A stretch of 64,000 bases of DNA from Parapedobacter soli. GTDB lineage: Bacteria; Bacteroidota; Bacteroidia; Sphingobacteriales; Sphingobacteriaceae. The stretch is from positions 1 to 64,000 of the forward strand of contig NZ_JAMXAY010000013.1 of the NCBI RefSeq assembly GCF_025460835.1, read 5' to 3'. The notes beneath the pieces were generated by a model that saw only the letters and a program-made list of their open reading frames with translations, searched no databases and had not been told where the DNA came from. Both the position numbers and the translations under genes were made by a program. Within the stretch, counting starts at the first letter, position 1; each line of letters begins with the position of its first letter. This document shows, one piece after another, positions 1 through 64,000 of this stretch.

Positions 1-1
1 A

Positions 2-868
2 AGGAAATTAGATCGAGAACCGCCTATTTTTCGGGGTAAGTCCAGCAATGACGAAAGCATCCTGGCCCTGCAGTGGGTATACAATGGTGAGTGGGGCACG
101 CAAAATGCGACACAAGCTTACTTGGCCTACAGCAGCAGCATTACCGGTGTCGGCGACGGATGGGGCGGACAGATCGGTGCCGGATTGAATACATTAAGGC
201 TATACGAGGATTTCGCACTGGATAAAAGGCGGCGGGCCACGTATATGTTCCCGGGAGACCGCTACCCTTACATCACCAATGAAATCGACGACCCGGACAA
301 CCCCGGACAGCGAATCAAAGTGCCACTCGTTGTACCCTTCAACGCCCAAAACAGCTACGATGGCACGGAATCCGAATTTGCCTGGGTCAAGAAATATGTG
401 GTAGGCCGGCCGGAAGACAATGAGGGTAAGGTGCTGTTTATGGGTACCGAAATCAACACGTATCTAATGCGCTTCTCGGAAGTGTACCTCATTCTTGCCG
501 AAGCCATACTGGGCAATGCAACCTCTACTTCCGATGCAGAAGCGGTGGATGCAGTAAATCAAATCAGAAGACGGGCTGGACTTGGCGGCAAATCGAGCAT
601 TACATGGAACGATATTTACAAAGAGCGTATTCTGGAGTTTGCAATGGAAAACGTCTCGGCTTTTGATTATTCACGTTTACATTATTATAACCCACAGAAA
701 GCCTATACGATGCTGAGCGAGATGAACCGCGGGTATTACTTGATAACGCCACTCCCGAATATCAACAACGCGACTTCGTGGGAAATAAGGGAGAGTGATC
801 GGGAAGACCAACACGATTATGTGGCTGTGGGCCCGAACAATTTTTATATTCCCATTCCCGACGCATAA
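2..868 (+). CDS. SusD/RagB-family nutrient-binding outer-membrane lipoprotein (C-terminal part, truncated by window edge)
   Basis: The frame is open from base 2 with no start codon, so the N-terminus, signal peptide and lipobox lie outside the window. The visible 288 residues have the alpha-helical C-terminal half of SusD proteins, including FSEVYLILAEA, an 'AVDAVNQIRRRAGL' type helix and 'ERILEFAMEN'. SusD proteins sit on the outer membrane and cap a SusC TonB-dependent channel to deliver glycans. The next two genes, a surface glycan-binding protein and a GH140 hydrolase, make this the end of a polysaccharide utilisation locus; susC is expected just upstream. The family call is firm; the substrate is inferred from the neighbours. 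Confidence 0.9.
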   Translation, partial: RKLDREPPIFRGKSSNDESILALQWVYNGEWGTQNATQAYLAYSSSITGVGDGWGGQIGAGLNTLRLYEDFALDKRRRATYMFPGDRYPYITNEIDDPDNPGQRIKVPLVVPFNAQNSYDGTESEFAWVKKYVVGRPEDNEGKVLFMGTEINTYLMRFSEVYLILAEAILGNATSTSDAEAVDAVNQIRRRAGLGGKSSITWNDIYKERILEFAMENVSAFDYSRLHYYNPQKAYTMLSEMNRGYYLITPLPNINNATSWEIRESDREDQHDYVAVGPNNFYIPIPDA

Positions 869-963
869 ATTGTGAGGGCTCCCAACCTGTTGAAGCCCCC
901 CGTGCCTTATACTTCAGGCAACTAGAAGAGATACCGGATAGAACTTATTAATACGTGAAAAAG

Positions 964-2229
964 ATGAACTACATACAGCATAAACAGTCGGTCTGGAACT
1001 TTGGGTTGTTCCTAATGCTGGCTACTTTTTTCGCACCATTCACGTCGTGCCAAAAAGAAAAAAACGAAAATCCCAGTGCACCCACGATTACGCGCATACG
1101 GGTACCGGAGGCTGCGCTGGCTGACAGCAACGTCGTGGTAGCCCTGCCCGGCACCTTCATTGTCATCGAGGGCCGCAATCTGGCCAATACACGGAAGGTC
1201 CTGTTCAACGATTTGGAGGCTCCCTTCAATTCAACGTACAACACCGCTACGCATATTTTTGTGCAGATCCCGAACTCGACGCCCACACCCGACCGCTTTC
1301 CAAACGTACCGGGCCAGATTAGAGTCATCACGCCACAGGGCGAAGCGATATACGATTTCCCTATTGAGCCGCCGCCACCACTTATCCAGACAATCAGCAA
1401 TGAGAACCCTGTAGCAGGCCAGACGGTTACCATTACGGGAATGTATCTGGGTGGTGTCACGGAAGTCAACTTACCCGGCGGGGTCCAAGGTACCGGTTTT
1501 GTCAAAAATGCAGACGGTACCGAGTTGCGGTTTACCGTCTCCGCCGATTTGGGCAGCATACCGGGAAAAATCGAATTGGTTTCACCTTACGGCACCAGTG
1601 AGTCTGTTTTTGACATTAACCTGTTCGATGGGTTCGGAGTCATCACCAATTTGGACAACAAGCATTACCTGTCTTGGCCTTGGACGGTGCCGACCGACCC
1701 CACACCGATGTTTGCCGGAAGTAAAGGGGCCTTTGCACGCAGCGTGGTGACTAATGTGGGGCCGTATAACCCCGCATGGTGGGAGGACAGCCGCACCGCT
1801 AATTTCGAAGCGGGTATCCCGGTGTGGGATGTGGCCAAGTACCCCGCGGCGCTATCAAGCCCGGCAGATAACTTCGCGTTCAAATTTGAGATCAATACGC
1901 GCGAACCTTGGGACAACGGGGCACGTTTTGTTTTCTTGTTCAACGACCAATACGGGTATGTTTTTGCACCCAATACCCTGCGGGAAGATAACACCTTCCA
2001 TACGAATAACCAATGGGTGACATACACGATTCCACTTAGCGCTTTCAAACAGGTCGAAGATGTTTGGGGGGATCTGCGCCCCGAACGTAATGCGATGAAA
2101 ACCCTCGGCGATATCATCACTGCGGACGGTATGCTGGGAAGTTTCCGCTACCGGATTACCACGGATGGTGGATCGATAAGCCTACTTGACGCCGCATTCG
2201 ACAACTTCAGGATTGTTCGGGTAAAATGA
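964..2229 (+). CDS. Surface glycan-binding lipoprotein with IPT/TIG domains (SGBP-like)
   Basis: A hydrophobic N-terminal segment ends in a lipobox-like TSC-QKE, so the protein is probably exported as a lipoprotein. Two Ig-like IPT/TIG stretches follow, one around residues 40-130 and one around 140-215, the second opening with 'ENPVAGQTVTITG'. The C-terminal half of about 200 residues resembles the glycan-binding domain of PUL surface proteins that follow SusD. An in-frame GTG lies 9 bases earlier at 955; I chose ATG 964 because GTG adds only three residues. The gene is 95 bp downstream of the SusD gene and 41 bp before the GH140 gene. Its likely role is glycan capture at the cell surface. 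Ligand unknown. Confidence 0.75.
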   Translation: MNYIQHKQSVWNFGLFLMLATFFAPFTSCQKEKNENPSAPTITRIRVPEAALADSNVVVALPGTFIVIEGRNLANTRKVLFNDLEAPFNSTYNTATHIFVQIPNSTPTPDRFPNVPGQIRVITPQGEAIYDFPIEPPPPLIQTISNENPVAGQTVTITGMYLGGVTEVNLPGGVQGTGFVKNADGTELRFTVSADLGSIPGKIELVSPYGTSESVFDINLFDGFGVITNLDNKHYLSWPWTVPTDPTPMFAGSKGAFARSVVTNVGPYNPAWWEDSRTANFEAGIPVWDVAKYPAALSSPADNFAFKFEINTREPWDNGARFVFLFNDQYGYVFAPNTLREDNTFHTNNQWVTYTIPLSAFKQVEDVWGDLRPERNAMKTLGDIITADGMLGSFRYRITTDGGSISLLDAAFDNFRIVRVK

Positions 2230-2270
2230 GGTGCCAGAATCACCCTAACGTTAAGGCAAATTATAATTGA

Positions 2271-3740
2271 ATGAATATGATACACAAGAAAAACCGCACG
2301 AACGCGTGCATTAAAACCATCTTCTCTTTGTTTTTATTGCTCTCAACGGCTGCTGCTGTTGCTCAAATATCAGTACACGAATCAGGCAAATACCTGGTTG
2401 AAACCAAATCAGGGAAGCCGTTCTTCTGGCTTGGCGACACAGCCTGGGAGCTTTTCCAACGGTTGACGCGCGAGGAAGCCATCACTTACCTGGACACCCG
2501 GCAGAGCCAGGGTTTCAACGTAATCCAGATCGTGTCGCTGGCCGAAATGGACGGGCTCCGCACGCCAAACCGCCAGGGTGATGTGCCCTTCGTCGACCTC
2601 GACCCGCTAAACTGGGCGGTAACCTCCGGCAATGACCCCGGCAATCCGGACGAATACGATTATTGGGACCATGTGGATTTCATCATCCGTGAGGCAGCCA
2701 AGCGGAACATGTATGTGGGGCTGCTCCCCACCTGGGGCGACAAGGTGGCCTACATGTGGGGAGCCGGGCCCCAGGTATTCAATGCGTCAAACGCTTTTGG
2801 CTATGCCAAGAAGTTGGCCGAGCGGTACAGCGGCCAATGGAATGTGCTTTGGATACTGGGTGGGGACCGCCCGCCCACCTACGAACGGGAGGGTAAGTTC
2901 CATGACGACCGCCCAATATGGCGTGCTATGGCACGCGGCATCGAAGACGTATGGGGCGAGGCCGCATTCATCACCTACCACCCGGGAGGTACCATGAGAA
3001 GCAGCTCTGCGTGGTTCCATGATGAGGATTGGCTGGATATGAATGCAATACAGAGCGGCCATGGTAGCCGCCAGTATGAGATATGGGATACGATCAGAAA
3101 CGACCTGGCCCTGATGCCCACCAAGCCGACCATGGATATCGAACCATGCTACGAAGACCATGGGGTGAACCCTTGGGATGGCAAATGGACTGCCGAAGGG
3201 CGTGGGTATTTCGATGCGTACGACGTACGGGCACGTATGTACCGTGGCGTGTTTGCCGGTGGGTGCGGCACCACTTATGGACACCACCACATCTGGCAGT
3301 TCTCAGACAGCGCCCGGTATGAGCCAATCTACATCGCCGATCGGTATATCCCATGGCAGGAGGCATTGCACGCGAAGGGAGCAAACCACATCCGTTACAT
3401 AAAGGACCTGATGCTTGACCGACACGATATGAACCGGACGGAAGATCCCGGACTGGTGCTTTCGGACGCCGGGACCGATTACCGCGACCTGGTCGTTGCA
3501 ATGCGGAACGAGGCCCGTACATGGGCAATGGTCTACCTCCCCAATCCCGATCCGGTTGTGGTCGACCTTTCGAGATTGGGAAATAAACCGAAGAGAATAT
3601 CATGGTTCAACCCGGTTACGGGCAAATATACTTCGGCGGCCAAGCGCTACCGCGGTACACAGGGCACCTTTACACCGCCGGATACGGAGCAGCGGGATTG
3701 GGTGCTGGTTATCGAAACGAAGCGGCCGGCAAAAAAATAA
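2271..3740 (+). CDS. GH140-like glycoside hydrolase (DUF4038/apiosidase-like barrel plus collagen-binding-like C-terminal domain)
   Basis: A 489-aa protein with a signal peptide (hydrophobic 'IFSLFLLLSTAAAVAQ'). The mature N-terminus carries the family signature 'FFWLGDTAWELF' and 'GFNVIQ', followed by a TIM-barrel of about 330 residues ('VLWILGGDRPP', 'GHHHIWQF') and a short beta-rich end with 'RDWVLVIE', as in DUF4038/DUF4038-associated C-terminal proteins. Characterised GH140 members remove apiose from rhamnogalacturonan-II side chains. Its place directly after susD and the surface binder supports a secreted or periplasmic pectin or hemicellulose enzyme. Family assignment is good; apiose specificity is inferred. 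Confidence 0.8.
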   Translation: MNMIHKKNRTNACIKTIFSLFLLLSTAAAVAQISVHESGKYLVETKSGKPFFWLGDTAWELFQRLTREEAITYLDTRQSQGFNVIQIVSLAEMDGLRTPNRQGDVPFVDLDPLNWAVTSGNDPGNPDEYDYWDHVDFIIREAAKRNMYVGLLPTWGDKVAYMWGAGPQVFNASNAFGYAKKLAERYSGQWNVLWILGGDRPPTYEREGKFHDDRPIWRAMARGIEDVWGEAAFITYHPGGTMRSSSAWFHDEDWLDMNAIQSGHGSRQYEIWDTIRNDLALMPTKPTMDIEPCYEDHGVNPWDGKWTAEGRGYFDAYDVRARMYRGVFAGGCGTTYGHHHIWQFSDSARYEPIYIADRYIPWQEALHAKGANHIRYIKDLMLDRHDMNRTEDPGLVLSDAGTDYRDLVVAMRNEARTWAMVYLPNPDPVVVDLSRLGNKPKRISWFNPVTGKYTSAAKRYRGTQGTFTPPDTEQRDWVLVIETKRPAKK

Positions 3741-3797
3741 TGCCGCTTTACAAAATATTGGGAGATCGGCAACGGAATCACGGTGGCCGAACAGGCA

Positions 3798-4721
3798 TCA
3801 AGAAGAAAGGTACCCGGTTAACAGCCGGTGTACCGGATTGAGCACGATGAGGAAAAGCAGTGAGGTAAACGCGCTGAAAAGCGTGGTGGCTGCCGCGATC
3901 TGGATGGCCGGCAACGGAGTCAGGCGGATCAACAGATCGATGAACCACCCGATGAACGGGAATATCAGCAACATGGCTATGAAGTTGAAGCCGATGTTGG
4001 CAAATGCCGACAAACGAGCAGCCTTAGACATTTTCAGGCTGACAATCATCGCCGTGGAGGTGGTGCCGACGTTGGCGCCGATCACAATGGGCACGGCGGC
4101 ATCGATGGTCATGATCCCCTGGGAGACCAGTACGATACATACCCCGATAACCACCGAGCTGGATTGTACCACCACGGTGAGGATGATGCCGTACAATATG
4201 CCCAGTAGCGGTTGGGTGGCCTGCAGGAGCAATGTTTGAACCATGGCGTCCGACTTAAGTGGCTCGACTGCCTGGCTGATCAGGCTGAGTGAGAAGAAGA
4301 TGAATCCGAAATAAAATATCGCCCTGCCCAATGTGGCAATCCGGGCGGGAACCATGCTGACCAAGGTACCCAAAACGATGAACACAGGACCAAACAGCGC
4401 CGATTGGAACGTGACAATCCACGCGGTAGATGTCGTGCCGATGTTAGCGCCAAGCAATATCTGCAAACTGCTGCGGAAACTGATGACAGCAGCATCCACA
4501 AATGTTACCGTGAGTGATGAAACCATCGTGCTAGACTGCACCATGGCGGTGGCGAAGGCTCCCAGGAAAAAACCGCCCAACGGCTTCTCCGTTACACCGG
4601 CTATCCACCGCCGCAGCCGGTCGGAACCGATCTCCTGCAGTTCGCGGCTGAAGCTCTGTAAGCCGTAGACAAACAGCGCAATCGCCGATACGATGAGGAT
4701 AATGGTTTGAAATTGCTCCAT
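3798..4721 (-). CDS. Na/Pi cotransporter family protein (PF02690-like)
   Basis: A 307-aa integral membrane protein with the two inverted halves typical of NptA/YjbB-type carriers. Each half has a QSS(S/T) motif ('MVQSSTMVSS', 'VVQSSSVVIG') followed by a GAN(I/V)GTTST motif. It has about eight hydrophobic segments and lacks the long cytosolic PhoU-like tail found in larger homologues. The frame is open to 4940, but the extra 73 residues are not conserved-looking and overlap the divergent aminotransferase, so I chose ATG 4721 (MEQFQT). It probably imports or exports phosphate with Na+. It is convergent with the GH140 gene (57 bp apart). Confidence 0.85.
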   Translation of the reverse strand: MEQFQTIILIVSAIALFVYGLQSFSRELQEIGSDRLRRWIAGVTEKPLGGFFLGAFATAMVQSSTMVSSLTVTFVDAAVISFRSSLQILLGANIGTTSTAWIVTFQSALFGPVFIVLGTLVSMVPARIATLGRAIFYFGFIFFSLSLISQAVEPLKSDAMVQTLLLQATQPLLGILYGIILTVVVQSSSVVIGVCIVLVSQGIMTIDAAVPIVIGANVGTTSTAMIVSLKMSKAARLSAFANIGFNFIAMLLIFPFIGWFIDLLIRLTPLPAIQIAAATTLFSAFTSLLFLIVLNPVHRLLTGYLSS

Positions 4722-4822
4722 GGACGATCTAAAGTTTTGGGGGATAAAGATAGGGAAAGCCCCGCGCGAAATGAAAAGTGAAATTTCATCCCAATTATTG
4801 AAAAATAATGGGTAACTTTTCC

Positions 4823-4830
4823 TAAGTTTG
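4823..4830 (+). promoter_or_regulatory. Bacteroidota-type -7 box (TAnnTTTG) for the aminotransferase gene
   Basis: TAAGTTTG matches the Bacteroidota -7 consensus exactly. It ends only 6 bases before the ATG at 4837, so transcription from it would give a leaderless or nearly leaderless mRNA. A TTG 22 bases upstream is a weak -33 candidate. Confidence 0.5.
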
Positions 4831-4836
4831 CCCCTC

Positions 4837-6042
4837 ATGAGTACACCATCTATTCTCTCCGATAGGATCAACAACTTGTCTGAGTCGGCCACCTTAAAAA
4901 TGACCAAGTTAGGCCGTGAGTTGGCATCAAAAGGCATCAACGTAATCAGCCTCAGTGTAGGCGAGCCCGATTTCGATACACCCGACCATGTGAAGCAGGC
5001 TGCGAAGCAGGCATTGGATGAAAATTACACGCGCTATTCGCCGGTACCGGGGTATCCCGATCTGCGGAAGGCGATTGCCAATAAACTGAAAACCGAGAAT
5101 AACCTGGATTACGACATCTCCCAAATCGTGGTTTCCACCGGGGCGAAGCAATCGTTATCCAACGCGATCCTCACGCTAATCAATCCGGACGATGAGGTCA
5201 TCATACCTACCCCCTACTGGGTATCGTACTCCGAAATGGTTACGCTGGCCGGCGGTAAGTCGGTATTCATCAACACAACGATAGAGAGCGACTTTAAAAT
5301 CACGCCGGAAGAATTGGAAGCGGCAATAACTCCGAAAACGAAGCTATTCATGTTTTCGTCTCCCTGCAACCCCACCGGTAGTGTGTATAGTAAAGATGAG
5401 CTGGCGGGGCTGGCAAGGGTATTTGAAAAACATCCCCACATTTATATCATTTCCGACGAAATATATGAGCATATCAACTTCATCGGCAAGCACGAGTCCA
5501 TTGCACAGTTTGAAAGCATCAAAGACCGTGTAATCCTGATCAACGGCTTTTCCAAAGCATTTGCAATGACCGGCTGGCGGTTGGGATACCTGGCCGCAAG
5601 CCGGGAAATCGCCGCAGCTAACGATAAGCTGCAGGGGCAAACCACTTCGGGTACATGCTCCATTGCACAGCGGGCAGGGATAGCCGCCTACGAGCAGGGA
5701 TTGGAAACGGTATTGGAAATGAAAAACGCATTCGAACGGCGGCGCGAACTGGTGTACAACCTACTGAAAGACATCCCGGGTGTGAAAACGAACCTGCCAC
5801 AGGGGGCTTTCTATTTCTTCCCCGATATCAGCGCATTCTTCGGCAAAAAAGATCTACAGGGCAACGAAATCAGGGATTCGGCAGACCTTGCCCTTTACCT
5901 GCTCAACGAAGGGCATGTGGCAACAGTTGGCGGCGATTCTTTCGGCAACGACAACTACATCCGCATTTCGTATGCAGCATCTGACGACGCACTGCGAGAA
6001 GCGCTCCGGCGCATCAAAGAAGCACTGGCAAAGCTGGCCTAG
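4837..6042 (+). CDS. Pyridoxal-phosphate aminotransferase, aspartate aminotransferase class I
   Basis: A 401-aa fold-type I PLP enzyme. Visible signatures are 'LSVGEPDFDTP' near the N-terminus, 'PCNPTG' (substrate carboxylate region), 'SDEIYEH' (PLP phenol-binding Asp/Tyr) and 'NGFSKAFAMTGWR' containing the Schiff-base lysine, plus a C-terminal 'IRISYAASD' Arg. These fit the aspartate/prephenate aminotransferase Igamma subgroup: aspartate + 2-oxoglutarate to oxaloacetate + glutamate, in the cytosol. An in-frame TTG at 4828 would add MPL; ATG 4837 (MSTPSIL) is preferred. It is convergent with the following permease gene, with 17 bp between the stops. Confidence 0.92.
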   Translation: MSTPSILSDRINNLSESATLKMTKLGRELASKGINVISLSVGEPDFDTPDHVKQAAKQALDENYTRYSPVPGYPDLRKAIANKLKTENNLDYDISQIVVSTGAKQSLSNAILTLINPDDEVIIPTPYWVSYSEMVTLAGGKSVFINTTIESDFKITPEELEAAITPKTKLFMFSSPCNPTGSVYSKDELAGLARVFEKHPHIYIISDEIYEHINFIGKHESIAQFESIKDRVILINGFSKAFAMTGWRLGYLAASREIAAANDKLQGQTTSGTCSIAQRAGIAAYEQGLETVLEMKNAFERRRELVYNLLKDIPGVKTNLPQGAFYFFPDISAFFGKKDLQGNEIRDSADLALYLLNEGHVATVGGDSFGNDNYIRISYAASDDALREALRRIKEALAKLA

Positions 6043-6059
6043 CAGCACAGAATCATTAT

Positions 6060-7310
6060 TTATTTACTCCTGATTGCTTCCACCGGATCCAGGCGGGCGG
6101 CCATGGCGGCAGGTATGATGCCTGCTATGAGCCCTATCAATGTGGAAAGCACGATGGTAAGGATAACCATGCCGATATTGACCACAATGGCCAGCCCGAA
6201 CATCAGCTTGACCAAAAATGCCAAGAGGTATACGATCGACAAGCCCGCCAGCCCTCCGATAATGCACAGGGCAATGGCCTCAATGAGGAATTGCGATAGG
6301 ATGAAATAGTTCTTGGCGCCAAGTGATTTCTGGATGCCGATGATATGTGTCCGTTCTTTAACCGAGACAAACATGATATTGGCAATACCGAAGCCACCCA
6401 CCAAAATGGAAAATATACCGATAAAACCACCTGCCAGATTGATTACTTTGAACATGGCATCCAATTGGGCGGTGATGATGGTGGTTTTGTTGAGCGAGAA
6501 GTCGTCTTCTTCCTGCGGGCTGAGCCGATGGATAGACCGCATCATGCCACGCAATTCACTTTCGGTTTCATCCAATGAAACATGAGGCAGTGCGCTTACC
6601 ATAATGTATGAGTCGGCCCGCCTGATATTGATGACATTTCTGCCGAAATTGAGTGGGATAAGCACAGCGTTATCCATAGACACGTCGAAAATCATGCCCT
6701 CGCCTTCTTTCTTGAAAACCCCGATGACGTTCACCTTCCGTCCCAGCACCTTGATTGATTTACCGATGGGGTCTGTGCCGCCGGGGAACAGGCCCTCGGC
6801 GATGGTAGCCCCGATGATAGCCACATTGCTTCCGCGGTTGGATTCAGATTCGGTGAAATAACGGCCCTGAACAATCTCCAGCTTACGGATGTCAAAGAGG
6901 TCGTGCGAAGCAGCAGACACCGTGATTCCCGATACGTTGTTATTCCCATACTGGGCCATGCGGTTTCCGATGTCGATATTGAAACTAATGGCCTCGGCTG
7001 TGGTCATCCGGGTGCGTAACGCGGCAAAGTCGCGTATATCAGGGTCCGGACGGTTAACATATTTCCACCAAGGGTAGTCTTCGCCCCCACCCCAGGGCCA
7101 TTTTTGCACATACAGCGTTTTACTGCCCAACTTCTCAACGCTGCTCTCCAAGTTGGCCCGAAGCGTATCTACCGCAGAAAACACCCCGATAATGATGAGG
7201 ATACCAATGGTTACACCCAGTAACGATAAAAATGTGCGCGTACGGTTTTCACGCAATGCCCTAAATGCAAAACCGAAACTCTCACCGATTAATCGAAGGA
7301 ACATCATCAT
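6060..7310 (-). CDS. MacB/FtsX-family ABC transporter permease
   Basis: About 416 aa with the MacB topology: an N-terminal cytosolic segment ('FAFRALRENRTRTFLSLLGVTIG') with TM1, a large periplasmic MacB-PCD domain of about 220 residues ('IVQGRYFTESE', 'GATIAEGLFPG'), then three C-terminal TM segments with 'ILVGGFGIANIMFVSVKERT' and the ending 'RLDPVEAIR'. Such permeases couple ATP hydrolysis by a partner to export or envelope mechanotransmission. No ATPase gene is adjacent, so the partner is encoded elsewhere. Three consecutive ATGs (7310, 7307, 7304) are possible starts; a TTG at 7328 is less likely. Confidence 0.88.
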   Translation of the reverse strand: MMMFLRLIGESFGFAFRALRENRTRTFLSLLGVTIGILIIIGVFSAVDTLRANLESSVEKLGSKTLYVQKWPWGGGEDYPWWKYVNRPDPDIRDFAALRTRMTTAEAISFNIDIGNRMAQYGNNNVSGITVSAASHDLFDIRKLEIVQGRYFTESESNRGSNVAIIGATIAEGLFPGGTDPIGKSIKVLGRKVNVIGVFKKEGEGMIFDVSMDNAVLIPLNFGRNVINIRRADSYIMVSALPHVSLDETESELRGMMRSIHRLSPQEEDDFSLNKTTIITAQLDAMFKVINLAGGFIGIFSILVGGFGIANIMFVSVKERTHIIGIQKSLGAKNYFILSQFLIEAIALCIIGGLAGLSIVYLLAFLVKLMFGLAIVVNIGMVILTIVLSTLIGLIAGIIPAAMAARLDPVEAIRSK

Positions 7311-7380
7311 ATACCGTAAGACGACCAAAGTCGCATAAAGTTACAACTACAAACACATATTCTATTATTAAATAATTTCG

Positions 7381-7388
7381 TATCTTTG
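7381..7388 (+). promoter_or_regulatory. -7 box TATCTTTG upstream of queA
   Basis: Exact TAnnTTTG match 59 bases before the queA ATG. No clear -33 TTTG precedes it. The transcript would begin with a 7-bp inverted repeat (7388-7394 with 7416-7422), a possible leader hairpin. Confidence 0.55.
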
Positions 7389-7447
7389 CACGCTAATTTA
7401 TACGTAGGCACAGTCAGCGTGCCGCTATCTAAAATTTCACATCAACA

Positions 7448-8497
7448 ATGAAGCTATCACAGTTTAAGTTCAATTTACCTGAATCTTTAATTGCCTCCGA
7501 ACCCACCGAGAATCGTGACGAATCGCGATTGATGGTACTCGACCGGAAAACGGGGAAAATAGAGCACAAAATTTTCCGGGACGTGCTCGATTATTTCGAC
7601 GATAAAGATGTGATGATCCTCAACAACACGAAAGTGTTCCCCGCCCGGATGTATGGCAACAAGGAAAAAACAGGCGCCACTATCGAGGTGTTCCTTCTGC
7701 GCGAGTTGAACAAAGAGCTCAGGCTTTGGGACGTTTTGGTAGACCCGGCCCGCAAAATCCGTGTGGGAAATAAATTATATTTTGGGGAGGACGACTTGTT
7801 AGTCGCCGAAGTGGTAGACAACACCACCTCCCGGGGCCGTACCATCCGCTTCTTGTTTGATGGTACCGACGAGGAATTCCGCCGCAACATCGAAATACTC
7901 GGCGAAACACCGCTACCGAAATACATCAAACGCAAAGCAACCCCGGAAGACAAATTCCGCTACCAAACCATATTTGCTAAGCACGAAGGTGCGGTGGCTG
8001 CCCCTACTGCCGGGCTGCATTTCAGCCGTGAGCTCATGAAACGCCTGGAGCTGAAAGGAATTGAATTTGCGGAAATAACCCTACACGTGGGCCTCGGCAC
8101 CTTCAGGCAGGTAGAAGTGGAAGACCTTACCAAGCACAAAATGGATTCGGAGCAATTTTTCATCCCCGAAGAGGCCGCAAAAACCGTAAATACCGCCATC
8201 GATGAGAAACGGCGTGTTTGCGCAGTGGGCACTACCTCAATGCGGGCTATCGAGTCTGCCGTATCCGCCGACAAGCACCTGAAGCCGGCAAACGAGTGGA
8301 CCAGCAAATTCATCTATCCACCATACGACTTCAGTATCGCTAATAGCATGATTACCAATTTCCATACGCCCGAATCAACACTGCTCGTAATGATCGCCGC
8401 ATTCGGTGGCTATGAAAATGTAATGCATGCGTATGAGGTGGCTGTAAAGGAAAAATACCGTTTCTACAGTTATGGTGATGCGATGTTGATTATTTAG
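7448..8497 (+). CDS. queA: S-adenosylmethionine:tRNA ribosyltransferase-isomerase
   Basis: 349 aa, the usual length for QueA. It starts with the family's '[20 protein letters not shown]', and contains '[11 protein letters not shown]', 'YIKR', '[12 protein letters not shown]', '[12 protein letters not shown]' and the C-terminal '[12 protein letters not shown]'. The enzyme transfers and isomerises the ribosyl group of SAM onto preQ1-tRNA to give epoxyqueuosine at position 34 of GUN tRNAs. Single gene with its own -7 box and a 50-base leader after the probable start site. The stop codon lies two bases before a 21-bp tandem repeat. Confidence 0.97.
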
Positions 8498-8499
8498 TA

Positions 8500-8541
8500 T
8501 TTAGTACTGAGTATTTAGTGTTTAGTACTGAGTATTTAGTA
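8500..8541 (+). repeat. Two tandem copies of a 21-bp repeat after queA
   Basis: Two consecutive 21-base units rich in TTTAGTA and ACTGAG steps, identical at 20 of 21 positions, and flanked by further partial TATTTAGTA copies (from about 8490 to 8552). They fill most of the 70-bp queA-ispD gap. Confidence 0.85.
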
Positions 8542-8567
8542 CTTGGTAGTATTGAGATTTACTAAGC

Positions 8568-9287
8568 ATGAATTATGCGATTGTCGTTGCCGGGGGAACA
8601 GGGACCCGTATGGGTTCCGATACGCCGAAGCAGTTTTTGCTGTTGAACGGCCTCCCGGTGATGATGCACGCCATCCAAGCATTCCATCGCAGCAGCAGCT
8701 CTCCACACATCATTACGGTCATCCACCCTTCGCTGCGCGATACGTGGTCGGCTCTATGTGAGAAACATCATTTCGAAATCCCGCAAACGGTGGTTGCCGG
8801 CGGCACGAGCCGCTTTGAGAGCGTAAAGAACGGCCTCGCCGCTATAAAGTCGACAGAAACCGCGCTGGCAACCAGCTTGATAGCGGTGCATGATGCCGCG
8901 CGGCCGTTGATTCCGGCTGCCCTTATCGACAAGGTTTACCAACAGGCCGCACTTACCGGTGCTGCTGCACTGGCTACGCCAAGTACCGATTCTATCCGGA
9001 TCATTAGCAGCAATGGATCAAAAAACAATGCATTCCCCAGGGCCAACGTGTACCTGATGCAAACTCCGCAGGTGTTTAGCGGCACCATACTGTTCGACGC
9101 ATATACCCAAGCCTACGAATCCTATTTTACCGATGATGCATCGGTTGTTGAGAAAAAAGGGTACCCCATCACCTTGGTAGATGGGGATGTCCAAAATATT
9201 AAAGTGACTTTCCCTAAGGATTTGCGTATTGCGGAGTTATTCGCCAAAAACGAGCGCTTAGGCGGCGCTTCGGATAATACGCAGTAA
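8568..9287 (+). CDS. ispD: 2-C-methyl-D-erythritol 4-phosphate cytidylyltransferase
   Basis: 239 aa. The N-terminal nucleotide-binding loop 'VVAGGTGTRMG' is followed by 'PKQFLLLNGLPVMMH'; later motifs are 'GTSRFESVKNGL', 'VHDAARPL', 'TPQVF' and 'TDDASVVE'. IspD makes CDP-methylerythritol from MEP and CTP, the third step of the non-mevalonate isoprenoid pathway, in the cytosol. No ispF homologue is adjacent. Its last 30 bases overlap the 3' end of an antisense small membrane-protein gene. Confidence 0.96.
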   Translation: MNYAIVVAGGTGTRMGSDTPKQFLLLNGLPVMMHAIQAFHRSSSSPHIITVIHPSLRDTWSALCEKHHFEIPQTVVAGGTSRFESVKNGLAAIKSTETALATSLIAVHDAARPLIPAALIDKVYQQAALTGAAALATPSTDSIRIISSNGSKNNAFPRANVYLMQTPQVFSGTILFDAYTQAYESYFTDDASVVEKKGYPITLVDGDVQNIKVTFPKDLRIAELFAKNERLGGASDNTQ

Positions 9288-9410
9288 TATCGCAATGATG
9301 GCGATAACTAGCAGAATATGGATAATCCCTCCCGTATAGTAACCACCGAAGAAACTTATCGCCCAGACAATCACTAGTATCACGGCGATTAAATAAAGTA
9401 AATTTCCCAT
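9258..9410 (-). CDS. Lmo0937-type 50-aa membrane peptide
   Basis: A 50-codon frame from ATG 9410 to TAA 9258: MGNLLYLIAV..., with two hydrophobic segments separated by 'FFGGYYTGG' and the basic end 'LLRIIRSAA'. This matches the small lmo0937/DUF5670-type membrane peptides that are common and often multi-copy in Bacteroidota. They have no known function but are often stress-associated. It overlaps the 3' end of ispD by 30 bases, tail to tail. The pattern is recognised from the family; expression is not shown. Confidence 0.7.
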   Translation of the reverse strand: MGNLLYLIAVILVIVWAISFFGGYYTGGIIHILLVIAIIAILLRIIRSAA

Positions 9411-9492
9411 AACCATTAATGTTTATATGAAACAATTACCTAAAATAACATCAACATCGGGAAAAAGTTTGCGGCGATAAGCCGACCGAATC

Positions 9493-10257
9493 CTAAGAAA
9501 TCGTAAGCTGCAGGCGGTCGTAAGCTAAATGGATACCCCGCGGTAACTCCGCTTCCACTTCGTCATGCCGGCCAAGCCGATGGCTAATATGTGTGAGATA
9601 GGTTTGTTCGGCACCGATCCGTTGTGCAAAAGCAACCGCCTCATCCAACGTGAAATGAGAAATGTGTGCATCTCGCTGAAGCGCATTGACAACCAATACT
9701 TTGCTACCGATAATTTTTTCCACCTGACTCTCTTCGATGGTTTTTGCATCGGTAATATAGGTAAAGTCGCCAATACGGAAGCCCAATACCGGCATCATAT
9801 AATGCATTACTTCAATGGGAATTATCTCATGCCCGAAGAGATGGAAGGGCTCGGTCGTGATTTCATGGAGGGTCAATACAGGTACACCGGGATACCGTTT
9901 TGCTGAAAACGCATAATAAAATTCACGCTGCAATGCTTCGTGCACATCCTTTGTACCATAGATATCAACTGCCCCCCCCTGCTGCCGATTGAATGCCCGT
10001 ACGTCATCCAATCCGGCCACGTGGTCTTTATGAGAATGAGTGAAAAGCACCGCGTCCAAGTGGGTAACGTGCTCCCTTAGCATCTGATACCGGAAGTCCG
10101 GCCCGGTGTCGATGACGATATTCCTATCACCCAGCGCTATCAATACGGACGACCGTAAACGCTTGTCGTTCTTATTTGGAGAAGTGCAAACCGAACAATT
10201 GCAAGCAATGACCGGAACACCTTGTGACGTACCTGTGCCTAAAAATTTAACCGTCAA
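9493..10257 (-). CDS. MBL-fold metallo-hydrolase (PhnP-like phosphodiesterase family)
   Basis: 254 aa. It has 'LGTGTSQGVPV', a Cys-rich loop ('CNCSVC', as in PhnP), the Zn-binding 'THSHKDHVAGLDD', and downstream 'HISHRLGRHDEVE'. Relatives hydrolyse cyclic phosphodiesters or phosphoribosyl cyclic phosphates, or act on lipoate/octanoyl esters; the substrate here is not known. The start is TTG 10257, whose TTGA overlaps the TGA stop of the upstream 92-aa gene, so the two are probably translationally coupled. Confidence 0.85.
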   Translation of the reverse strand: MTVKFLGTGTSQGVPVIACNCSVCTSPNKNDKRLRSSVLIALGDRNIVIDTGPDFRYQMLREHVTHLDAVLFTHSHKDHVAGLDDVRAFNRQQGGAVDIYGTKDVHEALQREFYYAFSAKRYPGVPVLTLHEITTEPFHLFGHEIIPIEVMHYMMPVLGFRIGDFTYITDAKTIEESQVEKIIGSKVLVVNALQRDAHISHFTLDEAVAFAQRIGAEQTYLTHISHRLGRHDEVEAELPRGIHLAYDRLQLTIS

Positions 10258-10532
10258 ATCGTGAGTCGAATTTGTTTGATACTTTGTAAAAACTGCCGTT
10301 GTTTTTCATCCAGTTCCAAGCCGGAGGTGGGCACTTCCCGCAGAATAGCCACCAGGGAATCGATTTTTGTTTCAAGATTTGAAAACCGATTGACTACCAC
10401 CACTTTACTATGTTCGAGCATGCAAGCCGCAGTTTTGAAATTACCTTTCTCATAACGCACCTTATAGCCTAAGTCTTTAAACAAGGTTTCCAATTTATCG
10501 AGGCTATGTTGGGTGTTGGGTAACAAAAGCAA
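10254..10532 (-). CDS. Conserved small protein of unknown function (92 aa)
   Basis: I do not recognise a named family. The sequence starts 'LLLPNTQHSLDKLETLF' and has a central 'GYKVRYEKGNFKTAACML' with 'VVVVNRFSNLETKIDSL', predicted alpha/beta with a charged C-terminal helix. A TGA directly precedes TTG 10532, so the start must be this TTG or a codon shortly after it. Its stop overlaps the start of the MBL hydrolase gene by 4 bases, so a shared transcript is likely. Confidence 0.6.
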   Translation of the reverse strand: MLLLPNTQHSLDKLETLFKDLGYKVRYEKGNFKTAACMLEHSKVVVVNRFSNLETKIDSLVAILREVPTSGLELDEKQRQFLQSIKQIRLTI

Positions 10533-10605
10533 TCAGATTTCGGCATGCAAAATACGATTCATCCCACGAAATAACAAAGCCGAATTATCAACAGAACCTC
10601 ATCTT

Positions 10606-11607
10606 TCAACCCCGCTTCAACACCAACCGTTTAAAAAAATCCTGCAGGAACCCCAGTCCGTAGGCACCGAGCTGTATGAAAGCGGCCGCCACACCCAGTA
10701 GCGCCACTTGTAGGCGGCCTGTTTTTATCGATGCATGGACAAATAGCAATAAAACATATCCACCAAGCAGCGTATTGCCAAAAAAAGCCAAGTTGCTGGC
10801 GCAGGTCCTGCCCGAACCGGCAGACAACGCAGCGCATATATTCAGTAACAGCAGCGCCACGAGAAAAAGAACGAATAGGCTTGGGAAGAAATGGACAAGT
10901 TTCAGTTCGTTGGGAAAATGTTTGTAGATGTTAATCCGCGCACGGCCAAAAAAATGCAGCTGCTTATAAAATTGCTTGAAATCTGTGCGCCGTTTATGGT
11001 ATACCACCGCTTCGGGAATCAACCCAACACGGAACCCTGCGGTCTGGATACGGATGCTGTATTCAATGTCTTCACCGAGGCGTGTGAGCTTGAATCCTCC
11101 TACTTGTTGCCAAACCTTGCGAGAAACGCCCATATTGAAACTGCGGGGGTGGAACGAGCCTATATGCCGCTTGTTACCCCGGATACCACCGGTGGTGAAC
11201 GGCGATGTCATCGCATAGCTGATTGCTTTCTGGATGGCAGTAAACGATTCCTGGGCAGCATCGGGACCGCCATACGCATCAAGCGGTGTCTTTTCCAAAA
11301 ATGCAGTTACGTTGGCGAAATAATCTGGCGGGATAAGGCAGTCTGAATCAAAAATAACGAAGTAATCGCCGCGTGCCCGTTCAAATCCGAAGTTACGCGC
11401 AAACCCCTGACCTTCATTCGGCTTGAAGTAGTAATGCACATCGAGCTGATCTTCATACCCCGCTACAATAGCCTGCGCGTCGAGGGTCGAACCGTCTTCG
11501 ATGACCAGCACTTCAAACCCGGCGTAGGTTTGGTGGGTGAGGCTATCAAGCAGTTCGTAAATCTCCTGCGGACGGTTATAAAGCGGGATGATTATCGAGA
11601 AAAACAT
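10606..11607 (-). CDS. Family 2 glycosyltransferase with C-terminal membrane segments
   Basis: 333 aa. It opens with 'FSIIIPLYNRPQEIYELLDSL', then 'VIEDGST', 'FARNFGFERARGDYFVIFDSDC' (nucleotide-sugar and metal-binding DxD-like region) and 'RLGEDIEYSIR' (ED motif of the catalytic base region). After residue about 235 there are hydrophobic segments, suggesting membrane association. It probably transfers a sugar from an NDP-donor to an envelope acceptor. Three bases separate it from the upstream GT2 gene; both belong to one minus-strand run with the DUF4199 protein. Confidence 0.88.
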   Translation of the reverse strand: MFFSIIIPLYNRPQEIYELLDSLTHQTYAGFEVLVIEDGSTLDAQAIVAGYEDQLDVHYYFKPNEGQGFARNFGFERARGDYFVIFDSDCLIPPDYFANVTAFLEKTPLDAYGGPDAAQESFTAIQKAISYAMTSPFTTGGIRGNKRHIGSFHPRSFNMGVSRKVWQQVGGFKLTRLGEDIEYSIRIQTAGFRVGLIPEAVVYHKRRTDFKQFYKQLHFFGRARINIYKHFPNELKLVHFFPSLFVLFLVALLLLNICAALSAGSGRTCASNLAFFGNTLLGGYVLLLFVHASIKTGRLQVALLGVAAAFIQLGAYGLGFLQDFFKRLVLKRG

Positions 11608-11610
11608 GAA

Positions 11611-12561
11611 TCAAATGAACTTCTCAATCTGATAATTGTTACGATCCACCCCATTCCTGGACACCAATTCGGCAATAAACCCGGTCAGGAACAGCTGCGT
11701 GCCGACAATGATTGCAATCAGCGCAAAGAAAAACAGCGGCTGATCGGTTACATTCCGATAAGGGGTTTGGTTGGCGATGCTGACCAGCTTTTCCACGACC
11801 AGCCACACGGCGATGATAAAACCGGCCAGAAAACTCAATACACCCATCGTACCGAAGAAGTGCATGGGCCGCTTTCCGAATTTCCCGACAAAGAAAATGG
11901 AAAGTAAATCCAGGAACCCCTTGATAAACCGCCCCGGTCCGAACTTCGTGGTGCCATACTTGCGGGGAAAATGCTGGACCACCTGCTCGTCGATGCGTCG
12001 GAAGCCGGCCCATTTGGCAATAACCGGAATATAGCGGTGCATTTCGCCATATACTTCGATACTCTTAACCACTTCCTTCCGATACGCTTTCAGTCCACAA
12101 TTGAAGTCGTGGAGATTGTGTATACCCGACATATTTCGTGTAACGGAATTGAAAAGCTTGGTGGGGATTGTTTTGCTCAACGGGTCGTAACGCTTCTGTT
12201 TCCACCCAGACACCAGATCGAATCCCCCTTCCTTAATCCGGCGATACAATTCGGGTATCTCATCTGGACTATCCTGCAGGTCGGCATCCATGGTAATCAC
12301 CACGTTACCCTGCGCCGCGGCAAACCCGACATTAAGGGCGGCGGATTTGCCGTAGTTGCGCCTGAACTTAACGGCGGATATCTTTGGATTGATGACTTTA
12401 AGACCTTCAATTACCATCCAAGAGTCGTCGGTACTACCGTCATCCACCATTATAATCTCATAACTGAACCGGTTGTCGTCCATCACACGCCTAATCCAGG
12501 CCGCGAGCTCGGGCAACGATTCCGCTTCGTTATACAGGGGGATAACAACAGAAATATCCAT
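11611..12561 (-). CDS. Family 2 glycosyltransferase, DPM1/undecaprenyl-phosphate type
   Basis: 316 aa. It starts 'MDISVVIPLYNEAESLPEL' with 'MVDDGSTDDSW', 'NYGKSAALNVGFAAAQGNVVITMDADLQD' (DADLQD metal site) and 'HDFNCGLKAYRKEV'. Two TM segments lie near residues 225-290. This is the layout of polyprenyl-phosphate sugar transferases (GtrB/ArnC/DPM1). It probably charges undecaprenyl phosphate with a sugar at the inner membrane for later envelope glycosylation. It begins just after the DUF4199 gene, in the same direction. Confidence 0.9.
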   Translation of the reverse strand: MDISVVIPLYNEAESLPELAAWIRRVMDDNRFSYEIIMVDDGSTDDSWMVIEGLKVINPKISAVKFRRNYGKSAALNVGFAAAQGNVVITMDADLQDSPDEIPELYRRIKEGGFDLVSGWKQKRYDPLSKTIPTKLFNSVTRNMSGIHNLHDFNCGLKAYRKEVVKSIEVYGEMHRYIPVIAKWAGFRRIDEQVVQHFPRKYGTTKFGPGRFIKGFLDLLSIFFVGKFGKRPMHFFGTMGVLSFLAGFIIAVWLVVEKLVSIANQTPYRNVTDQPLFFFALIAIIVGTQLFLTGFIAELVSRNGVDRNNYQIEKFI

Positions 12562-12570
12562 CAGAGATTA

Positions 12571-13152
12571 TTACTCCTCATTTACCGGTGCGAAAACCGG
12601 GCGTTCGCGTTTAAAGATAGCAGCAAAAATAAGTGCCCCGATAAAGTAGAAGATGGCGCCTATGGCGAGTCCTTGTATGAAGTCAACGAAACTGGGATTT
12701 ACCTGCTTTTCGATGCTCTTTTCCGCTTCTTCAATCATCTTATCGACCACCTCTTGATCAGAACTGAATGCTTCAGCCATTTCGGTAGTCGCGTTGAGCG
12801 TAACCTCGCGCATCATGTTGGCGTAGTCAGGTTCAATCCACTTGGCAAAAGCCGTGGTGAATATCGAATAAATCACTACCTGCACAAAAAACATGATAAA
12901 GATATTGCCCAACGCCTCGCGGAACGACCAATAGCCCCCAATTTTTTTGCGGAGATCCAGCGTAAAATAAATTGCCAGCCCGATGCCGATGGCGATGGTG
13001 ATGAATCCAAAGGCAGGGTTTGCCATCAATTTCGGTGACGCGTAATACACCAGTAAAAAGATAATGATGTTTATTGCTGCCCAAATAAGGGCATTGGTGA
13101 CGGCGATTTTCTTGGCGCTTACTTTTTCTTCGGTGTCTAGATTCGTTGTCAT
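12571..13152 (-). CDS. DUF4199-type membrane protein
   Basis: 193 aa with about four TM segments: two close together near the N-terminus ('ALIWAAINIIIFLLVYYA', 'FGFITIAIGIGLAIYF'), one in the middle after 'GGYWSFREALGNIFIMFF', and one near the C-terminus ('GLAIGAIFYFIGALIFAAIF'). The 'SFREALGNIFIMF' and following amphipathic acidic helix are characteristic of DUF4199 proteins, which in Bacteroidota commonly precede a DPM1-like GT2 gene, as here. Function unknown; the gene order suggests a role with the glycosyltransferases. Confidence 0.8.
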   Translation of the reverse strand: MTTNLDTEEKVSAKKIAVTNALIWAAINIIIFLLVYYASPKLMANPAFGFITIAIGIGLAIYFTLDLRKKIGGYWSFREALGNIFIMFFVQVVIYSIFTTAFAKWIEPDYANMMREVTLNATTEMAEAFSSDQEVVDKMIEEAEKSIEKQVNPSFVDFIQGLAIGAIFYFIGALIFAAIFKRERPVFAPVNEE

Positions 13153-13186
13153 GGCTATGTGTGTTTTTTGATTAATGATTACGGAT

Positions 13187-13855
13187 TTAATAATTATATG
13201 CTACCAACAGGCCGTATACCGCATTGTCGAAAGCCGGATTTGTACTTTCGGCCGCATATTCTTCCCACTCCGCATCCGACGGACGTGGCTCATAAAAGAA
13301 ACTCATTATAGGATAGAACAAATCAGCAAGCTCTTGGTTTTCTGGTATTTTTGACCTAACCTCAGCGATTTCATTATACGAACTGTCGATGAGCAGCTGG
13401 TTTGCAATAACCGGCTCGTAAATGCGGTGCTCATCCTGAAATTCGTCTTCATCGACGAGCAAGAACTCTTTGAGGTAATCGCTCAATTCGGGCTCAATCT
13501 GTTCATCTGCGCACTCACGGAAATATAACAGCAGGTTCAGAAGCTCTGTCCCCCGGTCTATTGTCTGCTCCTCTATTTCCTCCCAAGCTTCCGATTCGAG
13601 GTAATCATCTTCCAATTTCGCGACGTCTGCAGCGAAGAAGTTCATCAACAATAGGTCGAACACCACCTCCCGCAGTTCCTCGAAGCGAGGATAGTCGTCA
13701 AAAACGGCATCTACTTGGGCCATCTTATCCAAAAATTCTCCATCGCTATCAAATACGCCGGCCAGCCGAGTAAAAACATCCGACCGTTCCAATTGGGCGG
13801 TATCGGCATAGGCCCGCAGGCATTTTTCCAGTGCGTTATAAATCTGTTGGTCCAT
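13187..13855 (-). CDS. Acidic conserved protein of unknown function (222 aa)
   Basis: I do not recognise a named family. It is very rich in Asp/Glu (for example 'LEDDYLESEAWEEIEEQT'), has no signal peptide or TM segment, and is predicted to be all helical. It ends 'FDNAVYGLLVAYNY'. The ATG overlaps the stop of the dihydroorotase-like gene by one base (TAATG), so the two are coupled. Homologues at this place, between pyrC-like and DUF4199 genes, would suggest a conserved operon. Confidence 0.75.
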   Translation of the reverse strand: MDQQIYNALEKCLRAYADTAQLERSDVFTRLAGVFDSDGEFLDKMAQVDAVFDDYPRFEELREVVFDLLLMNFFAADVAKLEDDYLESEAWEEIEEQTIDRGTELLNLLLYFRECADEQIEPELSDYLKEFLLVDEDEFQDEHRIYEPVIANQLLIDSSYNEIAEVRSKIPENQELADLFYPIMSFFYEPRPSDAEWEEYAAESTNPAFDNAVYGLLVAYNY

Positions 13856-15126
13856 TATAGTTGTGTGTTTGCCATTTGACGTTTGTTGATGACCATTGTT
13901 ACGGCACCTTTCAGTGTATCGCCCAGCAATGGGCTATTGGATGATCTCGATTGGTTTGTTTGCTGATCGAAGCGCCACTCCCTGCTGGTATCGAACAACA
14001 CCATGTTGGCCACTGCGCCTTCTCCAAACTCCGGGATGGGCAGGCCCAGCACGCGCCGTGGCCCGATTGCCAGCTTGTCGACGAGTTGCTCTACGGTCAA
14101 CCCCGCGCTTAGCGCCAGTGGCAATACGGTCTGCAGGCCAATGATACCCTCCGCTGCTATCTGGTACTCCACCTCCTTGTGTTCAATTTCGTGTGGCGTA
14201 TGTTGGGATACGATGGCATCCACCGTACCGTCCTTTATGCCTTTGAGCAGTGCCTTTTGATCTTTGGCCGTACGCAGCGGTGGGCTCACCTTATAGTTGC
14301 TATCAAACCCGGCAACCAGCTCGTCGGTCATTACCAAGTGGTGGACAGCCACCTCACAGGTTACCGGCAAGCCTTTGGATTTGGCCCGACGTATCAGGTC
14401 TACGCTCTCGGCGGTGCTTATCGTTGAAAAATGGATCGGCGCATCGTTATACTCCGCAAGGTATAGGTCGCGCGCCACCATAAGTGCCTCTGCCAGGTTC
14501 GGGTTGCCTCTCATGCCAAGGTATGTACTGGTAACCCCTTCATTCATCTTGGCCCCTGCCGCCACCGATATGTCTTCGGGATAGGAAATGATGCGTCCAC
14601 CGAACCCTTTGCTGTACAGCAGCGCGCGACTCATCAATCCGGCCTGTTGCACCGGTCTGTCGCCATCGCCGAAGGCTATAGCCCCGGCCAGCTTCATGTC
14701 GTACAATTCGGCCAGCTCCTCTCCCATCCGCTTTTTACTGATCGTACCGATCGGGTGCACATCCACAAGAAGCGGCCGAGCGCGGTTCACGATCAATGCG
14801 ACCTCCGAGCGGCTGTGCAGTGGTGGCTGCGTGTTCGGACGCACCGCGACACCAGTAAACCCGCCGGCAGCCGCGGCCGCACAACCGGAAACAATGTCCT
14901 CCTTGGTTTCCAGTCCGGGCTCCCCGAAATTGACGTTCATATCAAAGAAACCCGGGCTAAGGTACTGCCCTTTTGCATCAATAACGGTTTGCCTGTTGCC
15001 ATCAGCCTTGATACGGCCGGCAATTTGGGCGATTACCCCACCCTCGATAAGGACGTCCATCTCACGGCCGTGAAAGGGCGTATCGGGGAAAACGATTTTA
15101 GCAGATTTGATGAGTAGGCTATCCAT
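13855..15126 (-). CDS. Dihydroorotase-like protein lacking catalytic residues (pseudo-DHOase)
   Basis: 423 aa, full length for a class I dihydroorotase, with the amidohydrolase fold and family signatures ('SPGFFDMNVNFGEPGLETKEDI', 'YKVSPPLRTAKDQKALL', 'VTCEVAVHHLVMTDE'). The key residues differ: the HxH zinc motif is N64-V-N66, the later HxxHxST histidine reads HFSTIST, and the catalytic Asp of TDHAPH is Gln (Q308, 'SQHTPH'). Such proteins are usually annotated pyrC but should not hydrolyse dihydroorotate. Inactive homologues in some bacteria are structural partners of aspartate transcarbamoylase. First gene of the minus-strand run towards the GT2 genes. Confidence 0.85.
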   Translation of the reverse strand: MDSLLIKSAKIVFPDTPFHGREMDVLIEGGVIAQIAGRIKADGNRQTVIDAKGQYLSPGFFDMNVNFGEPGLETKEDIVSGCAAAAAGGFTGVAVRPNTQPPLHSRSEVALIVNRARPLLVDVHPIGTISKKRMGEELAELYDMKLAGAIAFGDGDRPVQQAGLMSRALLYSKGFGGRIISYPEDISVAAGAKMNEGVTSTYLGMRGNPNLAEALMVARDLYLAEYNDAPIHFSTISTAESVDLIRRAKSKGLPVTCEVAVHHLVMTDELVAGFDSNYKVSPPLRTAKDQKALLKGIKDGTVDAIVSQHTPHEIEHKEVEYQIAAEGIIGLQTVLPLALSAGLTVEQLVDKLAIGPRRVLGLPIPEFGEGAVANMVLFDTSREWRFDQQTNQSRSSNSPLLGDTLKGAVTMVINKRQMANTQL

Positions 15127-15215
15127 GGGTGTAATGAAAAGACATAAAGGGCATCAAGTAGACCGGAGTGTTGATTTTTAATGGATTTATGGCGATGTGC
15201 GCATTCATTAAAGAA

Positions 15216-15223
15216 CAAAAGTA
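15216..15223 (-). promoter_or_regulatory. -7 box TACTTTTG for the pyrC-like operon
   Basis: Read on the minus strand the bases give TACTTTTG, a full TAnnTTTG match, about 90 bases before the ATG at 15126. No convincing -33 element is visible. Confidence 0.4.
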
Positions 15224-15253
15224 CAAAATCGGTCGTAATGCAGCGAGTTATTT

Positions 15254-15826
15254 TCAGAATTTGTTGTCACGCCCCCACTCATAGCCGTCCGTTTCGAAAC
15301 CGGCTAACCCCAACACGCGGTCTACCACTGTTGCCGCAATACCTTCAGCATGCTCAGGTAGGCTATAAAACGACGGGCTTGCAGGACATATGATGCCCCC
15401 GGCTTCGGTAACGGTAAGCATATTACGGAGGTGGATGGTGCTTAACGGCGTTTCGCGGGGCACGAGGATAAGCTTACGCCGTTCTTTCAAGACAACATCT
15501 GCTGCGCGTGTAGTTAAATCAGACGAGGTACCATGCGCTATCCGCGCTAATGTACCCATTGAGCATGGGCATACAATCATCGTGTCGAACCGGGCAGATC
15601 CCGATGCGAACGGTGCATAGAAGTCGTTCTTCTCGTACAATGTGAACGGATATGTGGCGTAGCTATCGCTACCCAGTTCAAATCGCCACACATCCTTCGC
15701 ATTGTCAGACATCACCACCGCCACCGTATCCCACTGTGCCGCGAGCGCCATCAGCTTATCCAGCAGCACTTTAGCATAAATCGAACCGCTGGCTCCGGTG
15801 ATAGCAACAACAATCTTCCGCTTCAT
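15254..15826 (-). CDS. UbiX/Pad1-type flavin prenyltransferase
   Basis: 190 aa. The N-terminus 'KRKIVVAITGASGSIYAKVL' is the FMN-binding signature; further motifs are 'VIMSDNAKDV'-like 'VVMSDNAKDVW', 'PCSMGTLARIAHG' and 'VPRETPLSTIHLRNML', then 'PASPSFY'. The enzyme prenylates FMN to make the cofactor of UbiD-type decarboxylases. I chose ATG 15826 over TTG 15835 because a -7 box sits 17 bases upstream of it. No ubiD gene is nearby. Confidence 0.9.
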   Translation of the reverse strand: MKRKIVVAITGASGSIYAKVLLDKLMALAAQWDTVAVVMSDNAKDVWRFELGSDSYATYPFTLYEKNDFYAPFASGSARFDTMIVCPCSMGTLARIAHGTSSDLTTRAADVVLKERRKLILVPRETPLSTIHLRNMLTVTEAGGIICPASPSFYSLPEHAEGIAATVVDRVLGLAGFETDGYEWGRDNKF

Positions 15827-15842
15827 CGCTCTCAAAGTTTGC

Positions 15843-15850
15843 CAAACTTA
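15843..15850 (-). promoter_or_regulatory. -7 box TAAGTTTG for the flavin prenyltransferase gene
   Basis: Minus-strand TAAGTTTG, followed 16 bases later by the start codon. A TTG about 20 bases upstream of the box fits a -33 element. Confidence 0.55.
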
Positions 15851-15896
15851 AATAAATCAGCGTTCAATTACAAGCTTGGCCTACAGGTGACGATTA

Positions 15897-16961
15897 TCAG
15901 CGGGAGCGGATTTCCTTACGCATAAACGACACGTACGACATCGCGAAGCAGACCACCGTGGCGGCTATTAAGCCCGTAAGCTGTGGCCAGACAATGAGTA
16001 AACTCTGGCCCAACGGCAACGGGCTCGGAATGGCCCCATAGGCCTGCTCCATGGTAAGCGGCCCCAAGCTGCGTACCGACGGCACCAGCAATGTGGTAGT
16101 GGCGTCGGTATACAATTGGCTGGGAACGATCCGCATCAGGTTAACGATAAACTGTTGGTAGCCCAGGAGCTGTTCTTGCGATGCCATTTCCGAGGGAGCC
16201 ATGGCTCTGGCCACCAGGTTGACAATGATCTGGTAAAATACCGTAAAAAATAACCAGATGGCTATCGCCGTGAGGGCCGATGTGGCCGCCTGCCGGAACC
16301 GGATGGATAGGAATACGGCCAAATTGAGCCAGAATGCTACGTACAGGACACTCAGCAACAGGAAGAAAATAATCCGCAAGAATTCCTCCGCCGTGGGCGG
16401 AATTCCGATGATAAACATGCCGAATCCCATTACCAGGAAACCCAGCGCAAAGAACAGCACCCCGATTACCGTGAGCGCAGCGACGAACTTGGCATTGATC
16501 AGATAGTCGCGATGGACGGGCTGCGCCATGACGCGGCTCAGTGTACCGGAATTCTGCTCGGAGTTGATGGCATCAAAGCCTAAGCCGATACCCAGCAACG
16601 GTCCCAGGAAGCCGATAAACACGTGGAACGGCGGCAATGACCCGTCAGACAGCGTAAACAGCTTGAGGAAGAAAAACGGATCGTCTGCATTCTTGGATTT
16701 TGAAAGTTCATCAACCAATGTGGTGATAGACGTGTAAAGCGACCCAAAGCAAGTAAGCAGGATCAAAAATAACAGCACATTGAAACGCCAGCTACGCACA
16801 TGGTCTGATATTTCTTTCTGTACGATGATCCAGAAAGGATGGACTACGCGATTAGCACTCCGCTCGCGTGCCCCCGTAAAAAGCCGATTCACAGCATCAC
16901 TGGTTTTGGTTAACCACGCATTGGTTTTCAACCGGTCGATCGCGTTATGCAATTTTTCCAT
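15897..16961 (-). CDS. ABC-2 type transporter permease
   Basis: About 354 aa. A short cytosolic N-terminus with '[21 protein letters not shown]' leads to TM1; then a periplasmic loop and five more TM helices ('[34 protein letters not shown]' between TM2 and TM3 is the coupling-helix motif of ABC-2 permeases). The frame is open to 17009, but ATG 16961 (MEKLHNA) is the better start; it overlaps the end of the ATPase gene by 17 bases. With the ATPase and NEW3 protein it forms an export-type ABC system. Confidence 0.85.
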
Positions 16962-17928
16962 AAACCTCGCCTCCTTCGAAATACTTGGTGTAAATATCGT
17001 CGAGTCCATACTCCTTCATGGTCAACGAATGGAGCCTAAAGCCTGAATTGACCACGGCCTGGGCTACGTCAGCACTGACATCTTCCGCGCCGCCAACCCG
17101 TAGCCTGCCTTCATCAAATGTGACAGACTTTACGTGGTTCAGCCCAAGCAGGGCGTCTTTCAACGCCTCCGTATGGGTACCGCCATTACCTACACCGGTG
17201 GCACCCAAAGTAGCCTCAATGATATAGGGCTCGGTATCCGAAAACAGCTTATGCGACAGTTCGGCCACATTACCTTCGGCCAAGAGCCTCCCCGCAACAA
17301 AGATGCCCACGCGATCGCACACCTGCTGCACCTGATGCAGGTGGTGTGAAGAGAGCAGTACGGTTATCCGGTCCTCTCTGCTTAGCGCGACAATGAGTTC
17401 CAGGAATTCGCGTACACCGATGGGGTCGATCCCCAGCGTAGGTTCATCCAGAATGATGACCTCGGGGTTTTTCACCAATACATCGGCCAACCCCAACCGT
17501 TGGCGCATACCCCGCGAATATTTACCCACTTTTTTATCGGTCGCCTGCTGCAGCCCCACCCGCTCCAACAGGCGGTCAACGCGTGCTTCCGCCTCGTTCT
17601 GCGAGAGCCTGTTGAGCCTTGCCGTATATATCAGGTTCTCACGCCCGCTCAGGTTTTCGTAAAACCCGACGTCGTCCGGCAGGTATCCCACCCGGCGTTT
17701 CACCTCGATGGGATTGACCGTGGAGTCTACGCCGCATACGCGGACTACCCCAGATGTGGGCTCGGTAAGTCCCAGCATCATGAGGATGGTGGTCGACTTG
17801 CCGGCACCATTTGGACCGAGCAAGCCGAAAATTTCGCCCTTGTCTATGGTGAGGTCGAGATGGTCTACGGCTGCGAAACCGCCATACCGTTTGGTAAGTC
17901 CCTTAAGCTCGATGATCGATTCGCCCAC
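16945..17928 (-). CDS. ABC transporter ATP-binding protein
   Basis: 327 aa. Walker A 'GPNGAGKST', Q-loop 'YLPDDVGFY', signature '[12 protein letters not shown]', Walker B '[13 protein letters not shown]' and H-loop '[10 protein letters not shown]' are all present, followed by a C-terminal domain of about 100 residues like CcmA/NatA-type drug or Gliding exporters. It starts with GTG preceded by a strong AGGAGG located in the last codons of the NEW3 gene. Its partner is the downstream permease. Confidence 0.92.
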
Positions 17929-17931
17929 AGG

Positions 17932-19095
17932 TTACCTCCTTCCATATTTCCGAAATAAATAATAAACACCGCCAAGGGCGCCGGCTATGACCATGATGCC
18001 CAACCACCCCCAAAACAACGGGGTGCGGACAGATACGCGCAACGAGGCCGTTGCTGTCTTCTCCACGGTACGGGCCTCCAGGTTGGTTACATAATCGCCC
18101 GCCACGGCTTTCCTGCTGGCTTTGATAGTAGCCACAACCTGCGCATGCTGGCCGGGTGCAATCACATCAATCTTTGCAGGTTGGAACTCAACGGTCCAGT
18201 CGACCGGTGCCGAGGATTTCATCTCCACATTCTTCAGTGCGGCAGACCCTGTATTTTTGACCAGCAGCTCTACTTTTTCATTGCTACCCGCGGTAATTGA
18301 GGTGTTCAGCCGCCCACTGGGGGTAGTAAGTTCCAGGTTGTACGAACCCGTGATTACCACTTCAAGCTCCAAGTTAGAAGACATGCCACTGGCCGACGCC
18401 ACTACCGGGATTTTATACTTACCGGCACCGAGTTGGTCGGGTGGATCAAGCTCAACGGTGATGTTCTGCGTTTGGTTGGGGTCTACCTTGACCGACGACA
18501 CCTGTTTGCCGTTCGCCCGGAATAACGCATTCCACCCTTGGGGTACCTGTGCACGGAGCCCGTAAACCTGCTCTTCACTCGACGGGTTGCGCAATGTTGC
18601 ATTGAAGGTAAATGTCGAATTGGCCGCACCCTCCATGTTCGCCTGGTCGGTATTAAACTCCGACTTGAATGTGCCTTGTTCAGACACAACCACCGTGAGT
18701 GGCAGGCTGCTTGCTCCTTTTGCCACAAGCTGGAAGCGGTAAGTACCTTTTTCCACTTTATAAGGCACCTGTACCTTAAAAGAGATATTCTTTTTTTCTT
18801 TTGGCAATACCGAAAGCTGCTCTATGGTCCAGCCACCCGATTTGAGCTCGTAAGACCAGCCTTCGGGCAAGCCGGAAACGGCCAGGTCGGCATTGCGGAT
18901 ACCGCCGCCATTATTGATTACATCGACGGAATAGTCGATAGACTCGCCCGGCGGAACTGAAATTTTAGTATAAGGTGTGTAAAGGGATAAACTCTGTGCA
19001 ACGGCAATATGTTGCAGCGGCGGAATTGGAAACACTCCGCACAACACCAATAGCAAAACAATGACTTTTGGTAAAGTAATGGCACGTGTTAACAT
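17932..19095 (-). CDS. Secreted NEW3-domain protein with C-terminal membrane anchor
   Basis: 387 aa. An N-terminal signal sequence ('VIVLLLVLCGVFPIPPLQHIAVAQ') is followed by three to four Ig-like beta domains of the NEW3/alpha-galactosidase-associated type ('ISVPPGESIDYSVDVINNGG', 'PEGWSYEL', 'NTGSAALKNVEM') and a single TM helix near the end ('FWGWLGIMVIAGALGGVYYLF') with a short basic tail 'RKYGRR'. This places the domains outside the inner membrane. It is the first gene of the operon and may be the extracytoplasmic partner of the ABC exporter. Substrate unknown. Confidence 0.8.
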   Translation of the reverse strand: MLTRAITLPKVIVLLLVLCGVFPIPPLQHIAVAQSLSLYTPYTKISVPPGESIDYSVDVINNGGGIRNADLAVSGLPEGWSYELKSGGWTIEQLSVLPKEKKNISFKVQVPYKVEKGTYRFQLVAKGASSLPLTVVVSEQGTFKSEFNTDQANMEGAANSTFTFNATLRNPSSEEQVYGLRAQVPQGWNALFRANGKQVSSVKVDPNQTQNITVELDPPDQLGAGKYKIPVVASASGMSSNLELEVVITGSYNLELTTPSGRLNTSITAGSNEKVELLVKNTGSAALKNVEMKSSAPVDWTVEFQPAKIDVIAPGQHAQVVATIKASRKAVAGDYVTNLEARTVEKTATASLRVSVRTPLFWGWLGIMVIAGALGGVYYLFRKYGRR

Positions 19096-19133
19096 AAAAA
19101 AAGACTTATTCAGAAATGATAAATAGTTATGGG

Positions 19134-19162
19134 CAAAAGTATAAAATCACTAATTTTTCAAA
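19134..19162 (-). promoter_or_regulatory. Promoter of the NEW3/ABC operon (-33 TTTG, -7 TACTTTTG)
   Basis: Minus-strand TTTG (19162-19159), a 17-base spacer, and TACTTTTG (19141-19134) fit both Bacteroidota promoter elements with normal spacing. The start codon is 38 bases after the box. Confidence 0.6.
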
Positions 19163-19294
19163 AATAATTTCACATTTTTTAACAATTTACATGCGGTTTA
19201 CCTGCTTTCTGCCACTAATGCGGAAGGGAACACATTGTTATTGGGCACGGCTGACCGGATGTTTTGACGCTATAACCGACTGGCGGCAGCCACG

Positions 19295-19324
19295 AAAAAA
19301 GGCACCTGCAAATCTGCAGATGCC
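19295..19324 (-). terminator. Intrinsic terminator of tRNA-His
   Basis: On the minus strand a 10-bp stem (GGCATCTGCA / TGCAGGTGCC, one GU pair) with a 4-base loop is followed by six T. It lies 12 bases after the tRNA 3' end. Confidence 0.85.
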
Positions 19325-19336
19325 TTCGTTTTTCGG

Positions 19337-19411
19337 GGTGGATAATCGGGCTCGAACCGACGACCCCTAGAACCACAATCTAGTGCTCTAACCAACTGAG
19401 CTATACCCACC
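19337..19411 (-). tRNA. tRNA-His (anticodon GTG)
   Basis: A full cloverleaf can be drawn: acceptor GTGGGTA/TATCCAC, D-arm GCTC...GAGC, anticodon stem CTAGA/TCTAG with loop TTGTGGT (anticodon at 19374-19376), T-arm with GTTCGAGC. The extra 5' G (position -1) opposite C73 is the hallmark of tRNA-His. The 3' CCA is incompletely encoded (ends CCC). Confidence 0.96.
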
Positions 19412-19474
19412 GTATTATTGGACTGCAAAAATAGCAATTAAACAACAATCCAACAATAGTTTTATAAAAAACAA

Positions 19475-21367
19475 TTAACCGATCAGACTTACACTCCGTT
19501 TCACGAAATTCGTCAGTTCGTTGCCGGTAAGCAGCCCACGCGAAAGCAGCGCCAAATCAAACGCTTGCTTCGCCAGTTGCTGCTGCTCCTCTTCGTTTTC
19601 CGACGAGAGCACCCGCTTAATCAACGGGTGGTTTCCATTGACAGTGACCTTGTAGTTGTCGGGCATGGTGCCGTAGAAACTCATGCCACCCCCGGTTTGC
19701 GCCATGTCTTTCATCCGCCGCATAAACTCATCGATGGTCACCGTAACGGGAAGCTCCTGTTCACCCAGCGCAGCTACCTCCACCTTCATGTTATCTCTGC
19801 TGATCGCTTTTTCAAAAAGAGATGTCACCGTTTTACTTTCTTCTTCGCTCAGCTGCAGTTCTTTGGCATCGTCCTTTTGGATCAGCTTGTCGATAACGTC
19901 GGCATCGACACGCTTGAGCTGTGTCTTCTCCGCTTTCTGCTCCAGATACGCTACGAAGTGGCTGTCGATGGGCGAATCCATCGCCAGCACATCATACCCC
20001 CTATCCTTGGCCGTAGCGATGTAACCATCCTGCTGCGCGGCATCGTTGGTATACAAGTACACCACATTGCCATCTTTATCTTGCTGGATATCCTTCACTT
20101 TCTCGGCGTATTCTTTGATGGTATACACCTCGTCGTCAGTATTTTTGACCAAACAGAAGTCGCTCGCCTTTTCCGCGAACTTATCATCGCTCAGCATCCC
20201 GTACTTAACAAAAAGACCGATGTCCTTCCATTTTTCCTCAAACCCTTTCCGGTCGCTTTTGAACAGCTCAGCTAATTTATCAGCTACCTTCTTGGTGATG
20301 TGGGCATTGATTTTCTTGACATTGCTGTCTGCTTGCAGGAAACTACGGGATACGTTCAACGGTATATCGGGTGAATCGATTACCCCATGCAACAGCATCA
20401 AAAACTCCGGCACGATATCTTTCACCTCATCGGTGATAAAGACTTGGCGGGAGTAAAGTTTGATTTTATTTTTCTGCACCTCAAAATTCTCCTTGAGCTT
20501 GGGGAAATACAGGATGCCGGTAAGGTTAAACGGGTAGTCTACGTTGAGGTGTATCCAAAACAACGGTTCATCCAGGGAGTAGGGATACAATTCGCGGTAA
20601 AATGCCAAGTAGTCTTCATCCTTCAATTCAGATGGCGACTTAGTCCATGCCGGGCTGGTATTGTTGATGATGTTGTCTACCTCTACCGATTTATACCTCG
20701 GTTTGCCCTCGTCGTCTTCCCCATCGGGCTCACTCGTGGTACGCGTGCCGAATCGGATGGGCACCGGTAGGAACTTGCCATACTTTTCAAGGATATCCTG
20801 CAGTTTGTTCTTTTCCAGGAACTCTTCAGAATCTTTGTTGATATGCAGGATGATATCTGTACCGCGTTCGGTGCGGCTACCTGTTGACAATTCATAGGAT
20901 GTGCTGCCGTCGCAGATCCAGCGGGCGGGTTCGGCACCCTCCTGGTAGGACAGTGTTTGGATCTCCACCTCGTCGGCGACCATAAACGCCGAATAGAACC
21001 CGAGGCCGAACCGGCCGATGATCTCGTTGGCGTCTTTTGCTTCCTTGAATTTCTCAACAAACTCAGTGGCTCCAGAAAAGGCAATCTGATTAATGTATTT
21101 CTTCACCTCGTCTGCCGTCATGCCGATGCCTCGATCCGATATGGTGATGGTCTTTGCCTTTTCGTCAAACGCTACATCGATGGTTACATCGCCCAATTCA
21201 CCCTTGTACTGCCCCAGAGAGGCCAACCTTCTGATTTTCTGGGTGGCGTCTACCGCGTTGGAAACCAGTTCCCGAAGGAAAATCTCATTATCGGAATATA
21301 GGAACTTCTTGATTACCGGGAAAATATTCTCGGTATGGATGGATATACTACCTTTTTCCTTTTTCAT
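19475..21367 (-). CDS. htpG: Molecular chaperone HtpG (Hsp90)
   Basis: 630 aa. The N-terminal GHKL ATPase carries 'IFLRELVSNAVDAT', 'DRGIGMT' and 'GRFGLGFYSAFMVAD', then the middle domain with 'NLTGILYFPK', 'RQVFITDE', 'GVIDSPDIPLNVSRSFLQ', and a C-terminal dimerisation region ending in 'FVKRSVSLIG'. It folds and remodels client proteins in the cytosol. Monocistronic in appearance; I see no clear heat-shock element in the 140 bases upstream. Confidence 0.97.
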   Translation of the reverse strand: MKKEKGSISIHTENIFPVIKKFLYSDNEIFLRELVSNAVDATQKIRRLASLGQYKGELGDVTIDVAFDEKAKTITISDRGIGMTADEVKKYINQIAFSGATEFVEKFKEAKDANEIIGRFGLGFYSAFMVADEVEIQTLSYQEGAEPARWICDGSTSYELSTGSRTERGTDIILHINKDSEEFLEKNKLQDILEKYGKFLPVPIRFGTRTTSEPDGEDDEGKPRYKSVEVDNIINNTSPAWTKSPSELKDEDYLAFYRELYPYSLDEPLFWIHLNVDYPFNLTGILYFPKLKENFEVQKNKIKLYSRQVFITDEVKDIVPEFLMLLHGVIDSPDIPLNVSRSFLQADSNVKKINAHITKKVADKLAELFKSDRKGFEEKWKDIGLFVKYGMLSDDKFAEKASDFCLVKNTDDEVYTIKEYAEKVKDIQQDKDGNVVYLYTNDAAQQDGYIATAKDRGYDVLAMDSPIDSHFVAYLEQKAEKTQLKRVDADVIDKLIQKDDAKELQLSEEESKTVTSLFEKAISRDNMKVEVAALGEQELPVTVTIDEFMRRMKDMAQTGGGMSFYGTMPDNYKVTVNGNHPLIKRVLSSENEEEQQQLAKQAFDLALLSRGLLTGNELTNFVKRSVSLIG

Positions 21368-21511
21368 ATAGCTAACTATGGAATAAATTGTACATTACTA
21401 GTCAATGCTGTGACCTAAACAATATACGTTCCAATAGCCTCATAACGTCAGGATGGCAGGACATTATGGCAACAAACGCAGCAGCAGGTGAAAACTATGG
21501 CATAGCCTGTG

Positions 21512-22537
21512 TTAAAACGTATACACCAAAGCCACCGCGAATTGCGAGGCGCTTTTGGTGATATCCATATCCTTGCTTTTATAGAAGAGCTCCGTGGAGC
21601 CGTTGTCCAAACGGAATTCGGGGATCATCGTCAGCGGGCCGGCTTTGACGTTGGCCGACAGGGTCAGCCCGATGACCGACTCACCGCCGGGGACGAATGC
21701 CCAGCCTGCCTCCTTCTCCTTATAGTACTCGCCGCGGGCGCCCAGGGCAAAGGCTTCCGAAAAGCCGTACTGTAGGTATAATGCACCGCCGGAGTATCCG
21801 CCGTCAGCGCTGCCGGTGTCAGAAAAGTCGGCAGCATTCAGCCCTACCTTGAATGCATCGGTGACTTGGTATGCCGTGGTGAGGTCAACGATGGTGCCCG
21901 TGCTTCCGGTCAGGAAATTGATACATGCATCCCATCCATCCGCAGGTGAGACGGACAGCTGTGCGCCGAAGTCCGACACGCCGTCGAAGTCTTGGTAAAC
22001 ATTCCAATCGTTAAACAATCCCACCATCAAGGCCACCTTGTCTGAAAAAGCATACTCGGCCTTGATACCCGCATTCTGGAATGGCCCCGCCGAAAACAAA
22101 TACGAAGTGGAATAATTGAAGTTTGCCGTCGGCGAGATAACCTCATATCCTACGAATGTCCCCATAAAGCCGGCGGTCATGGAAAACCTTTCTGTAAACG
22201 CGTAGGTCATGTACAGGTTCTGGATATGGAAGGAATTGCCATCGCTCCCGTTCAGCAGCGACTGGTATCCGCCACGCGGCCCGAAAGACACGTCACCCAC
22301 GAAAGACGCCTTACCCACCGTTTTTGTAGCGATGAGATTGGCCATCCCAAGCGACACGGAGTTTTGTTCATTGGCAAAAGATGTAGGGATGTTGCTAAGG
22401 CCATCCGCATCGCGGTAGCCCGAAAAGTCATATTTGTAATAAGCGTCGACCGAACCTGAAATCGTTAAACCATTGTCTTGTCCGTAGGTCATGAAGCCTG
22501 ATAGCAATAAGCTAAATGCTAAAAAAATCTTTCTCAT
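21512..22537 (-). CDS. Outer-membrane beta-barrel porin (BBP2-like) linked to ammonium transport
   Basis: 341 aa from ATG 22537; the open frame continues to 22948 but that part is antisense-frame sequence of amtB. A signal peptide ('IFLAFSLLLSGFMTYGQ') is followed by alternating hydrophobic strands ('SGSVDAYYKYDFSGY', 'QNLYMTYAFTERFSMTAGF') and a C-terminal aromatic residue ('AVALVYTF'), as in beta-barrels. Such porins commonly follow amtB in Bacteroidota and may let ammonium or small amines cross the outer membrane. It is 95 bp after amtB on the same strand. Confidence 0.85.
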   Translation of the reverse strand: MRKIFLAFSLLLSGFMTYGQDNGLTISGSVDAYYKYDFSGYRDADGLSNIPTSFANEQNSVSLGMANLIATKTVGKASFVGDVSFGPRGGYQSLLNGSDGNSFHIQNLYMTYAFTERFSMTAGFMGTFVGYEVISPTANFNYSTSYLFSAGPFQNAGIKAEYAFSDKVALMVGLFNDWNVYQDFDGVSDFGAQLSVSPADGWDACINFLTGSTGTIVDLTTAYQVTDAFKVGLNAADFSDTGSADGGYSGGALYLQYGFSEAFALGARGEYYKEKEAGWAFVPGGESVIGLTLSANVKAGPLTMIPEFRLDNGSTELFYKSKDMDITKSASQFAVALVYTF

Positions 22538-22632
22538 CGTTGTGTATGTAGCTCGCCTTATCTTAAGCGTAGTTTTTGCCATCTTAAGTAATGCGGTTGA
22601 GTTTGGTAATTGATTGAATATATCCTCGGTTA

Positions 22633-23943
22633 CTAAAGGCTTTCCCCGTGCTGGGTGATATCGAGCCCCTCCTCCTCTTCTTCGACGGAAACGCGGAGCT
22701 TGCTTACCAAATCGGTGGCTTTCAGCAATACGAAGGCCATGATAAAGGTAAATACCACAGCTCCTACCAACCCCAGCAGGTGCGCCATAAACAGCCCCGT
22801 CTGGCCAAAGAACAGTCCATCGGTGGTAACAGCCCCGTTGATGGTGTGCGTGGCAAACACGCCGGTGAGGATCATGCCGACCATCCCGCCCACGCCGTGG
22901 CTTGGGAAAACATCCAGGGTGTCGTCCACACGGGAATGGGTACGCCATTCAACAACCAGTCGGCTGATGATCGCTGCAACCACACCGATAATCAGCGAGT
23001 GGCTTACTGTAACAAAGCCCGCAGCCGGCGTTATGGCCACTAAGCCCACAACCACCCCGATACAAACCCCGATAGCCGTCGGCTTCTTGCCCCGTGCGGC
23101 GTCGAAGAAGATCCACGCCAGTGCGGCGGCTCCCGATGCCGTACTGGTTGTGGCCAACGCAGAGGCTGCAAGGCCGTTTGCGCCGAATGCAGACCCTGCA
23201 TTGAACCCGAACCAGCCGAACCAAAGCAGCCCCGTGCCCAACATCACATAGGTAATACGGGCAGGGTTCGAACCACTCGAACCGTTGCCGCGTTTCAGAT
23301 AAAGTGCGGAAGCCAGTGCAGTGACACCCGCAGACATGTGTACAACCGTTCCACCCGCGAAATCGAGCACTCCGATACCGGCCAATAATCCGTCCGGGTG
23401 CCAGGTAGCGTGGGCCAAGGGAGCGTAGATAAATACGAAAAACAGGATAAGGAAGAGCACATACGATTTGAAGCGTATGCGTTCGGCAAATGCACCTGTG
23501 ATCAGTGCCGGCGTGATAATGGCAAATTTAAGCTGGTACATGGCAAACAGGGCAAAGGGAATGGTGGGCGCACCGGGCCAGTTGGGGCCGCCAACCACGC
23601 CTTCGAACATGAAATAGGTAGCCGGATTACCGATGATGCCGCCGATCGACTCACCAAACACCAAGCTGAAACCAAACACTACCCATATCACAGCCACCAC
23701 AGCCATGCAGATGAAACTCTGGAGCATCGTGGATATCACATTCTTTTTCTTGACCATGCCACCGTAGAAAAATGCAAGTCCGGGAGTCATAATCAATACA
23801 AGTGCCGTGGATGTAAGCATCCACGCGACATCAGATCCGTCAATGGCCACCTCCGCATCATCGGGAAGAGACGGAAAGAAAAATGCCAATACCACCACAG
23901 CAAGCAGGGCAATAAAGGGTAAAATAGATTTTTTGGTCTCCAT
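22633..23943 (-). CDS. amtB: Ammonium transporter
   Basis: 436 aa with 11-12 TM helices. The N-terminal extra helix is followed by 'WMLTSTALVLIMTPGLAFFYGGMV', 'FAERIRFKSYVLF', 'DFAGGTVVHMSAG' (first pore His region) and 'FPSHGVGGMVGMILTGVFA' (second His). It carries NH4+/NH3 across the inner membrane. Unlike the usual glnK-amtB pair no PII gene is adjacent; the downstream gene is a porin. The short C-terminal tail ends in an acidic run, 'EEEEEGLDITQ'. Confidence 0.95.
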   Translation of the reverse strand: METKKSILPFIALLAVVVLAFFFPSLPDDAEVAIDGSDVAWMLTSTALVLIMTPGLAFFYGGMVKKKNVISTMLQSFICMAVVAVIWVVFGFSLVFGESIGGIIGNPATYFMFEGVVGGPNWPGAPTIPFALFAMYQLKFAIITPALITGAFAERIRFKSYVLFLILFFVFIYAPLAHATWHPDGLLAGIGVLDFAGGTVVHMSAGVTALASALYLKRGNGSSGSNPARITYVMLGTGLLWFGWFGFNAGSAFGANGLAASALATTSTASGAAALAWIFFDAARGKKPTAIGVCIGVVVGLVAITPAAGFVTVSHSLIIGVVAAIISRLVVEWRTHSRVDDTLDVFPSHGVGGMVGMILTGVFATHTINGAVTTDGLFFGQTGLFMAHLLGLVGAVVFTFIMAFVLLKATDLVSKLRVSVEEEEEGLDITQHGESL

Positions 23944-24386
23944 ACATTAGTTTTTTAGTAATTTAATCTGTCTTTTATTATTAATACTGCAATTAATAAT
24001 GCAAAAGTGTATAAATATTTCATAAAAACAATAATTTAATGACAAAAAATTCAAATAAATATCAATTTTTAATGTAAAAAACCAAAATAACTACATAAAA
24101 TACACATTTATTTACCTAAAATATACACACAAAAGAATAAAATAACATTAATTCATAAAATTTAAACAGATACATACATTATAAAATAAATAAACACCAT
24201 CAAATACGCTACATTAATAACAAATGAGTAATTTTCAGAAAAAATCATACAATAAAACCAAATAATAGACCTAAAATGACAATCGCAGGAAAAAATATCC
24301 GATATAGCCCAAGAAACGCGAATGAAACAGCTTACCAGCAGCCACAGTGTCGCTGGATTGTTTTTTATTTTTCTAAGTGATTATCG
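23944..24386. other. AT-rich intergenic region between amtB and the patatin gene
   Basis: About 440 bases with no convincing gene, made almost entirely of A and T with many A-tracts, in a genome of about 50% GC. It lies between two divergent genes and must hold the amtB promoter. A near-match (TACACTTTTG, two bases too long) lies on the minus strand near 24003-24013. Confidence 0.7.
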
Positions 24387-24418
24387 TTTGTATTTCGAGA
24401 CAACTTTATCTAAGTTTA
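24387..24418 (+). promoter_or_regulatory. Promoter of the patatin gene (-33 TTTG, -7 TAAGTTTA)
   Basis: TTTG at 24387-24390, a 20-base spacer, and TAAGTTTA at 24411-24418 (one mismatch to TAnnTTTG). The ATG I chose is at 24436, which fits; the longer frame starting at 24322 would begin upstream of this promoter. Confidence 0.45.
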
Positions 24419-24435
24419 CGGACAAAGCGCAAACA

Positions 24436-25488
24436 ATGAAGAAAATCCTTTCGATTGACGGCGGCGGGATCCGTGGCATCATTCCGGGCATGCTGTTGGT
24501 TGCGTTGGAGCGGCGGCTGCAACGCATTAGCGGCGACCCCGGTTCGGCAATAGTAGATTACTTCGATTTTTTTGCTGGCACCAGTACTGGTGGCATATTA
24601 ACATGCCTTTTGCTTTGCCCCGACGACGAGCGTCCATCGCGGCCGAAATTTTCGGCTCAGGAAACCTTAGACATTTACATAACCCACGGTAGTGATATTT
24701 TCAAGGCTGGGTTTTTCCGGCGGTTGATTGCTAAATTCGGATTGCTCAGCGAGCGTTATCCGAGTGCCACGTTGGAGCGTGTGCTCGAATCGTATTTCGG
24801 CGAATGTAAGCTCAGCCAGTTATTGAAACCCTGCATTATCACCGCTTACAACATCGAGCTACGGAAGACACATTTCTTCAGGCAGCAAACCGCGATTGCA
24901 CGTGGCGATGCACGGGATTTCTACCTACGTGATGTATGCCGGGCAACATCGGCCGCCCCCACTTATTTCAGCGTCGCTGAAATATACTCGATGAGCGGCA
25001 CCCGCTACCCCTTGTTGGACGGAGGCGTATTCGCGCCCAACCCATCGATGAGCGCGCTGGTGGAAGTAACGAAAGCATTCAACCAAACAAAAATCAATGA
25101 CATCACAATCCTATCGCTGGGCACAGGGCGCTCCCGGAAGTCGTACGACTATGAGCATTTCAAGAAGAGCCGCGCCATATCCATCGGCCCCGCATTGATC
25201 GATATCATGATGAGCGGTGCAGCCGAAAGCAGCGACTTCTTCCTCCATCAATTGTACCGATCGGTAGGAAAAAAAGACCAATACACCCGGATAGAACCCA
25301 AAAATCTGCACAGCATCCAAGAGGAGCTCGATGCAGCCAGCCCCAACAACATCCAGAAGCTGGTTGCCCTAGGCGACCGTATGGTCAGTGAAAACGACGA
25401 GCTGATCGGCAAGCTCGCCACATGGTTGGTTAAAGACAAAGTCGGCTCCCAACCTAAAAGCCCCTGGCGGTTCTTATCGACAAAATGA
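24436..25488 (+). CDS. Patatin-like phospholipase
   Basis: 350 aa. It starts 'KKILSIDGGGIRGIIPG' with the oxyanion-hole GGGxRG, then the nucleophile elbow GTSTG (Ser50), and the catalytic Asp in 'LLDGGVFAPNPS' (Asp195), completing the Ser-Asp dyad. These cytosolic or membrane-associated lipases release fatty acids from phospholipids. A longer frame from 24322 exists, but the family N-terminus and the promoter support ATG 24436. Neighbours are metabolic (mgsA), with no nucleotide cyclase, so a defence role like CapV is not supported. Confidence 0.88.
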   Translation: MKKILSIDGGGIRGIIPGMLLVALERRLQRISGDPGSAIVDYFDFFAGTSTGGILTCLLLCPDDERPSRPKFSAQETLDIYITHGSDIFKAGFFRRLIAKFGLLSERYPSATLERVLESYFGECKLSQLLKPCIITAYNIELRKTHFFRQQTAIARGDARDFYLRDVCRATSAAPTYFSVAEIYSMSGTRYPLLDGGVFAPNPSMSALVEVTKAFNQTKINDITILSLGTGRSRKSYDYEHFKKSRAISIGPALIDIMMSGAAESSDFFLHQLYRSVGKKDQYTRIEPKNLHSIQEELDAASPNNIQKLVALGDRMVSENDELIGKLATWLVKDKVGSQPKSPWRFLSTK

Positions 25489-25546
25489 AAACTGAGCAAC
25501 GTGTAGTATTTTACAAAACAGCAACCCATAAATTTATAAATAGCGA

Positions 25547-25927
25547 ATGAAACAACAGACGATTGCACTAATAGCGCACGATGGAAAAAAACCGGAAATG
25601 GTAGGGTTTGTAAAAGACCACTTTGATATACTGAGTAAAGCAAAGCTTATCGCTACCGGCACTACGGGCTCATATATCCGGCAGACAGGCCTGGATGTCG
25701 AACTGAAGTTGAGCGGCCCGAAGGGGGGCGACGCACAAATCGCTGCACTGGCCGCCGAGGGGCAGATTGACGCCATCCTCTTCTTCCGCGACCCCCTGGG
25801 CAAACACCCGCACGAACCCGATATCCAGATGCTTATGCGTGTATGCGACGTATACGACGTGCCCCTGGGCACCAATCCGGCAGCAGCAGAATTGATACTG
25901 AAAGGCCTTTGCCAAAACAAAGCCTGA
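25547..25927 (+). CDS. mgsA: Methylglyoxal synthase
   Basis: 126 aa. Motifs are 'IALIAHDGKKPEMV', 'LIATGTTG' (phosphate loop), 'LSGPKGGDAQIAA' with the catalytic Asp, and 'FFRDPLGKHPHEPDI'. It converts dihydroxyacetone phosphate into methylglyoxal and phosphate, a bypass of lower glycolysis when phosphate is low. It lies 58 bp after the patatin gene on the same strand. Confidence 0.96.
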   Translation: MKQQTIALIAHDGKKPEMVGFVKDHFDILSKAKLIATGTTGSYIRQTGLDVELKLSGPKGGDAQIAALAAEGQIDAILFFRDPLGKHPHEPDIQMLMRVCDVYDVPLGTNPAAAELILKGLCQNKA

Positions 25928-25946
25928 AACCACAAACAATTTTAGT

Positions 25947-25954
25947 TAATTTTG
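25947..25954 (+). promoter_or_regulatory. -7 box TAATTTTG for coaA
   Basis: Exact TAnnTTTG match 22 bases before the coaA ATG at 25977. No clear -33 TTTG lies at the right distance. Confidence 0.5.
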
Positions 25955-25976
25955 CGGCTTCACCAACTCCACGGGA

Positions 25977-26933
25977 ATGGTAAAAACAGAGAACGGCATC
26001 GCATACTCTCCCTTTCGCAACGTGACACGCGACACTTGGAAAACACTCAACGGCCACCCCAACTATGTGCTGGCCGATGAAGATATCCAGAAGCTCAATG
26101 CACTGAACGAGCCGCTTACGATGCAGGAGATCGAGGAGGTATATTTTCCTCTCAGCCATTTGCTGCACCTCCACATCGAAAGCTATCAGGAGCTGCACCG
26201 CCATACTAATTCGTTTTTCGACAACCATACCAAGCACCTGCCATTCGTTATCGGCATAGCCGGAAGCGTGGCTGCTGGCAAAAGCACTACCGCGCGGGTA
26301 TTGCAAAAGGTGCTGTCGCTGGCGCCCCACAACCCCAAGGTCGAACTGATCACCACCGATGGCTTCCTCTATCCGAATAGCTACTTGGAGTCGAGGGGCA
26401 TACTCAACCGCAAGGGGTTCCCCGAGAGTTACGACACACGGCGGCTGCTCGGCTTCCTGTCCGACATCAAGTCGGGCAAGGAGTTGGTTTCGGCACCGGT
26501 ATACTCCCATTTGCTGTATGACATCGTACCGGACCAACTACAATGGGTAGCACAGCCCGATATCCTTATCGTGGAAGGTATCAATGTGTTGCAGGTAAAT
26601 GTGAAGGGGAAACATCGCGGGCCACGGGTTTTCGTATCCGATTTTTTCGACTACTCCATCTACGTTGATGCTTCGCCCGAAAACCTGGAAGAATGGTACA
26701 CCAAACGCTTTGAATGGCTCCGCAAAACAGCTTTCCAACACCCCGATTCTTATTTCCACCGTTACGCCGACCTCGATGAGCAACAGAGCGCAACGATGGC
26801 TGCCAACATATGGAATGAGATCAATAAGCCTAATCTATTGAAAAATATCCTACCCACACGGTTCCGGGCTGACCTGATTTTGGAGAAAGGCGGCCACCAT
26901 TTCGTAAAAAGTGTAAAAGTGAGGAAAGTTTAA
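25977..26933 (+). CDS. coaA: Pantothenate kinase, type I
   Basis: 318 aa, the length of E. coli CoaA. The P-loop 'GIAGSVAAGKSTTAR' lies near residue 99; 'ELITTDGFLYPN', 'GFPESYDTRRLL', 'PVYSHLLYDIVP' and 'DILIVEGINVLQ' follow. It phosphorylates pantothenate, the first committed step of coenzyme A synthesis, and is normally feedback-inhibited by CoA. It is convergent with the MscS gene (5 bp between stops). Confidence 0.96.
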   Translation: MVKTENGIAYSPFRNVTRDTWKTLNGHPNYVLADEDIQKLNALNEPLTMQEIEEVYFPLSHLLHLHIESYQELHRHTNSFFDNHTKHLPFVIGIAGSVAAGKSTTARVLQKVLSLAPHNPKVELITTDGFLYPNSYLESRGILNRKGFPESYDTRRLLGFLSDIKSGKELVSAPVYSHLLYDIVPDQLQWVAQPDILIVEGINVLQVNVKGKHRGPRVFVSDFFDYSIYVDASPENLEEWYTKRFEWLRKTAFQHPDSYFHRYADLDEQQSATMAANIWNEINKPNLLKNILPTRFRADLILEKGGHHFVKSVKVRKV

Positions 26934-26938
26934 CCGCC

Positions 26939-27838
26939 TTACCTGTTGTCGGTTCTGCCGCTTTGGGTGGCCTCAAACGCGATGATTCGCTGATAGATAT
27001 CGTTGCGTAGCTTCCTCCGTAATCCGGCGTCTTTCTTCAACGTAGAAAACTGCAATTTATAGTGCACTGCGTCTTTGGTAATCCCCACCACCCTGAGCTG
27101 GAAACTATCCAGCACCACATCGGGGCCATACCGCTGCAACACGTCGTGCACCTCCTTTTCCAGAGCATCCCTATGGCGAGAACTAGCTAGGGGCAACTCG
27201 AATTCAACGGTCAACTTCCGGGAATTCTGGAGCGACTGGTTGATGATATTTGTTGTAAAAGCCGTGTTATTCGGAATGAGCACCACATCGTCATCGTCGT
27301 TCTTAACCATGATGTTGGACAAAGTGATGTCCATGATTTTGCCTTGGTGCTCACCGATGCGGACGGTATCTCCAATCGTGTACTGGTCAGAAAACATAAT
27401 CAGCAACCCGCTGATCATGTTGGTGATATAGTCGCGGAACAGCAGGGCAATAGCCATCGCCACGATGGTAATACTCGTCAGGAACTCCTTCGGGTTGATA
27501 CCCAGCGCAATCATCAGCCCGAGGATGGCGAATACGATATTCAGCAGGGTAGCTATCTGATTGATACCCAGTATGTAGTTTCCACGGATCCGGTTGTTTT
27601 TCTTGTTGCGGCGCCGATAAATCGAAATCAGTGTAAACCTGCCGATAGCAATCAGGATGCTCCCGGTAAGGAAGGTATTTAGGCCATAGGCTACCCCTGC
27701 CAGATATGGGTGCTGGTGATACATTTCGACATTTGCCGCAAAGGAAATGGTAATGGTAGCCCATAAAACCACTTTGAACGCAAAAAAGAACCACCCGCCG
27801 AGTGGCCGCTCTTTTCCCGTATCAGACGCCCGTGTCAT
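26939..27838 (-). CDS. MscS-family mechanosensitive ion channel
   Basis: 299 aa. An N-terminal TM array (about four helices) is followed by the conserved pore-lining and beta domain: 'TSITIVAMAIALLFRDYITNMISGLLIMFSDQYTIGDTVRIGEHQGKIMDITLSNIMV' spans the Gly/Ala-rich TM3 and the beta-domain signature, then 'LIPNNTAFTTNIINQS'. The small C-terminal domain follows. It opens on membrane tension to release solutes during osmotic downshock. It lies 31 bp after folA on the same strand. Confidence 0.92.
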   Translation of the reverse strand: MTRASDTGKERPLGGWFFFAFKVVLWATITISFAANVEMYHQHPYLAGVAYGLNTFLTGSILIAIGRFTLISIYRRRNKKNNRIRGNYILGINQIATLLNIVFAILGLMIALGINPKEFLTSITIVAMAIALLFRDYITNMISGLLIMFSDQYTIGDTVRIGEHQGKIMDITLSNIMVKNDDDDVVLIPNNTAFTTNIINQSLQNSRKLTVEFELPLASSRHRDALEKEVHDVLQRYGPDVVLDSFQLRVVGITKDAVHYKLQFSTLKKDAGLRRKLRNDIYQRIIAFEATQSGRTDNR

Positions 27839-27869
27839 GCGATAAAAATAAGCATTTGATTTGGAAAAC

Positions 27870-28379
27870 CTACCGACGTCGCTCTAAAATCCGGAAGCTA
27901 TAGCTATATGCATGCCGCTCATCTGCGGGGTGGTTTTCTTCCGATGCCAGACGCCACTCACGCTCATCCAGTTCGGGGAAAAAACTATCACCGGGCAAGG
28001 AAACATGCACGCGCGTAAGGTAGATACGCTCCACGAGCGGCAGGGCTTGCCGATAGATTTCAGCCCCCCCTACAACAAACACTTCCGGTTCGCCCGGGCA
28101 GCTCCCGATAGCGGCCTCTACCGAGTGGACCACCTCGGCACCCGCTACCGCATACTCGGCCTGCCGGGTGATGATGATATTCCGGCGATTGGGAAGCGGC
28201 TTGCCCACCGACTCGTACGTCTTGCGGCCCATGATAACGGGGTGGCCTGTAGTGGTTCGCTTGAAAAACCGCAGGTCGTTCGGCAAGTGCCACAGCAACT
28301 GGTTGTCTTTGCCAATGGCATTGTTTTCGGCAGCAGCCACAATGGCCGACACAAGCGGACGTGCTGTTGAATGCTCCAT
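27870..28379 (-). CDS. folA: Dihydrofolate reductase
   Basis: 169 aa. 'VSAIVAAAENNAIGKDNQLLWHLPNDL' is the N-terminal NADPH/folate signature, followed by 'GHPVIMGRKTYESVGKPLPNR' and 'EVFVVGGAEIYRQAL'. It reduces dihydrofolate to tetrahydrofolate with NADPH. It sits 9 bp after thyA on the same strand, so the dihydrofolate made by thymidylate synthase is recycled by its operon partner. Confidence 0.96.
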   Translation of the reverse strand: MEHSTARPLVSAIVAAAENNAIGKDNQLLWHLPNDLRFFKRTTTGHPVIMGRKTYESVGKPLPNRRNIIITRQAEYAVAGAEVVHSVEAAIGSCPGEPEVFVVGGAEIYRQALPLVERIYLTRVHVSLPGDSFFPELDEREWRLASEENHPADERHAYSYSFRILERRR

Positions 28380-28388
28380 ATTGAAACC

Positions 28389-29210
28389 CTATACCGCTAC
28401 CGGCGCTTTGATACGTGGATACGGATCATAATCCTTCAATTCGAAATCTTCATAGCGGAAGCCCAGTATGTCGGTAACCGCTGGATTGATCGCCATGTGC
28501 GGTAGCGGCCGCGGCGAGCGGCTCAGCTGGAGCTCCACCTGTTCGAAATGATTACTGTATAGGTGGGCATCGCCAAATGTATGCACAAAATCCGCCGCCT
28601 CCATATCGCATACCTGTGCCATCATCATGGTCAGTAATGCGTAAGACGCGATATTGAATGGAACGCCGAGGAAGATATCCGCACTACGCTGGTACAACTG
28701 GCAGGAAAGCTGTGGTTTGAGCAGGCCATTTGCGGGGTCTGCCGGGGCCACATAAAATTGGAAAAAGGCATGGCATGGCGGCAATGCCATGTTTTCGATC
28801 TCTGCCACATTCCATGCCGACACGATGATGCGGCGCGAGTCGGGATTGGTTTTCAACTGCTGTACCACCCTCGCGATCTGATCGATATGCTCCCCACCCG
28901 GGGTAGGCCACGACCGCCATTGCGACCCGTACACCGGGCCCAAGTTACCCGCCTCGTCGGCCCATTCATCCCAGATGCTCACCCCGTTTTCTTTGAGGTA
29001 TTTGATGTTGGTGTCGCCGCGGAGGAACCAGATCAGCTCATGGATAATGGAGCGCAGGTGCACCTTCTTGGTCGTTACCAGGGGAAATCCCGCTTTCAAA
29101 TCGAAACGCATCTGGTGGCCGAACACACTGCGGGTACCTGTACCCGTACGGTCGTGCTTAGTCACTCCGCTTTCATACACATAGCGCATCAAATCGAGGT
29201 ATTGCTTCAT
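28389..29210 (-). CDS. thyA: Thymidylate synthase
   Basis: 273 aa. '[19 protein letters not shown]' is the N-terminal dUMP phosphate loop; the nucleophile is Cys146 in '[12 protein letters not shown]', the same number as in E. coli; '[25 protein letters not shown]' and 'GDAHLYSNH' follow. It methylates dUMP to dTMP using methylene-tetrahydrofolate. A near -7 box (TATCTTTA, minus strand, about 29231-29238) precedes it. Confidence 0.98.
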
Positions 29211-29252
29211 CGTAAATCCTTTAAAGTGCGTAAAGATACACAGATTTTCGGG

Positions 29253-32200
29253 CTACACCGCCTCCTCTTCGTATTCTTTCACTTCTTTATGGACATAGTC
29301 CTCCACCATCAACTCCTCGATGGGCTGTCCCTTTTTATCCAAGCCGAGGCGATGCAGGATATTGTCCATGATCTGGTAAATAACCGGAACGACAATCAGC
29401 GTCAGGAACAACGAACTGATCAGTCCGCCGATGATGACCCACGCAAGCCCGTTTTTCCATTCGGCACTTGGCCCCGTGGCCATGGCGATCGGTAGCATCC
29501 CGAACACCATAGCGATGGTAGTCATCAGGATAGGACGCAGCCGTGCCTGGTTAGCTAGGAGGAGTGCTTCGCGGGTCGACTTACCTTCGGCCTTGAGGTG
29601 GTTGGTGAAGTCCACAAGGATGATGGCGTTTTTGGCCACCAGCCCAATCAGCATGATCAACCCAAGAATGGTGAATATATTCAGGGTATTATTTGACAGC
29701 GCTAATGCCAGCAACGCGCCGATAATAGACAAGGGTATGGAAAACATCACCACGAACGGATACACAAAACTATCGTAAAGCGCCACCATGATGAAGTAGA
29801 CAAGGAGGATGGAACTGATCAGTGCGATACCCAGGGTACCGAACCCTTCAGACTGCTGCTCCATATCGCCGCTCCAGACATAGCTTACGCCGCTGGGGCG
29901 CCGAACTTGGTCGAGTTGCGCCTCCAGATCGGCGGCGATGGCACTCACGGGGCGACCTACAACTTGCGACTGCACCTTAACTGATGTACTTTTGTCGCGC
30001 CGCTCCAGCTGGCTCGGCCCCGACCCCTCTCGGACGGAGGCAAACTGCGACAACCGCACTACCTGCCCTTTATCGTTTGTAAACGCTAGGTTGCTCACGT
30101 CGCTCACATTCTGGCGATCGTAGTCATCGAAACGGACATTGATATCGTATTCATATTCTCCAGAGCGGAATTTGCCGTCGGTATTCCCATTGAATGCGGT
30201 TTGCATAGTAGCACCCACCGTTTGTAGGTTGAGACCCAACGCGGCCATCTTGTCGCGGTCCACTTCCACGGTGATTTCGGGCGTTCCGCTCTCTATCGAT
30301 AGCTTGGCCTCGGAGGTACCCGGAATTTTGCGCACCTCTTGCAAGATACCTTCCGCATACGTAAGTACCGAATCCAGGTCAGAACCGATCACCACCATCT
30401 CGAGAGGTGCCTGCTCTGCAAAACCAACGATACTGATGGGTACCGTCTTCACCTTAGCCCCCACCAATATATCTTCCATTTCGCGTTTCAACTTCGCTGC
30501 ATAGATATTGCTGGGATCTTCCCGGTCTTGGCTACCCACCAGTTTCACGGTGAGCTCGGCCTTGTATGCCGTAGCCTGCGTACCTAAGAAACCATCGCTA
30601 GACTGCCCCACGGTGGAGATTACCGATACCACCTCGGGCTTAGTCGCCAGAAATGCTTCCGCACGCTGGGCCATCTGGTTGGTTTGCTCAATGGACGCGT
30701 CCTTGGGCATCTCTATCTGCACCAAAAACTCACCACGGTCGCCCTGTGCAAAAAACTCACCACCGATATACCCCCCGGCCAGCAGTCCAAACGAGGCGAT
30801 CAGCATAACGGTCACCAGTGCCAACGTGATGAATTTGTGGTTGAGCGACCACTTCAACACACCCGACACCCAATTGGTGAACCGATGCAGCTGGTTTTCG
30901 AACCACAGCACGAACCGGCCGAAAATATTCTTGTCAGACACCCGGTCGAGCTTACCGAAGCGCGATGTGAGCAGCGGTACAATCGTAAATGAGGCCAGCA
31001 AGCTAAGCAAGGTAGCTATCACTACCACCACGCAAAACTCACGCAATATATCGGACACCATGCCGGTGCTGATGGCAATCGGGAGGAATACCACCACAAT
31101 AACCAGTGTGATGGATATAACGGTAAACCCGATTTCTTTAGCGGCATCGTAGGATGCGCGCACCTTGTTCTTGCCCATTTCCATGTGCCGGTAAATGTTT
31201 TCGATTACCACGATGGCGTCGTCTACAAGGATACCTACCACTAGCGACAGACCCAAGAGCGACATCAGATTGAGTGTGTAACCAAACAGGTTGATACCGA
31301 TGAACGTGGCAATCAGCGACGCCGGGATGGCTACCATTACGATGACCGCGTTACGGATGCTATGCAGGAAGAACAGCATCACCACAGCTACCAGTACAAC
31401 CGCCAAGAACAAATCGAATATCACGGCATTGGCCGACTCCAGTGTATAGGTGGAGCTGTCGTTTGCCACATCTATTTTCAAGCCCTCCGCCTGGTAGGTA
31501 TCCATCAACGTGGCGATTGTCTCTTGCGTACCGCGGCTAACTTCCACGGCATTGGCATCGGACTGTTTGAGTACCTGCAGCAACAGTGCGCTCTGCCGAT
31601 TTACACGGGCAATTTTTTCAACATCCTTTTGCGTATCCTGCACATCGGCGATATCGCGGATACGTACCTGGCCACCGGTTGGGGTTGTGGAAATAACGAG
31701 GTTGCGCAGTTCCTCTACCGATTTATATTTGCCGGCCAGCCGCACGAGGATGTCCTGGTTTTGCGTTTTGACACTCCCGGTGGGGAAATCGAGGTTTGAT
31801 GTCAGGATTGCCTGTTGCACCTGCAGGATAGACAGTCCATAGCCTTCGAGCTCTGAGGCGTCTATGCTCACCTGTATCTCCCGCTCTTGCCCGCCGATAA
31901 GGTTTACCTGCGCCACCCCCGGCACCCGTGATAGCACGGGCTGCACACGCTTATCTATCAGGTCGTAAAACGCTGCGTCATCCATATCGCCGGTGGCTGC
32001 GAGTGAAAGGATTGGCAGGTCGTCCATGGAGAATTTGGCCAACGAGGGTGCTTCCGCATCGTCTGGTAATTCAGACAAGATGGCGTTTACCTTACGCTGG
32101 GCATCATTGAGCGCGTAGTCTACATCGGTGCCGCTATTCAGCTCGATGATGACCATGGAAAGGCTCTCGAACGATGTTGCGTCGAGCTTCTTGATATTCT

Positions 32201-32423
32201 CCAACGATGCTACGGCATCCTCGATTTTCTTGGTTACGGTATTTTCCACCTCACTGGGTGACGCCCCCGGGTATATGGTGGTGATAGACACCACGCTCGG
32301 GGTGAACTTGGGGAGCAACTCGTAGTTTAACGAGAAGTAGCTCATGATGCCCAATAAGGTCAGTGCGGTGAATACCACAATGACGATGGATGGGCGCTTT
32401 ATCGATATTTCTGCTATCTTCAT
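29253..32423 (-). CDS. RND-family efflux pump inner-membrane subunit (AcrB/HAE-like)
   Basis: 1056 aa with the duplicated RND plan: TM1, a large periplasmic pore/docking domain, TM2-6 with 'GILVDDAIVVIENIYRHM' (proton-relay Asp pair in TM4), a second periplasmic domain and TM7-12 ('KNAIILVDFTNHLK', 'RLRPILMTTIAMVFGMLPIA'). It exports drugs or amphiphiles using proton entry. Last of the operon tetR-TolC-MFP-RND, 32 bp after the membrane fusion protein gene. Confidence 0.95.
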   Translation of the reverse strand: MKIAEISIKRPSIVIVVFTALTLLGIMSYFSLNYELLPKFTPSVVSITTIYPGASPSEVENTVTKKIEDAVASLENIKKLDATSFESLSMVIIELNSGTDVDYALNDAQRKVNAILSELPDDAEAPSLAKFSMDDLPILSLAATGDMDDAAFYDLIDKRVQPVLSRVPGVAQVNLIGGQEREIQVSIDASELEGYGLSILQVQQAILTSNLDFPTGSVKTQNQDILVRLAGKYKSVEELRNLVISTTPTGGQVRIRDIADVQDTQKDVEKIARVNRQSALLLQVLKQSDANAVEVSRGTQETIATLMDTYQAEGLKIDVANDSSTYTLESANAVIFDLFLAVVLVAVVMLFFLHSIRNAVIVMVAIPASLIATFIGINLFGYTLNLMSLLGLSLVVGILVDDAIVVIENIYRHMEMGKNKVRASYDAAKEIGFTVISITLVIVVVFLPIAISTGMVSDILREFCVVVVIATLLSLLASFTIVPLLTSRFGKLDRVSDKNIFGRFVLWFENQLHRFTNWVSGVLKWSLNHKFITLALVTVMLIASFGLLAGGYIGGEFFAQGDRGEFLVQIEMPKDASIEQTNQMAQRAEAFLATKPEVVSVISTVGQSSDGFLGTQATAYKAELTVKLVGSQDREDPSNIYAAKLKREMEDILVGAKVKTVPISIVGFAEQAPLEMVVIGSDLDSVLTYAEGILQEVRKIPGTSEAKLSIESGTPEITVEVDRDKMAALGLNLQTVGATMQTAFNGNTDGKFRSGEYEYDINVRFDDYDRQNVSDVSNLAFTNDKGQVVRLSQFASVREGSGPSQLERRDKSTSVKVQSQVVGRPVSAIAADLEAQLDQVRRPSGVSYVWSGDMEQQSEGFGTLGIALISSILLVYFIMVALYDSFVYPFVVMFSIPLSIIGALLALALSNNTLNIFTILGLIMLIGLVAKNAIILVDFTNHLKAEGKSTREALLLANQARLRPILMTTIAMVFGMLPIAMATGPSAEWKNGLAWVIIGGLISSLFLTLIVVPVIYQIMDNILHRLGLDKKGQPIEELMVEDYVHKEVKEYEEEAV

Positions 32424-32455
32424 GATTTGAGATATGAGCTATTAGAAACAAATAA

Positions 32456-33532
32456 TTATCCTTGGGCCGCGTCGGACTGCGCAGCTACCTTGGCGCCGTC
32501 CACCAAGTTGATCTGCCCGCTTGTGATTACGGTTTCACCCTCTTCAAGCCCCTTGATGATTTCTACCTGTTCGCCGAAGATCCGTCCGGCAACCACATCG
32601 CGGACTGCCGCTGTACTGTCTGCATCCATCACATACACCTGGTTGCTGTTTACCCCACCGATGAAAGCCCCGCGTGGAACGAGGATGGCAGGAGCCGCCT
32701 GTGGGAACTTGAAATTGGCTGTGCCATACATTCCCGCCCTCAATTCGGAAGAGTGGTTATTGTCAATAACAATCTCTACCGGATAGTTGAGTGCGTTATC
32801 GGCCTTGGCAGCAATGAACCGTACCTTACCGTTAAACTCCTCGGCAGGGAATACCGTACTGGTAACGGTGACCTTATCCCCTACTTTTAGGTGGACCACC
32901 TGGCTTTCGTTGGCGGTCACCTGCAGTTTCAATTGCGAGAGATCTACAATCTCGAAGAGCTCCGTGCCCGGCGACAGGTAGGCCCCCACTTCAATGGACC
33001 GGCGGTTGATGATGCCATTGATGGGCGACTTCACCGCGGCATCGGCCACGCGGCGGTTGGCCTGCTGCAGCCTAACCTCTGCGTTGCGGAGCTGCAGCTC
33101 GATTTCATCCAGTTGAGCCCGCGTAACACCGCCGGTTTCAAACGAGCTCTTGTACCGTTCGTGATCAGTTTTCAACTTTTGCAGGGCATCTTCGGCAGCC
33201 TGTTTATCCAGGGTGAGGATTTCGGGGTCGACCAGTGCCAGCACCTGGCCGGCACGCACCCGCGAACCCTCGTCGACCAAAATGCGTGTGATGCGGCCGC
33301 TCACTTCCGAAAGCAGCTTCAGGTCCTGGTTCGCGGCGAAGTTGCCGTTGGCCGAGAAGTCCAGCACAATCGGTTGCCGGCTCACCGTGGCAACCTTAAC
33401 GACGACAGCGCCGCCCGTTTCGGCAACGACAGCCGTCTTCGCCTCGTTTTCTTTTTTGTTATTGGTTAATACCCACCCGATAAGGCCCAACAGGCCAATA
33501 ACGACGATGATGGTGATAATGATCCGTTTCAT
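32456..33532 (-). CDS. RND efflux membrane-fusion (adaptor) protein
   Basis: 358 aa. It has an N-terminal TM or signal anchor ('IIITIIVVIGLLGLIGWVL'), a lipoyl/biotinyl half-motif ('LLSEVSGRITRILVDEGSRVRAGQVLALVD'), a coiled-coil hairpin of about 80 residues, the second half-motif ('KSPINGIINRRSIEVGAYLSPGTELFEIVD'), a beta-barrel and membrane-proximal domain. It bridges the RND pump and the TolC-like channel. It lies 23 bp after the outer-membrane gene on the same strand. Confidence 0.94.
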   Translation of the reverse strand: MKRIIITIIVVIGLLGLIGWVLTNNKKENEAKTAVVAETGGAVVVKVATVSRQPIVLDFSANGNFAANQDLKLLSEVSGRITRILVDEGSRVRAGQVLALVDPEILTLDKQAAEDALQKLKTDHERYKSSFETGGVTRAQLDEIELQLRNAEVRLQQANRRVADAAVKSPINGIINRRSIEVGAYLSPGTELFEIVDLSQLKLQVTANESQVVHLKVGDKVTVTSTVFPAEEFNGKVRFIAAKADNALNYPVEIVIDNNHSSELRAGMYGTANFKFPQAAPAILVPRGAFIGGVNSNQVYVMDADSTAAVRDVVAGRIFGEQVEIIKGLEEGETVITSGQINLVDGAKVAAQSDAAQG

Positions 33533-33555
33533 ATATTAAGTGTGTGTGATGGTGT

Positions 33556-34905
33556 TTACTCGTTTATCAATGATTTAATCTCTCCGCTCGCCTTCTTCAA
33601 TTGAATCTCGGCGATTTTATAATTCAGCAGGGCCTGTGTATAGCTGTTTTGCGCTTGTGTCAACGCATTTTCAGTATCAAGCAAATCGGTAAGCGGCGCC
33701 AGTCCGTTGTTGTAGTTGTTTTGCGTACTCTCATACACCTCCTGGGCCAGTCGTACGTTCTCACGTTGGGAACCGATTGTATTCAATGCATTGCGTAACT
33801 GTATCCGCGCGTTCTCATTGGCGAGGCTCAGTGACTGCTTCGTGTTCCATAAGTCCTGTTCGGCCTTGAGGTAGTCAACCTTAGCCTGGCCCATGCGGGC
33901 GCGTGTGGCAAACCCGTTGAAAATGGGGATACGCAGGCTGAGACCTATAACCATCGAACCGAACCGCGCAGCTATCGGATCCTCCGAGCTCTTATACAGG
34001 TAGTTGAACCGGTCGGACATCGCCGTGTAGGTGTAGTTGCTTACCAGCGCCAACGTGGGGAAGTATTCGGCCCTATAGGCTTTATGCTGCAGATCCAGCA
34101 GCTCCAGTTGCTTGGACATCAAATTGAGTTCCACCAAATGGTCCATCCCGTTAGGTTGCTCGGGCAGATCCAGTGCCATCGGGACTTCCTTCAGCTCCGT
34201 TTCGGGTAGGACGATGGCCGTCTCGATCGGCATGCCCATGGTGTATTTCAATTGGTTTTCAAGCATCACGATACCATTTACGAGCTCCTCGCGCTGCGTT
34301 TCCAGGTTGGTAATATTTACCCGGATCCGGTCCACATCGATTTTCTTTGCCAACCCATTTTCGTACTGATTGGATACAATCTCGTAGATTACCCTCACGT
34401 TTTTAAGGTTGGTATCGATCACATTCAGCTGCTCGCGGTTTACCAGTACTTGGTAGTAGTTGGTGGCTACCCGTTCAATCACCTGCTCCTCGGTAAGATC
34501 CGCGCTCAACTCATAAAACTCACCGGTTGTTTTCGCGGCTTTCAGCCCGGTAAATACCTGCTGGTTGAATACCTGCTGGTTCAATTGTGCCCCTACGTAG
34601 GAATCCCACGGCTGGCCAATGGTAACGGATTGGCCTGCAAAGACGAGTTTACCGATAACGGGATTGTAATTCAACGCGCTATTGACCTCGATCTGGGGTA
34701 ATGCCGATGCCCGGACTTCTGCGACCTGGTGTTTTCCTCCTTCCACGTCCAACTGGGCCTTTTTCACCGCTTCGCTATGAGTCAGCGCGTAATGGAGTGC
34801 ATCCTTCAGGGTAAGTACTTGCTGGGCGGATACGGTTTGTGTGCCGGTTAAGGCGACGAGCAGCGTACCGATAATTAATCGTATATTCATTATTGATTTC
34901 TTCAT
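33556..34905 (-). CDS. TolC-family outer-membrane efflux channel
   Basis: 449 aa. A signal peptide ('IRLIIGTLLVALTGTQTVSAQQ') leads to two OEP repeats of long heptad helices ('LTLKDALHYALTHSEAVKKAQLDVEG', 'LAQEVYESTQNNYNNGLAPLTDLLDTENALTQAQNSY'). I chose ATG 34905 (MKKSIMN), one base after the tetR stop, over the longer frame to 34992. It forms the outer-membrane exit of the RND pump. Confidence 0.93.
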   Translation of the reverse strand: MKKSIMNIRLIIGTLLVALTGTQTVSAQQVLTLKDALHYALTHSEAVKKAQLDVEGGKHQVAEVRASALPQIEVNSALNYNPVIGKLVFAGQSVTIGQPWDSYVGAQLNQQVFNQQVFTGLKAAKTTGEFYELSADLTEEQVIERVATNYYQVLVNREQLNVIDTNLKNVRVIYEIVSNQYENGLAKKIDVDRIRVNITNLETQREELVNGIVMLENQLKYTMGMPIETAIVLPETELKEVPMALDLPEQPNGMDHLVELNLMSKQLELLDLQHKAYRAEYFPTLALVSNYTYTAMSDRFNYLYKSSEDPIAARFGSMVIGLSLRIPIFNGFATRARMGQAKVDYLKAEQDLWNTKQSLSLANENARIQLRNALNTIGSQRENVRLAQEVYESTQNNYNNGLAPLTDLLDTENALTQAQNSYTQALLNYKIAEIQLKKASGEIKSLINE

Positions 34906-34906
34906 A

Positions 34907-35512
34907 TTATTCTTTTTCTCGGAGACCATTGATAATGATTGCAGCAGCCTGTTTTTGCTTTTCAAACATCCGGGCAAGTTCATCCCGGTCAATCAGCGCA
35001 AGGGGCGTAGCACGATCACAGAACATGGCAAGCCCCCGCATCATCGATACATAAAGCTCAGACGTAGAAGCAACGTCAAATGTTACAAGCTCATGGCGAG
35101 CTATGCCCTGTTTAAACACGCGCGACACGGTATCCACCTCGCGTTGAAATAGGTTTTTGGCCAATCCTTTCCACTTATCTTCGTTGATGTTCATCTCATG
35201 GAGGTTAAGAGTGAGCATATAATATTTCTCGAAATAAGCCTTCTTCATGTCCAGTATACGGAAGAGCAGGTCTAACGTATCCTTTGCCTCACCAAATGCT
35301 TTTTCGACCGTCGTATCACTCTCATCGATGATGCGGTAGGCGATCGCCTCTATCAATGAAAACTTATCCGGAAAATAATAGTATAGGTTTGCTTTAGAGA
35401 GTTGCAGATCTTCCGCCACTTCGCTCATGGTCGTTTTTGCAATCCCGAAATGCGAGAACCGCTTCAACGCAGCCTCGATTATCTGATTTCGTTTATCATC
35501 CACAGCGTTCAT
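34907..35512 (-). CDS. TetR/AcrR-family transcriptional regulator
   Basis: 201 aa. The N-terminal helix-turn-helix is 'IIEAALKRFSHFGIAKTTMSEVAEDLQLSKANLYYYFPDKFSLIEAI', a textbook TetR DNA-binding domain, followed by an all-helical ligand domain. It is the first gene of the efflux operon and almost certainly represses it; the candidate operator at 35528-35554 overlaps its own -7 box. Confidence 0.94.
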   Translation of the reverse strand: MNAVDDKRNQIIEAALKRFSHFGIAKTTMSEVAEDLQLSKANLYYYFPDKFSLIEAIAYRIIDESDTTVEKAFGEAKDTLDLLFRILDMKKAYFEKYYMLTLNLHEMNINEDKWKGLAKNLFQREVDTVSRVFKQGIARHELVTFDVASTSELYVSMMRGLAMFCDRATPLALIDRDELARMFEKQKQAAAIIINGLREKE

Positions 35513-35527
35513 TTTATCTTTTTACTG

Positions 35528-35581
35528 TTTGACTTTTTCTAAAATTTGGTCAAAAGTAAAACATAACTAGCAATTAGCAAA
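35528..35581 (-). promoter_or_regulatory. TetR operon promoter with overlapping candidate operator
   Basis: Minus strand: TTTG (35581-35578), a 19-base spacer, and TACTTTTG (35558-35551) form a Bacteroidota promoter. An inverted repeat with TTTGAC (35528-35533) and GTCAAA (35549-35554), centres 21 bp apart, overlaps the -7 box and the start-site region, where a TetR dimer would block transcription. Confidence 0.6.
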
Positions 35582-35722
35582 TGAAAAATTACGCCAGCGA
35601 TGTGCAGAGCCAATCTTATGACATAACATTTACATAAGCCAGTCGCAAAGAAATGGAATGCCGATGACAACCCTATGGCAGAAGCGTTGGGGTATCCTGA
35701 AAAAAACTGGCGGTGATTGAGT
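35559..35722. other. Intergenic region between the TetR gene and the Lrp gene
   Basis: Apart from the TetR -33 element I see no gene or hairpin with a T-run. A 68-codon minus-strand frame here has no start context and Cys/His-rich low-quality sequence; I judge it non-coding. Confidence 0.5.
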
Positions 35723-36196
35723 TTACAATGGGTATGCGGTGTCACTTCGGGCCTCCTCGAGCACGAAGAAGCTTTGCACTGTACTGATATTGGGCAGTGT
35801 CGCTAATTTTTCGCGGAGGAAGTGGTTGTAGGCGTCCATATCGCGCACGGCAACCCGGAGAATGAAATCATACGCACCTGTCAGCTGCATGCATTCCATC
35901 ACTTCATCGAAGGCAAGTACGTCGCGTTCGAAGCCCAGCAACGTCTCCCGGCTATGGGATGTCAGTAATACATGTGAAAAAGCCACCAAGCTGCGGTCTA
36001 TCTTTCGCCTATCCAAGATAGCCACCACCCGTTTGATGTATCCCTGTTCCCGGAGTTTACGCCGGCGTTCCTGGATGGCAGCAACAGACCGATTCACCTG
36101 TAAAGATAGTTCCCTATTTGACAATGTGGCATCGCGCTGCAAGATGCGCAGCAATTCGATATCTATGGGATCGAGGTCGACCAAAATACTAATCAA
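35723..36196 (-). CDS. Lrp/AsnC-family transcriptional regulator
   Basis: 157 aa. The N-terminal winged HTH ('LDPIDIELLRILQRDATLSNRELSLQVNRSVAAIQERRRKLREQGYIKR') is followed by a RAM/ligand domain ('MECMQLTGAYDFILRVAVRDMDAYNHFLREKL'). It starts with TTG 36196 or the TTG four codons later; no ATG is available. It is divergent from a threonine dehydrogenase gene that it may regulate. Confidence 0.92.
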   Translation of the reverse strand: MISILVDLDPIDIELLRILQRDATLSNRELSLQVNRSVAAIQERRRKLREQGYIKRVVAILDRRKIDRSLVAFSHVLLTSHSRETLLGFERDVLAFDEVMECMQLTGAYDFILRVAVRDMDAYNHFLREKLATLPNISTVQSFFVLEEARSDTAYPL

Positions 36197-36219
36197 TTAC
36201 TTTAACGGCCAATGATTAC

Positions 36220-36264
36220 TTGAACTGATCAAAAGTAGAAAAAAAACGGAATTGTTCAGTTCAA
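36220..36264. promoter_or_regulatory. Inverted repeat around the -7 box of the Lrp/AsnC gene
   Basis: Perfect 9-bp arms TTGAACTGA (36220-36228) and TCAGTTCAA (36256-36264) flank the minus-strand -7 box TACTTTTG (36237-36230). Paired half-sites across a promoter, in the gap between a regulator and a divergent metabolic gene, suggest an Lrp-type operator used for autoregulation and for control of the dehydrogenase gene. Confidence 0.5.
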
Positions 36265-36429
36265 ACAATAAATTTACCCGAAATAAAGAATAACTATTGT
36301 GTTTTTATCCATAAAAAAGCAATTTTGTATCGTTATTTAGGGCTGCGGTTACACCAGCAAATGGCTATCACACATGAATGATATACCGCAACCCTAATGT
36401 AGCGCAGGCTGCTTTTTAACAGATTTCGT

Positions 36430-37371
36430 ATGCAAAAACAGCAAATTATCATTACTGGCGCCAACGGCCAACTCGGTACCGAACTTACATCGGCGCTTCG
36501 CGCTCGATACGGGACTGCCAACGTCATCGCTACCGACATCCGTCACCCAGCCGTCGAAACCAACTTCCAGTTGCTCGATGTGATGGATCGCGATGCAGTC
36601 CGATCGCTGGTTACCGCCGAAGAGGCTACCACCATCTACCATTTGGCGGCGTTCCTCTCGGCAAGTGGCGAGCAGCGGCCACAGCAGGCGTGGGACCTAA
36701 ACATGCAGGGTCTGCTGAACGTGCTGGAGGTTGCCCGTGAAACCGGATGCCGTGTATTCTGGCCCAGTAGCATTGCCGTCTTCGGTGCGTACGCACCGAA
36801 GACAAACTGCCCACAGAACACGGTGACTCAGCCCAGCACGGTTTATGGTATCAGCAAAGTAGCAGGAGAAAACTGGTGCCGGTATTATCACGATGTATAC
36901 GGCGTGGATGTACGCAGTATCCGGTACCCCGGCCTCATCAGCCACACGGCGATGGCCGGTGGCGGCACTACCGATTACGCGGTTGATATTTTCCACCACG
37001 CCATTCGGGGCGAAGCGTACACCTGCTTCCTGGATGCGGACACCATACTGCCGATGATGTATATGCCTGATGCAGTAGCAGGGACCATCCGGCTAATGGA
37101 GGCCCCATCAACAGCGATCAGCATCCGCACTGCCTACAATTTTTCGGCATTCAGTTTCAGTCCCAAGCAACTCGCAGCAACCATCCAGGAGCACCTACCG
37201 GAGTTCTCCTGGTATTCCCGGCCCGACTTCCGCCAGCGTATCGCCGACAGTTGGCCGCAGCAGATCGACGATCGGCAAGCCCGCAGCGACTGGGGGTGGA
37301 AGCCCCGATATCAATTCGAAGACATGGTAGGCGAAATGCTATCCGCACTAGGCGCCCATATTACGACATAA
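36430..37371 (+). CDS. L-threonine 3-dehydrogenase, SDR type (NAD-dependent epimerase/dehydratase family)
   Basis: 313 aa. The Rossmann motif 'IIITGANGQLGTEL', then 'IYHLAAFLSASGE', 'WPSSIAVFG', 'YGISKVAGENWCRYYH' (YxxxK catalytic pair) and 'RSIRYPGLIS' with 'GGGTTDYAVDIFHHAI' and 'CFLDADTILPMMYMPDA' are specific for the SDR-type threonine dehydrogenase. It oxidises threonine to 2-amino-3-ketobutyrate, the entry to glycine. It is not related to E. coli Tdh (MDR). Divergent from an Lrp/AsnC regulator. Confidence 0.85.
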   Translation: MQKQQIIITGANGQLGTELTSALRARYGTANVIATDIRHPAVETNFQLLDVMDRDAVRSLVTAEEATTIYHLAAFLSASGEQRPQQAWDLNMQGLLNVLEVARETGCRVFWPSSIAVFGAYAPKTNCPQNTVTQPSTVYGISKVAGENWCRYYHDVYGVDVRSIRYPGLISHTAMAGGGTTDYAVDIFHHAIRGEAYTCFLDADTILPMMYMPDAVAGTIRLMEAPSTAISIRTAYNFSAFSFSPKQLAATIQEHLPEFSWYSRPDFRQRIADSWPQQIDDRQARSDWGWKPRYQFEDMVGEMLSALGAHITT

Positions 37372-37393
37372 CGATTTTTTTCATGTGTTTGTA

Positions 37394-37438
37394 AACGCTC
37401 CCCGCAGTCTACATCTAAGCACGCGGGGGCGTTTTTTT
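37394..37438 (+). terminator. Intrinsic terminator after the threonine dehydrogenase gene
   Basis: GC-rich stem AACGCTCCCCGC / GCGGGGGCGTT (one bulge) with a 17-base loop, followed by a run of seven T. It lies 22 bases after the stop codon. Confidence 0.8.
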
Positions 37439-37580
37439 AACTGGCCGAAATGTACGTATCTTTGGCTGTGACGCAAATGCTCGATAAATTCATGAAGTGC
37501 TGCCACCAGCTGACGCAACACGCGGCATCAGCGCGCAACAAAAACTGATCCTAAAAGTTTGGTTCACAGATTTTTATTGA
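37439..37580. other. Intergenic sequence left of the prophage junction
   Basis: No gene is supported. It lies between the dehydrogenase terminator and the minus-strand terminator that I assign to a disrupted tRNA gene, so it is taken to be host sequence. Confidence 0.4.
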
Positions 37581-37613
37581 TAAAAAAAAGAGACAACTAC
37601 TGTGTAGTGTCTC
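37581..37613 (-). terminator. Minus-strand intrinsic terminator without an upstream gene (orphaned tRNA terminator)
   Basis: On the minus strand GAGACACTA / TAGTTGTCTC (one bulge) with a 5-base loop is followed by a T8 run. The only gene to its right reads the other way, so no local transcript needs it. It fits the terminator of a tRNA gene split by the prophage. Confidence 0.65.
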
Positions 37614-37618
37614 CTTAA

Positions 37619-37633
37619 GTGACCCCGGAGAGG
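37619..37633 (-). other. Candidate attachment core: tRNA 3'-end fragment
   Basis: On the minus strand CCTCTCCGGGGTCAC reads like the 3' side of a T-arm and acceptor stem plus discriminator of a tRNA; the bases further upstream (GAGTATGAATTAGA) no longer fit a T-loop. A tRNA-type terminator follows 5 bases later. This is the pattern left when a phage integrates at a tRNA 3' end. The tRNA identity cannot be told from 15 bases. Confidence 0.45.
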
Positions 37634-37759
37634 TCTAATTCATACTCATCATCGGAAAACAAGGAGTAATACAGTACTCAAAAGTCGCCCGTATAAACCA
37701 TACTGCATCATTTTTTAGTCATACCCAAAAATACTATCCAATACTGTGTCGTAATATTT

Positions 37760-37778
37760 CCGCACAATTCCCGCACAA
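37760..37778 (+). repeat. Direct repeat CCGCACAA, 11-bp period, upstream of the integrase
   Basis: Two copies of CCGCACAA (37760-37767 and 37771-37778), one helical turn apart, immediately before the integrase -7 box. They could be arm-type integrase sites or a regulator site. Confidence 0.5.
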
Positions 37779-37783
37779 GATAT

Positions 37784-37791
37784 TATATTTG
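37784..37791 (+). promoter_or_regulatory. -7 box TATATTTG for the integrase gene
   Basis: Exact TAnnTTTG match ending 4 bases before the ATG at 37796, which would give an almost leaderless mRNA. Confidence 0.45.
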
Positions 37792-37795
37792 AGCC

Positions 37796-39100
37796 ATGGC
37801 TTTGAAATACTCCGTCCGATTCGTACTCATGCAGACAAGGATAAAAAATAAACCCACATCTCTTCGATGCTTTGTCAGGTTCAACAACTGCCGATCCCCG
37901 TTCACCACCGATGTGAAGGTTGAGCCAAGATATTTCAATGTGAAAAAGCAGCAGGCTGATGTCACGGCTAGGTTCGACGGCAGCAAAATAAACGAACGTT
38001 TATCGCAGATAGAAGCATTTATCAAATCAAGGTTTGACACAATGGTGGACTATCCTGATCCGGTGCGATTTAGTGAAATATGTAAGCAATACACGAAGTC
38101 CGGTGAAATTTTCATTCCTGACGAGACAAAAAGGGATATCCCGAAAACACTCATTGCGTATATCGAACACCTCGCTTCGGAGAGCCGATCGGGCGCCAGA
38201 AAGATAGCGAAAGGACCACGTAAGGGCCAAAAGTACAAACCGGACACCATCAAACCATACGATAGCACAGTATACGTTCTTAAACAGTTTGCAAAGCATG
38301 AACGAACAGAAGATTATCCGTTCAAATTGGTAGACAGTGATTTCTACAAACGGTTTTCAGCTTACTTCTATGATGTGTTGGGACATTCAGTCGGCTATTT
38401 CTCTACGATGATTAAGGTCATTAAGCTTGCGATGAATGAATCCGGGGCAGACAAGCTGCATAATTACCAAGGTCATAATTCTCGCGAATTCATAAAGCCA
38501 GGGTATGAGGCTGACACCGTATCCCTCGATCTGGATCAACTGAAAAGACTACAAAACCACATATTTGAAACAGATCAGAAAGAGTATGAGAATGCCCGTG
38601 ATCTATTTCTTGTGGGATGCTGGACCGGTCTGCGATTTGAAGACTTCAACTCTATCAGGAAGCAAGATATACAAGATGATTTTATCCGCGTCCGAACAGA
38701 CAAAACCGAGGCCCGGGTATCAATACCTTATCACCCGATGCTCCGGAAGGTGTTCCTTAAATATGATGGTGGTCCACCACCATCGATGCATATCAACGAC
38801 CTCAATGCACAAATTAAGGTCGCGTGCAGGCTTGCTGGATTAAAACAACCTTACACAATCCGCAGGAACAAAAAGGGCGTTGATACCCTTGAAACCCATC
38901 CGCTGTACAAATTGATATCTACCCATACCGCCCGTCGGTCTTTTGCGTCTAATATGTTCCGATTAGGAATACCGTCTCTTTTAATCATGGCAATCACCGG
39001 TCACAAGACCGAAAAATCATTCTTGAAATACATTCGGGTCGGAGAAGAAGAGAAATCGCGGATGATGGCTGAACGGTGGAAGGAGATTAAATGGGAATAA
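37796..39100 (+). CDS. Phage tyrosine integrase
   Basis: 434 aa with the Bacteroidota integrase layout: N-terminal arm-binding domain ('ALKYSVRFVL...'), a SAM-like core-binding domain (about residues 100-220), and the catalytic domain with Arg280 ('TGLRFEDF'), His377-x-x-Arg380 ('HTARRSF'), His403 ('ITGHKTEKS') and Tyr412 ('FLKYIRV'). All five key residues are present, so the enzyme is probably active. It lies 160 bp from the proposed att core. Confidence 0.96.
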   Translation: MALKYSVRFVLMQTRIKNKPTSLRCFVRFNNCRSPFTTDVKVEPRYFNVKKQQADVTARFDGSKINERLSQIEAFIKSRFDTMVDYPDPVRFSEICKQYTKSGEIFIPDETKRDIPKTLIAYIEHLASESRSGARKIAKGPRKGQKYKPDTIKPYDSTVYVLKQFAKHERTEDYPFKLVDSDFYKRFSAYFYDVLGHSVGYFSTMIKVIKLAMNESGADKLHNYQGHNSREFIKPGYEADTVSLDLDQLKRLQNHIFETDQKEYENARDLFLVGCWTGLRFEDFNSIRKQDIQDDFIRVRTDKTEARVSIPYHPMLRKVFLKYDGGPPPSMHINDLNAQIKVACRLAGLKQPYTIRRNKKGVDTLETHPLYKLISTHTARRSFASNMFRLGIPSLLIMAITGHKTEKSFLKYIRVGEEEKSRMMAERWKEIKWE

Positions 39101-39224
39101 AAAATCACAATGCGGTAGAATGGATATCAATGCTTACCATCCCTGTGTAGTATTTATGCTACATTCTAAAGATTAGAAACAAAAAAAAGCAATTTTTTTT
39201 TATTTTCGTAAAAAATAATAAGTT

Positions 39225-39656
39225 ATGAAAATTATGCAATCTTTTCTACTCGCAGCCTTCTTGATGGTTAGCTTTTCGGGGTTCTCACAATACAAGAAGG
39301 ACGGAACGCCTGATATGAGATACCGATCGAACAAATCGGTGTACGGCGGATCATACTACAGTCCGACGCCATCATATACGAATCCGTCGGTAAGGTCCCA
39401 AAGCGGCTACTATCGCTCAAATGGAACTTATGTGCAACCACACATGAAGACCAACACGAATACCACTAATCACGACAATTTCTCGACACAAGGAAATTAT
39501 AATTATTTTAATGGCACAACAGGATCTCGTGCCCGCGACTATTCACCAGAAGCTTACAATTATGGATCGGGTAAGACCATCTACCAAGGCCCGAAAGGCG
39601 GCCAGTATTATTATAATAAAAACGGAAATAAAACCTACGTACCAAAGCGTTATTAA
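39225..39656 (+). CDS. Secreted Gly/Tyr/Asn-rich protein with a PBCV basic-adaptor-like motif (possible lysogenic-conversion gene)
   Basis: 143 aa. A signal peptide ('FLLAAFLMVSFSGFSQ') precedes a low-complexity region rich in Tyr, Ser, Asn and Gly, with 'GTYVQPHMKTNTNTTNHDN', and a C-terminal 'YQGPKGGQYYYNKNGNKTYV', which resembles the PBCV-specific basic adaptor motif. It is a plus-strand gene with its own terminator between integrase and late operon, the usual position of a phage 'moron'. Host-surface or extracellular function is likely but unknown. Confidence 0.7.
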   Translation: MKIMQSFLLAAFLMVSFSGFSQYKKDGTPDMRYRSNKSVYGGSYYSPTPSYTNPSVRSQSGYYRSNGTYVQPHMKTNTNTTNHDNFSTQGNYNYFNGTTGSRARDYSPEAYNYGSGKTIYQGPKGGQYYYNKNGNKTYVPKRY

Positions 39657-39672
39657 AAACTTCTAATAATTG

Positions 39673-39698
39673 AGCCCCGGAAGTGCCGGGGCTTTTTT
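39673..39698 (+). terminator. Intrinsic terminator of the secreted-protein gene
   Basis: 8-bp stem AGCCCCGG / CCGGGGCT, 5-base loop, then six T, 17 bases after the stop. Confidence 0.85.
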
Positions 39699-39750
39699 GT
39701 GCACTTAGCAACCCCAACGATGTCTAAAGTGCCTGTACTACGAGCGGGCC

Positions 39751-39773
39751 ACCCCGGTACACCAAGCCGGGGT
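39751..39773 (-). terminator. Hairpin at the end of the late operon
   Basis: 7-bp arms ACCCCGG / CCGGGGT with a 9-base loop directly after the last late gene (stop at 39777). There is no T-run on the minus side, so termination efficiency is uncertain. Confidence 0.4.
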
Positions 39774-39776
39774 TAT

Positions 39777-40031
39777 TTATAAACCATGTTTCTTCCTGGC
39801 CAGATCAAAGCATTCAAAAAGCACATCCATTAAATCTTTGGGCCAATTAAGGACATAATTTCCACTTAATATCCATTGCCCCGTCGATTTGCGATAGAAG
39901 AAAATGTGATGTACACCGTGTTTATCCTGAAAGTATACATGTGTATTACCTCCAAGGTTATCCATTGTATATGGTACTCGTTTTCGCTCCCCGAAATATT
40001 CGAATTCCAATACCCCACTGTAATCTTCCAT
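39777..40031 (-). CDS. Small phage protein of unknown function (84 aa)
   Basis: No family recognised. Sequence is mixed alpha/beta with aromatic residues ('EFEYFGERKRVPYTMDNLGG', 'HHIFFYRKSTGQWIL') and no TM segment. It is the last gene of the late operon, 51 bp after the tail esterase gene. Confidence 0.6.
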   Translation of the reverse strand: MEDYSGVLEFEYFGERKRVPYTMDNLGGNTHVYFQDKHGVHHIFFYRKSTGQWILSGNYVLNWPKDLMDVLFECFDLARKKHGL

Positions 40032-40082
40032 GCTAACAAAGTTAGCTAATCAACCCATACAACTCCAAACAATTGTTCTTCT

Positions 40083-41516
40083 CTACAAACTATGGCTCAA
40101 CAACCAGTCATAGATGCTTTGGTCAAATGGGTCGTAGTTGCTATCTACCATTGGACCCATGCCTGTGCTGTTGAAGACTTTTTGAGGGTACTGATGTAGG
40201 AAGTCGTTGAATTGAGTAAACTTGGCAATACCGGGGTTTATTGAATTCAATTCAGCCACACCATCTAGTATGTTTTGCAATGTGTAGGGAGAACCTCCCC
40301 AACTCACGCTTTCACCAGAATTTCTAAATGTCCATGTTGGTACCGCCGCTATTTTGTCAATATCGAAGTGCGCCTCATAATCAGGGTCGGCATTATCCCC
40401 CCATACAGCTGGGTCGTACGACATGGCTACTCCTGCCGCAACCTGTCTCGTGGTTGCCGCACTTATCCCAATACCCACTCCTGAGGCTCCATCTGAATAT
40501 CCTATAAGGTACACCCTATCAGGGTCTACATTGTAGTTTGCGAGGACATAAGTAATAAAATCCGTGAGATTCTGTCCGCTATCATACCAGTACACATTTG
40601 TCGCAATCTGGGGAGAAAATGCATAAGCATCCTGCTTGAAGTTACCCATCGCCACCGACCAGTTTGGTCCATACTTCATTGCATTGGGCAGTTGTGTGGT
40701 TCCGTTACCACGCTCTCCTGAACCGTGCAGAAATATAAATGCAGGCTTCGGGGTGCTTGTATCAGCCGGTATGTACTCCACAAATGGCAGCGGTGACGCT
40801 GTAGTTCCAGCTTCTCTAAGCGTTTGAACACCATCTATCACCACATCATATTCCCTAACCACAAAGTAACTCAATGAATTGATATTTACAGAACCAGCGC
40901 GCGTGATGACTATCTTTATCTGTCCGCCCTGTGATTTCATTTCATCGAGACGTATCTGCTCCAAGTCATCAAAATCGTAGGATTCTGGCGTAGATGCAGC
41001 ACTGTCTCCTGAAATTACAAACCTGTTACCCGCTTCTGTACCCATCCTATAATATGCAGAAGTGATTATATCTCCCATGCTTCTCCCCGGCTCGTGGTTT
41101 ACAAGCTGGATCTGATAACGTTTACTATCATCCAGTCCTGTGAAAACCAGCGAATAGGCGTTGTTTGACCACCATCTATGCCTGTATAGGTTGGAATCAG
41201 GAGTGGACGGTGGATTGGAATCGTTAGTCGCCCCTTTCAGCTGGTTAGAATCGGTAACCGTTAGAGTAACTCCTGAAATAGATGAACCGTTTGTATCCAC
41301 GATAGAGCTGGTCACGAATGGGTTTGGGATATTGCCGTTGTCCAGCACCGGCCGCAAAACATTCGCCCTGGCAACCGCATCACCCGTAGCCCCATCATAA
41401 GACAGGTTAAACCTTGCCTCCCAGTTGAAATCTTGAACAGGGGGTAATTCTTTCTCCCATACCAGTGTATCGCCGATGTAGCGCCGCGTTACCTCCTGAT
41501 TTTCTATAAATCTCAT
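40083..41516 (-). CDS. Tail-associated protein with a C-terminal alpha/beta-hydrolase (esterase) domain
   Basis: 477 aa. Residues 1-230 are a beta-rich head unlike any family I can name, ending in a lectin-like or fibre-like fold; residues about 235-477 have an alpha/beta-hydrolase core: 'PAFIFLHGSGERGNGT' (oxyanion hole), 'RVYLIGYSDGASGVG' (GxSxG nucleophile), and a C-terminal 'FNDFLHQYPQKVF' with the likely catalytic His. The gene overlaps the upstream fibre-like gene by 4 bases. A secreted esterase at the tail end suggests removal of acetyl or other ester groups from capsule or exopolysaccharide before infection. Enzyme class inferred. Confidence 0.72.
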   Translation of the reverse strand: MRFIENQEVTRRYIGDTLVWEKELPPVQDFNWEARFNLSYDGATGDAVARANVLRPVLDNGNIPNPFVTSSIVDTNGSSISGVTLTVTDSNQLKGATNDSNPPSTPDSNLYRHRWWSNNAYSLVFTGLDDSKRYQIQLVNHEPGRSMGDIITSAYYRMGTEAGNRFVISGDSAASTPESYDFDDLEQIRLDEMKSQGGQIKIVITRAGSVNINSLSYFVVREYDVVIDGVQTLREAGTTASPLPFVEYIPADTSTPKPAFIFLHGSGERGNGTTQLPNAMKYGPNWSVAMGNFKQDAYAFSPQIATNVYWYDSGQNLTDFITYVLANYNVDPDRVYLIGYSDGASGVGIGISAATTRQVAAGVAMSYDPAVWGDNADPDYEAHFDIDKIAAVPTWTFRNSGESVSWGGSPYTLQNILDGVAELNSINPGIAKFTQFNDFLHQYPQKVFNSTGMGPMVDSNYDPFDQSIYDWLLSHSL

Positions 41517-42424
41517 ACCGTTGGATATTGGTTAATGATAGCGTATTCTGTATATGGGTCCTTGACAGCAAGTGCCTCGTAGTCTGCCTGCGTGATAGGG
41601 AGGTAGTTCTTAATGGGCCAGCCCTTACCCTCTTCCTGCTTGCTTTCAACCATAGCAGCGATTGCGGCGGGCTGAACAGCCGTATTAGCCAATGTTCCCT
41701 GTGCAGCAGTGGCATACCGTCCGTCAGCTTCCGACTTGTTGTAATAGTTGCTTAAATCGACGGTCGTGCCCAGCGGGTCCCATTCGGTTCCGGTCCATGC
41801 ATAGTTCATGTCGGTATCGAGCAGGTTATACACGTCGCCTGCCGTCAGATCATCTGTTGGTAATGCCACATAATTTGCTACCGATCCCTTGAATTTGTAA
41901 ATGCCGGCTACCTTGCTATCCGTGTAGTTCTTTGCCGCCAGCTCGGCCGCAGCAGCACTACCAGATGCATCAAAGTCCCCGGCCGGGCGGGTCGATGCCG
42001 AGCCAAGCCCAATGGCTGCCCGGGCAGCTGCGGCCGTTGCCCCGACGGCCATGAATTCGGGCTTTTCATCGATGTCATCCCACGTCGGATTTGAGAAATT
42101 GGAAGACACGATCGGATTGCTCGGATCCGTGTCGTCAATATCGATGCCCGGCCCCGGTTGAATCGATTGCAGCCCCGCGCCGCTGCCCCCACCTACGCTA
42201 AAACAATTGGTTTCTATCCAATTCTGCAAATCTTCAGCGCTCCCGAATGCTTCCCCGTTTCCGGTTACCTCATTATAACGGAACGCTATCTCGCCCATTT
42301 CCGTCACCAGCCTCGTGCCGCTGGCAAAGGGAATCTGACCTTTGATGCGCGATTTAACGATGTTCCATTTAAACGTTTCCGTTTCGATCGTGACCGTCTT
42401 GGCGGTCGTAGTGATTGTTATCAT
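41513..42424 (-). CDS. Phage tail-fibre-like structural protein
   Basis: 303 aa. The N-terminus is beta-rich ('MITITTTAKTVTIETETFKW'); then comes a 'WDDIDEKPEFMAVG' phage-type linker and Ala-rich and 'YYNKSEADGRYATAAQ' repeats similar to those in the tail-tip protein of this phage, indicating a trimeric fibre shaft. I chose ATG 42424 over TTG 42445. Its stop overlaps the start of the esterase gene by 4 bases (ATGA). Probably an adaptor or fibre that carries the esterase. Confidence 0.65.
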   Translation of the reverse strand: MITITTTAKTVTIETETFKWNIVKSRIKGQIPFASGTRLVTEMGEIAFRYNEVTGNGEAFGSAEDLQNWIETNCFSVGGGSGAGLQSIQPGPGIDIDDTDPSNPIVSSNFSNPTWDDIDEKPEFMAVGATAAAARAAIGLGSASTRPAGDFDASGSAAAAELAAKNYTDSKVAGIYKFKGSVANYVALPTDDLTAGDVYNLLDTDMNYAWTGTEWDPLGTTVDLSNYYNKSEADGRYATAAQGTLANTAVQPAAIAAMVESKQEEGKGWPIKNYLPITQADYEALAVKDPYTEYAIINQYPTV

Positions 42425-42431
42425 GATATTA

Positions 42432-43202
42432 TTATTTGATGTCAACTATTTTATATCCACCCCGGAAAGCCGGATACCAGTTACCGCTTTCGAAATCATG
42501 CAGGTAGTTTCCCTGTAGCCTCAACCTGCCGATGTCCAAGGACACACCCCCTCCCATCAGCACATCGCCCCGGTAGTACTCCCCCACGGCCATCACCGCT
42601 ATTCCCGTATTACGCTCCGGCGGCTCAATTCTAATGTGCTTCAATCCCATGATGGTGGCGTTGGGGTCGTTCGGCCAGAACCTGCCGTAAGTCCGGCGCT
42701 TTGCCAGCAGCCATTTGCGCTCACTGTACCACATCCAGTTCAGCTCCATGTTGTAGGTGTGGTTGAGCAGCGGCGGACGGTCTCCCAGCGGCTTTATGAC
42801 GTCCACGGTGAGCCACTTGTCCTTGTAGTTGAAGCTGGTGTCGGTCTCGGACATCACGAGCTGCAGTCGCTTTATCTCGGCACGGGCTTGGGTGTAGCTT
42901 TGCAGCACGCGGTTCCTCACGCCCCGTTCGTCATGCAGTAGCCTCATTATGCTGTCAATGATGCCTGCACTATCGGTAGCTTGGTTAACCCCCGCCTGTG
43001 TAAGCACATGCTCGGTTTCCTCCATTATCACCGCTTCAAGCCCCTTTTCATCAACCTTTCGGCTGATGATCTCGGCCTCTACCTTCACATTCTCTTTTGC
43101 CTGCCTCTCGATAGGCGATTCTGCTTGTGGTGGGTTTCGGAATATCCACCACGCGGCGCAAGCAAGCAACGCTAGTAGAATCAGAATGATTGAATTTTTC
43201 AT
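42432..43202 (-). CDS. Membrane-anchored phage protein, lysis region (DUF6808-like)
   Basis: 256 aa. One N-terminal TM segment ('IILILLALLACAAWWIF') with a short cytosolic start, then a helical region of about 100 residues and a C-terminal beta domain with 'GGGVSLDIGRLRLQGNYLHD' resembling outer-membrane or strand-rich Bacteroidota phage proteins. It is placed next to the endolysin and holin, so it may help disrupt the envelope, or be an anchored structural factor. The family name is tentative. Confidence 0.6.
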   Translation of the reverse strand: MKNSIILILLALLACAAWWIFRNPPQAESPIERQAKENVKVEAEIISRKVDEKGLEAVIMEETEHVLTQAGVNQATDSAGIIDSIMRLLHDERGVRNRVLQSYTQARAEIKRLQLVMSETDTSFNYKDKWLTVDVIKPLGDRPPLLNHTYNMELNWMWYSERKWLLAKRRTYGRFWPNDPNATIMGLKHIRIEPPERNTGIAVMAVGEYYRGDVLMGGGVSLDIGRLRLQGNYLHDFESGNWYPAFRGGYKIVDIK

Positions 43203-43483
43203 TATTTGCCTCCTTTCTGTGCCAGCGAATCCGCCAGCTTTGTATTGGCCCCCCTCAATGCCATTATGGTTGTCGTGTAGGAATCAACCTGCCTTTCCAG
43301 CTTCGTCACCCGCTCCCGCAGGTACATCACCTGCTCGATGCAGTCCGCGCTACGGTCGTCCGATGTGGAGAATAGCTTATTGATGAATGTTGTCAGTAGC
43401 GCTGTAACGATCATCACAAGAACCGCGAGTGGGTACTTGTTAATCGTGTTAGCTCTTTTGTCATCTATTACGTTGGGCGTCAT
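43202..43483 (-). CDS. Small membrane protein with coiled coil, lysis region
   Basis: 93 aa. One TM helix ('PLAVLVMIVTALLTTFINKLF') with the N-terminus inside, followed by a heptad coiled coil ('VMYLRERVTKLERQVDSYTTTIMAL'). Such i-spanin-like topology is common beside endolysin genes; the 256-aa neighbour overlaps it by one base (TAATG). Spanin role inferred from layout only. Confidence 0.6.
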   Translation of the reverse strand: MTPNVIDDKRANTINKYPLAVLVMIVTALLTTFINKLFSTSDDRSADCIEQVMYLRERVTKLERQVDSYTTTIMALRGANTKLADSLAQKGGK

Positions 43484-43487
43484 TTGC

Positions 43488-44138
43488 TTAGAATTTTTCG
43501 GATTTCCACTGAATTATTGCGCGCTCGAAGAATGCCGCCAGCTCGGCAATGTCCATTGCTCGATCAAGCCCGTTGACAATGCGCCGAGCATTATAGTAGT
43601 CGTAACCATCCTCCCGGTCGTAGTCAGCCAGCTTCTTGCCCGTGAACCAGCTATCGCGCATACCGCGCACCGTTATGTCGGCGCTAACACTTGGCTCCAG
43701 CGCCTTGTCAGGATTACCCACGAGGTCGATGCCCAGCTTCTCCCCTGCCAGCTCGTAGTTCCTGCGTCCTGTCAACTGGATATCGCCCATCCCGCGGTAC
43801 AGCCATCCATCATCCGTGCCGGGCCGATTACCGTTGCGCGACCCATACACGTAGTTAGCCAGCTTCTGCGGCTGCCTGACATAAGGCAATGCGCTCGCGA
43901 TCGTTGGGAAGCGGCTAGGCCATACCTGCATTAACCGCTCCGCTGACGTGTAGTTAAGATTCTCTACGGTCGGTTGCATCTTGCCTCCCGTTTCGTGATA
44001 AACAGATGCAAGGATGTACGCGAGGTGGTACTTGCTTCCGATCGCGTGAATGAGCGCGGAATCAACGATCCGCTTGACGCCATCCACTTGGGATGACGTC
44101 CGGATCTTCGGCGCGATATGTTGCCAGAACTGGTTCAT
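43488..44138 (-). CDS. Endolysin, glycoside hydrolase family 19-like
   Basis: 216 aa. Motifs typical of GH19 lysozyme/chitinases are visible: 'YILASVYHETGGKM' with the catalytic Glu, 'FRGRGFIQLTGRANY'-like 'YRGMGDIQLTGRRNYELAG', and 'SAERLMQVWPSRFPT'. It cleaves peptidoglycan glycan strands at the end of the lytic cycle. No signal peptide, so export should depend on the adjacent holin. Confidence 0.88.
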   Translation of the reverse strand: MNQFWQHIAPKIRTSSQVDGVKRIVDSALIHAIGSKYHLAYILASVYHETGGKMQPTVENLNYTSAERLMQVWPSRFPTIASALPYVRQPQKLANYVYGSRNGNRPGTDDGWLYRGMGDIQLTGRRNYELAGEKLGIDLVGNPDKALEPSVSADITVRGMRDSWFTGKKLADYDREDGYDYYNARRIVNGLDRAMDIAELAAFFERAIIQWKSEKF

Positions 44139-44140
44139 GG

Positions 44141-44371
44141 CTACTTCTCGCTAAGTGCTTGGTCTGCCGTCGTGACCTTAGCCACGGCCGTAAGGACGAA
44201 GCCAGCAGTAGCCACGTAGCCCGCTACCTGCCGCACCTGTTCAGACAGGGCAATGTTGTCGGGGGCCAGTACCAGTGCGGCCGAGATGGCCGTAAGAGTG
44301 GCGCCCAGCGCCATCGCCTTCTTCCAGAATTTCGGTGTCTCCGAGTTGAGACGTTGCCAGATTGTTTTCAT
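44141..44371 (-). CDS. Putative holin (76 aa, two TM helices)
   Basis: A short protein with a basic N-terminus and two hydrophobic helices (about residues 17-36, 'KKAMALGATLTAISAALVLA', and 48-67, 'AGYVATAGFVLTAVAKV') joined by an 'PDNIALSEQ' turn. It is 2 bp upstream of the endolysin in transcription order. Typical class II holin topology; sequence family not recognised. Confidence 0.65.
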   Translation of the reverse strand: MKTIWQRLNSETPKFWKKAMALGATLTAISAALVLAPDNIALSEQVRQVAGYVATAGFVLTAVAKVTTADQALSEK

Positions 44372-44392
44372 GATTTATGTGGGATTAAATAG

Positions 44393-44794
44393 TTACTCCT
44401 TCACCAGCCACTTGCCCAGCACGCCAGCATCACGGTAGTCAAGTCCGCCGTCTCTGATCGCGTCTCGCTCGAACTCCTCGGTGGAGAAGATCCGGAGCTC
44501 TGCTATGGATACGGAGGATTCCTCATTCGCGATGGCGTCAAGGTCCGCAGTCAGCTCCTGGAACTTCGGATGCTCGGCCGTTACCGATTCGCCGGGCTTG
44601 ATGCCGTGCTTTCCGAATACTTCGATCCGCTTCGCATTAGCTTCCGGCAATGCCCGGTCGATAATCTCGGTAAGCTTGACCGCACGCTTGACCGCTCCGT
44701 AGTCGGATGCCTTGAAGTTGCCCAGCTTGCCCGAAAGGAATTCGAGAAGGCCATATTGGGCCATTTCCGGTTTGGTTGCCTTAGCCTTCGCCAT
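44393..44794 (-). CDS. Small phage protein of unknown function (133 aa)
   Basis: No family recognised; predicted helical, with 'YGLLEFLSGKLGNFK' and 'DAIANEESSVSIAEL'. I chose ATG 44794 because it has a clear GGAGG seven bases upstream, which is uncommon here; a GTG at 44800 is next best. It overlaps the end of the previous gene by 14 bases. Confidence 0.65.
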   Translation of the reverse strand: MAKAKATKPEMAQYGLLEFLSGKLGNFKASDYGAVKRAVKLTEIIDRALPEANAKRIEVFGKHGIKPGESVTAEHPKFQELTADLDAIANEESSVSIAELRIFSTEEFERDAIRDGGLDYRDAGVLGKWLVKE

Positions 44795-45122
44795 TGCCAC
44801 CTCCTTCCTGCTCGCTGCCTTGGATGCTTTTCAGCACTTTGGTGATCTTTGGCGACACCGCCGTAATGACCGCCTGAAGCTCGGGTGTGATTTCCTGCTC
44901 GACCGGGCCGTCCGGCGTATTGACCGGCCACGGGTTGTGGCTAATCGTCTTGATGTCCGTGCCGGGCAGGAACACCTCGCCGTTGTTGTCGAGTGTGTCC
45001 TCGGTGTAGTTGACATGGACCGATCCGTTGGCATGGATCGACAGGTCGGTAAACCGCGCTACCCTGGGCAGCCCGGTGCGCTCGCATGCGGATATGGGAG
45101 CGGTGATGTTGATTTTAGACAT
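44781..45122 (-). CDS. Small phage protein of unknown function (113 aa)
   Basis: No family recognised. It has a beta-rich start ('ITAPISACERTGLPRVARF'), a central acidic 'NYTEDTLDNNGEVFLPGTD', and an acidic Gly-rich tail ('SEQEGGGNGEG'). ATG 45122 (MSKINIT) is preferred over the longer frame to 45161, which overlaps a hidden small gene. It is placed between tail and lysis genes. Confidence 0.65.
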   Translation of the reverse strand: MSKINITAPISACERTGLPRVARFTDLSIHANGSVHVNYTEDTLDNNGEVFLPGTDIKTISHNPWPVNTPDGPVEQEITPELQAVITAVSPKITKVLKSIQGSEQEGGGNGEG

Positions 45123-45255
45123 GTCTTGAATCTTTATTGATTTTCGATTTTCCTCCTCCATTTGAGGGGCTATTATTTACCTTTTTCTTGCCAACCACCT
45201 TGTAGATAGCAAGTGCGATTAATAGGACTACCGCTATTGTTATTGCTGTTTCCAT
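45115..45255 (-). CDS. Very small single-TM phage protein (46 aa)
   Basis: A frame from ATG 45255 to TAA 45115: METAITIAVVLLIALAIYKV then a basic, Ser/Asn-rich tail. It has one TM helix and resembles small membrane proteins of phage lysis or superinfection-immunity regions. It overlaps the 113-aa gene by 8 bases and starts 5 bases after the stop of the 366-aa gene. Confidence 0.55.
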   Translation of the reverse strand: METAITIAVVLLIALAIYKVVGKKKVNNSPSNGGGKSKINKDSRHV

Positions 45256-45260
45256 GCTTA

Positions 45261-46361
45261 TTATAATGGGTCATCACACAGTCCGTTGGCCACTTCCACC
45301 CCGGCAGTAATCTGCACCCAAATCCTAGCCGGGCCGGTGCCCCTTGAGTAGAATCCGTTGGTTGCTAGCACCGTGAGCGACGGCCCGTCATAGTGCTTGT
45401 TATCCAAGTAGCTCCTGTACGTCGTTGCCGGTGCGCTGATTGCGCAAGCATTAGCGGCGTTATTGACGGCAAAGGCCACCCAGCTGAATAGCATGTAATT
45501 GGCTGGGTCGCCAGATGGCCATCCTCCCGGCACTGCGCTTCCGGATTGTGTGACGTCGCCCGCACCCCCGGTTACACGGTACCAACGCCCTCCGGCGGTA
45601 TCGACGTAGAATCCATCAGGCACTGGTGTAGATGCGCCTGAATCCGCGTAGAGCTTACCGCCTATCAATAGTTTCACGGTGTAGTACCTTGCTGTGAGGG
45701 TCGATGACGTCTCTGCTGCCGAAGCTGTGGTCGCGTGGTAATACATATTGATCGTACCTGCCTGTACTGTGACTGTTCTGATGGTGGGGCTTAGAAATAC
45801 TCCTTCCGGATTCTGATGGTATGACCGAACCTGAATAGTCTGCCCGAACTCCACGTAATCTGATATGTCCGTCACGGGGCTGGAAATAGTGGTATTCTGA
45901 GGAATATTCCCGAACTGGATGGTTGCCCAGCCCGCCCCCGAGTTAATCTGGACGCCGTATATGCCATTATCGTAATACGCCGATTGGACGCTGAAAGCTT
46001 CTATAATAAAGGCCGACAAGCTGTGCTGTGAGATATTTGGCACCGCTGCGACCGTGCCCAGCGTATTCAGCCCCGCGTCATTAAACCACTGGATCATCTG
46101 TCCGGATGGGCCCCGCCCCCGGCCTGTCCAATGCCTTGCCGTGTTGTGCATGGCGTAGTTGTCACTGCCGATGGTGCAACCGCCGATGAAACCCGCTACG
46201 CCGTCCTTGGTGGTGTTAAGTAGGAAATCGAGGTAGAACCGCGACTTTAAGACGGATTCGGTCGCATTCGGTATAGCGATGTCCGCTTTGACCGAGTTTG
46301 CATTGGTCGTGCCGTCGTGTAATTTTTCTGTTCTGTATGCACTATTTGGCGCTGCGCACAT
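45261..46361 (-). CDS. Phage structural protein of unknown function (366 aa)
   Basis: Beta-rich and Gly/Thr-rich, with no TM segment; the start 'MCAAPNSAYRTE' has no signal. The C-terminal third holds two similar units ending in Cys, 'YADSGASTPVPDGFYVDT' and 'HYDGPSLTVLATNGFYSRG', like the Cys-containing surface-adhesin repeats of Bacteroidota. It lies right after the tail-tip gene, so it may be a receptor-binding or minor tail protein. Confidence 0.6.
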   Translation of the reverse strand: MCAAPNSAYRTEKLHDGTTNANSVKADIAIPNATESVLKSRFYLDFLLNTTKDGVAGFIGGCTIGSDNYAMHNTARHWTGRGRGPSGQMIQWFNDAGLNTLGTVAAVPNISQHSLSAFIIEAFSVQSAYYDNGIYGVQINSGAGWATIQFGNIPQNTTISSPVTDISDYVEFGQTIQVRSYHQNPEGVFLSPTIRTVTVQAGTINMYYHATTASAAETSSTLTARYYTVKLLIGGKLYADSGASTPVPDGFYVDTAGGRWYRVTGGAGDVTQSGSAVPGGWPSGDPANYMLFSWVAFAVNNAANACAISAPATTYRSYLDNKHYDGPSLTVLATNGFYSRGTGPARIWVQITAGVEVANGLCDDPL

Positions 46362-46379
46362 ATTCTTTTCTCCTTTCTT

Positions 46380-49300
46380 TTATGAAACCCATATATATCT
46401 TTTGCCCGATTCGGGTGATGAAGGTGCTGCCGATGGCACGATGATAGCGGACGGCTCAATGACGGGGCATGTGATTTTGCCCGAAAAGGATGTAGCCCCG
46501 TCTGGCGAGATTACGGCCTGACCGGTCGCAGAACCTGTCCCGGAAGGCCTCAAATAGAGAGATCCAAGAGGTGACGCAAGAATGACGTTGCCTGTTGCCG
46601 TTTCGCGAAGTACAGACGTGCTGGCGAACGAAATACCCCCAGTATTTGCCGCCGATGCCGCGATGGTTACCGAACTTGAAAAGGTATGTACTCCCGTCCA
46701 CGTCTTATTGCCTGATAACCCCGTTTGGTTACCGGACGACCAGACGAACTCGGATTTGTCAAGATTCTGCGTTGTCCAGAACGTATGAACGCTATTCCAC
46801 CCGCTGTGATTGGTGCGGAATTGGACTGTCTGGGCTGACGTGTTGAACCACAACTGCGCCATGCGTGTTGACGCCAATGCCATGTGTATGCCCGCGCCGA
46901 GCTGTGTAAACGGCGTATTTGCCGCGGTGCTTGCGCAAATAAATTGGTTTGCTGCCCCGAGTCCGTCAAATGCTGCGATACTACCAAGTGAGTTTATAGA
47001 CGCCAGTCCCCATTGGCGATAGTCTCCCCATCCATACGCCGCATTCCAATTACTCACTTGCCCATTGGTCGGTAAAGTGTATCCCGACGCAACCGAAACG
47101 CTAAATGTCGTATTACCCGTTTGATTGGCTCCGAAACTAGCGGATCCGGAAAGACCAGTGCCCGTCGATAGCGATAGCGTGCCGCTCCCGATGGTGGGGA
47201 ACGTGGCCAGCGAGCCGTTGCCTCGGATGTATTGGGAGGTCGTGCCGTTGGCGAGGTTGCCGGAGTGCCATAGCTCGTACCAAGGCGTTAGACCTCCGTT
47301 GTTTTTTGAGCGAAACCAGTACCGACCATCAGCACCCCCATGTCCGTTGTTGTAGTAAAATTGGACACCTGAGTTGTTGCCTCCTCTTGAGAACTTTATG
47401 AACCCACCGTATGATTTCCCGGAAGGACCATCCCCAGCCCATGTGTTGGTTCCGTACCCTGAACGGTAGCCGCCAAGTGGCAATGATTCGTCTAAGTTCT
47501 CAACAGCTCCAGAATTTTGACCGACGAAATAGTTGTTAGAGAAATATCCCTCAGAGCTGTGATTCCCCCAAGAATACGCAGTCTGCCCGTTCACTATCCG
47601 GCTATCATTCCCTTGTGCTACTGTATTAGCTGTCGTGCCGAATGGCCTGTTGAAGCCTGAATTCTTGGCGAATGCCGGCTCCTTGCCATCGAGCGCCGCT
47701 TGCAATCCGGTAATTTGGCTGATTGGGTGCGTGTGCGACGCTGGCGCATAGCTTGCGGTGAAGTTCACCCACTTGCCGGTACTGCTGTTGTACCGCAAGA
47801 GCTGATTATTGGCGAGGGATGCCAAGGCAATGTCATCCAAACCAGCAAGTGTGCCGGACGTTCCCCCACCGCCTCCGCTTCCCGGCGCACCGAACCAGAC
47901 ATAGGCCTGACCGGAATGCGGGCCAGTGGGTGCCGACTGCGGAATGGAAAGCGCACCCGTGAAGTGATTGTGCGCGGTCCATGTATTCGATCCGGCGAGA
48001 GTACCAAAATCAGATGGATTGAGGTTGCCGTCGTGCCAAAAGATATTCCAGTTTCCCCATGCGCCGGTGTTGCCTTTGTTGCGTATCGCAAAAACACCGT
48101 TCCCCCGAAATGGCCAGTTAACTTGTAAAAGGTCATTATTTCCAGTTGAATATTGATTGACTGTTAAAACACTCGCTTGAGAAGTTGGCCGGTTACTAGC
48201 GACAGTGTTAAGCTCGAAGCTACCCCTTACCGCGTCGTTGAGGTCAGAAAGCGCTTGATAAGCTGGCGCATTGAATATATTCCAATACCCAGCCTCCGTA
48301 TGGTTGCCCCACCCAAACGCCGTCTGCCCATTAACTATCCGGGAATCATTCCCCTGCGCTACCGTGCCGGATGTAGTTCCGAAGTTTTTGTTAAACGCAG
48401 AATTCTTCGCGAAAGCCGGCTCCTTGCCATCCAATGCTGCCTGCAGACCAGTCACCTGTGAAATCGGATGCGTGTGGCTGATGGGCGCATACCGGGCATC
48501 TAGCTGACTGTTATTTCGCACCTGCGCTGAACCCGTACCCAACACGGCATACCCGCTAAGGTCAACGGTGAACGTGGAGTTAACCCACTTACCCGTGGAA
48601 CTATTATATCGAAGAAATTGATTGTTCGTGACGCTAGACAACGCAACGTCATCCAGCCCTGCCAAAGTACCAGCCGAACCGCCGCCGCCTCCGCTTCCCG
48701 GCGCGCCAAACCATAGGTAAGCCTGTCCCGCATGAGGCCCAGATGGCGCAGCCTGCGGAATTGACAAAGCGCCCGTAAAATGATTGTGGGCGGTAAACGT
48801 ATTGTCCGATGCACGCACCGCGTAGCCAGCCAGCTGGTGGTTGCCCCACCCGTGCGCGGTTTGCCCGTTAATGATACGGGAATCGTTCCCTACCGCTACC
48901 GTGCCGGCAGTCGTGCCTGTCGGTATGCGCGCGATAGCCAGCGTACCTGCGTTAATGTCGCTGGCGTTGTGCGTGTGCGCCGATGGTGCGAAGGTGGTAG
49001 GCTTGTCCGACACCTCCGCCCACGTAGGCATCCAGCCTATCGCCTTATACCGCGCATCCAGCTGCGTGTTGTTCCGCACCTGACCGCCTGCCGTTCCCAG
49101 TACCGCGTACCCTTGGGCGTTCACCCAGCTTTGCGTCGCGTAGCCAGTAAGGTCGACGGTGAAGGAGCTATTCTTCCATCGTCCTATGCTGGCATCATAG
49201 GTGAGCACCTGATCGTTCTGCGGCGATGTTATTAGTGTGTCGTCCAAGCCCGCCAACGTGCCGGACGTTCCCCCGCCTCCACCTGAACCCGGCGCGCCGA

Positions 49301-50855
49301 ACCAAATGTAAGCCTCGCCTGGAACGACGTCTTCCGTGAGTGGCGCGGCAAGCGGCACCGACAACAGATGTGTGTTGCGCGTGCCCCTGACAGTAATAGC
49401 CCTGTCAGTTACCGACCCCCGTCTAGTGACTGATTGCAATGTTTCGCTAGTCTGCAATGACCCGTCAGCCAGCCCCGATCGTTGGATCGTGTATGCAAGC
49501 CTATCCTGCGCGTTTCGCTGGCTTACCAGCTCGCTAACTGTGATGATGTTAGACAGCGACACCTCGTATCGGTACGGCTCCTGCAGGTCGCGTGTGAAGC
49601 CGGAAATCCGTATGTCGGTATCAACACCCAGCGGCGTATCCACGATCCTCACCGTATTGCCAAGCACCAATTCCACCGCGTCCTCAAGCACATATTTCGG
49701 CTTGAGCGATGCCGACCAATTGTAATGGCTGACCTTGTAATCTTCCAAATACTGCTCGCCGATATCTTGCAACTTAGCCTCCTCTGCGGCCACATAGGAC
49801 GGTGGCATGAAGATGTCGAGCAGGACATACTTGTCGCCGACAGCGGGCTTCAGCACGGCGTTAGGCACGCCCGACGGATATGCTGGATCGTCAATTATTG
49901 GATTGAGCGTAATTTGTCTGGTTGCGTGGTCGTAACCAGCGTCGGCAATGGTAAAGGTAAATCCAGCCAATTGACCTGAAATAAACGCCACCTTTGCCGG
50001 CTCATTGGTCAGGTAGCTATTGATATTAAAATCAAGCGAAGTGTCACGGAAAACGTTGTCAGCCGTAACATGGCTCACCGTTCCGACCCTGTGAGGATAT
50101 ATGTTGTCGAAAGTGACCGTCTGCTCCACGACGTCCCCTACTGGCGTGACCGTAATAGGATTGCCGCCGGTGGGCTGCAAGCGTCGGTGTCCGTAGTCGG
50201 CCGGAAGGTTGCGCGTGCCACCCAACACAGTCAGTCGGTTAATGACCGGGATATCGCTACGATCGCGCCGCAGTTCATAAAGTTCATTTGCCTTGCCATA
50301 CTCCCAGGTAAGGCCGCTTGAAGCTTGGTTGCGTCCGAAATTGATCTGCTTTCCCGTTACCCAGAATTCAAGGTTATACTTGTCGGCCAAATCTTGCAAT
50401 ACCGTCAGCAACTTGGCGTTGCTGTACCCGAATTGCATCACCTCGGTGGGTTCTACAGCGCCCACCGTCCATCCGCTTGATACCCGATTGGCGTTCCTGA
50501 CGATTAAATCAATCATCGTGGCCGCATCCGACATCATGTAGACTTCCGATTCAGTCAGCTGGTTATCCTTGTCGAGCGTCTTTAGCTCCCATTTTCCTAG
50601 GTCGTAATACAGCGCCTCAAATTCGAGCTGGTACGTGAAGCCTATCTTATCGAACCGCCTGCCAATATTGGATGGTCTGTTGATTTTATAGGTCTGGCCG
50701 TACACCTCGACGGTGTCGCCGATTTGGAACGCGACTGGCGAAGGCAAAGAGAATTCCATCTCCACCCTGTCCTCGGACATGATAGCCTTGAACTGCTTTC
50801 CGGATGCTCGGACCGCAGCAATGACGGTACTTCCTCTTTTAATCTCGTAGATCAT
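46380..50855 (-). CDS. Large tail-tip/tail-fibre protein with repeated modules (1491 aa)
   Basis: The first roughly 470 residues are a tail-hub/tail-associated domain ('VEVYGQTYKINRPSNIGRRF', 'TYQLEFEALYYDLGKWEL'). After it come three copies of a fibre cassette near residues 512, 708 and 980, each with 'PS-P--G-AY-WFGAPGSGGGGG' and 'GTLAGLDD', then shaft repeats ('ARYAPISHTHPISQ', 'AALDGKEPAFAKN', 'GNDSRIVNGQTA-GWGNH'). A pyocin-knob-like 'GNTGAWGNWNIFWHDGNL' is at about residue 950. The C-terminus is again the cassette start, 'APSSPESGKRYIWVS'. It probably forms the tail tip and central fibre that contacts the host. Confidence 0.85.
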   Translation of the reverse strand: MIYEIKRGSTVIAAVRASGKQFKAIMSEDRVEMEFSLPSPVAFQIGDTVEVYGQTYKINRPSNIGRRFDKIGFTYQLEFEALYYDLGKWELKTLDKDNQLTESEVYMMSDAATMIDLIVRNANRVSSGWTVGAVEPTEVMQFGYSNAKLLTVLQDLADKYNLEFWVTGKQINFGRNQASSGLTWEYGKANELYELRRDRSDIPVINRLTVLGGTRNLPADYGHRRLQPTGGNPITVTPVGDVVEQTVTFDNIYPHRVGTVSHVTADNVFRDTSLDFNINSYLTNEPAKVAFISGQLAGFTFTIADAGYDHATRQITLNPIIDDPAYPSGVPNAVLKPAVGDKYVLLDIFMPPSYVAAEEAKLQDIGEQYLEDYKVSHYNWSASLKPKYVLEDAVELVLGNTVRIVDTPLGVDTDIRISGFTRDLQEPYRYEVSLSNIITVSELVSQRNAQDRLAYTIQRSGLADGSLQTSETLQSVTRRGSVTDRAITVRGTRNTHLLSVPLAAPLTEDVVPGEAYIWFGAPGSGGGGGTSGTLAGLDDTLITSPQNDQVLTYDASIGRWKNSSFTVDLTGYATQSWVNAQGYAVLGTAGGQVRNNTQLDARYKAIGWMPTWAEVSDKPTTFAPSAHTHNASDINAGTLAIARIPTGTTAGTVAVGNDSRIINGQTAHGWGNHQLAGYAVRASDNTFTAHNHFTGALSIPQAAPSGPHAGQAYLWFGAPGSGGGGGSAGTLAGLDDVALSSVTNNQFLRYNSSTGKWVNSTFTVDLSGYAVLGTGSAQVRNNSQLDARYAPISHTHPISQVTGLQAALDGKEPAFAKNSAFNKNFGTTSGTVAQGNDSRIVNGQTAFGWGNHTEAGYWNIFNAPAYQALSDLNDAVRGSFELNTVASNRPTSQASVLTVNQYSTGNNDLLQVNWPFRGNGVFAIRNKGNTGAWGNWNIFWHDGNLNPSDFGTLAGSNTWTAHNHFTGALSIPQSAPTGPHSGQAYVWFGAPGSGGGGGTSGTLAGLDDIALASLANNQLLRYNSSTGKWVNFTASYAPASHTHPISQITGLQAALDGKEPAFAKNSGFNRPFGTTANTVAQGNDSRIVNGQTAYSWGNHSSEGYFSNNYFVGQNSGAVENLDESLPLGGYRSGYGTNTWAGDGPSGKSYGGFIKFSRGGNNSGVQFYYNNGHGGADGRYWFRSKNNGGLTPWYELWHSGNLANGTTSQYIRGNGSLATFPTIGSGTLSLSTGTGLSGSASFGANQTGNTTFSVSVASGYTLPTNGQVSNWNAAYGWGDYRQWGLASINSLGSIAAFDGLGAANQFICASTAANTPFTQLGAGIHMALASTRMAQLWFNTSAQTVQFRTNHSGWNSVHTFWTTQNLDKSEFVWSSGNQTGLSGNKTWTGVHTFSSSVTIAASAANTGGISFASTSVLRETATGNVILASPLGSLYLRPSGTGSATGQAVISPDGATSFSGKITCPVIEPSAIIVPSAAPSSPESGKRYIWVS

Positions 50856-51292
50856 GTCGTAATCGCAAATCGCTCTGTGGGATGGTCGTCGACCAAAACC
50901 AAATTGAACTCAAATCCAACCTTTCCCGACCTGAACGTGCCAAGCTTCCGCACACCCGTCATGTCCTGATACGATACTTTGTAGCGACGGTTCCGGCTGA
51001 CGATGTCGAAATTGAACTCACCGGTGGTCATCAGGAAATCACACAACGCGTTGTATTTCGTGTGGAAATCCGATTCGCTGGTGGCCATAAGCGTACAGGG
51101 GATGACCAGCGTCCGGCTTTCAAACCGCCGGGTGCCGAGGTAACGTTCCGTGCCGTTCTCGCCCGCCCAGTTGATCGATAGGCCGTTATCCTTCAGCTTC
51201 GGTGCTTTCAATAGCTCGGCATCCGTACCCTTGCCGAAGTATATCCCCCATTGTGTAGCCGGGTCGTATGTATTCCACCTGTAGTTACTCAT
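50852..51292 (-). CDS. Distal tail protein (Dit-like)
   Basis: 146 aa, beta-rich, beginning 'SNYRWNTYDPATQWGIYFGKGTDAEL' and ending 'HPTERFAITT'. Between the tape measure and the tail-tip gene is the standard siphovirus position of the distal tail protein, which joins tail tube to tip. Start ATGA overlap with the tape measure stop. Function by position. Confidence 0.65.
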   Translation of the reverse strand: MSNYRWNTYDPATQWGIYFGKGTDAELLKAPKLKDNGLSINWAGENGTERYLGTRRFESRTLVIPCTLMATSESDFHTKYNALCDFLMTTGEFNFDIVSRNRRYKVSYQDMTGVRKLGTFRSGKVGFEFNLVLVDDHPTERFAITT

Positions 51293-54200
51293 CGTAATCC
51301 TGCCCCCCTCATCAGGCTGTCAGTGTTGGAGATTTTGTTATTCAGCGAAACGATGGCCGTCTCGATGTTGGCGAGCCGATCGGTATTGTCAGCCGTACGG
51401 CCTGTATTCGCGTTGATGCTTACCAGCACCGCCAGTTTCGCATTCATGATCTGCAATTGTTCGTTGTAGATGTTCGTGTTGGATTTGGTGACTTCCAGCA
51501 ATTGCAGCTGGGCTAGCCTTAGCCCGCCGAATTCGGCCTCCAGCCTGTTGGCCGTGCTTTCAGTAATGCCTGAGATGGCGCGGGAAAGTCCCTTGCTCTC
51601 AGAATCTTCCGATTCAAAACTGATTCCCGTAAGTTCTTTTAGGTCGTCGAATTGCTTTTTCGCATTGTTTATGATGTCGTTGTATGCGCTTTCAAGATCA
51701 GATATCTCGCCCCTGTTCAATCCATCCTCCGCTGCGGTCGCAAAGTCCTCATACCAACCCTGCAATTGGGTTTCCAGCACATTTCGCTTCAAAGATTGCA
51801 GGATGGCCCGTTGCATGATCTTCTCGAAGTTGTCGGCAAAATCTTCAGCGGCAATGGTGCCACGCTCGAACATCCCTACAATATCATCAGCGATGCCGCC
51901 GAATGTGGTGCCTGTGAGCTCGGCGCGCAACTGGTTGTTGGCTTCCTTCCATAACTCATACTGTTCGATGATGTTGTTTATTTTCGCAGACATCACATCG
52001 TCGAACTTCCCCTCGTCAAGCATTCGCCGAAGACGGGTAATCTCCTCTTGGGTGATATCCTCGATGGATTTCCAGTCAAACCGGTACTGTTCGGCATTTA
52101 GCACACGCTCGCGCAAATCTTTGAGTAGTCGCTCCTCTACTTCCCAATCGGTGCCCCAACGCTTGAACGGGTTGATTTTATTCCAAAAGTTGTCGGCTTT
52201 TTTACTGGCATGTTCAATGGCTTTGTCGAGTTCCTCAATGGAACCGAAATTCTTGTTGAATTCGTCCAGAAGCTGGTTATTACCCCTGTTGTTGCCCTGC
52301 AATGCAACTATACCCAAAGGTAGGCCGGAAATGCTTTCGTTTACTGTTCTAGCGGCATCGTTGGCCGCTTTGGAATAGGCAGCAATCTTATCCGTTCCGT
52401 AGATGTCATTAACCAGCTGTAACTGGTATTCGAGCGCACGCGTGACCGCATCAAGCTGTTTGATCTGGAAATCGTTAGCCTCCTTTTCCCGCTGGGCACG
52501 CTTGCTGTAAGATGCCTCAATGGCTTCGGATATCCCGCCAAATAAACTAAGGAACGCACCGATGATGGAGCCGATACCGCCTGCCTTACTCATGCCTCCA
52601 CCCACATCTTGGAAGGTTTGCCCCAACGTTTTGGCAAGCTGGCTGACTTGACTAACCATGGCGCCAATCGTTTTGAATGAGCCCGACATCGTGCCGTCAA
52701 AACGGATGGCCGACTCAACCAGCTGGCCAAAGCCATCTACCAACCCAGTGAGGTTGGCAAAATTCTCCTGCTCCACATTTTCAATCGCACCGGTGAAAAA
52801 ATCGCCGAACATCTTTTTCAACTCCGCCTTTTCAGCCTCGGTAGCACCCCTCATGGCATCGATGAGGTTCATCACATACTCCTTACCGTGCTTTAAAGCG
52901 GTAAGCGCTACCGCGGATCCGGCCGTATCAAGAGAACTCATCATTTCCTTGTACCACGCATCGCTCTCGATTTCGGTTTTATAAAGCTCTTTCAGTTCCT
53001 CATCCAGCTGGAGCTTGCGTAATCTTCGGCCTTCTTCGTCGAGCTCCTGCATATCCTTGGCGGCATTCTCACGCAATCGTACGCGCTTCTGCTCGTAGGA
53101 GGCATAATCTTGCAGGAGGCGCTGGGTATTGGCATCACGGTCCTGCTGCTCCTGTTTCACGATGCCGCGTTGCAAGTCTAGCAGTTCTTTAAGCCGCTCG
53201 GATTCCGGGCCCGTGAGCCCAGCGGCCATTGACTTACCGATTAGCAGCGCCGTTTGTTCCTCTACCCGCTGGCGGAAGCTGTCGATGATATCCAGCTCCT
53301 TTGCATATCGCTGGCGGGCCGACGTTTCTCCCAGTTCGTTCTTCCAGCTTTCGAAGTCACGCCAAAGTTCACGCTGTCGGTCCAGCTGGGTGATCAGCAA
53401 TTGAGTATCTTGACGGTACTTGATATCACCCGTCTCACGCGCTTCCATTCCGTCAATTACGGATAGCACACCCGGACCTATTCGTTGGCTTGCAGGGGCT
53501 TTTCGGTTATGCTCCTCGATGACCTGCCGTAGCTTGTCGTAATGATTGCGGGTTTCCTGAAGCTCACGCTCATTGGCGGTCATGCCTTTGGCTTGGATGT
53601 CGGCTTCCTTCTCGGCAATCCGTTGCAGGATATCCAGCCGCTTATCGCCCCAGCGCTCCAGATCCTTATTAGCTTTTTCACCCTCTTTGGTTTTACCCAT
53701 CAGCAGGTCTCGTTCCTCGGTCAGTGTTTTGAGGGATTCCTTGAGGCCGTCGATCTTCTTCTTATCGAATACGGCATCAGGGCTCAATGCCGATTTAAGC
53801 TCGGCTTCCGTGGTCGATATCTCCTGGTTCAGCTCTTTTAAGCGTTCGGTGATGGTGACCACCGGCTCGGTAATGTCCTCCGGTTTAACGCCGGTGATGA
53901 TTTCCTCGAATTTGTCACCCCATACTTTCTTCAACTCATCCATAGAGGTTTCCAGCACCTTCTTCTCCTGGTTCACGATACTTTCACCCATGGATTCACC
54001 GCTGAACAGGTCCCGGAAATACCGCCCCCATGTGCGATCGCTCCCCTTGTAGAATGTGTTCTGGAACGACCGCCCGAACTTGGTCCACATATCGATCCCC
54101 TTAACGCCGTTTCGGTTTAGCTCATCCATCTTTTCCGCAAGGGCATTGAACTCTTCGAATGCCTTTCGTGCTGATGCGGCCTCCCTGATTTTGGCGATGT

Positions 54201-55539
54201 ATTCGTCTAGTGCTGCAGTAGCCTTGCCCGTGGCCACCTCTTCCTGGGAGTAGGAAAGTAGGATGCCGTCCGTCTGATCGAGTAGTTTCTTGTATGCGGC
54301 CTCCTTCTGTTCTGCAGTAGAAGTCTGGCTCTTCATCACCTCGATGAGCTGCTCTATCTTTCGTTTTTCCTCGTCTGCTGATCTGGCGCCAGCCTCTTCG
54401 GCCTCGTTAAGCCGCACCCTGGCTGCTGCTGTTGCGTCTGTGATTTGGTTCAAGGAATAGATGACAGCAACCAGTGCAGATATAGCAGCTGTGTAAGCGG
54501 CCGTCGTCATCATGAGTGCTAATTGCCGTGATCTTAGCAACTCCAGTAACGCAGCCTTGGCCTTCATGGCGTTGAAGTGCAATAATTCAACAACCGTCCA
54601 CCCTTTCGTTAACGATATGTTGAGCTGTTGTACGGCCGCTGTAGCGATTAGTGCAGCTCGATAAGAACCGTATACAATTACCAGCCCCGAAAGTATATCA
54701 AGCAGCTTATCGTAATTCTCTATAATAGTACTAACCCCGGAAATGGTAGCGTTTATGATGCCCTCGTTTGACTTTCCGATATCATTGAGTACCATGTCCC
54801 AAGCATCGCGTACACGCTCTATCTGTCCTTGGAATGTTTGGCTTTGTGCCTCCATAAGGCCGCCGAACATCGAGCCCTCGGCGGTCATATTGCGGAAAGC
54901 CTGCTGTATCTCTTCGAACCCCACCTTGCCGCGCGAAACGAAATCATTAACCTGGTCGACAGTAGTTCCCAGCACCTGTGCCAATTCCCGGTAGATAGGG
55001 ATACCTCGGCCCGCGAACTGCCGGATATCCATGAGATATGCGCGACCCTGCATCCTCAGTGTACCATATAGGTAGGTAAGCTCACCGATCGGTTGAGAGG
55101 TCCCCGCAGCGACGTCACCGAGCATACGTAGCTCCTCGGTGACTTCCTCGGCGATGGAGCCGTAGGCAAGCAGTTGTTTAGCCGCGTTGGCGGCGTCTTT
55201 CAGCCCGAACGGCGTGGTGCCGGCAAAGTCGACCAGCTCGGCCAGAAGTTTGTTCGCTCTATCCTTGCTTTTCAGCATCGTGGTGAACGTGATATCCAGC
55301 TGCTGGAATTCGCTGCGGACATTGATAAGGTCATTAACGAATCGTGATATCGCCTGCTGGCTGAAATATCCGGCAATGGACGCGGCGAACACAGACATGG
55401 CTTTATCCATCCGCTTCGTTTCCTTCACGGTGGTATCCGCCATGCCGACGATACGCTGCTCCATGGCGTTCAGTTGCCGCTTGAAGTCGGTATCCTTTAT
55501 GTAAGCATCGAATGAAAGCCGTCCGCCGTTGATATCCAT
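51289..55539 (-). CDS. Tail tape measure protein (1416 aa)
   Basis: The N-terminal region has the TMP signature 'FTTMLKSKDRANKLLAELVDFAGTTPFGLKDAANAAKQLLAYG' and 'RGIPIYRELAQVLGTT', followed by long helical coiled coils and hydrophobic segments ('ALMMTTAAYTAAISALVAVI'). It is the longest helical protein of the late region. It sets tail length and enters the cell at DNA injection. At about 1.5 A per residue the tail would be about 210 nm. Confidence 0.93.
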   Translation of the reverse strand: MDINGGRLSFDAYIKDTDFKRQLNAMEQRIVGMADTTVKETKRMDKAMSVFAASIAGYFSQQAISRFVNDLINVRSEFQQLDITFTTMLKSKDRANKLLAELVDFAGTTPFGLKDAANAAKQLLAYGSIAEEVTEELRMLGDVAAGTSQPIGELTYLYGTLRMQGRAYLMDIRQFAGRGIPIYRELAQVLGTTVDQVNDFVSRGKVGFEEIQQAFRNMTAEGSMFGGLMEAQSQTFQGQIERVRDAWDMVLNDIGKSNEGIINATISGVSTIIENYDKLLDILSGLVIVYGSYRAALIATAAVQQLNISLTKGWTVVELLHFNAMKAKAALLELLRSRQLALMMTTAAYTAAISALVAVIYSLNQITDATAAARVRLNEAEEAGARSADEEKRKIEQLIEVMKSQTSTAEQKEAAYKKLLDQTDGILLSYSQEEVATGKATAALDEYIAKIREAASARKAFEEFNALAEKMDELNRNGVKGIDMWTKFGRSFQNTFYKGSDRTWGRYFRDLFSGESMGESIVNQEKKVLETSMDELKKVWGDKFEEIITGVKPEDITEPVVTITERLKELNQEISTTEAELKSALSPDAVFDKKKIDGLKESLKTLTEERDLLMGKTKEGEKANKDLERWGDKRLDILQRIAEKEADIQAKGMTANERELQETRNHYDKLRQVIEEHNRKAPASQRIGPGVLSVIDGMEARETGDIKYRQDTQLLITQLDRQRELWRDFESWKNELGETSARQRYAKELDIIDSFRQRVEEQTALLIGKSMAAGLTGPESERLKELLDLQRGIVKQEQQDRDANTQRLLQDYASYEQKRVRLRENAAKDMQELDEEGRRLRKLQLDEELKELYKTEIESDAWYKEMMSSLDTAGSAVALTALKHGKEYVMNLIDAMRGATEAEKAELKKMFGDFFTGAIENVEQENFANLTGLVDGFGQLVESAIRFDGTMSGSFKTIGAMVSQVSQLAKTLGQTFQDVGGGMSKAGGIGSIIGAFLSLFGGISEAIEASYSKRAQREKEANDFQIKQLDAVTRALEYQLQLVNDIYGTDKIAAYSKAANDAARTVNESISGLPLGIVALQGNNRGNNQLLDEFNKNFGSIEELDKAIEHASKKADNFWNKINPFKRWGTDWEVEERLLKDLRERVLNAEQYRFDWKSIEDITQEEITRLRRMLDEGKFDDVMSAKINNIIEQYELWKEANNQLRAELTGTTFGGIADDIVGMFERGTIAAEDFADNFEKIMQRAILQSLKRNVLETQLQGWYEDFATAAEDGLNRGEISDLESAYNDIINNAKKQFDDLKELTGISFESEDSESKGLSRAISGITESTANRLEAEFGGLRLAQLQLLEVTKSNTNIYNEQLQIMNAKLAVLVSINANTGRTADNTDRLANIETAIVSLNNKISNTDSLMRGAGLR

Positions 55540-55548
55540 TTCCCGTTA

Positions 55549-55818
55549 TTATAGGTTGGCGTTGAACGCCATGAATCTTTCGTAGTCAGTTTTTGGTGCC
55601 GCACCACCGTTGTCTTCATCGTACTCGTAGACCGGCTGATCGACAAGCATCTTGTGCAGCTGCATCCACGATATGCCCCAAAGCATGTATTGCATGGTCC
55701 ACCCGAAATGCGCACACACCTGCGCCCGGTGGCCCTGCGGGCTTAATCCGCCTTTTGTTTTTCCTCTACCAGGCCTGCTTTGGGATTCGTTGTCCTTGGC
55801 ATCGCGCCGGATATCCAC
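55549..55818 (-). CDS. Tail assembly chaperone, T-like part (probably expressed by -1 frameshift)
   Basis: A frame in -1 relation to the upstream G-like gene, overlapping it by about 76 bases. Its own part reads 'HFGWTMQYMLWGISWMQLHKMLVDQP' and ends just before the tape measure gene. The only early start in the frame is a GTG; the frame stays open far upstream, consistent with a G-T fusion made by slippage. The lambda G/GT arrangement has the same layout. Confidence 0.6.
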   Translation of the reverse strand: MDIRRDAKDNESQSRPGRGKTKGGLSPQGHRAQVCAHFGWTMQYMLWGISWMQLHKMLVDQPVYEYDEDNGGAAPKTDYERFMAFNANL

Positions 55819-56282
55819 CTGATAGAGTTGATAAAATCCCCGGCATTCATTAGCTGCCGGATGATGAGTGCTAGCTGATTCAGCTTGGAAGGCTTCACGC
55901 GTCGCAGGAAGTAGTTTGTGTACCGATTGATCAAAGGACGGTTCACAAATCCGCGATACGGGGTTACCTCAACCCAGCACCGGCCATTGAGCACGGTAAT
56001 GGCGACAATACGCGCCATGCGTCTGGCAGACCGATGGACGATCCTGTTGCTCTCCTGAATCGGATTGGCGTCCAGCGCATCGGTATCGATCTCCATCTTG
56101 ATGAACTCATCCGCAAGCAGGTCCAGCGTGCCGGTATAGGGTTCGGTGATCGTGAATACACGTTTTTTCCGTATCCACCTTTCCAACCCGCGCGTTTCAA
56201 CCTCGAAGTCCATGCCCTTACCGATCAGTGAATCGATGTTGCGCTGCTCGGCGGCCAATTGGTCAAACTCCTTTTTTTCCAT
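55743..56282 (-). CDS. Tail assembly chaperone, G-like protein
   Basis: 179 aa, starting 'MEKKEFDQLAAEQRNIDSLIG', helical, with 'TGTLDLLADEFIKMEID' and 'RVKPSKLNQLALIIRQLMNAGDF'. It sits between the major tail protein and the tape measure gene, the standard position of gpG. A run of five A (55758-55762, minus strand) lies in the shared end region where slippage would occur. No close family name is claimed. Confidence 0.65.
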   Translation of the reverse strand: MEKKEFDQLAAEQRNIDSLIGKGMDFEVETRGLERWIRKKRVFTITEPYTGTLDLLADEFIKMEIDTDALDANPIQESNRIVHRSARRMARIVAITVLNGRCWVEVTPYRGFVNRPLINRYTNYFLRRVKPSKLNQLALIIRQLMNAGDFINSIRWISGAMPRTTNPKAGLVEEKQKAD

Positions 56283-56331
56283 ATTGAATTAGAGAGATAA
56301 AAGGGGCGCGAAATGCGCCCCATAGTCAGTT

Positions 56332-56844
56332 CTATCCCGCCGGTGCCACTTCGATGATCTCCATCACCTTCACGCCTTCTTTCGTCGGCTTCAAGATGTC
56401 CACAGCGATCTCAAGCAGCAACTCCTGATCAGCACCCAGCCCACCGTTGAGTTTACCCAACAGCGACACCTTGTTGTACTGTATCTGCTTGAATCCCTGC
56501 TTGGGAGTGATTCGGAGTGTGCACTCGTATTCAACGGCGTCATCTTCCGAATAAACCTTTCCGCCACCAGCGGTGTCAACGGTTCCGCCACGTGTCTTTG
56601 AAAGTGCATCCGCATCCGGATCCGCCAGACTAAGCAGCACCCGTCGGGCACCGGCCGTCTTGAAAGCAGCTAGTGGAGTCGATGTTTCCTCCACCTCCAC
56701 GTTCTTCACCGTGGCATCATCTTCCTGGAAGGAAAACGTACCCTTTGATGTGAATCCGAGCGAGGTAAATACGGTACCCGGCCCGCCATCACCTGCCAAG
56801 GGTGCGACCTCTACTTTTTCGAGGCCAATTGTTACTAAACCCAT
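56332..56844 (-). CDS. Major tail protein
   Basis: 170 aa, beta-rich, with 'GLVTIGLEKVEVAPLAGDGGPGT', 'GFKQIQYNKVSLLGKL' and the ending 'MEIIEVAPAG'. Position between tail terminator and chaperone genes and the size fit the tube subunit of a non-contractile tail. Confidence 0.75.
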   Translation of the reverse strand: MGLVTIGLEKVEVAPLAGDGGPGTVFTSLGFTSKGTFSFQEDDATVKNVEVEETSTPLAAFKTAGARRVLLSLADPDADALSKTRGGTVDTAGGGKVYSEDDAVEYECTLRITPKQGFKQIQYNKVSLLGKLNGGLGADQELLLEIAVDILKPTKEGVKVMEIIEVAPAG

Positions 56845-56875
56845 TTCTTTATGATTTTAGTGGTAAATAATTCTG

Positions 56876-57262
56876 TTAACTATTGTAGTACAGCTTGAAC
56901 TGTACACGGATGCTCATAAAATAGCCCTGCGTCCCTTCCCTCTTCATCGGGCCGGCGATATTGGTGATCAGCAAGTGGTAGTCGTTGCGGACGTAATGCG
57001 CTTTAATGATACCTGCCACAACATCTGTCACCGATTTGAACCACACGTGGTTCGGCATGATACCCGGATCATGGATGTTGACATAGCCGATACCGGTCTG
57101 GAATCCTTCGTTGTCCACCGTTGTGCTCACGCAGACGATGTTCTGATTGGTGGAGTTCGCCGGCATCTCATCCTTGTACACCGCGCCGTTGATCAGCGTG
57201 GTGACGCCGGAAACGTTAACCAACCCGTAAAGGATCGCTGTTGTGTCCAGTGTCGTCCTCAT
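56876..57262 (-). CDS. Tail terminator/completion-like protein
   Basis: 128 aa if the ATG overlaps the stop of the previous gene (ATGA at 57262-57259); a second ATG at 57271 would add three residues. The sequence 'TLDTTAILYGLVNVSGVTTLINGAVYKDEMP' and beta-strands match proteins at the head-tail joining or tail-terminator position. Function by position. Confidence 0.65.
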   Translation of the reverse strand: MRTTLDTTAILYGLVNVSGVTTLINGAVYKDEMPANSTNQNIVCVSTTVDNEGFQTGIGYVNIHDPGIMPNHVWFKSVTDVVAGIIKAHYVRNDYHLLITNIAGPMKREGTQGYFMSIRVQFKLYYNS

Positions 57263-57708
57263 GCCGCCCATTTGTTAATCTGTTCCGTCACGGAACGCAT
57301 GTACTTATCCAGTTCGTTTTCCGCTTCGATCTCAGCGCCATCCAGCACGTCATAACCCCTTGTCTGCACGGCAAGTGCGTAATACATCCCCGCAACCACG
57401 ATCAGCGCAAAGCCCCTGCTCGGCACCTTACTGGCCGCGTGCTTTTCGCCTTCTGATGTACCTACCGACCCGCCCAGCACCTGCTTGAAATTTCGCTCCA
57501 GTAACCGTCCGTCGTGATAGATGGCATAGCCAACGGAGCTGCGCAGATTGCCGGTCTGGTCCATATACGTGTTGAGGCTACGGGCATAGGCAACCGCCTT
57601 CTCCCCTACGATCCGAAGACCCCGCAAATAGATTCGATACAGCTTGTCGGCAAAGTTTTGCCTCAAAGCCTTGCGTATATCGTTCCTATTGAAAGTCGGC
57701 TGTATCAT
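57259..57708 (-). CDS. HK97 gp10-like head-tail connector/neck protein
   Basis: 149 aa from ATG 57708, which overlaps the upstream stop (ATGA). The motif 'SLNTYMDQTGNLRSSVGYAIYHDGRLLER' and 'GFALIVVAGMYYALAVQTRGYDVLDG' match the gp10-like neck protein family of Bacteroidota phages, with the characteristic 'MYYA..V...GYDVL'. It helps join tail to head. Confidence 0.75.
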   Translation of the reverse strand: MIQPTFNRNDIRKALRQNFADKLYRIYLRGLRIVGEKAVAYARSLNTYMDQTGNLRSSVGYAIYHDGRLLERNFKQVLGGSVGTSEGEKHAASKVPSRGFALIVVAGMYYALAVQTRGYDVLDGAEIEAENELDKYMRSVTEQINKWAA

Positions 57709-58043
57709 ACCCAGATCCTGCAATGGAATTCATCCCTACTGAACCGCTTTACCGTTCCCTCCAACCTCACCTTGCTACCGTGGTTTATCCTCACCCGGTC
57801 ACCCCGGCTGAGATCGGGCACGTCAAGCTCGCAATAAACCACCGACCCGAACTCCAGCACCTCTCCATCCACCACCGTCATTTTCACCCCCTTATCATTG
57901 GGCTGGTCGCGGCAATCCGTTTCCAGCGACGTGGCGTTGAGCCAGTCGGTGCTTTCGCTCGGATTGACCCAGTTGCCGTCGGCGTCCTGGTAAGGATCAC
58001 CTGAGGTGATATATTGGAGCTTATGTGGGTATTGCACGGACAT
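57705..58043 (-). CDS. Head closure/stopper-like protein
   Basis: 112 aa from ATG 58043, one base after the previous stop; a longer frame to 58103 overlaps the neighbour. The fold looks like small beta-barrel head-closure proteins ('YITSGDPYQDADGNWV', 'GRDRVRINHGSKVRLEG'-like 'GDRVRINHG'). Place between connector and gp10-like genes agrees. Confidence 0.6.
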   Translation of the reverse strand: MSVQYPHKLQYITSGDPYQDADGNWVNPSESTDWLNATSLETDCRDQPNDKGVKMTVVDGEVLEFGSVVYCELDVPDLSRGDRVRINHGSKVRLEGTVKRFSRDEFHCRIWV

Positions 58044-58044
58044 G

Positions 58045-58368
58045 TCACCAGCGGTTTGAAGCATCGTACACTTTCGGTTGCGGCGCCAGCTTATTCTCTT
58101 CACCGAGTTCGTCGCAAAGCATCCCGTAATAGGCTATAATCCCGTCCATATTGTGCTTTTTCGAGAAATCCCCTTGGGAGATATCAGGTTCGAGCAGCAA
58201 CTCGGGAATTACAGACACGATCACGCGCTTTGCAATGATGTAAGAAGACGGTGTAAGCCCGCCGTCAGGGTCGCCACCCAGCTCGTCGAGCCTCACCGTC
58301 AGTTCATCGTCCTCGATTTGGAGTTTGAACTTTCGCAGCTTCTTCTTTATGAACTCTGCCAGTGTCAC
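58045..58368 (-). CDS. Head-tail connector-like small helical protein
   Basis: 107 aa starting with GTG, 2 bp after the capsid gene. It is helical ('MTLAEFIKKKLRKFKL'), with 'SVIPELLLEPDISQGDFSKKHNMDGIIAYYGMLCDELG'. Siphovirus connector proteins of this size (gp6/gp15-like) follow the major capsid protein. Function by position. Confidence 0.65.
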   Translation of the reverse strand: MTLAEFIKKKLRKFKLQIEDDELTVRLDELGGDPDGGLTPSSYIIAKRVIVSVIPELLLEPDISQGDFSKKHNMDGIIAYYGMLCDELGEENKLAPQPKVYDASNRW

Positions 58369-58370
58369 AG

Positions 58371-59474
58371 CTAAGATTCTTTCTCGTCCACCCTGAGGAT
58401 TGCGAAATCGTTCTTGCCGTTGAACACAGGCACCGCATTCATTTCGTACTCGACGAAACGGCCCTCTTCCCGGCGATAGCTGGAGATGAGGTTTTCCTCA
58501 TACACGCTGTAGACCTTATTGGGATGCGGATCCTTGGATTCCAACGCATCCTTCACCATGAGCTTGGCCACGGTGGAGGCGGTGCGGAAAACGACCCGGT
58601 TGTCCTTGAAGGCATTCACCGGCGCGGTGTTGGTACCGGGCAACGTGATGAACACATCCACGATCTCGATAGGCGGCAAACCGATCACCTTGAAGTAGCC
58701 GTTCAGCATTTCCTGACTGACGATACCGGATGGGGTAACCCGTCCTTTCGGCACGTCGACGGTGAAGCCTGCTTTGATTTTCGCCGACTCCAGCACCAGC
58801 TGTGCGGTTACGAAATTCATCTGCAACTTGGTTACCATCTTACCCTTCGCACGCAGTGCCAATACGATGTACTGGAATACGGCAACGGGATCGGAGTTCG
58901 CCTTATCGCTGAACAGAACATCCGTCGAGCGCAGCTTGTACGTCGGGATCTTGAGGTCAAGTTCCCACTGGATGCCGTCCGGGTTATTGGCCAGCGTCAC
59001 CTCATACTTGCCGTCTGACAGACCGTTGTAGAACAGTAGATCAAGACGCTTGTGCGGCGCGATCACGGCCGGCTCATACATGTTGAAGAGGAACTTCAAC
59101 ACCTTCTGCCATTCCGCCGCCTTCCTTTCATTGGTGAAATTCTTGGCGCGGTCGCGGTAGCGTCCCTCCAGCATCATGAGTGTATCCAGGCGCTCGTTAT
59201 CGAGCTGCCAGCGATCCCCCATGCGACCGATCGTGCCTGTGATCGACCCAAGGTTGGGCATCTCACGGAGCGGTTTGTCGGCATTTTTCGCGATGAACGA
59301 ACCTGCCTGTGCGGCCGCATATTCACCGACGAATTCATTGTAAGCCCCAGAAGCCGTAGGCTCCGTGTCCATCTCTTTTTTCCACTCGGGCTTATAAGTG
59401 GAAATCTTCATCTGCTCTTGGATGAAGGCATCGAAGTTTTTTTCCTTCGAAATTTCCGTCAAAATTGTTTTCAT
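58371..59474 (-). CDS. Major capsid protein
   Basis: 367 aa. It has an N-terminal helical arm and the long alpha/beta domain of Bacteroidota phage capsids; 'NADKPLREMPNLGSITGTIGRMGDRWQLDNERLDTLMML' and 'ERKAAEWQKVLKFLF' plus 'FITLPGTNTAPVNAFKDNRVVF' point to an E-type/HK97-like capsid. It follows the decoration protein in order and is the most conserved structural gene here. Confidence 0.85.
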   Translation of the reverse strand: MKTILTEISKEKNFDAFIQEQMKISTYKPEWKKEMDTEPTASGAYNEFVGEYAAAQAGSFIAKNADKPLREMPNLGSITGTIGRMGDRWQLDNERLDTLMMLEGRYRDRAKNFTNERKAAEWQKVLKFLFNMYEPAVIAPHKRLDLLFYNGLSDGKYEVTLANNPDGIQWELDLKIPTYKLRSTDVLFSDKANSDPVAVFQYIVLALRAKGKMVTKLQMNFVTAQLVLESAKIKAGFTVDVPKGRVTPSGIVSQEMLNGYFKVIGLPPIEIVDVFITLPGTNTAPVNAFKDNRVVFRTASTVAKLMVKDALESKDPHPNKVYSVYEENLISSYRREEGRFVEYEMNAVPVFNGKNDFAILRVDEKES

Positions 59475-59486
59475 TGCTCCAGTGGT

Positions 59487-60065
59487 TTACGGGATGAATA
59501 AAAAGCGCACGGTCAAGGATTCCTTGATCGCGGCGGTTATCGGATACGGGAGACGGCTTTCGCGCACCTCATCAGCTGCATAGATGCCTGACACGGAAGG
59601 CTGGCCTTCCAATTTGACATCCGCATAGTTGAGCACGCTAGCAGTAACCAGCGCTTTGTTGTCGCCAGCTTCGGTGGATTCCGTAAGCACGGTATCTATC
59701 GGCTGGGCGCCTAAGGCGGCATCGATGGTGATCTTGTCGGTCGTGTCATCCTCAGACTCGATCGCCGTGATGGTGGAAGCCTTCGTACCGTTGCCGATGT
59801 GGTTGCCGACAATGAAAAGGTGACCCTTCTTGACGAGGATCTCGGTTGCGCCGGCACCCAGTGCAGCGGTAAGCTTTACCGTCTTTACCGGTTTCGCGTT
59901 ACGTGTGCTCCAGTCAATCGACAACGGCGTGCCCTGCTTGACGTATTCTACGCTGCGGGGAAAGTCGTTGGGATTGATGTTGAAGCCACCCGAATGCACG
60001 CGGACGGTCTTCTGATTCCACAACTCTGTGCGCATCGGACCGGCCTCTGTTACTTCATATTTCAT
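59487..60065 (-). CDS. Head decoration/cement-like protein
   Basis: 192 aa, beta-rich with an Ala/Thr-rich middle ('LTAALGAGATEILVKKGHLF'). The N-terminus 'RTELWNQKTVRVHSGGFNINPNDFP' and its place immediately upstream of the capsid gene are those of decoration or head-fibre proteins. No catalytic motif seen. Confidence 0.6.
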   Translation of the reverse strand: MKYEVTEAGPMRTELWNQKTVRVHSGGFNINPNDFPRSVEYVKQGTPLSIDWSTRNAKPVKTVKLTAALGAGATEILVKKGHLFIVGNHIGNGTKASTITAIESEDDTTDKITIDAALGAQPIDTVLTESTEAGDNKALVTASVLNYADVKLEGQPSVSGIYAADEVRESRLPYPITAAIKESLTVRFLFIP

Positions 60066-60094
60066 TTGTTGAAGTTTTTACGTGATAAATGGGG

Positions 60095-60775
60095 TTAATT
60101 CTCCTTTGGGACAGCGGTAGCGGCGGCGGCCTTCAAGTTGGTGATGAAGTCGGATTCGCCGTCAGAATTGCTTACGAACGGGCTTTCCGCCCCCTCTCCC
60201 AGCTTCTGGTCGGCAAACTTCTGCTTCAATGCCCCCCATGATTTCTCCACCTTTTCGGCGAATGCGTCCGCATCCTCCTCGCTGTCGAATGTCCTCCCGT
60301 CGAGTTGGTCCTTGATGTAGTCCTCATCCACCTTTTTCTCTTTCAATGCATCGGTGATGCGTTGATTGAGGGTTTTGGCGGTTTTCTCGGCTTTGAAGGC
60401 TTCGAGTTCCTTGGTAGCATTGTCGAGCTTCTCGACCAGCCCCTTGGCCCACGCTGGCACCTTCTCATCATCATCTCCCCCCTTGTCGTTTGGATCTTCA
60501 TTTTTGGGTTTGGTATTGCCGTCACCCCCTTCCGGCTTCTTCTCTGCTTTGGCTTTCTTTACGGCGTCCGTGACACGGCTGTCAACTTCACCCTGAATGC
60601 TGGTCAATGCTTCAACGACCCCGTCGGAAGAAACAACGGTTTCGATCTCTGACTCCTCTTTAGTGGTTATCGCCAGCATTGCAGCGATCCCCAGAAGTGC
60701 TTTTTCACCCAACCCCTTTTCCTTGATTACCGAGGCGTGCTTGGTTTTGAGTGCAGCTAAGATTTTTTCTTTCAT
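60095..60775 (-). CDS. Scaffold-like capsid assembly protein
   Basis: 226 aa, very acidic, with a central charged low-complexity stretch ('KAKAEKKPEGGDGNTKPKNEDPNDKGGDDDEK') and a long helical region of heptads ('LVEKLDNATKELEAFKAEK'). Such acidic coiled-coil proteins upstream of the decoration and capsid genes are scaffolds. First gene of the late operon in this window. Confidence 0.65.
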   Translation of the reverse strand: MKEKILAALKTKHASVIKEKGLGEKALLGIAAMLAITTKEESEIETVVSSDGVVEALTSIQGEVDSRVTDAVKKAKAEKKPEGGDGNTKPKNEDPNDKGGDDDEKVPAWAKGLVEKLDNATKELEAFKAEKTAKTLNQRITDALKEKKVDEDYIKDQLDGRTFDSEEDADAFAEKVEKSWGALKQKFADQKLGEGAESPFVSNSDGESDFITNLKAAAATAVPKEN

Positions 60776-60924
60776 TTTTAAATAAATGAGTTTAACTAAT
60801 CAACCATCAAAGCTATTTCTATAATCTATTAGATTATTTTATTTGTCATAATATCACATTAAAACACTGGTATACAATTATTTATGAAGTTTTAAATGTA
60901 TTAGTTTATTTTTTACTTTTTTTT

Positions 60925-60942
60925 ATCAAAGTATATTTTGAT
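60925..60942. promoter_or_regulatory. Near-palindrome ATCAAA-N6-TTTGAT
   Basis: Two 6-base arms ATCAAA (60925-60930) and TTTGAT (60937-60942) separated by GTATAT, within the AT-rich divergent region. Size and symmetry resemble a repressor or antirepressor site. Confidence 0.35.
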
Positions 60943-61121
60943 ATTTGCCTACGTCGTCCGGGTATCGCAGCAACAACCCTTAGCCGGGCGACAAGAAGCA
61001 AGGCAACTAAAAGTATTGGCAATGAGAAGATTACAAGTGCGGGTTTCCACCGCAAAGATTTCCATGATTTAGGTTTAGGTTGATTATGCAACACGTTCGC
61101 AGTGATGCGCGTGGGTTGCGG

Positions 61122-61147
61122 CCGGGGGTTTCCCAATACTCCCCCGG
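61122..61147 (+). promoter_or_regulatory. GC-rich hairpin in the leader of the early chain
   Basis: 7-bp arms CCGGGGG (61122-61128) and CCCCCGG (61141-61147) with a 12-base loop, 27 bases before the ATG at 61175. No T-run follows. It may be a leader hairpin or part of a terminator-like control element. Confidence 0.4.
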
Positions 61148-61174
61148 TTATTTATACCGTACAAAATTCCTTTT

Positions 61175-61528
61175 ATGAATACACAGCAAGACAAATTCGA
61201 ATTGTGGTGCATTGTTGAACTGTTCGGCCATTCCAAAATCGCCGGGCTGTGCACCGAACAAAACATCGCAGGCACCAATATGCTACGCGTCGATGTACCT
61301 GATACGGCCAGCAATCCTCCGTTCAGTCGATTCTTTAATCACGCAGCGATATACGCTATTAACCCAGTCACGGAAGAGGTCGCGCGGTTCGTCGCGGAAA
61401 AGCTGAACAACAAGCCGATCGATAGCTGGGATATCCGCCAGTTTACTGAAAAGCAACTACAATTGAAGGTTGCTAATCAACCGACTGAGGTTGATTACGA
61501 AGATGATGATGACGATCATCCATATTGA
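61175..61528 (+). CDS. Conserved Bacteroidota phage protein (117 aa)
   Basis: Sequence starts 'MNTQQDKFELWCIVELFGHSKIAGLCTEQNIAGTNMLRVDVP', with 'FNHAAIYAINPVTEEVARF' and an acidic tail 'EDDDDDHPY'. I recognise the pattern 'ELWC-VELFGH---AG-C-EQ--AGTN-LRVDVP' from phage and prophage proteins of Bacteroidota, but no function is known. First gene of the plus-strand chain. Confidence 0.75.
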   Translation: MNTQQDKFELWCIVELFGHSKIAGLCTEQNIAGTNMLRVDVPDTASNPPFSRFFNHAAIYAINPVTEEVARFVAEKLNNKPIDSWDIRQFTEKQLQLKVANQPTEVDYEDDDDDHPY

Positions 61529-61601
61529 TTAGATGCGGATGTTGTGGTTTTGCGTAGGACAACGGGAAAGACTGCAAGCGGGTGGAAGGCCCGATTTTAC
61601 A

Positions 61602-62000
61602 ATGGAAACACTGACTCTAAAGCCTAACGTTCAACTCGTCAACAAAGGATTGATTTGCCCCTATTGCGGGGGTCGGACTACCCTATCACCCGGCCGGAAG
61701 TACACGGCCAAAGATGGATTGGTTTGGGTTTGCGAGCCTTGTTTCGCGTGGACTGGTGTGTTTAAAGGCACGACGGTAGCCAATGGCAGGGTAGCGAATA
61801 AAGAGTTGAGGGAAGCGCGCTGGTATGTGAACTACTATTTCTCACCGTTTTGGACGGAAGGCCACATGACCAAATGGCAAGCCTTCAAATGGCTTGCTGG
61901 CAAACTACGCATCCCTCAAAAGGATTGCCGCCTCGGTTGGCTGGACCTCAAACAGTGCAATAAGGTCATCGAGGTGAGCAGGAAATTTTTGAACCACTAA
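61602..62000 (+). CDS. DUF3268-type zinc-finger protein
   Basis: 132 aa from ATG 61602 (METLTLK). 'ICPYCGGRT' and 'VWVCEPCFAW' form two CxxC pairs for one zinc ion; 'GRVANKELREARWYVN' and 'FKWLAGKLRIPQKDC' follow the DUF3268 family, common in Bacteroidota phages and mobile elements. DNA- or nucleic-acid-related role is guessed. Confidence 0.8.
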   Translation: METLTLKPNVQLVNKGLICPYCGGRTTLSPGRKYTAKDGLVWVCEPCFAWTGVFKGTTVANGRVANKELREARWYVNYYFSPFWTEGHMTKWQAFKWLAGKLRIPQKDCRLGWLDLKQCNKVIEVSRKFLNH

Positions 62001-62011
62001 AAACCAAAATT

Positions 62012-62137
62012 ATGAAAGTACAAGATAAATACGAGCGTGATCACCAATTGATGCACAAAGTGTTCATCGGTGGTCTGTTATTCGTCGGCCTCGGACTGGC
62101 CGGCATTGTTGGATCTATTATCATGCTATGCAAATGA
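62012..62137 (+). CDS. Very small membrane protein (41 aa)
   Basis: ATG 62012 to TGA 62137. Charged start (MKVQDKYERDHQLMHK) and one TM helix ('VFIGGLLFVGLGLAGIVGSI'). Stop overlaps the ATG of the following gene by four bases (ATGA), part of a chain of coupled genes. Unknown function. Confidence 0.6.
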   Translation: MKVQDKYERDHQLMHKVFIGGLLFVGLGLAGIVGSIIMLCK

Positions 62138-62472
62138 CAGTTTTCAGAAAAGTATTAGTCAAGGAGCGGAAGCCGCAAACTGACACACCGGTTATCGGCG
62201 GTTGGGACCATGATCAAACCGGAAGTATCGTCGTAGAGATGCATGATAATGGCTATTGGTTTTTATCGAATAAAGAGCTTGGCCCAGCGGACTGCGACGA
62301 GCCGGATTGGTGGCTGGAAGAAATCGAAACACCAACCCATCAAGAGGTTATTGTCGAGGCAAACCGGCAGGCGCCAGCTCCTGCAGGCGATGTCTACAGT
62401 GCCGGTTACAATGAAGGGTTTCGTCGATGCGGCGAATGGATATTGAATCGCATAAAGTACAAGATACCATGA
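62134..62472 (+). CDS. Small phage protein of unknown function (112 aa)
   Basis: From ATG 62134 (MTVFRK), which overlaps the previous stop as ATGA; an ATG at 62128 is less suitable. Features: 'GGWDHDQTGSIVVEMHDNGYWF' and a C-terminal 'YSAGYNEGFRRCGEWILN'. No family recognised. Confidence 0.65.
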   Translation: MTVFRKVLVKERKPQTDTPVIGGWDHDQTGSIVVEMHDNGYWFLSNKELGPADCDEPDWWLEEIETPTHQEVIVEANRQAPAPAGDVYSAGYNEGFRRCGEWILNRIKYKIP

Positions 62473-62663
62473 AAAGAGGCCGCAAAATATTGCTTTGGCT
62501 AGCCCTGATCGGGTATTACCCTTTCTACATCGTAGGCGCCCTTCTCATAAGCACCAGCATAATAATCCGCTGCGTGGGCCTCCTACTCACAATGGACACA
62601 CACTACGCCAAACGCGAATTCGAACCAGTTAAAAGAGCATTCAAAAAGACTTTTGGGATATGA
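62469..62663 (+). CDS. Small membrane protein (64 aa)
   Basis: ATG 62469 overlaps the previous stop by 4 bases. A basic start (KRGRKI), then two adjacent TM-like stretches ('LLWLALIGYYPFYIVGALLISTS') and a charged tail. Unknown function. Confidence 0.55.
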   Translation: MKRGRKILLWLALIGYYPFYIVGALLISTSIIIRCVGLLLTMDTHYAKREFEPVKRAFKKTFGI

Positions 62664-63010
62664 ATAAACTAACAATCGAACACCTCGCGCCTTATCTTCC
62701 GTATGGGTTGGAAATGACATCACATGGCCGAATGTATCATCTTAACGGATTTATAATTGAATCTGCTATATGCGTTCAGGACAAGCCCATCCTGCGCCCA
62801 CTCTCCCAACTAACACAAGAAATTGAATGTAACGGGCAAAAGTTTGTTCCATCTAAAGCATTATCAATGTGGAATTTAGAAGAGATCACAGTTCAGGATA
62901 TTCCTCACATCCCTGTTAACCTGTATGAATTACTTTTAAAGTGGCATTTCGATGTATTCGGTCTTATTGAGGCTGGGCTGGCTATTGAGAAAGGAGTAAC
63001 AAATGACTAG
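62660..63010 (+). CDS. Small phage protein of unknown function (116 aa)
   Basis: Starts at an ATGA overlap. Sequence includes 'HLAPYLPYGLEMTSHGRMYHLNG' and 'KALSMWNLEEITVQDIPH', typical of conserved early genes of Bacteroidota phages with no function known. Confidence 0.65.
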   Translation: MNKLTIEHLAPYLPYGLEMTSHGRMYHLNGFIIESAICVQDKPILRPLSQLTQEIECNGQKFVPSKALSMWNLEEITVQDIPHIPVNLYELLLKWHFDVFGLIEAGLAIEKGVTND

Positions 63011-63455
63011 AGAGATATTATTCCGCGGCAAGCGGACAACAAACGGCCAATTGGTGGAGGGATTCTACATTGAACGGCATAATATCAAGGAGATATTAAC
63101 CCAGTCAGGCACGGTACCCGTCATTCCAGCGACAGTAGGCCAGTACACCGGCAAGAACTGTACGGTAACAGGCGAAAAGATATTCACCCACGACATCGTG
63201 AGAGATTACCGGGGCGACACATACCACGTGGTGTACGACGCTCACTACGCAGCATTTATGCTAAAGTCATCGCTAACCTATTCAGGCTCGAGACGCATGG
63301 AAGGGAGCTACGAAAGAGTAGGCAACATCTTCGACGACCCGTTTATCGAGCCTGAACCGCAAGGAAGGGAGCAACCATCTAGGACACCGTCCTCGGAAAG
63401 CTTCAGTCGAAGAAACCAAAAGGAAGCAATGAAAGGATTAACCAATAAACAGTAA
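63003..63455 (+). CDS. YopX-family phage protein
   Basis: 150 aa. The start 'MTREILFRGKR' with 'NGQLVEGFYIERHN', the 'VGQYTGKN' and 'GEKIFTHDIVRDY' motifs, and 'ERVGNIFDDP' match YopX (PF09643) proteins of phages. Role unknown. Its first 8 bases overlap the gene upstream. Confidence 0.88.
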   Translation: MTREILFRGKRTTNGQLVEGFYIERHNIKEILTQSGTVPVIPATVGQYTGKNCTVTGEKIFTHDIVRDYRGDTYHVVYDAHYAAFMLKSSLTYSGSRRMEGSYERVGNIFDDPFIEPEPQGREQPSRTPSSESFSRRNQKEAMKGLTNKQ

Positions 63456-63459
63456 AGGT

Positions 63460-63630
63460 ATGATGTCAGACGCATCACTCATGCCGTTCGGCATACACAA
63501 AGGCAAACGGCTTATCGACGTTCCCGCCAAATACCTGATTTGGCTCTACGAGGAAAACAAATGCCACGGGCCACTGAAAGACTATATCGAGGATAATATG
63601 GACGCATTGAAAAAGGAGATAAAAAGATGA
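63460..63630 (+). CDS. DUF3820-like small protein (56 aa)
   Basis: Two ATGs (63460, 63463). The motif 'MPFGIHKGKRLIDVPAKYLIWLYE' matches the DUF3820/putative quorum-sensing-regulated factor type found in exonuclease-like and phage proteins. Stop overlaps the next ATG (ATGA). Confidence 0.75.
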   Translation: MMSDASLMPFGIHKGKRLIDVPAKYLIWLYEENKCHGPLKDYIEDNMDALKKEIKR

Positions 63631-63860
63631 ATGAAGATTTAGCAAAATCATGGGAAGGTAAAGAGCCCGCTCCTATTGAGTACCTGCACTGCCGATTGCT
63701 GAACCACTTCCATGAATATCGGCTTTCCCTAACAAACGATACAACCGTTACTATTAACGGCGTGGAGTTCAATAAGTTAATAGCCAAAGCCAAAACGGAA
63801 ACATACGAAAAGTATGAAAAATTGGATTTGAGACGAACGATCAATAAATCTGAACTATGA
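63627..63860 (+). CDS. Small phage protein of unknown function (77 aa)
   Basis: Starts at an ATGA overlap and ends by another with the next gene. Helical and charged ('LIAKAKTETYEKYEKLDLRR'); no family recognised. Part of the coupled early chain. Confidence 0.55.
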   Translation: MNEDLAKSWEGKEPAPIEYLHCRLLNHFHEYRLSLTNDTTVTINGVEFNKLIAKAKTETYEKYEKLDLRRTINKSEL

Positions 63861-63877
63861 CTATGACTATGACTATG
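63857..63877 (+). repeat. Tandem hexamer ATGACT at a start codon
   Basis: Three copies of ATGACT followed by ATG, straddling the overlap with the previous gene. Length change by one unit would not shift the frame. Confidence 0.8.
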
Positions 63878-64000
63878 AAATTTGAAATCGAGTACACCGG
63901 ACACATTACCATCGAAGCTAAGGACAAGTACGATGCTGATCGGATTTTCGCGGAACATCACCAAAATCTTGGTGACCCGAAATCGTACACTGAAATAGAA
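63857..64000 (+). CDS. Small phage protein, truncated by the right edge
   Basis: Open from ATG 63857 to the edge: MTMTMTM then KFEIEYTGHITIEAKD... A hexamer ATGACT, three copies plus a final ATG, gives four in-frame start candidates (63857, 63863, 63869, 63875). Beta-strand-like start; no family recognised. Confidence 0.5.
   Translation, partial: MTMTMTMKFEIEYTGHITIEAKDKYDADRIFAEHHQNLGDPKSYTEIE

What the first reader, a model, noticed from the sequence alone, without database searches (positions are those of the whole stretch)
40083..41516. Tail protein with an esterase domain, possibly a capsule or glycan deacetylase
A 477-aa late protein couples a beta-rich N-terminal part to an alpha/beta-hydrolase with GxSxG and a C-terminal His, next to a fibre-like gene that overlaps it by 4 bases. 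Polysaccharide-active phage tails are usually beta-helix lyases or SGNH/GDSL-type deacetylases; an alpha/beta-hydrolase in this place in a Bacteroidota phage is less common. It could remove ester groups from host exopolysaccharide during adsorption.
Basis: partly seen in the sequence, partly recalled or inferred. Interest (0 to 1): 0.6.

Follow-up and report, generated by a model that had tools for sequence, protein, structure and literature searches.

The report
Phage tail protein with esterase domain
A dormant virus in a Parapedobacter bacterium (Bacteroidota) carries a tail gene whose second half is an ester-cutting enzyme, at a tail position where other phages carry spikes or an unrelated ester-cutting enzyme, so it probably trims chemical groups off the host's surface during attachment.

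Summary
On the minus strand, 41516-40083 encodes 477 aa whose ATG overlaps the stop of an upstream 310-aa tail gene by 4 bp (ATGA). Residues 222-477 model as an alpha/beta-hydrolase (AlphaFold2 from 70 aligned sequences: pLDDT 88, pTM 0.90). The best solved matches are esterases 4q82 and 3doh. Ser341 (GYSDG), Glu402 and His441 lie at the canonical triad places; relatives nearly always have Asp where this protein has Glu402.

A tail role gains new support. The first ~28 residues match a short "head" (E.v.RYiGdxLvW) on proteins of Streptococcus, Gordonia and Mycobacterium phages (E 2.8e-8, next hit 0.62). In all six pairs checked, as here, the gene before the head protein ends in Pfam Phage_tail_C. 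In two Gordonia phages the slot holds an SGNH esterase. In two congeneric prophages the same adaptor N-terminus (74% identical) continues into a beta-helix-like region.

It is therefore most likely a tail-tip esterase acting on host surface glycan. Substrate, activity and virion location are untested. Similar layouts exist (Arthrobacter phage Seahorse gp33), and lipases were predicted in Cellulophaga phage virions: a new variant of a known kind.

The parts
40083..41516 (-). 477-aa tail-associated esterase-domain protein (whole gene, stop included)
   Evidence: closest relatives of its C-terminal domain
41442..41516 (-). N-terminal 'head' motif, residues 1-25 (MRFIENQEVTRRYIGDTLVWEKELP), shared with proteins next to Phage_tail_C genes in Streptococcus, Gordonia and Mycobacterium phages
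   Evidence: profile of 7 heads from other phages finds this protein at E 2.8e-8 among 14,304 ORFs, next hit 0.62
40854..41441 (-). residues 26-221, middle region of unknown fold (no family match)
40086..40853 (-). residues 222-477, alpha/beta-hydrolase (esterase-type) domain
   Evidence: AlphaFold2 pLDDT 88.4, pTM 0.90; Foldseek to 4q82, 3doh; profile search
40707..40727 (-). HGSGERG, residues 264-270, oxyanion-hole loop
   Evidence: H264, G265, G270 invariant in 70 rows
40488..40502 (-). GYSDG, residues 339-343, nucleophile elbow with Ser341
   Evidence: Ser in 69 of 70 rows; sits between a strand and a helix in the model
40311..40313 (-). Glu402, candidate triad acid (Asp in 65, Glu in 5 of 70 rows)
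40194..40196 (-). His441, candidate triad histidine (His in 68 of 70 rows)
41513..42445 (-). upstream tail/adaptor gene (310 aa from TTG; likely true start ATG at 42424 by comparison with homologues), coupled to the esterase gene through ATGA
41537..41608 (-). Phage_tail_C domain (PF24243) at the C-terminus of the 310-aa protein
   Evidence: E 6e-7, 29.1 bits, cut-off 23.7
41933..42436 (-). conserved adaptor N-terminus of the 310-aa protein; in two prophage fragments of a congeneric genome it is 73-74% identical but continues into a different, beta-helix-like region
41513..41516 (-). 4-bp stop/start overlap (ATGA)

Best explanation
The 477-aa protein is a distal tail component of a temperate siphovirus-like phage. 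Its short head and its coupling to the Phage_tail_C-ended adaptor gene suggest that the two proteins assemble together at the tail tip or on side fibres (inferred). Its C-terminal alpha/beta-hydrolase uses Ser341-His441-Glu402 and an HGSGERG oxyanion loop to hydrolyse ester groups, most likely O-acetyl or other acyl decorations on host surface glycan, during adsorption. Shown: the gene, the fold prediction, conserved nucleophile and histidine, an acid at the right place, head motif and partner-gene architecture shared with minor tail proteins, and variable C-terminal modules in this slot. Inferred: virion location, activity, substrate, step of infection.
For: Fold: AF2 pLDDT 88.4, pTM 0.90; best solved matches are esterases 4q82 (Foldseek 9.6e-16) and 3doh (1.1e-13). 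Triad: Ser341 in the strand-helix elbow, Glu402 in the loop after the next-to-last strand, His441 in the loop after the last strand; the acid column is Asp in 65 and Glu in 5 of 70 rows, never anything else. Tail role: head profile E 2.8e-8. Upstream genes of six head proteins from other phages all end in PF24243 above cut-off, although they were picked by the head alone. One such partner, EJ-1 ORF65, was identified in virions by N-terminal sequencing (record note). Heads occur on annotated minor tail proteins. Slot variation: SGNH esterase in Gordonia RedWattleHog and DalanDe; beta-helix-like region fused to the same adaptor in two congeneric prophage fragments. Both genes are absent between relatives of the same two flanking genes in viral contig L038. 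The esterase gene has 47% GC against 52-56% for tail and lysis genes, fitting later acquisition.
Against: No experiment shows the protein in virions. The usual HGxxD motif reads RNSGE and the Trp after the catalytic His is Pro. The domain is very divergent (end branch 2.16 changes per column, best identity 33%). One relative with a similar RGSAE motif has lost Ser and His. No close phage relative was found. The head seeds were found by similarity to this head, directly or at one remove, so 2.8e-8 is optimistic; the partner-gene check is not affected by that.
Confidence: 0.66

Rival explanations
1. Catalytically dead or weak hydrolase fold used only to bind a host glycan (a receptor-binding, lectin-like use).
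For: HG to RN, Asp to Glu and Trp to Pro changes at otherwise conserved places; very long branch; a relative with RGSAE has lost Ser and His.
Against: Ser, His and an acid are all kept, as is the HGSGERG oxyanion loop. Phage endolysin-like proteins L048, L050 and L052 keep Ser and His with Glu at the same place.
Confidence: 0.17
2. Lysis-accessory esterase (like lysin B or a peptidoglycan O-acetylesterase) made late and released with the endolysin, not a virion part.
For: The gene lies a few genes downstream of the endolysin gene. Distant alpha/beta-hydrolases are fused to endolysin-like proteins in other phages (L042, L046-L054, L056).
Against: The head motif and Phage_tail_C partner occur on tail proteins. 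The gene sits directly behind an adaptor gene, not the endolysin, and homologous adaptors carry spike-like C-termini. No lysin B or cutinase family match.
Confidence: 0.08
3. Lysogenic-conversion cargo (moron) near the attachment end that modifies the lysogen's own surface.
For: Gene is near the integrase end of the prophage; lower GC than its neighbours; nearest bacterial relatives look like secreted esterases.
Against: ATGA coupling to a tail gene, head motif, no signal peptide evident at the N-terminus.
Confidence: 0.07

Closest known systems
SGNH-domain minor tail proteins of Gordonia phages RedWattleHog gp30 and DalanDe gp25
   Same: Same two-gene layout: preceding gene ends in Phage_tail_C, overlapping start (4 bp in RedWattleHog), head motif, then an esterase domain.
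   Different: The esterase there is SGNH/GDSL (PF13472, PF00657), not alpha/beta-hydrolase; the enzymes are unrelated in sequence family.
Arthrobacter phage Seahorse gp33 (annotated esterase)
   Same: Long N-terminal part plus C-terminal alpha/beta-hydrolase, gene close behind a tail protein gene, between the endolysin region and the integrase.
   Different: No Phage_tail_C match in the two genes before it and no head motif seen in its sequence; the enzyme is related by fold only (Foldseek 9.5e-8, 14% identity).
Predicted virion-associated lipases of Cellulophaga phages (Pires et al. 2016, cited in PMC5380687)
   Same: Ester hydrolases predicted in virions of Bacteroidota phages.
   Different: No sequence match to this protein was found in the phage collection; those predictions had no experimental validation at the time of that review.
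Bacterial esterases: 4q82 (Haliangium ochraceum), 3doh (thermostable esterase), Parapedobacter esterases L002 and L003
   Same: Fold, oxyanion loop, nucleophile elbow and His; L002 and L003 share the C-terminal stretch ending in IY-W.
   Different: L002 and L003 have Asp as the acid; none has the phage head or middle region.
SGNH tail-fibre esterases of Klebsiella prophages and phage G7C gp63.1
   Same: Proposed role: removing acyl groups from host surface polysaccharide (PMC13123978).
   Different: Different fold, and esterase activity was demonstrated there; here none is demonstrated.

Membership tests
alpha/beta-hydrolase superfamily | canonical fold with nucleophile elbow, acid after the next-to-last strand, His after the last strand | tested here: met
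   AF2 model and secondary structure, Foldseek, alignment
alpha/beta-hydrolase superfamily | catalytic triad geometry (atomic distances) | not testable with these tools
Pfam Abhydrolase_2 / BD-FAE | score above the curated cut-off | tested here: not met
   15.7 bits against 23 and 26.8
NCBIfam short-chain PHA depolymerase / PHB esterase | score above the curated cut-off | tested here: not met
   28.2 against 150 and 22.1 against 107.85 bits
SGNH/GDSL hydrolase | GDSL/SGNH family match or fold | tested here: not met
   no GDSL match; the best fold matches are alpha/beta-hydrolases
Phage_tail_C / head-protein tail pair | preceding gene ends in PF24243 above cut-off | tested here: met
   29.1 against 23.7 bits
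Phage_tail_C / head-protein tail pair | N-terminal head motif | tested here: met
   E 2.8e-8; seeds were found by similarity to this head or one step from it
virion-associated tail esterase | protein present in the virion | not testable with these tools
   needs mass spectrometry of induced particles
virion-associated tail esterase | ester hydrolysis on host glycan | not testable with these tools
   needs an assay

The most novel reading that the evidence does not exclude
A widespread two-gene tail-tip 'socket' (Phage_tail_C protein plus head-motif protein), shared by phages of Bacteroidota, Actinomycetota and Streptococcus hosts, accepts unrelated surface-acting modules. In this Bacteroidota prophage it holds an alpha/beta-hydrolase with a Ser-His-Glu triad, recruited from bacterial secreted esterases, doing the job that SGNH esterases do elsewhere.
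Probability: 0.45. Interest if true: 0.5.

Novelty: new variant of a known kind. Interest (0 to 1): 0.4.

Why it matters
Phage tail enzymes that trim, rather than cut, surface polysaccharides are increasingly recognised, but the examples met here are SGNH enzymes of Klebsiella, E. coli, Acinetobacter and actinobacterial phages. This case suggests that an unrelated ester-cutting fold fills the same tail slot in a Bacteroidota phage. It also gives a sequence signature (Phage_tail_C gene followed by a head-motif gene) for finding such exchangeable tail-tip modules in unannotated prophages.

Tried and rejected
Direct relatives in phages by tblastn and in viral contigs: none. N-terminal part in the genus, in 396 Bacteroidota genomes and in the PDB: only chance-level matches. 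Single-sequence structure prediction of the whole protein: failed. PHROGs for the target: none. The viral-contig alpha/beta-hydrolases L042 and L046-L054, L056 turned out to be multidomain endolysin-like proteins, not tail proteins, though three aligned ones show Glu at the acid position. Gordonia esterases Sanjuju gp23 and YorkOnyx gp26 lie close to the major tail protein gene, not in the tail-tip slot. PF24243 in 396 Bacteroidota genomes: only this window passed the cut-off; of the weaker matches, the four inspected (L162, L164, L166, L168) did not look like tail genes. The Tunturiibacter hit (H25) lay on the strand opposite its annotated gene and was dropped. Stenotrophomonas Jojan60 (H17) lacks the head at its N-terminus. 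SGNH proteins of Arthrobacter phages Abidatro and MissAmericana were expected to show the head and the partner motif; on reading the sequences neither was seen.

Full report
What is there. The window is from a Parapedobacter genome: a same-genus genome in the search, G003, matches the record of P. luteus DSM 22899 in contig length and position. A prophage lies at the right of the window, with an integrase at 37796-39100 (+) and late genes on the minus strand. These include a major head protein (58371-59474), the tape measure gene (51289-55539), a Dit-like gene (50852-51292), a large tail-tip gene (46380-50855) and an endolysin (43488-44138). They are followed by small genes, the 310-aa tail gene and the 477-aa gene. 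The 477-aa frame is at 41516-40083 (minus), and its ATG overlaps the upstream TGA by 4 bases.

The enzyme. Sequence searches alone give weak family matches but a clear match to PDB esterase 4q82 and to an esterase gene in the same genome. I aligned residues 222-477 with 69 relatives and predicted the structure: pLDDT 88.4, pTM 0.90. The nearest solved structures are the esterases 4q82 and 3doh, and a profile search agrees. Ser341 is at the strand-helix elbow, Glu402 follows the next-to-last strand and His441 follows the last strand. In 70 rows the acid column is Asp 65 times and Glu 5 times. The other four Glu rows are three phage endolysin-like proteins that keep Ser and His, and one bacterial copy that has lost both. 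So the triad is plausible but altered, and activity must be shown. A maximum-likelihood tree leaves the domain on a long branch with no firm place. Its C-terminal stretch resembles that of a group of Bacteroidota esterases that includes the Parapedobacter ones.

The tail link. First, the N-terminal ~28 residues resemble short N-termini of proteins in Streptococcus, Gordonia and Mycobacterium phages. A profile made from seven of these, without the window protein, finds it at E 2.8e-8 among 14,304 frames, the next being 0.62. The seeds were found by similarity to the window head or one step from it, so this number is optimistic. Second, and not subject to that bias, the gene before each of six checked head proteins ends in PF24243 Phage_tail_C above the curated cut-off, as the 310-aa gene here does. 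The upstream partner in phage EJ-1 is recorded as a virion protein identified by N-terminal sequencing, and several head proteins are annotated minor tail proteins.

The slot varies. In Gordonia RedWattleHog and DalanDe the head is followed by a GDSL/SGNH hydrolase. In two prophage fragments of a congeneric genome (G093) the N-terminal ~170 residues of the 310-aa protein are 73-74% identical, but the rest is a repetitive stretch that I read as a beta-helix spike; no Pfam family confirms that. In viral contig L038 the two genes are missing between relatives of the same two flanking genes. The esterase gene is 47% GC where tail and lysis genes are 52-56%.

Mechanism. Most likely the protein is assembled with the 310-aa protein at the tail tip and removes ester groups from host surface glycan during adsorption, as reported for SGNH tail proteins of other phages (PMC13123978). 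The substrate is inferred; nothing here distinguishes O-acetyl from other acyl groups. Rivals are a binding-only fold, a lysis accessory and a lysogenic-conversion gene; each is weighed above.

Novelty. Alpha/beta-hydrolases near phage tail genes are not new. Arthrobacter phage Seahorse gp33 has a comparable layout, and lipases were predicted in Cellulophaga phage virions (PMC5380687). What I did not find described, in a limited literature search, is an alpha/beta-hydrolase on the head-motif/Phage_tail_C pair. In 396 Bacteroidota genomes PF24243 passed its cut-off only here.

Noticed in passing
L042, L046-L054, L056 (viral contigs): Long phage proteins begin with an alpha/beta-hydrolase and continue with regions that look like a GH25-type lysozyme, a CHAP/NlpC-like part, peptidoglycan-binding and SH3-like parts: endolysins with an esterase at the front. 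The later domains were read by eye, not searched.
   Followed up: partly
window 39777-40031 (-): 84-aa gene of unknown function just after the esterase gene; a 30% identical relative follows the same flanking gene in viral contig L038.
   Followed up: partly
L057:1350-2090: A second esterase-like copy beside an apparently intact one has lost the catalytic Ser and His: a decayed or repurposed paralogue.
   Followed up: no
L177 10405-11232 (-): Arthrobacter phage Seahorse gp34 is a second alpha/beta-hydrolase, with a lipoprotein-like N-terminus, next to the tail-end esterase gp33 on the opposite strand.
   Followed up: no
L038 4720-6900: The related viral contig carries a 726-aa protein resembling a pectate-lyase-type spike (read by eye) before its endolysin-type gene.
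   Followed up: no
window 41513-42445, PF24243 census: Phage_tail_C passed its cut-off in only one of 396 sampled Bacteroidota genomes (this one), while it occurs in the Streptococcus and actinobacterial phages examined: the pair may have entered Bacteroidota phages rarely.
   Followed up: partly
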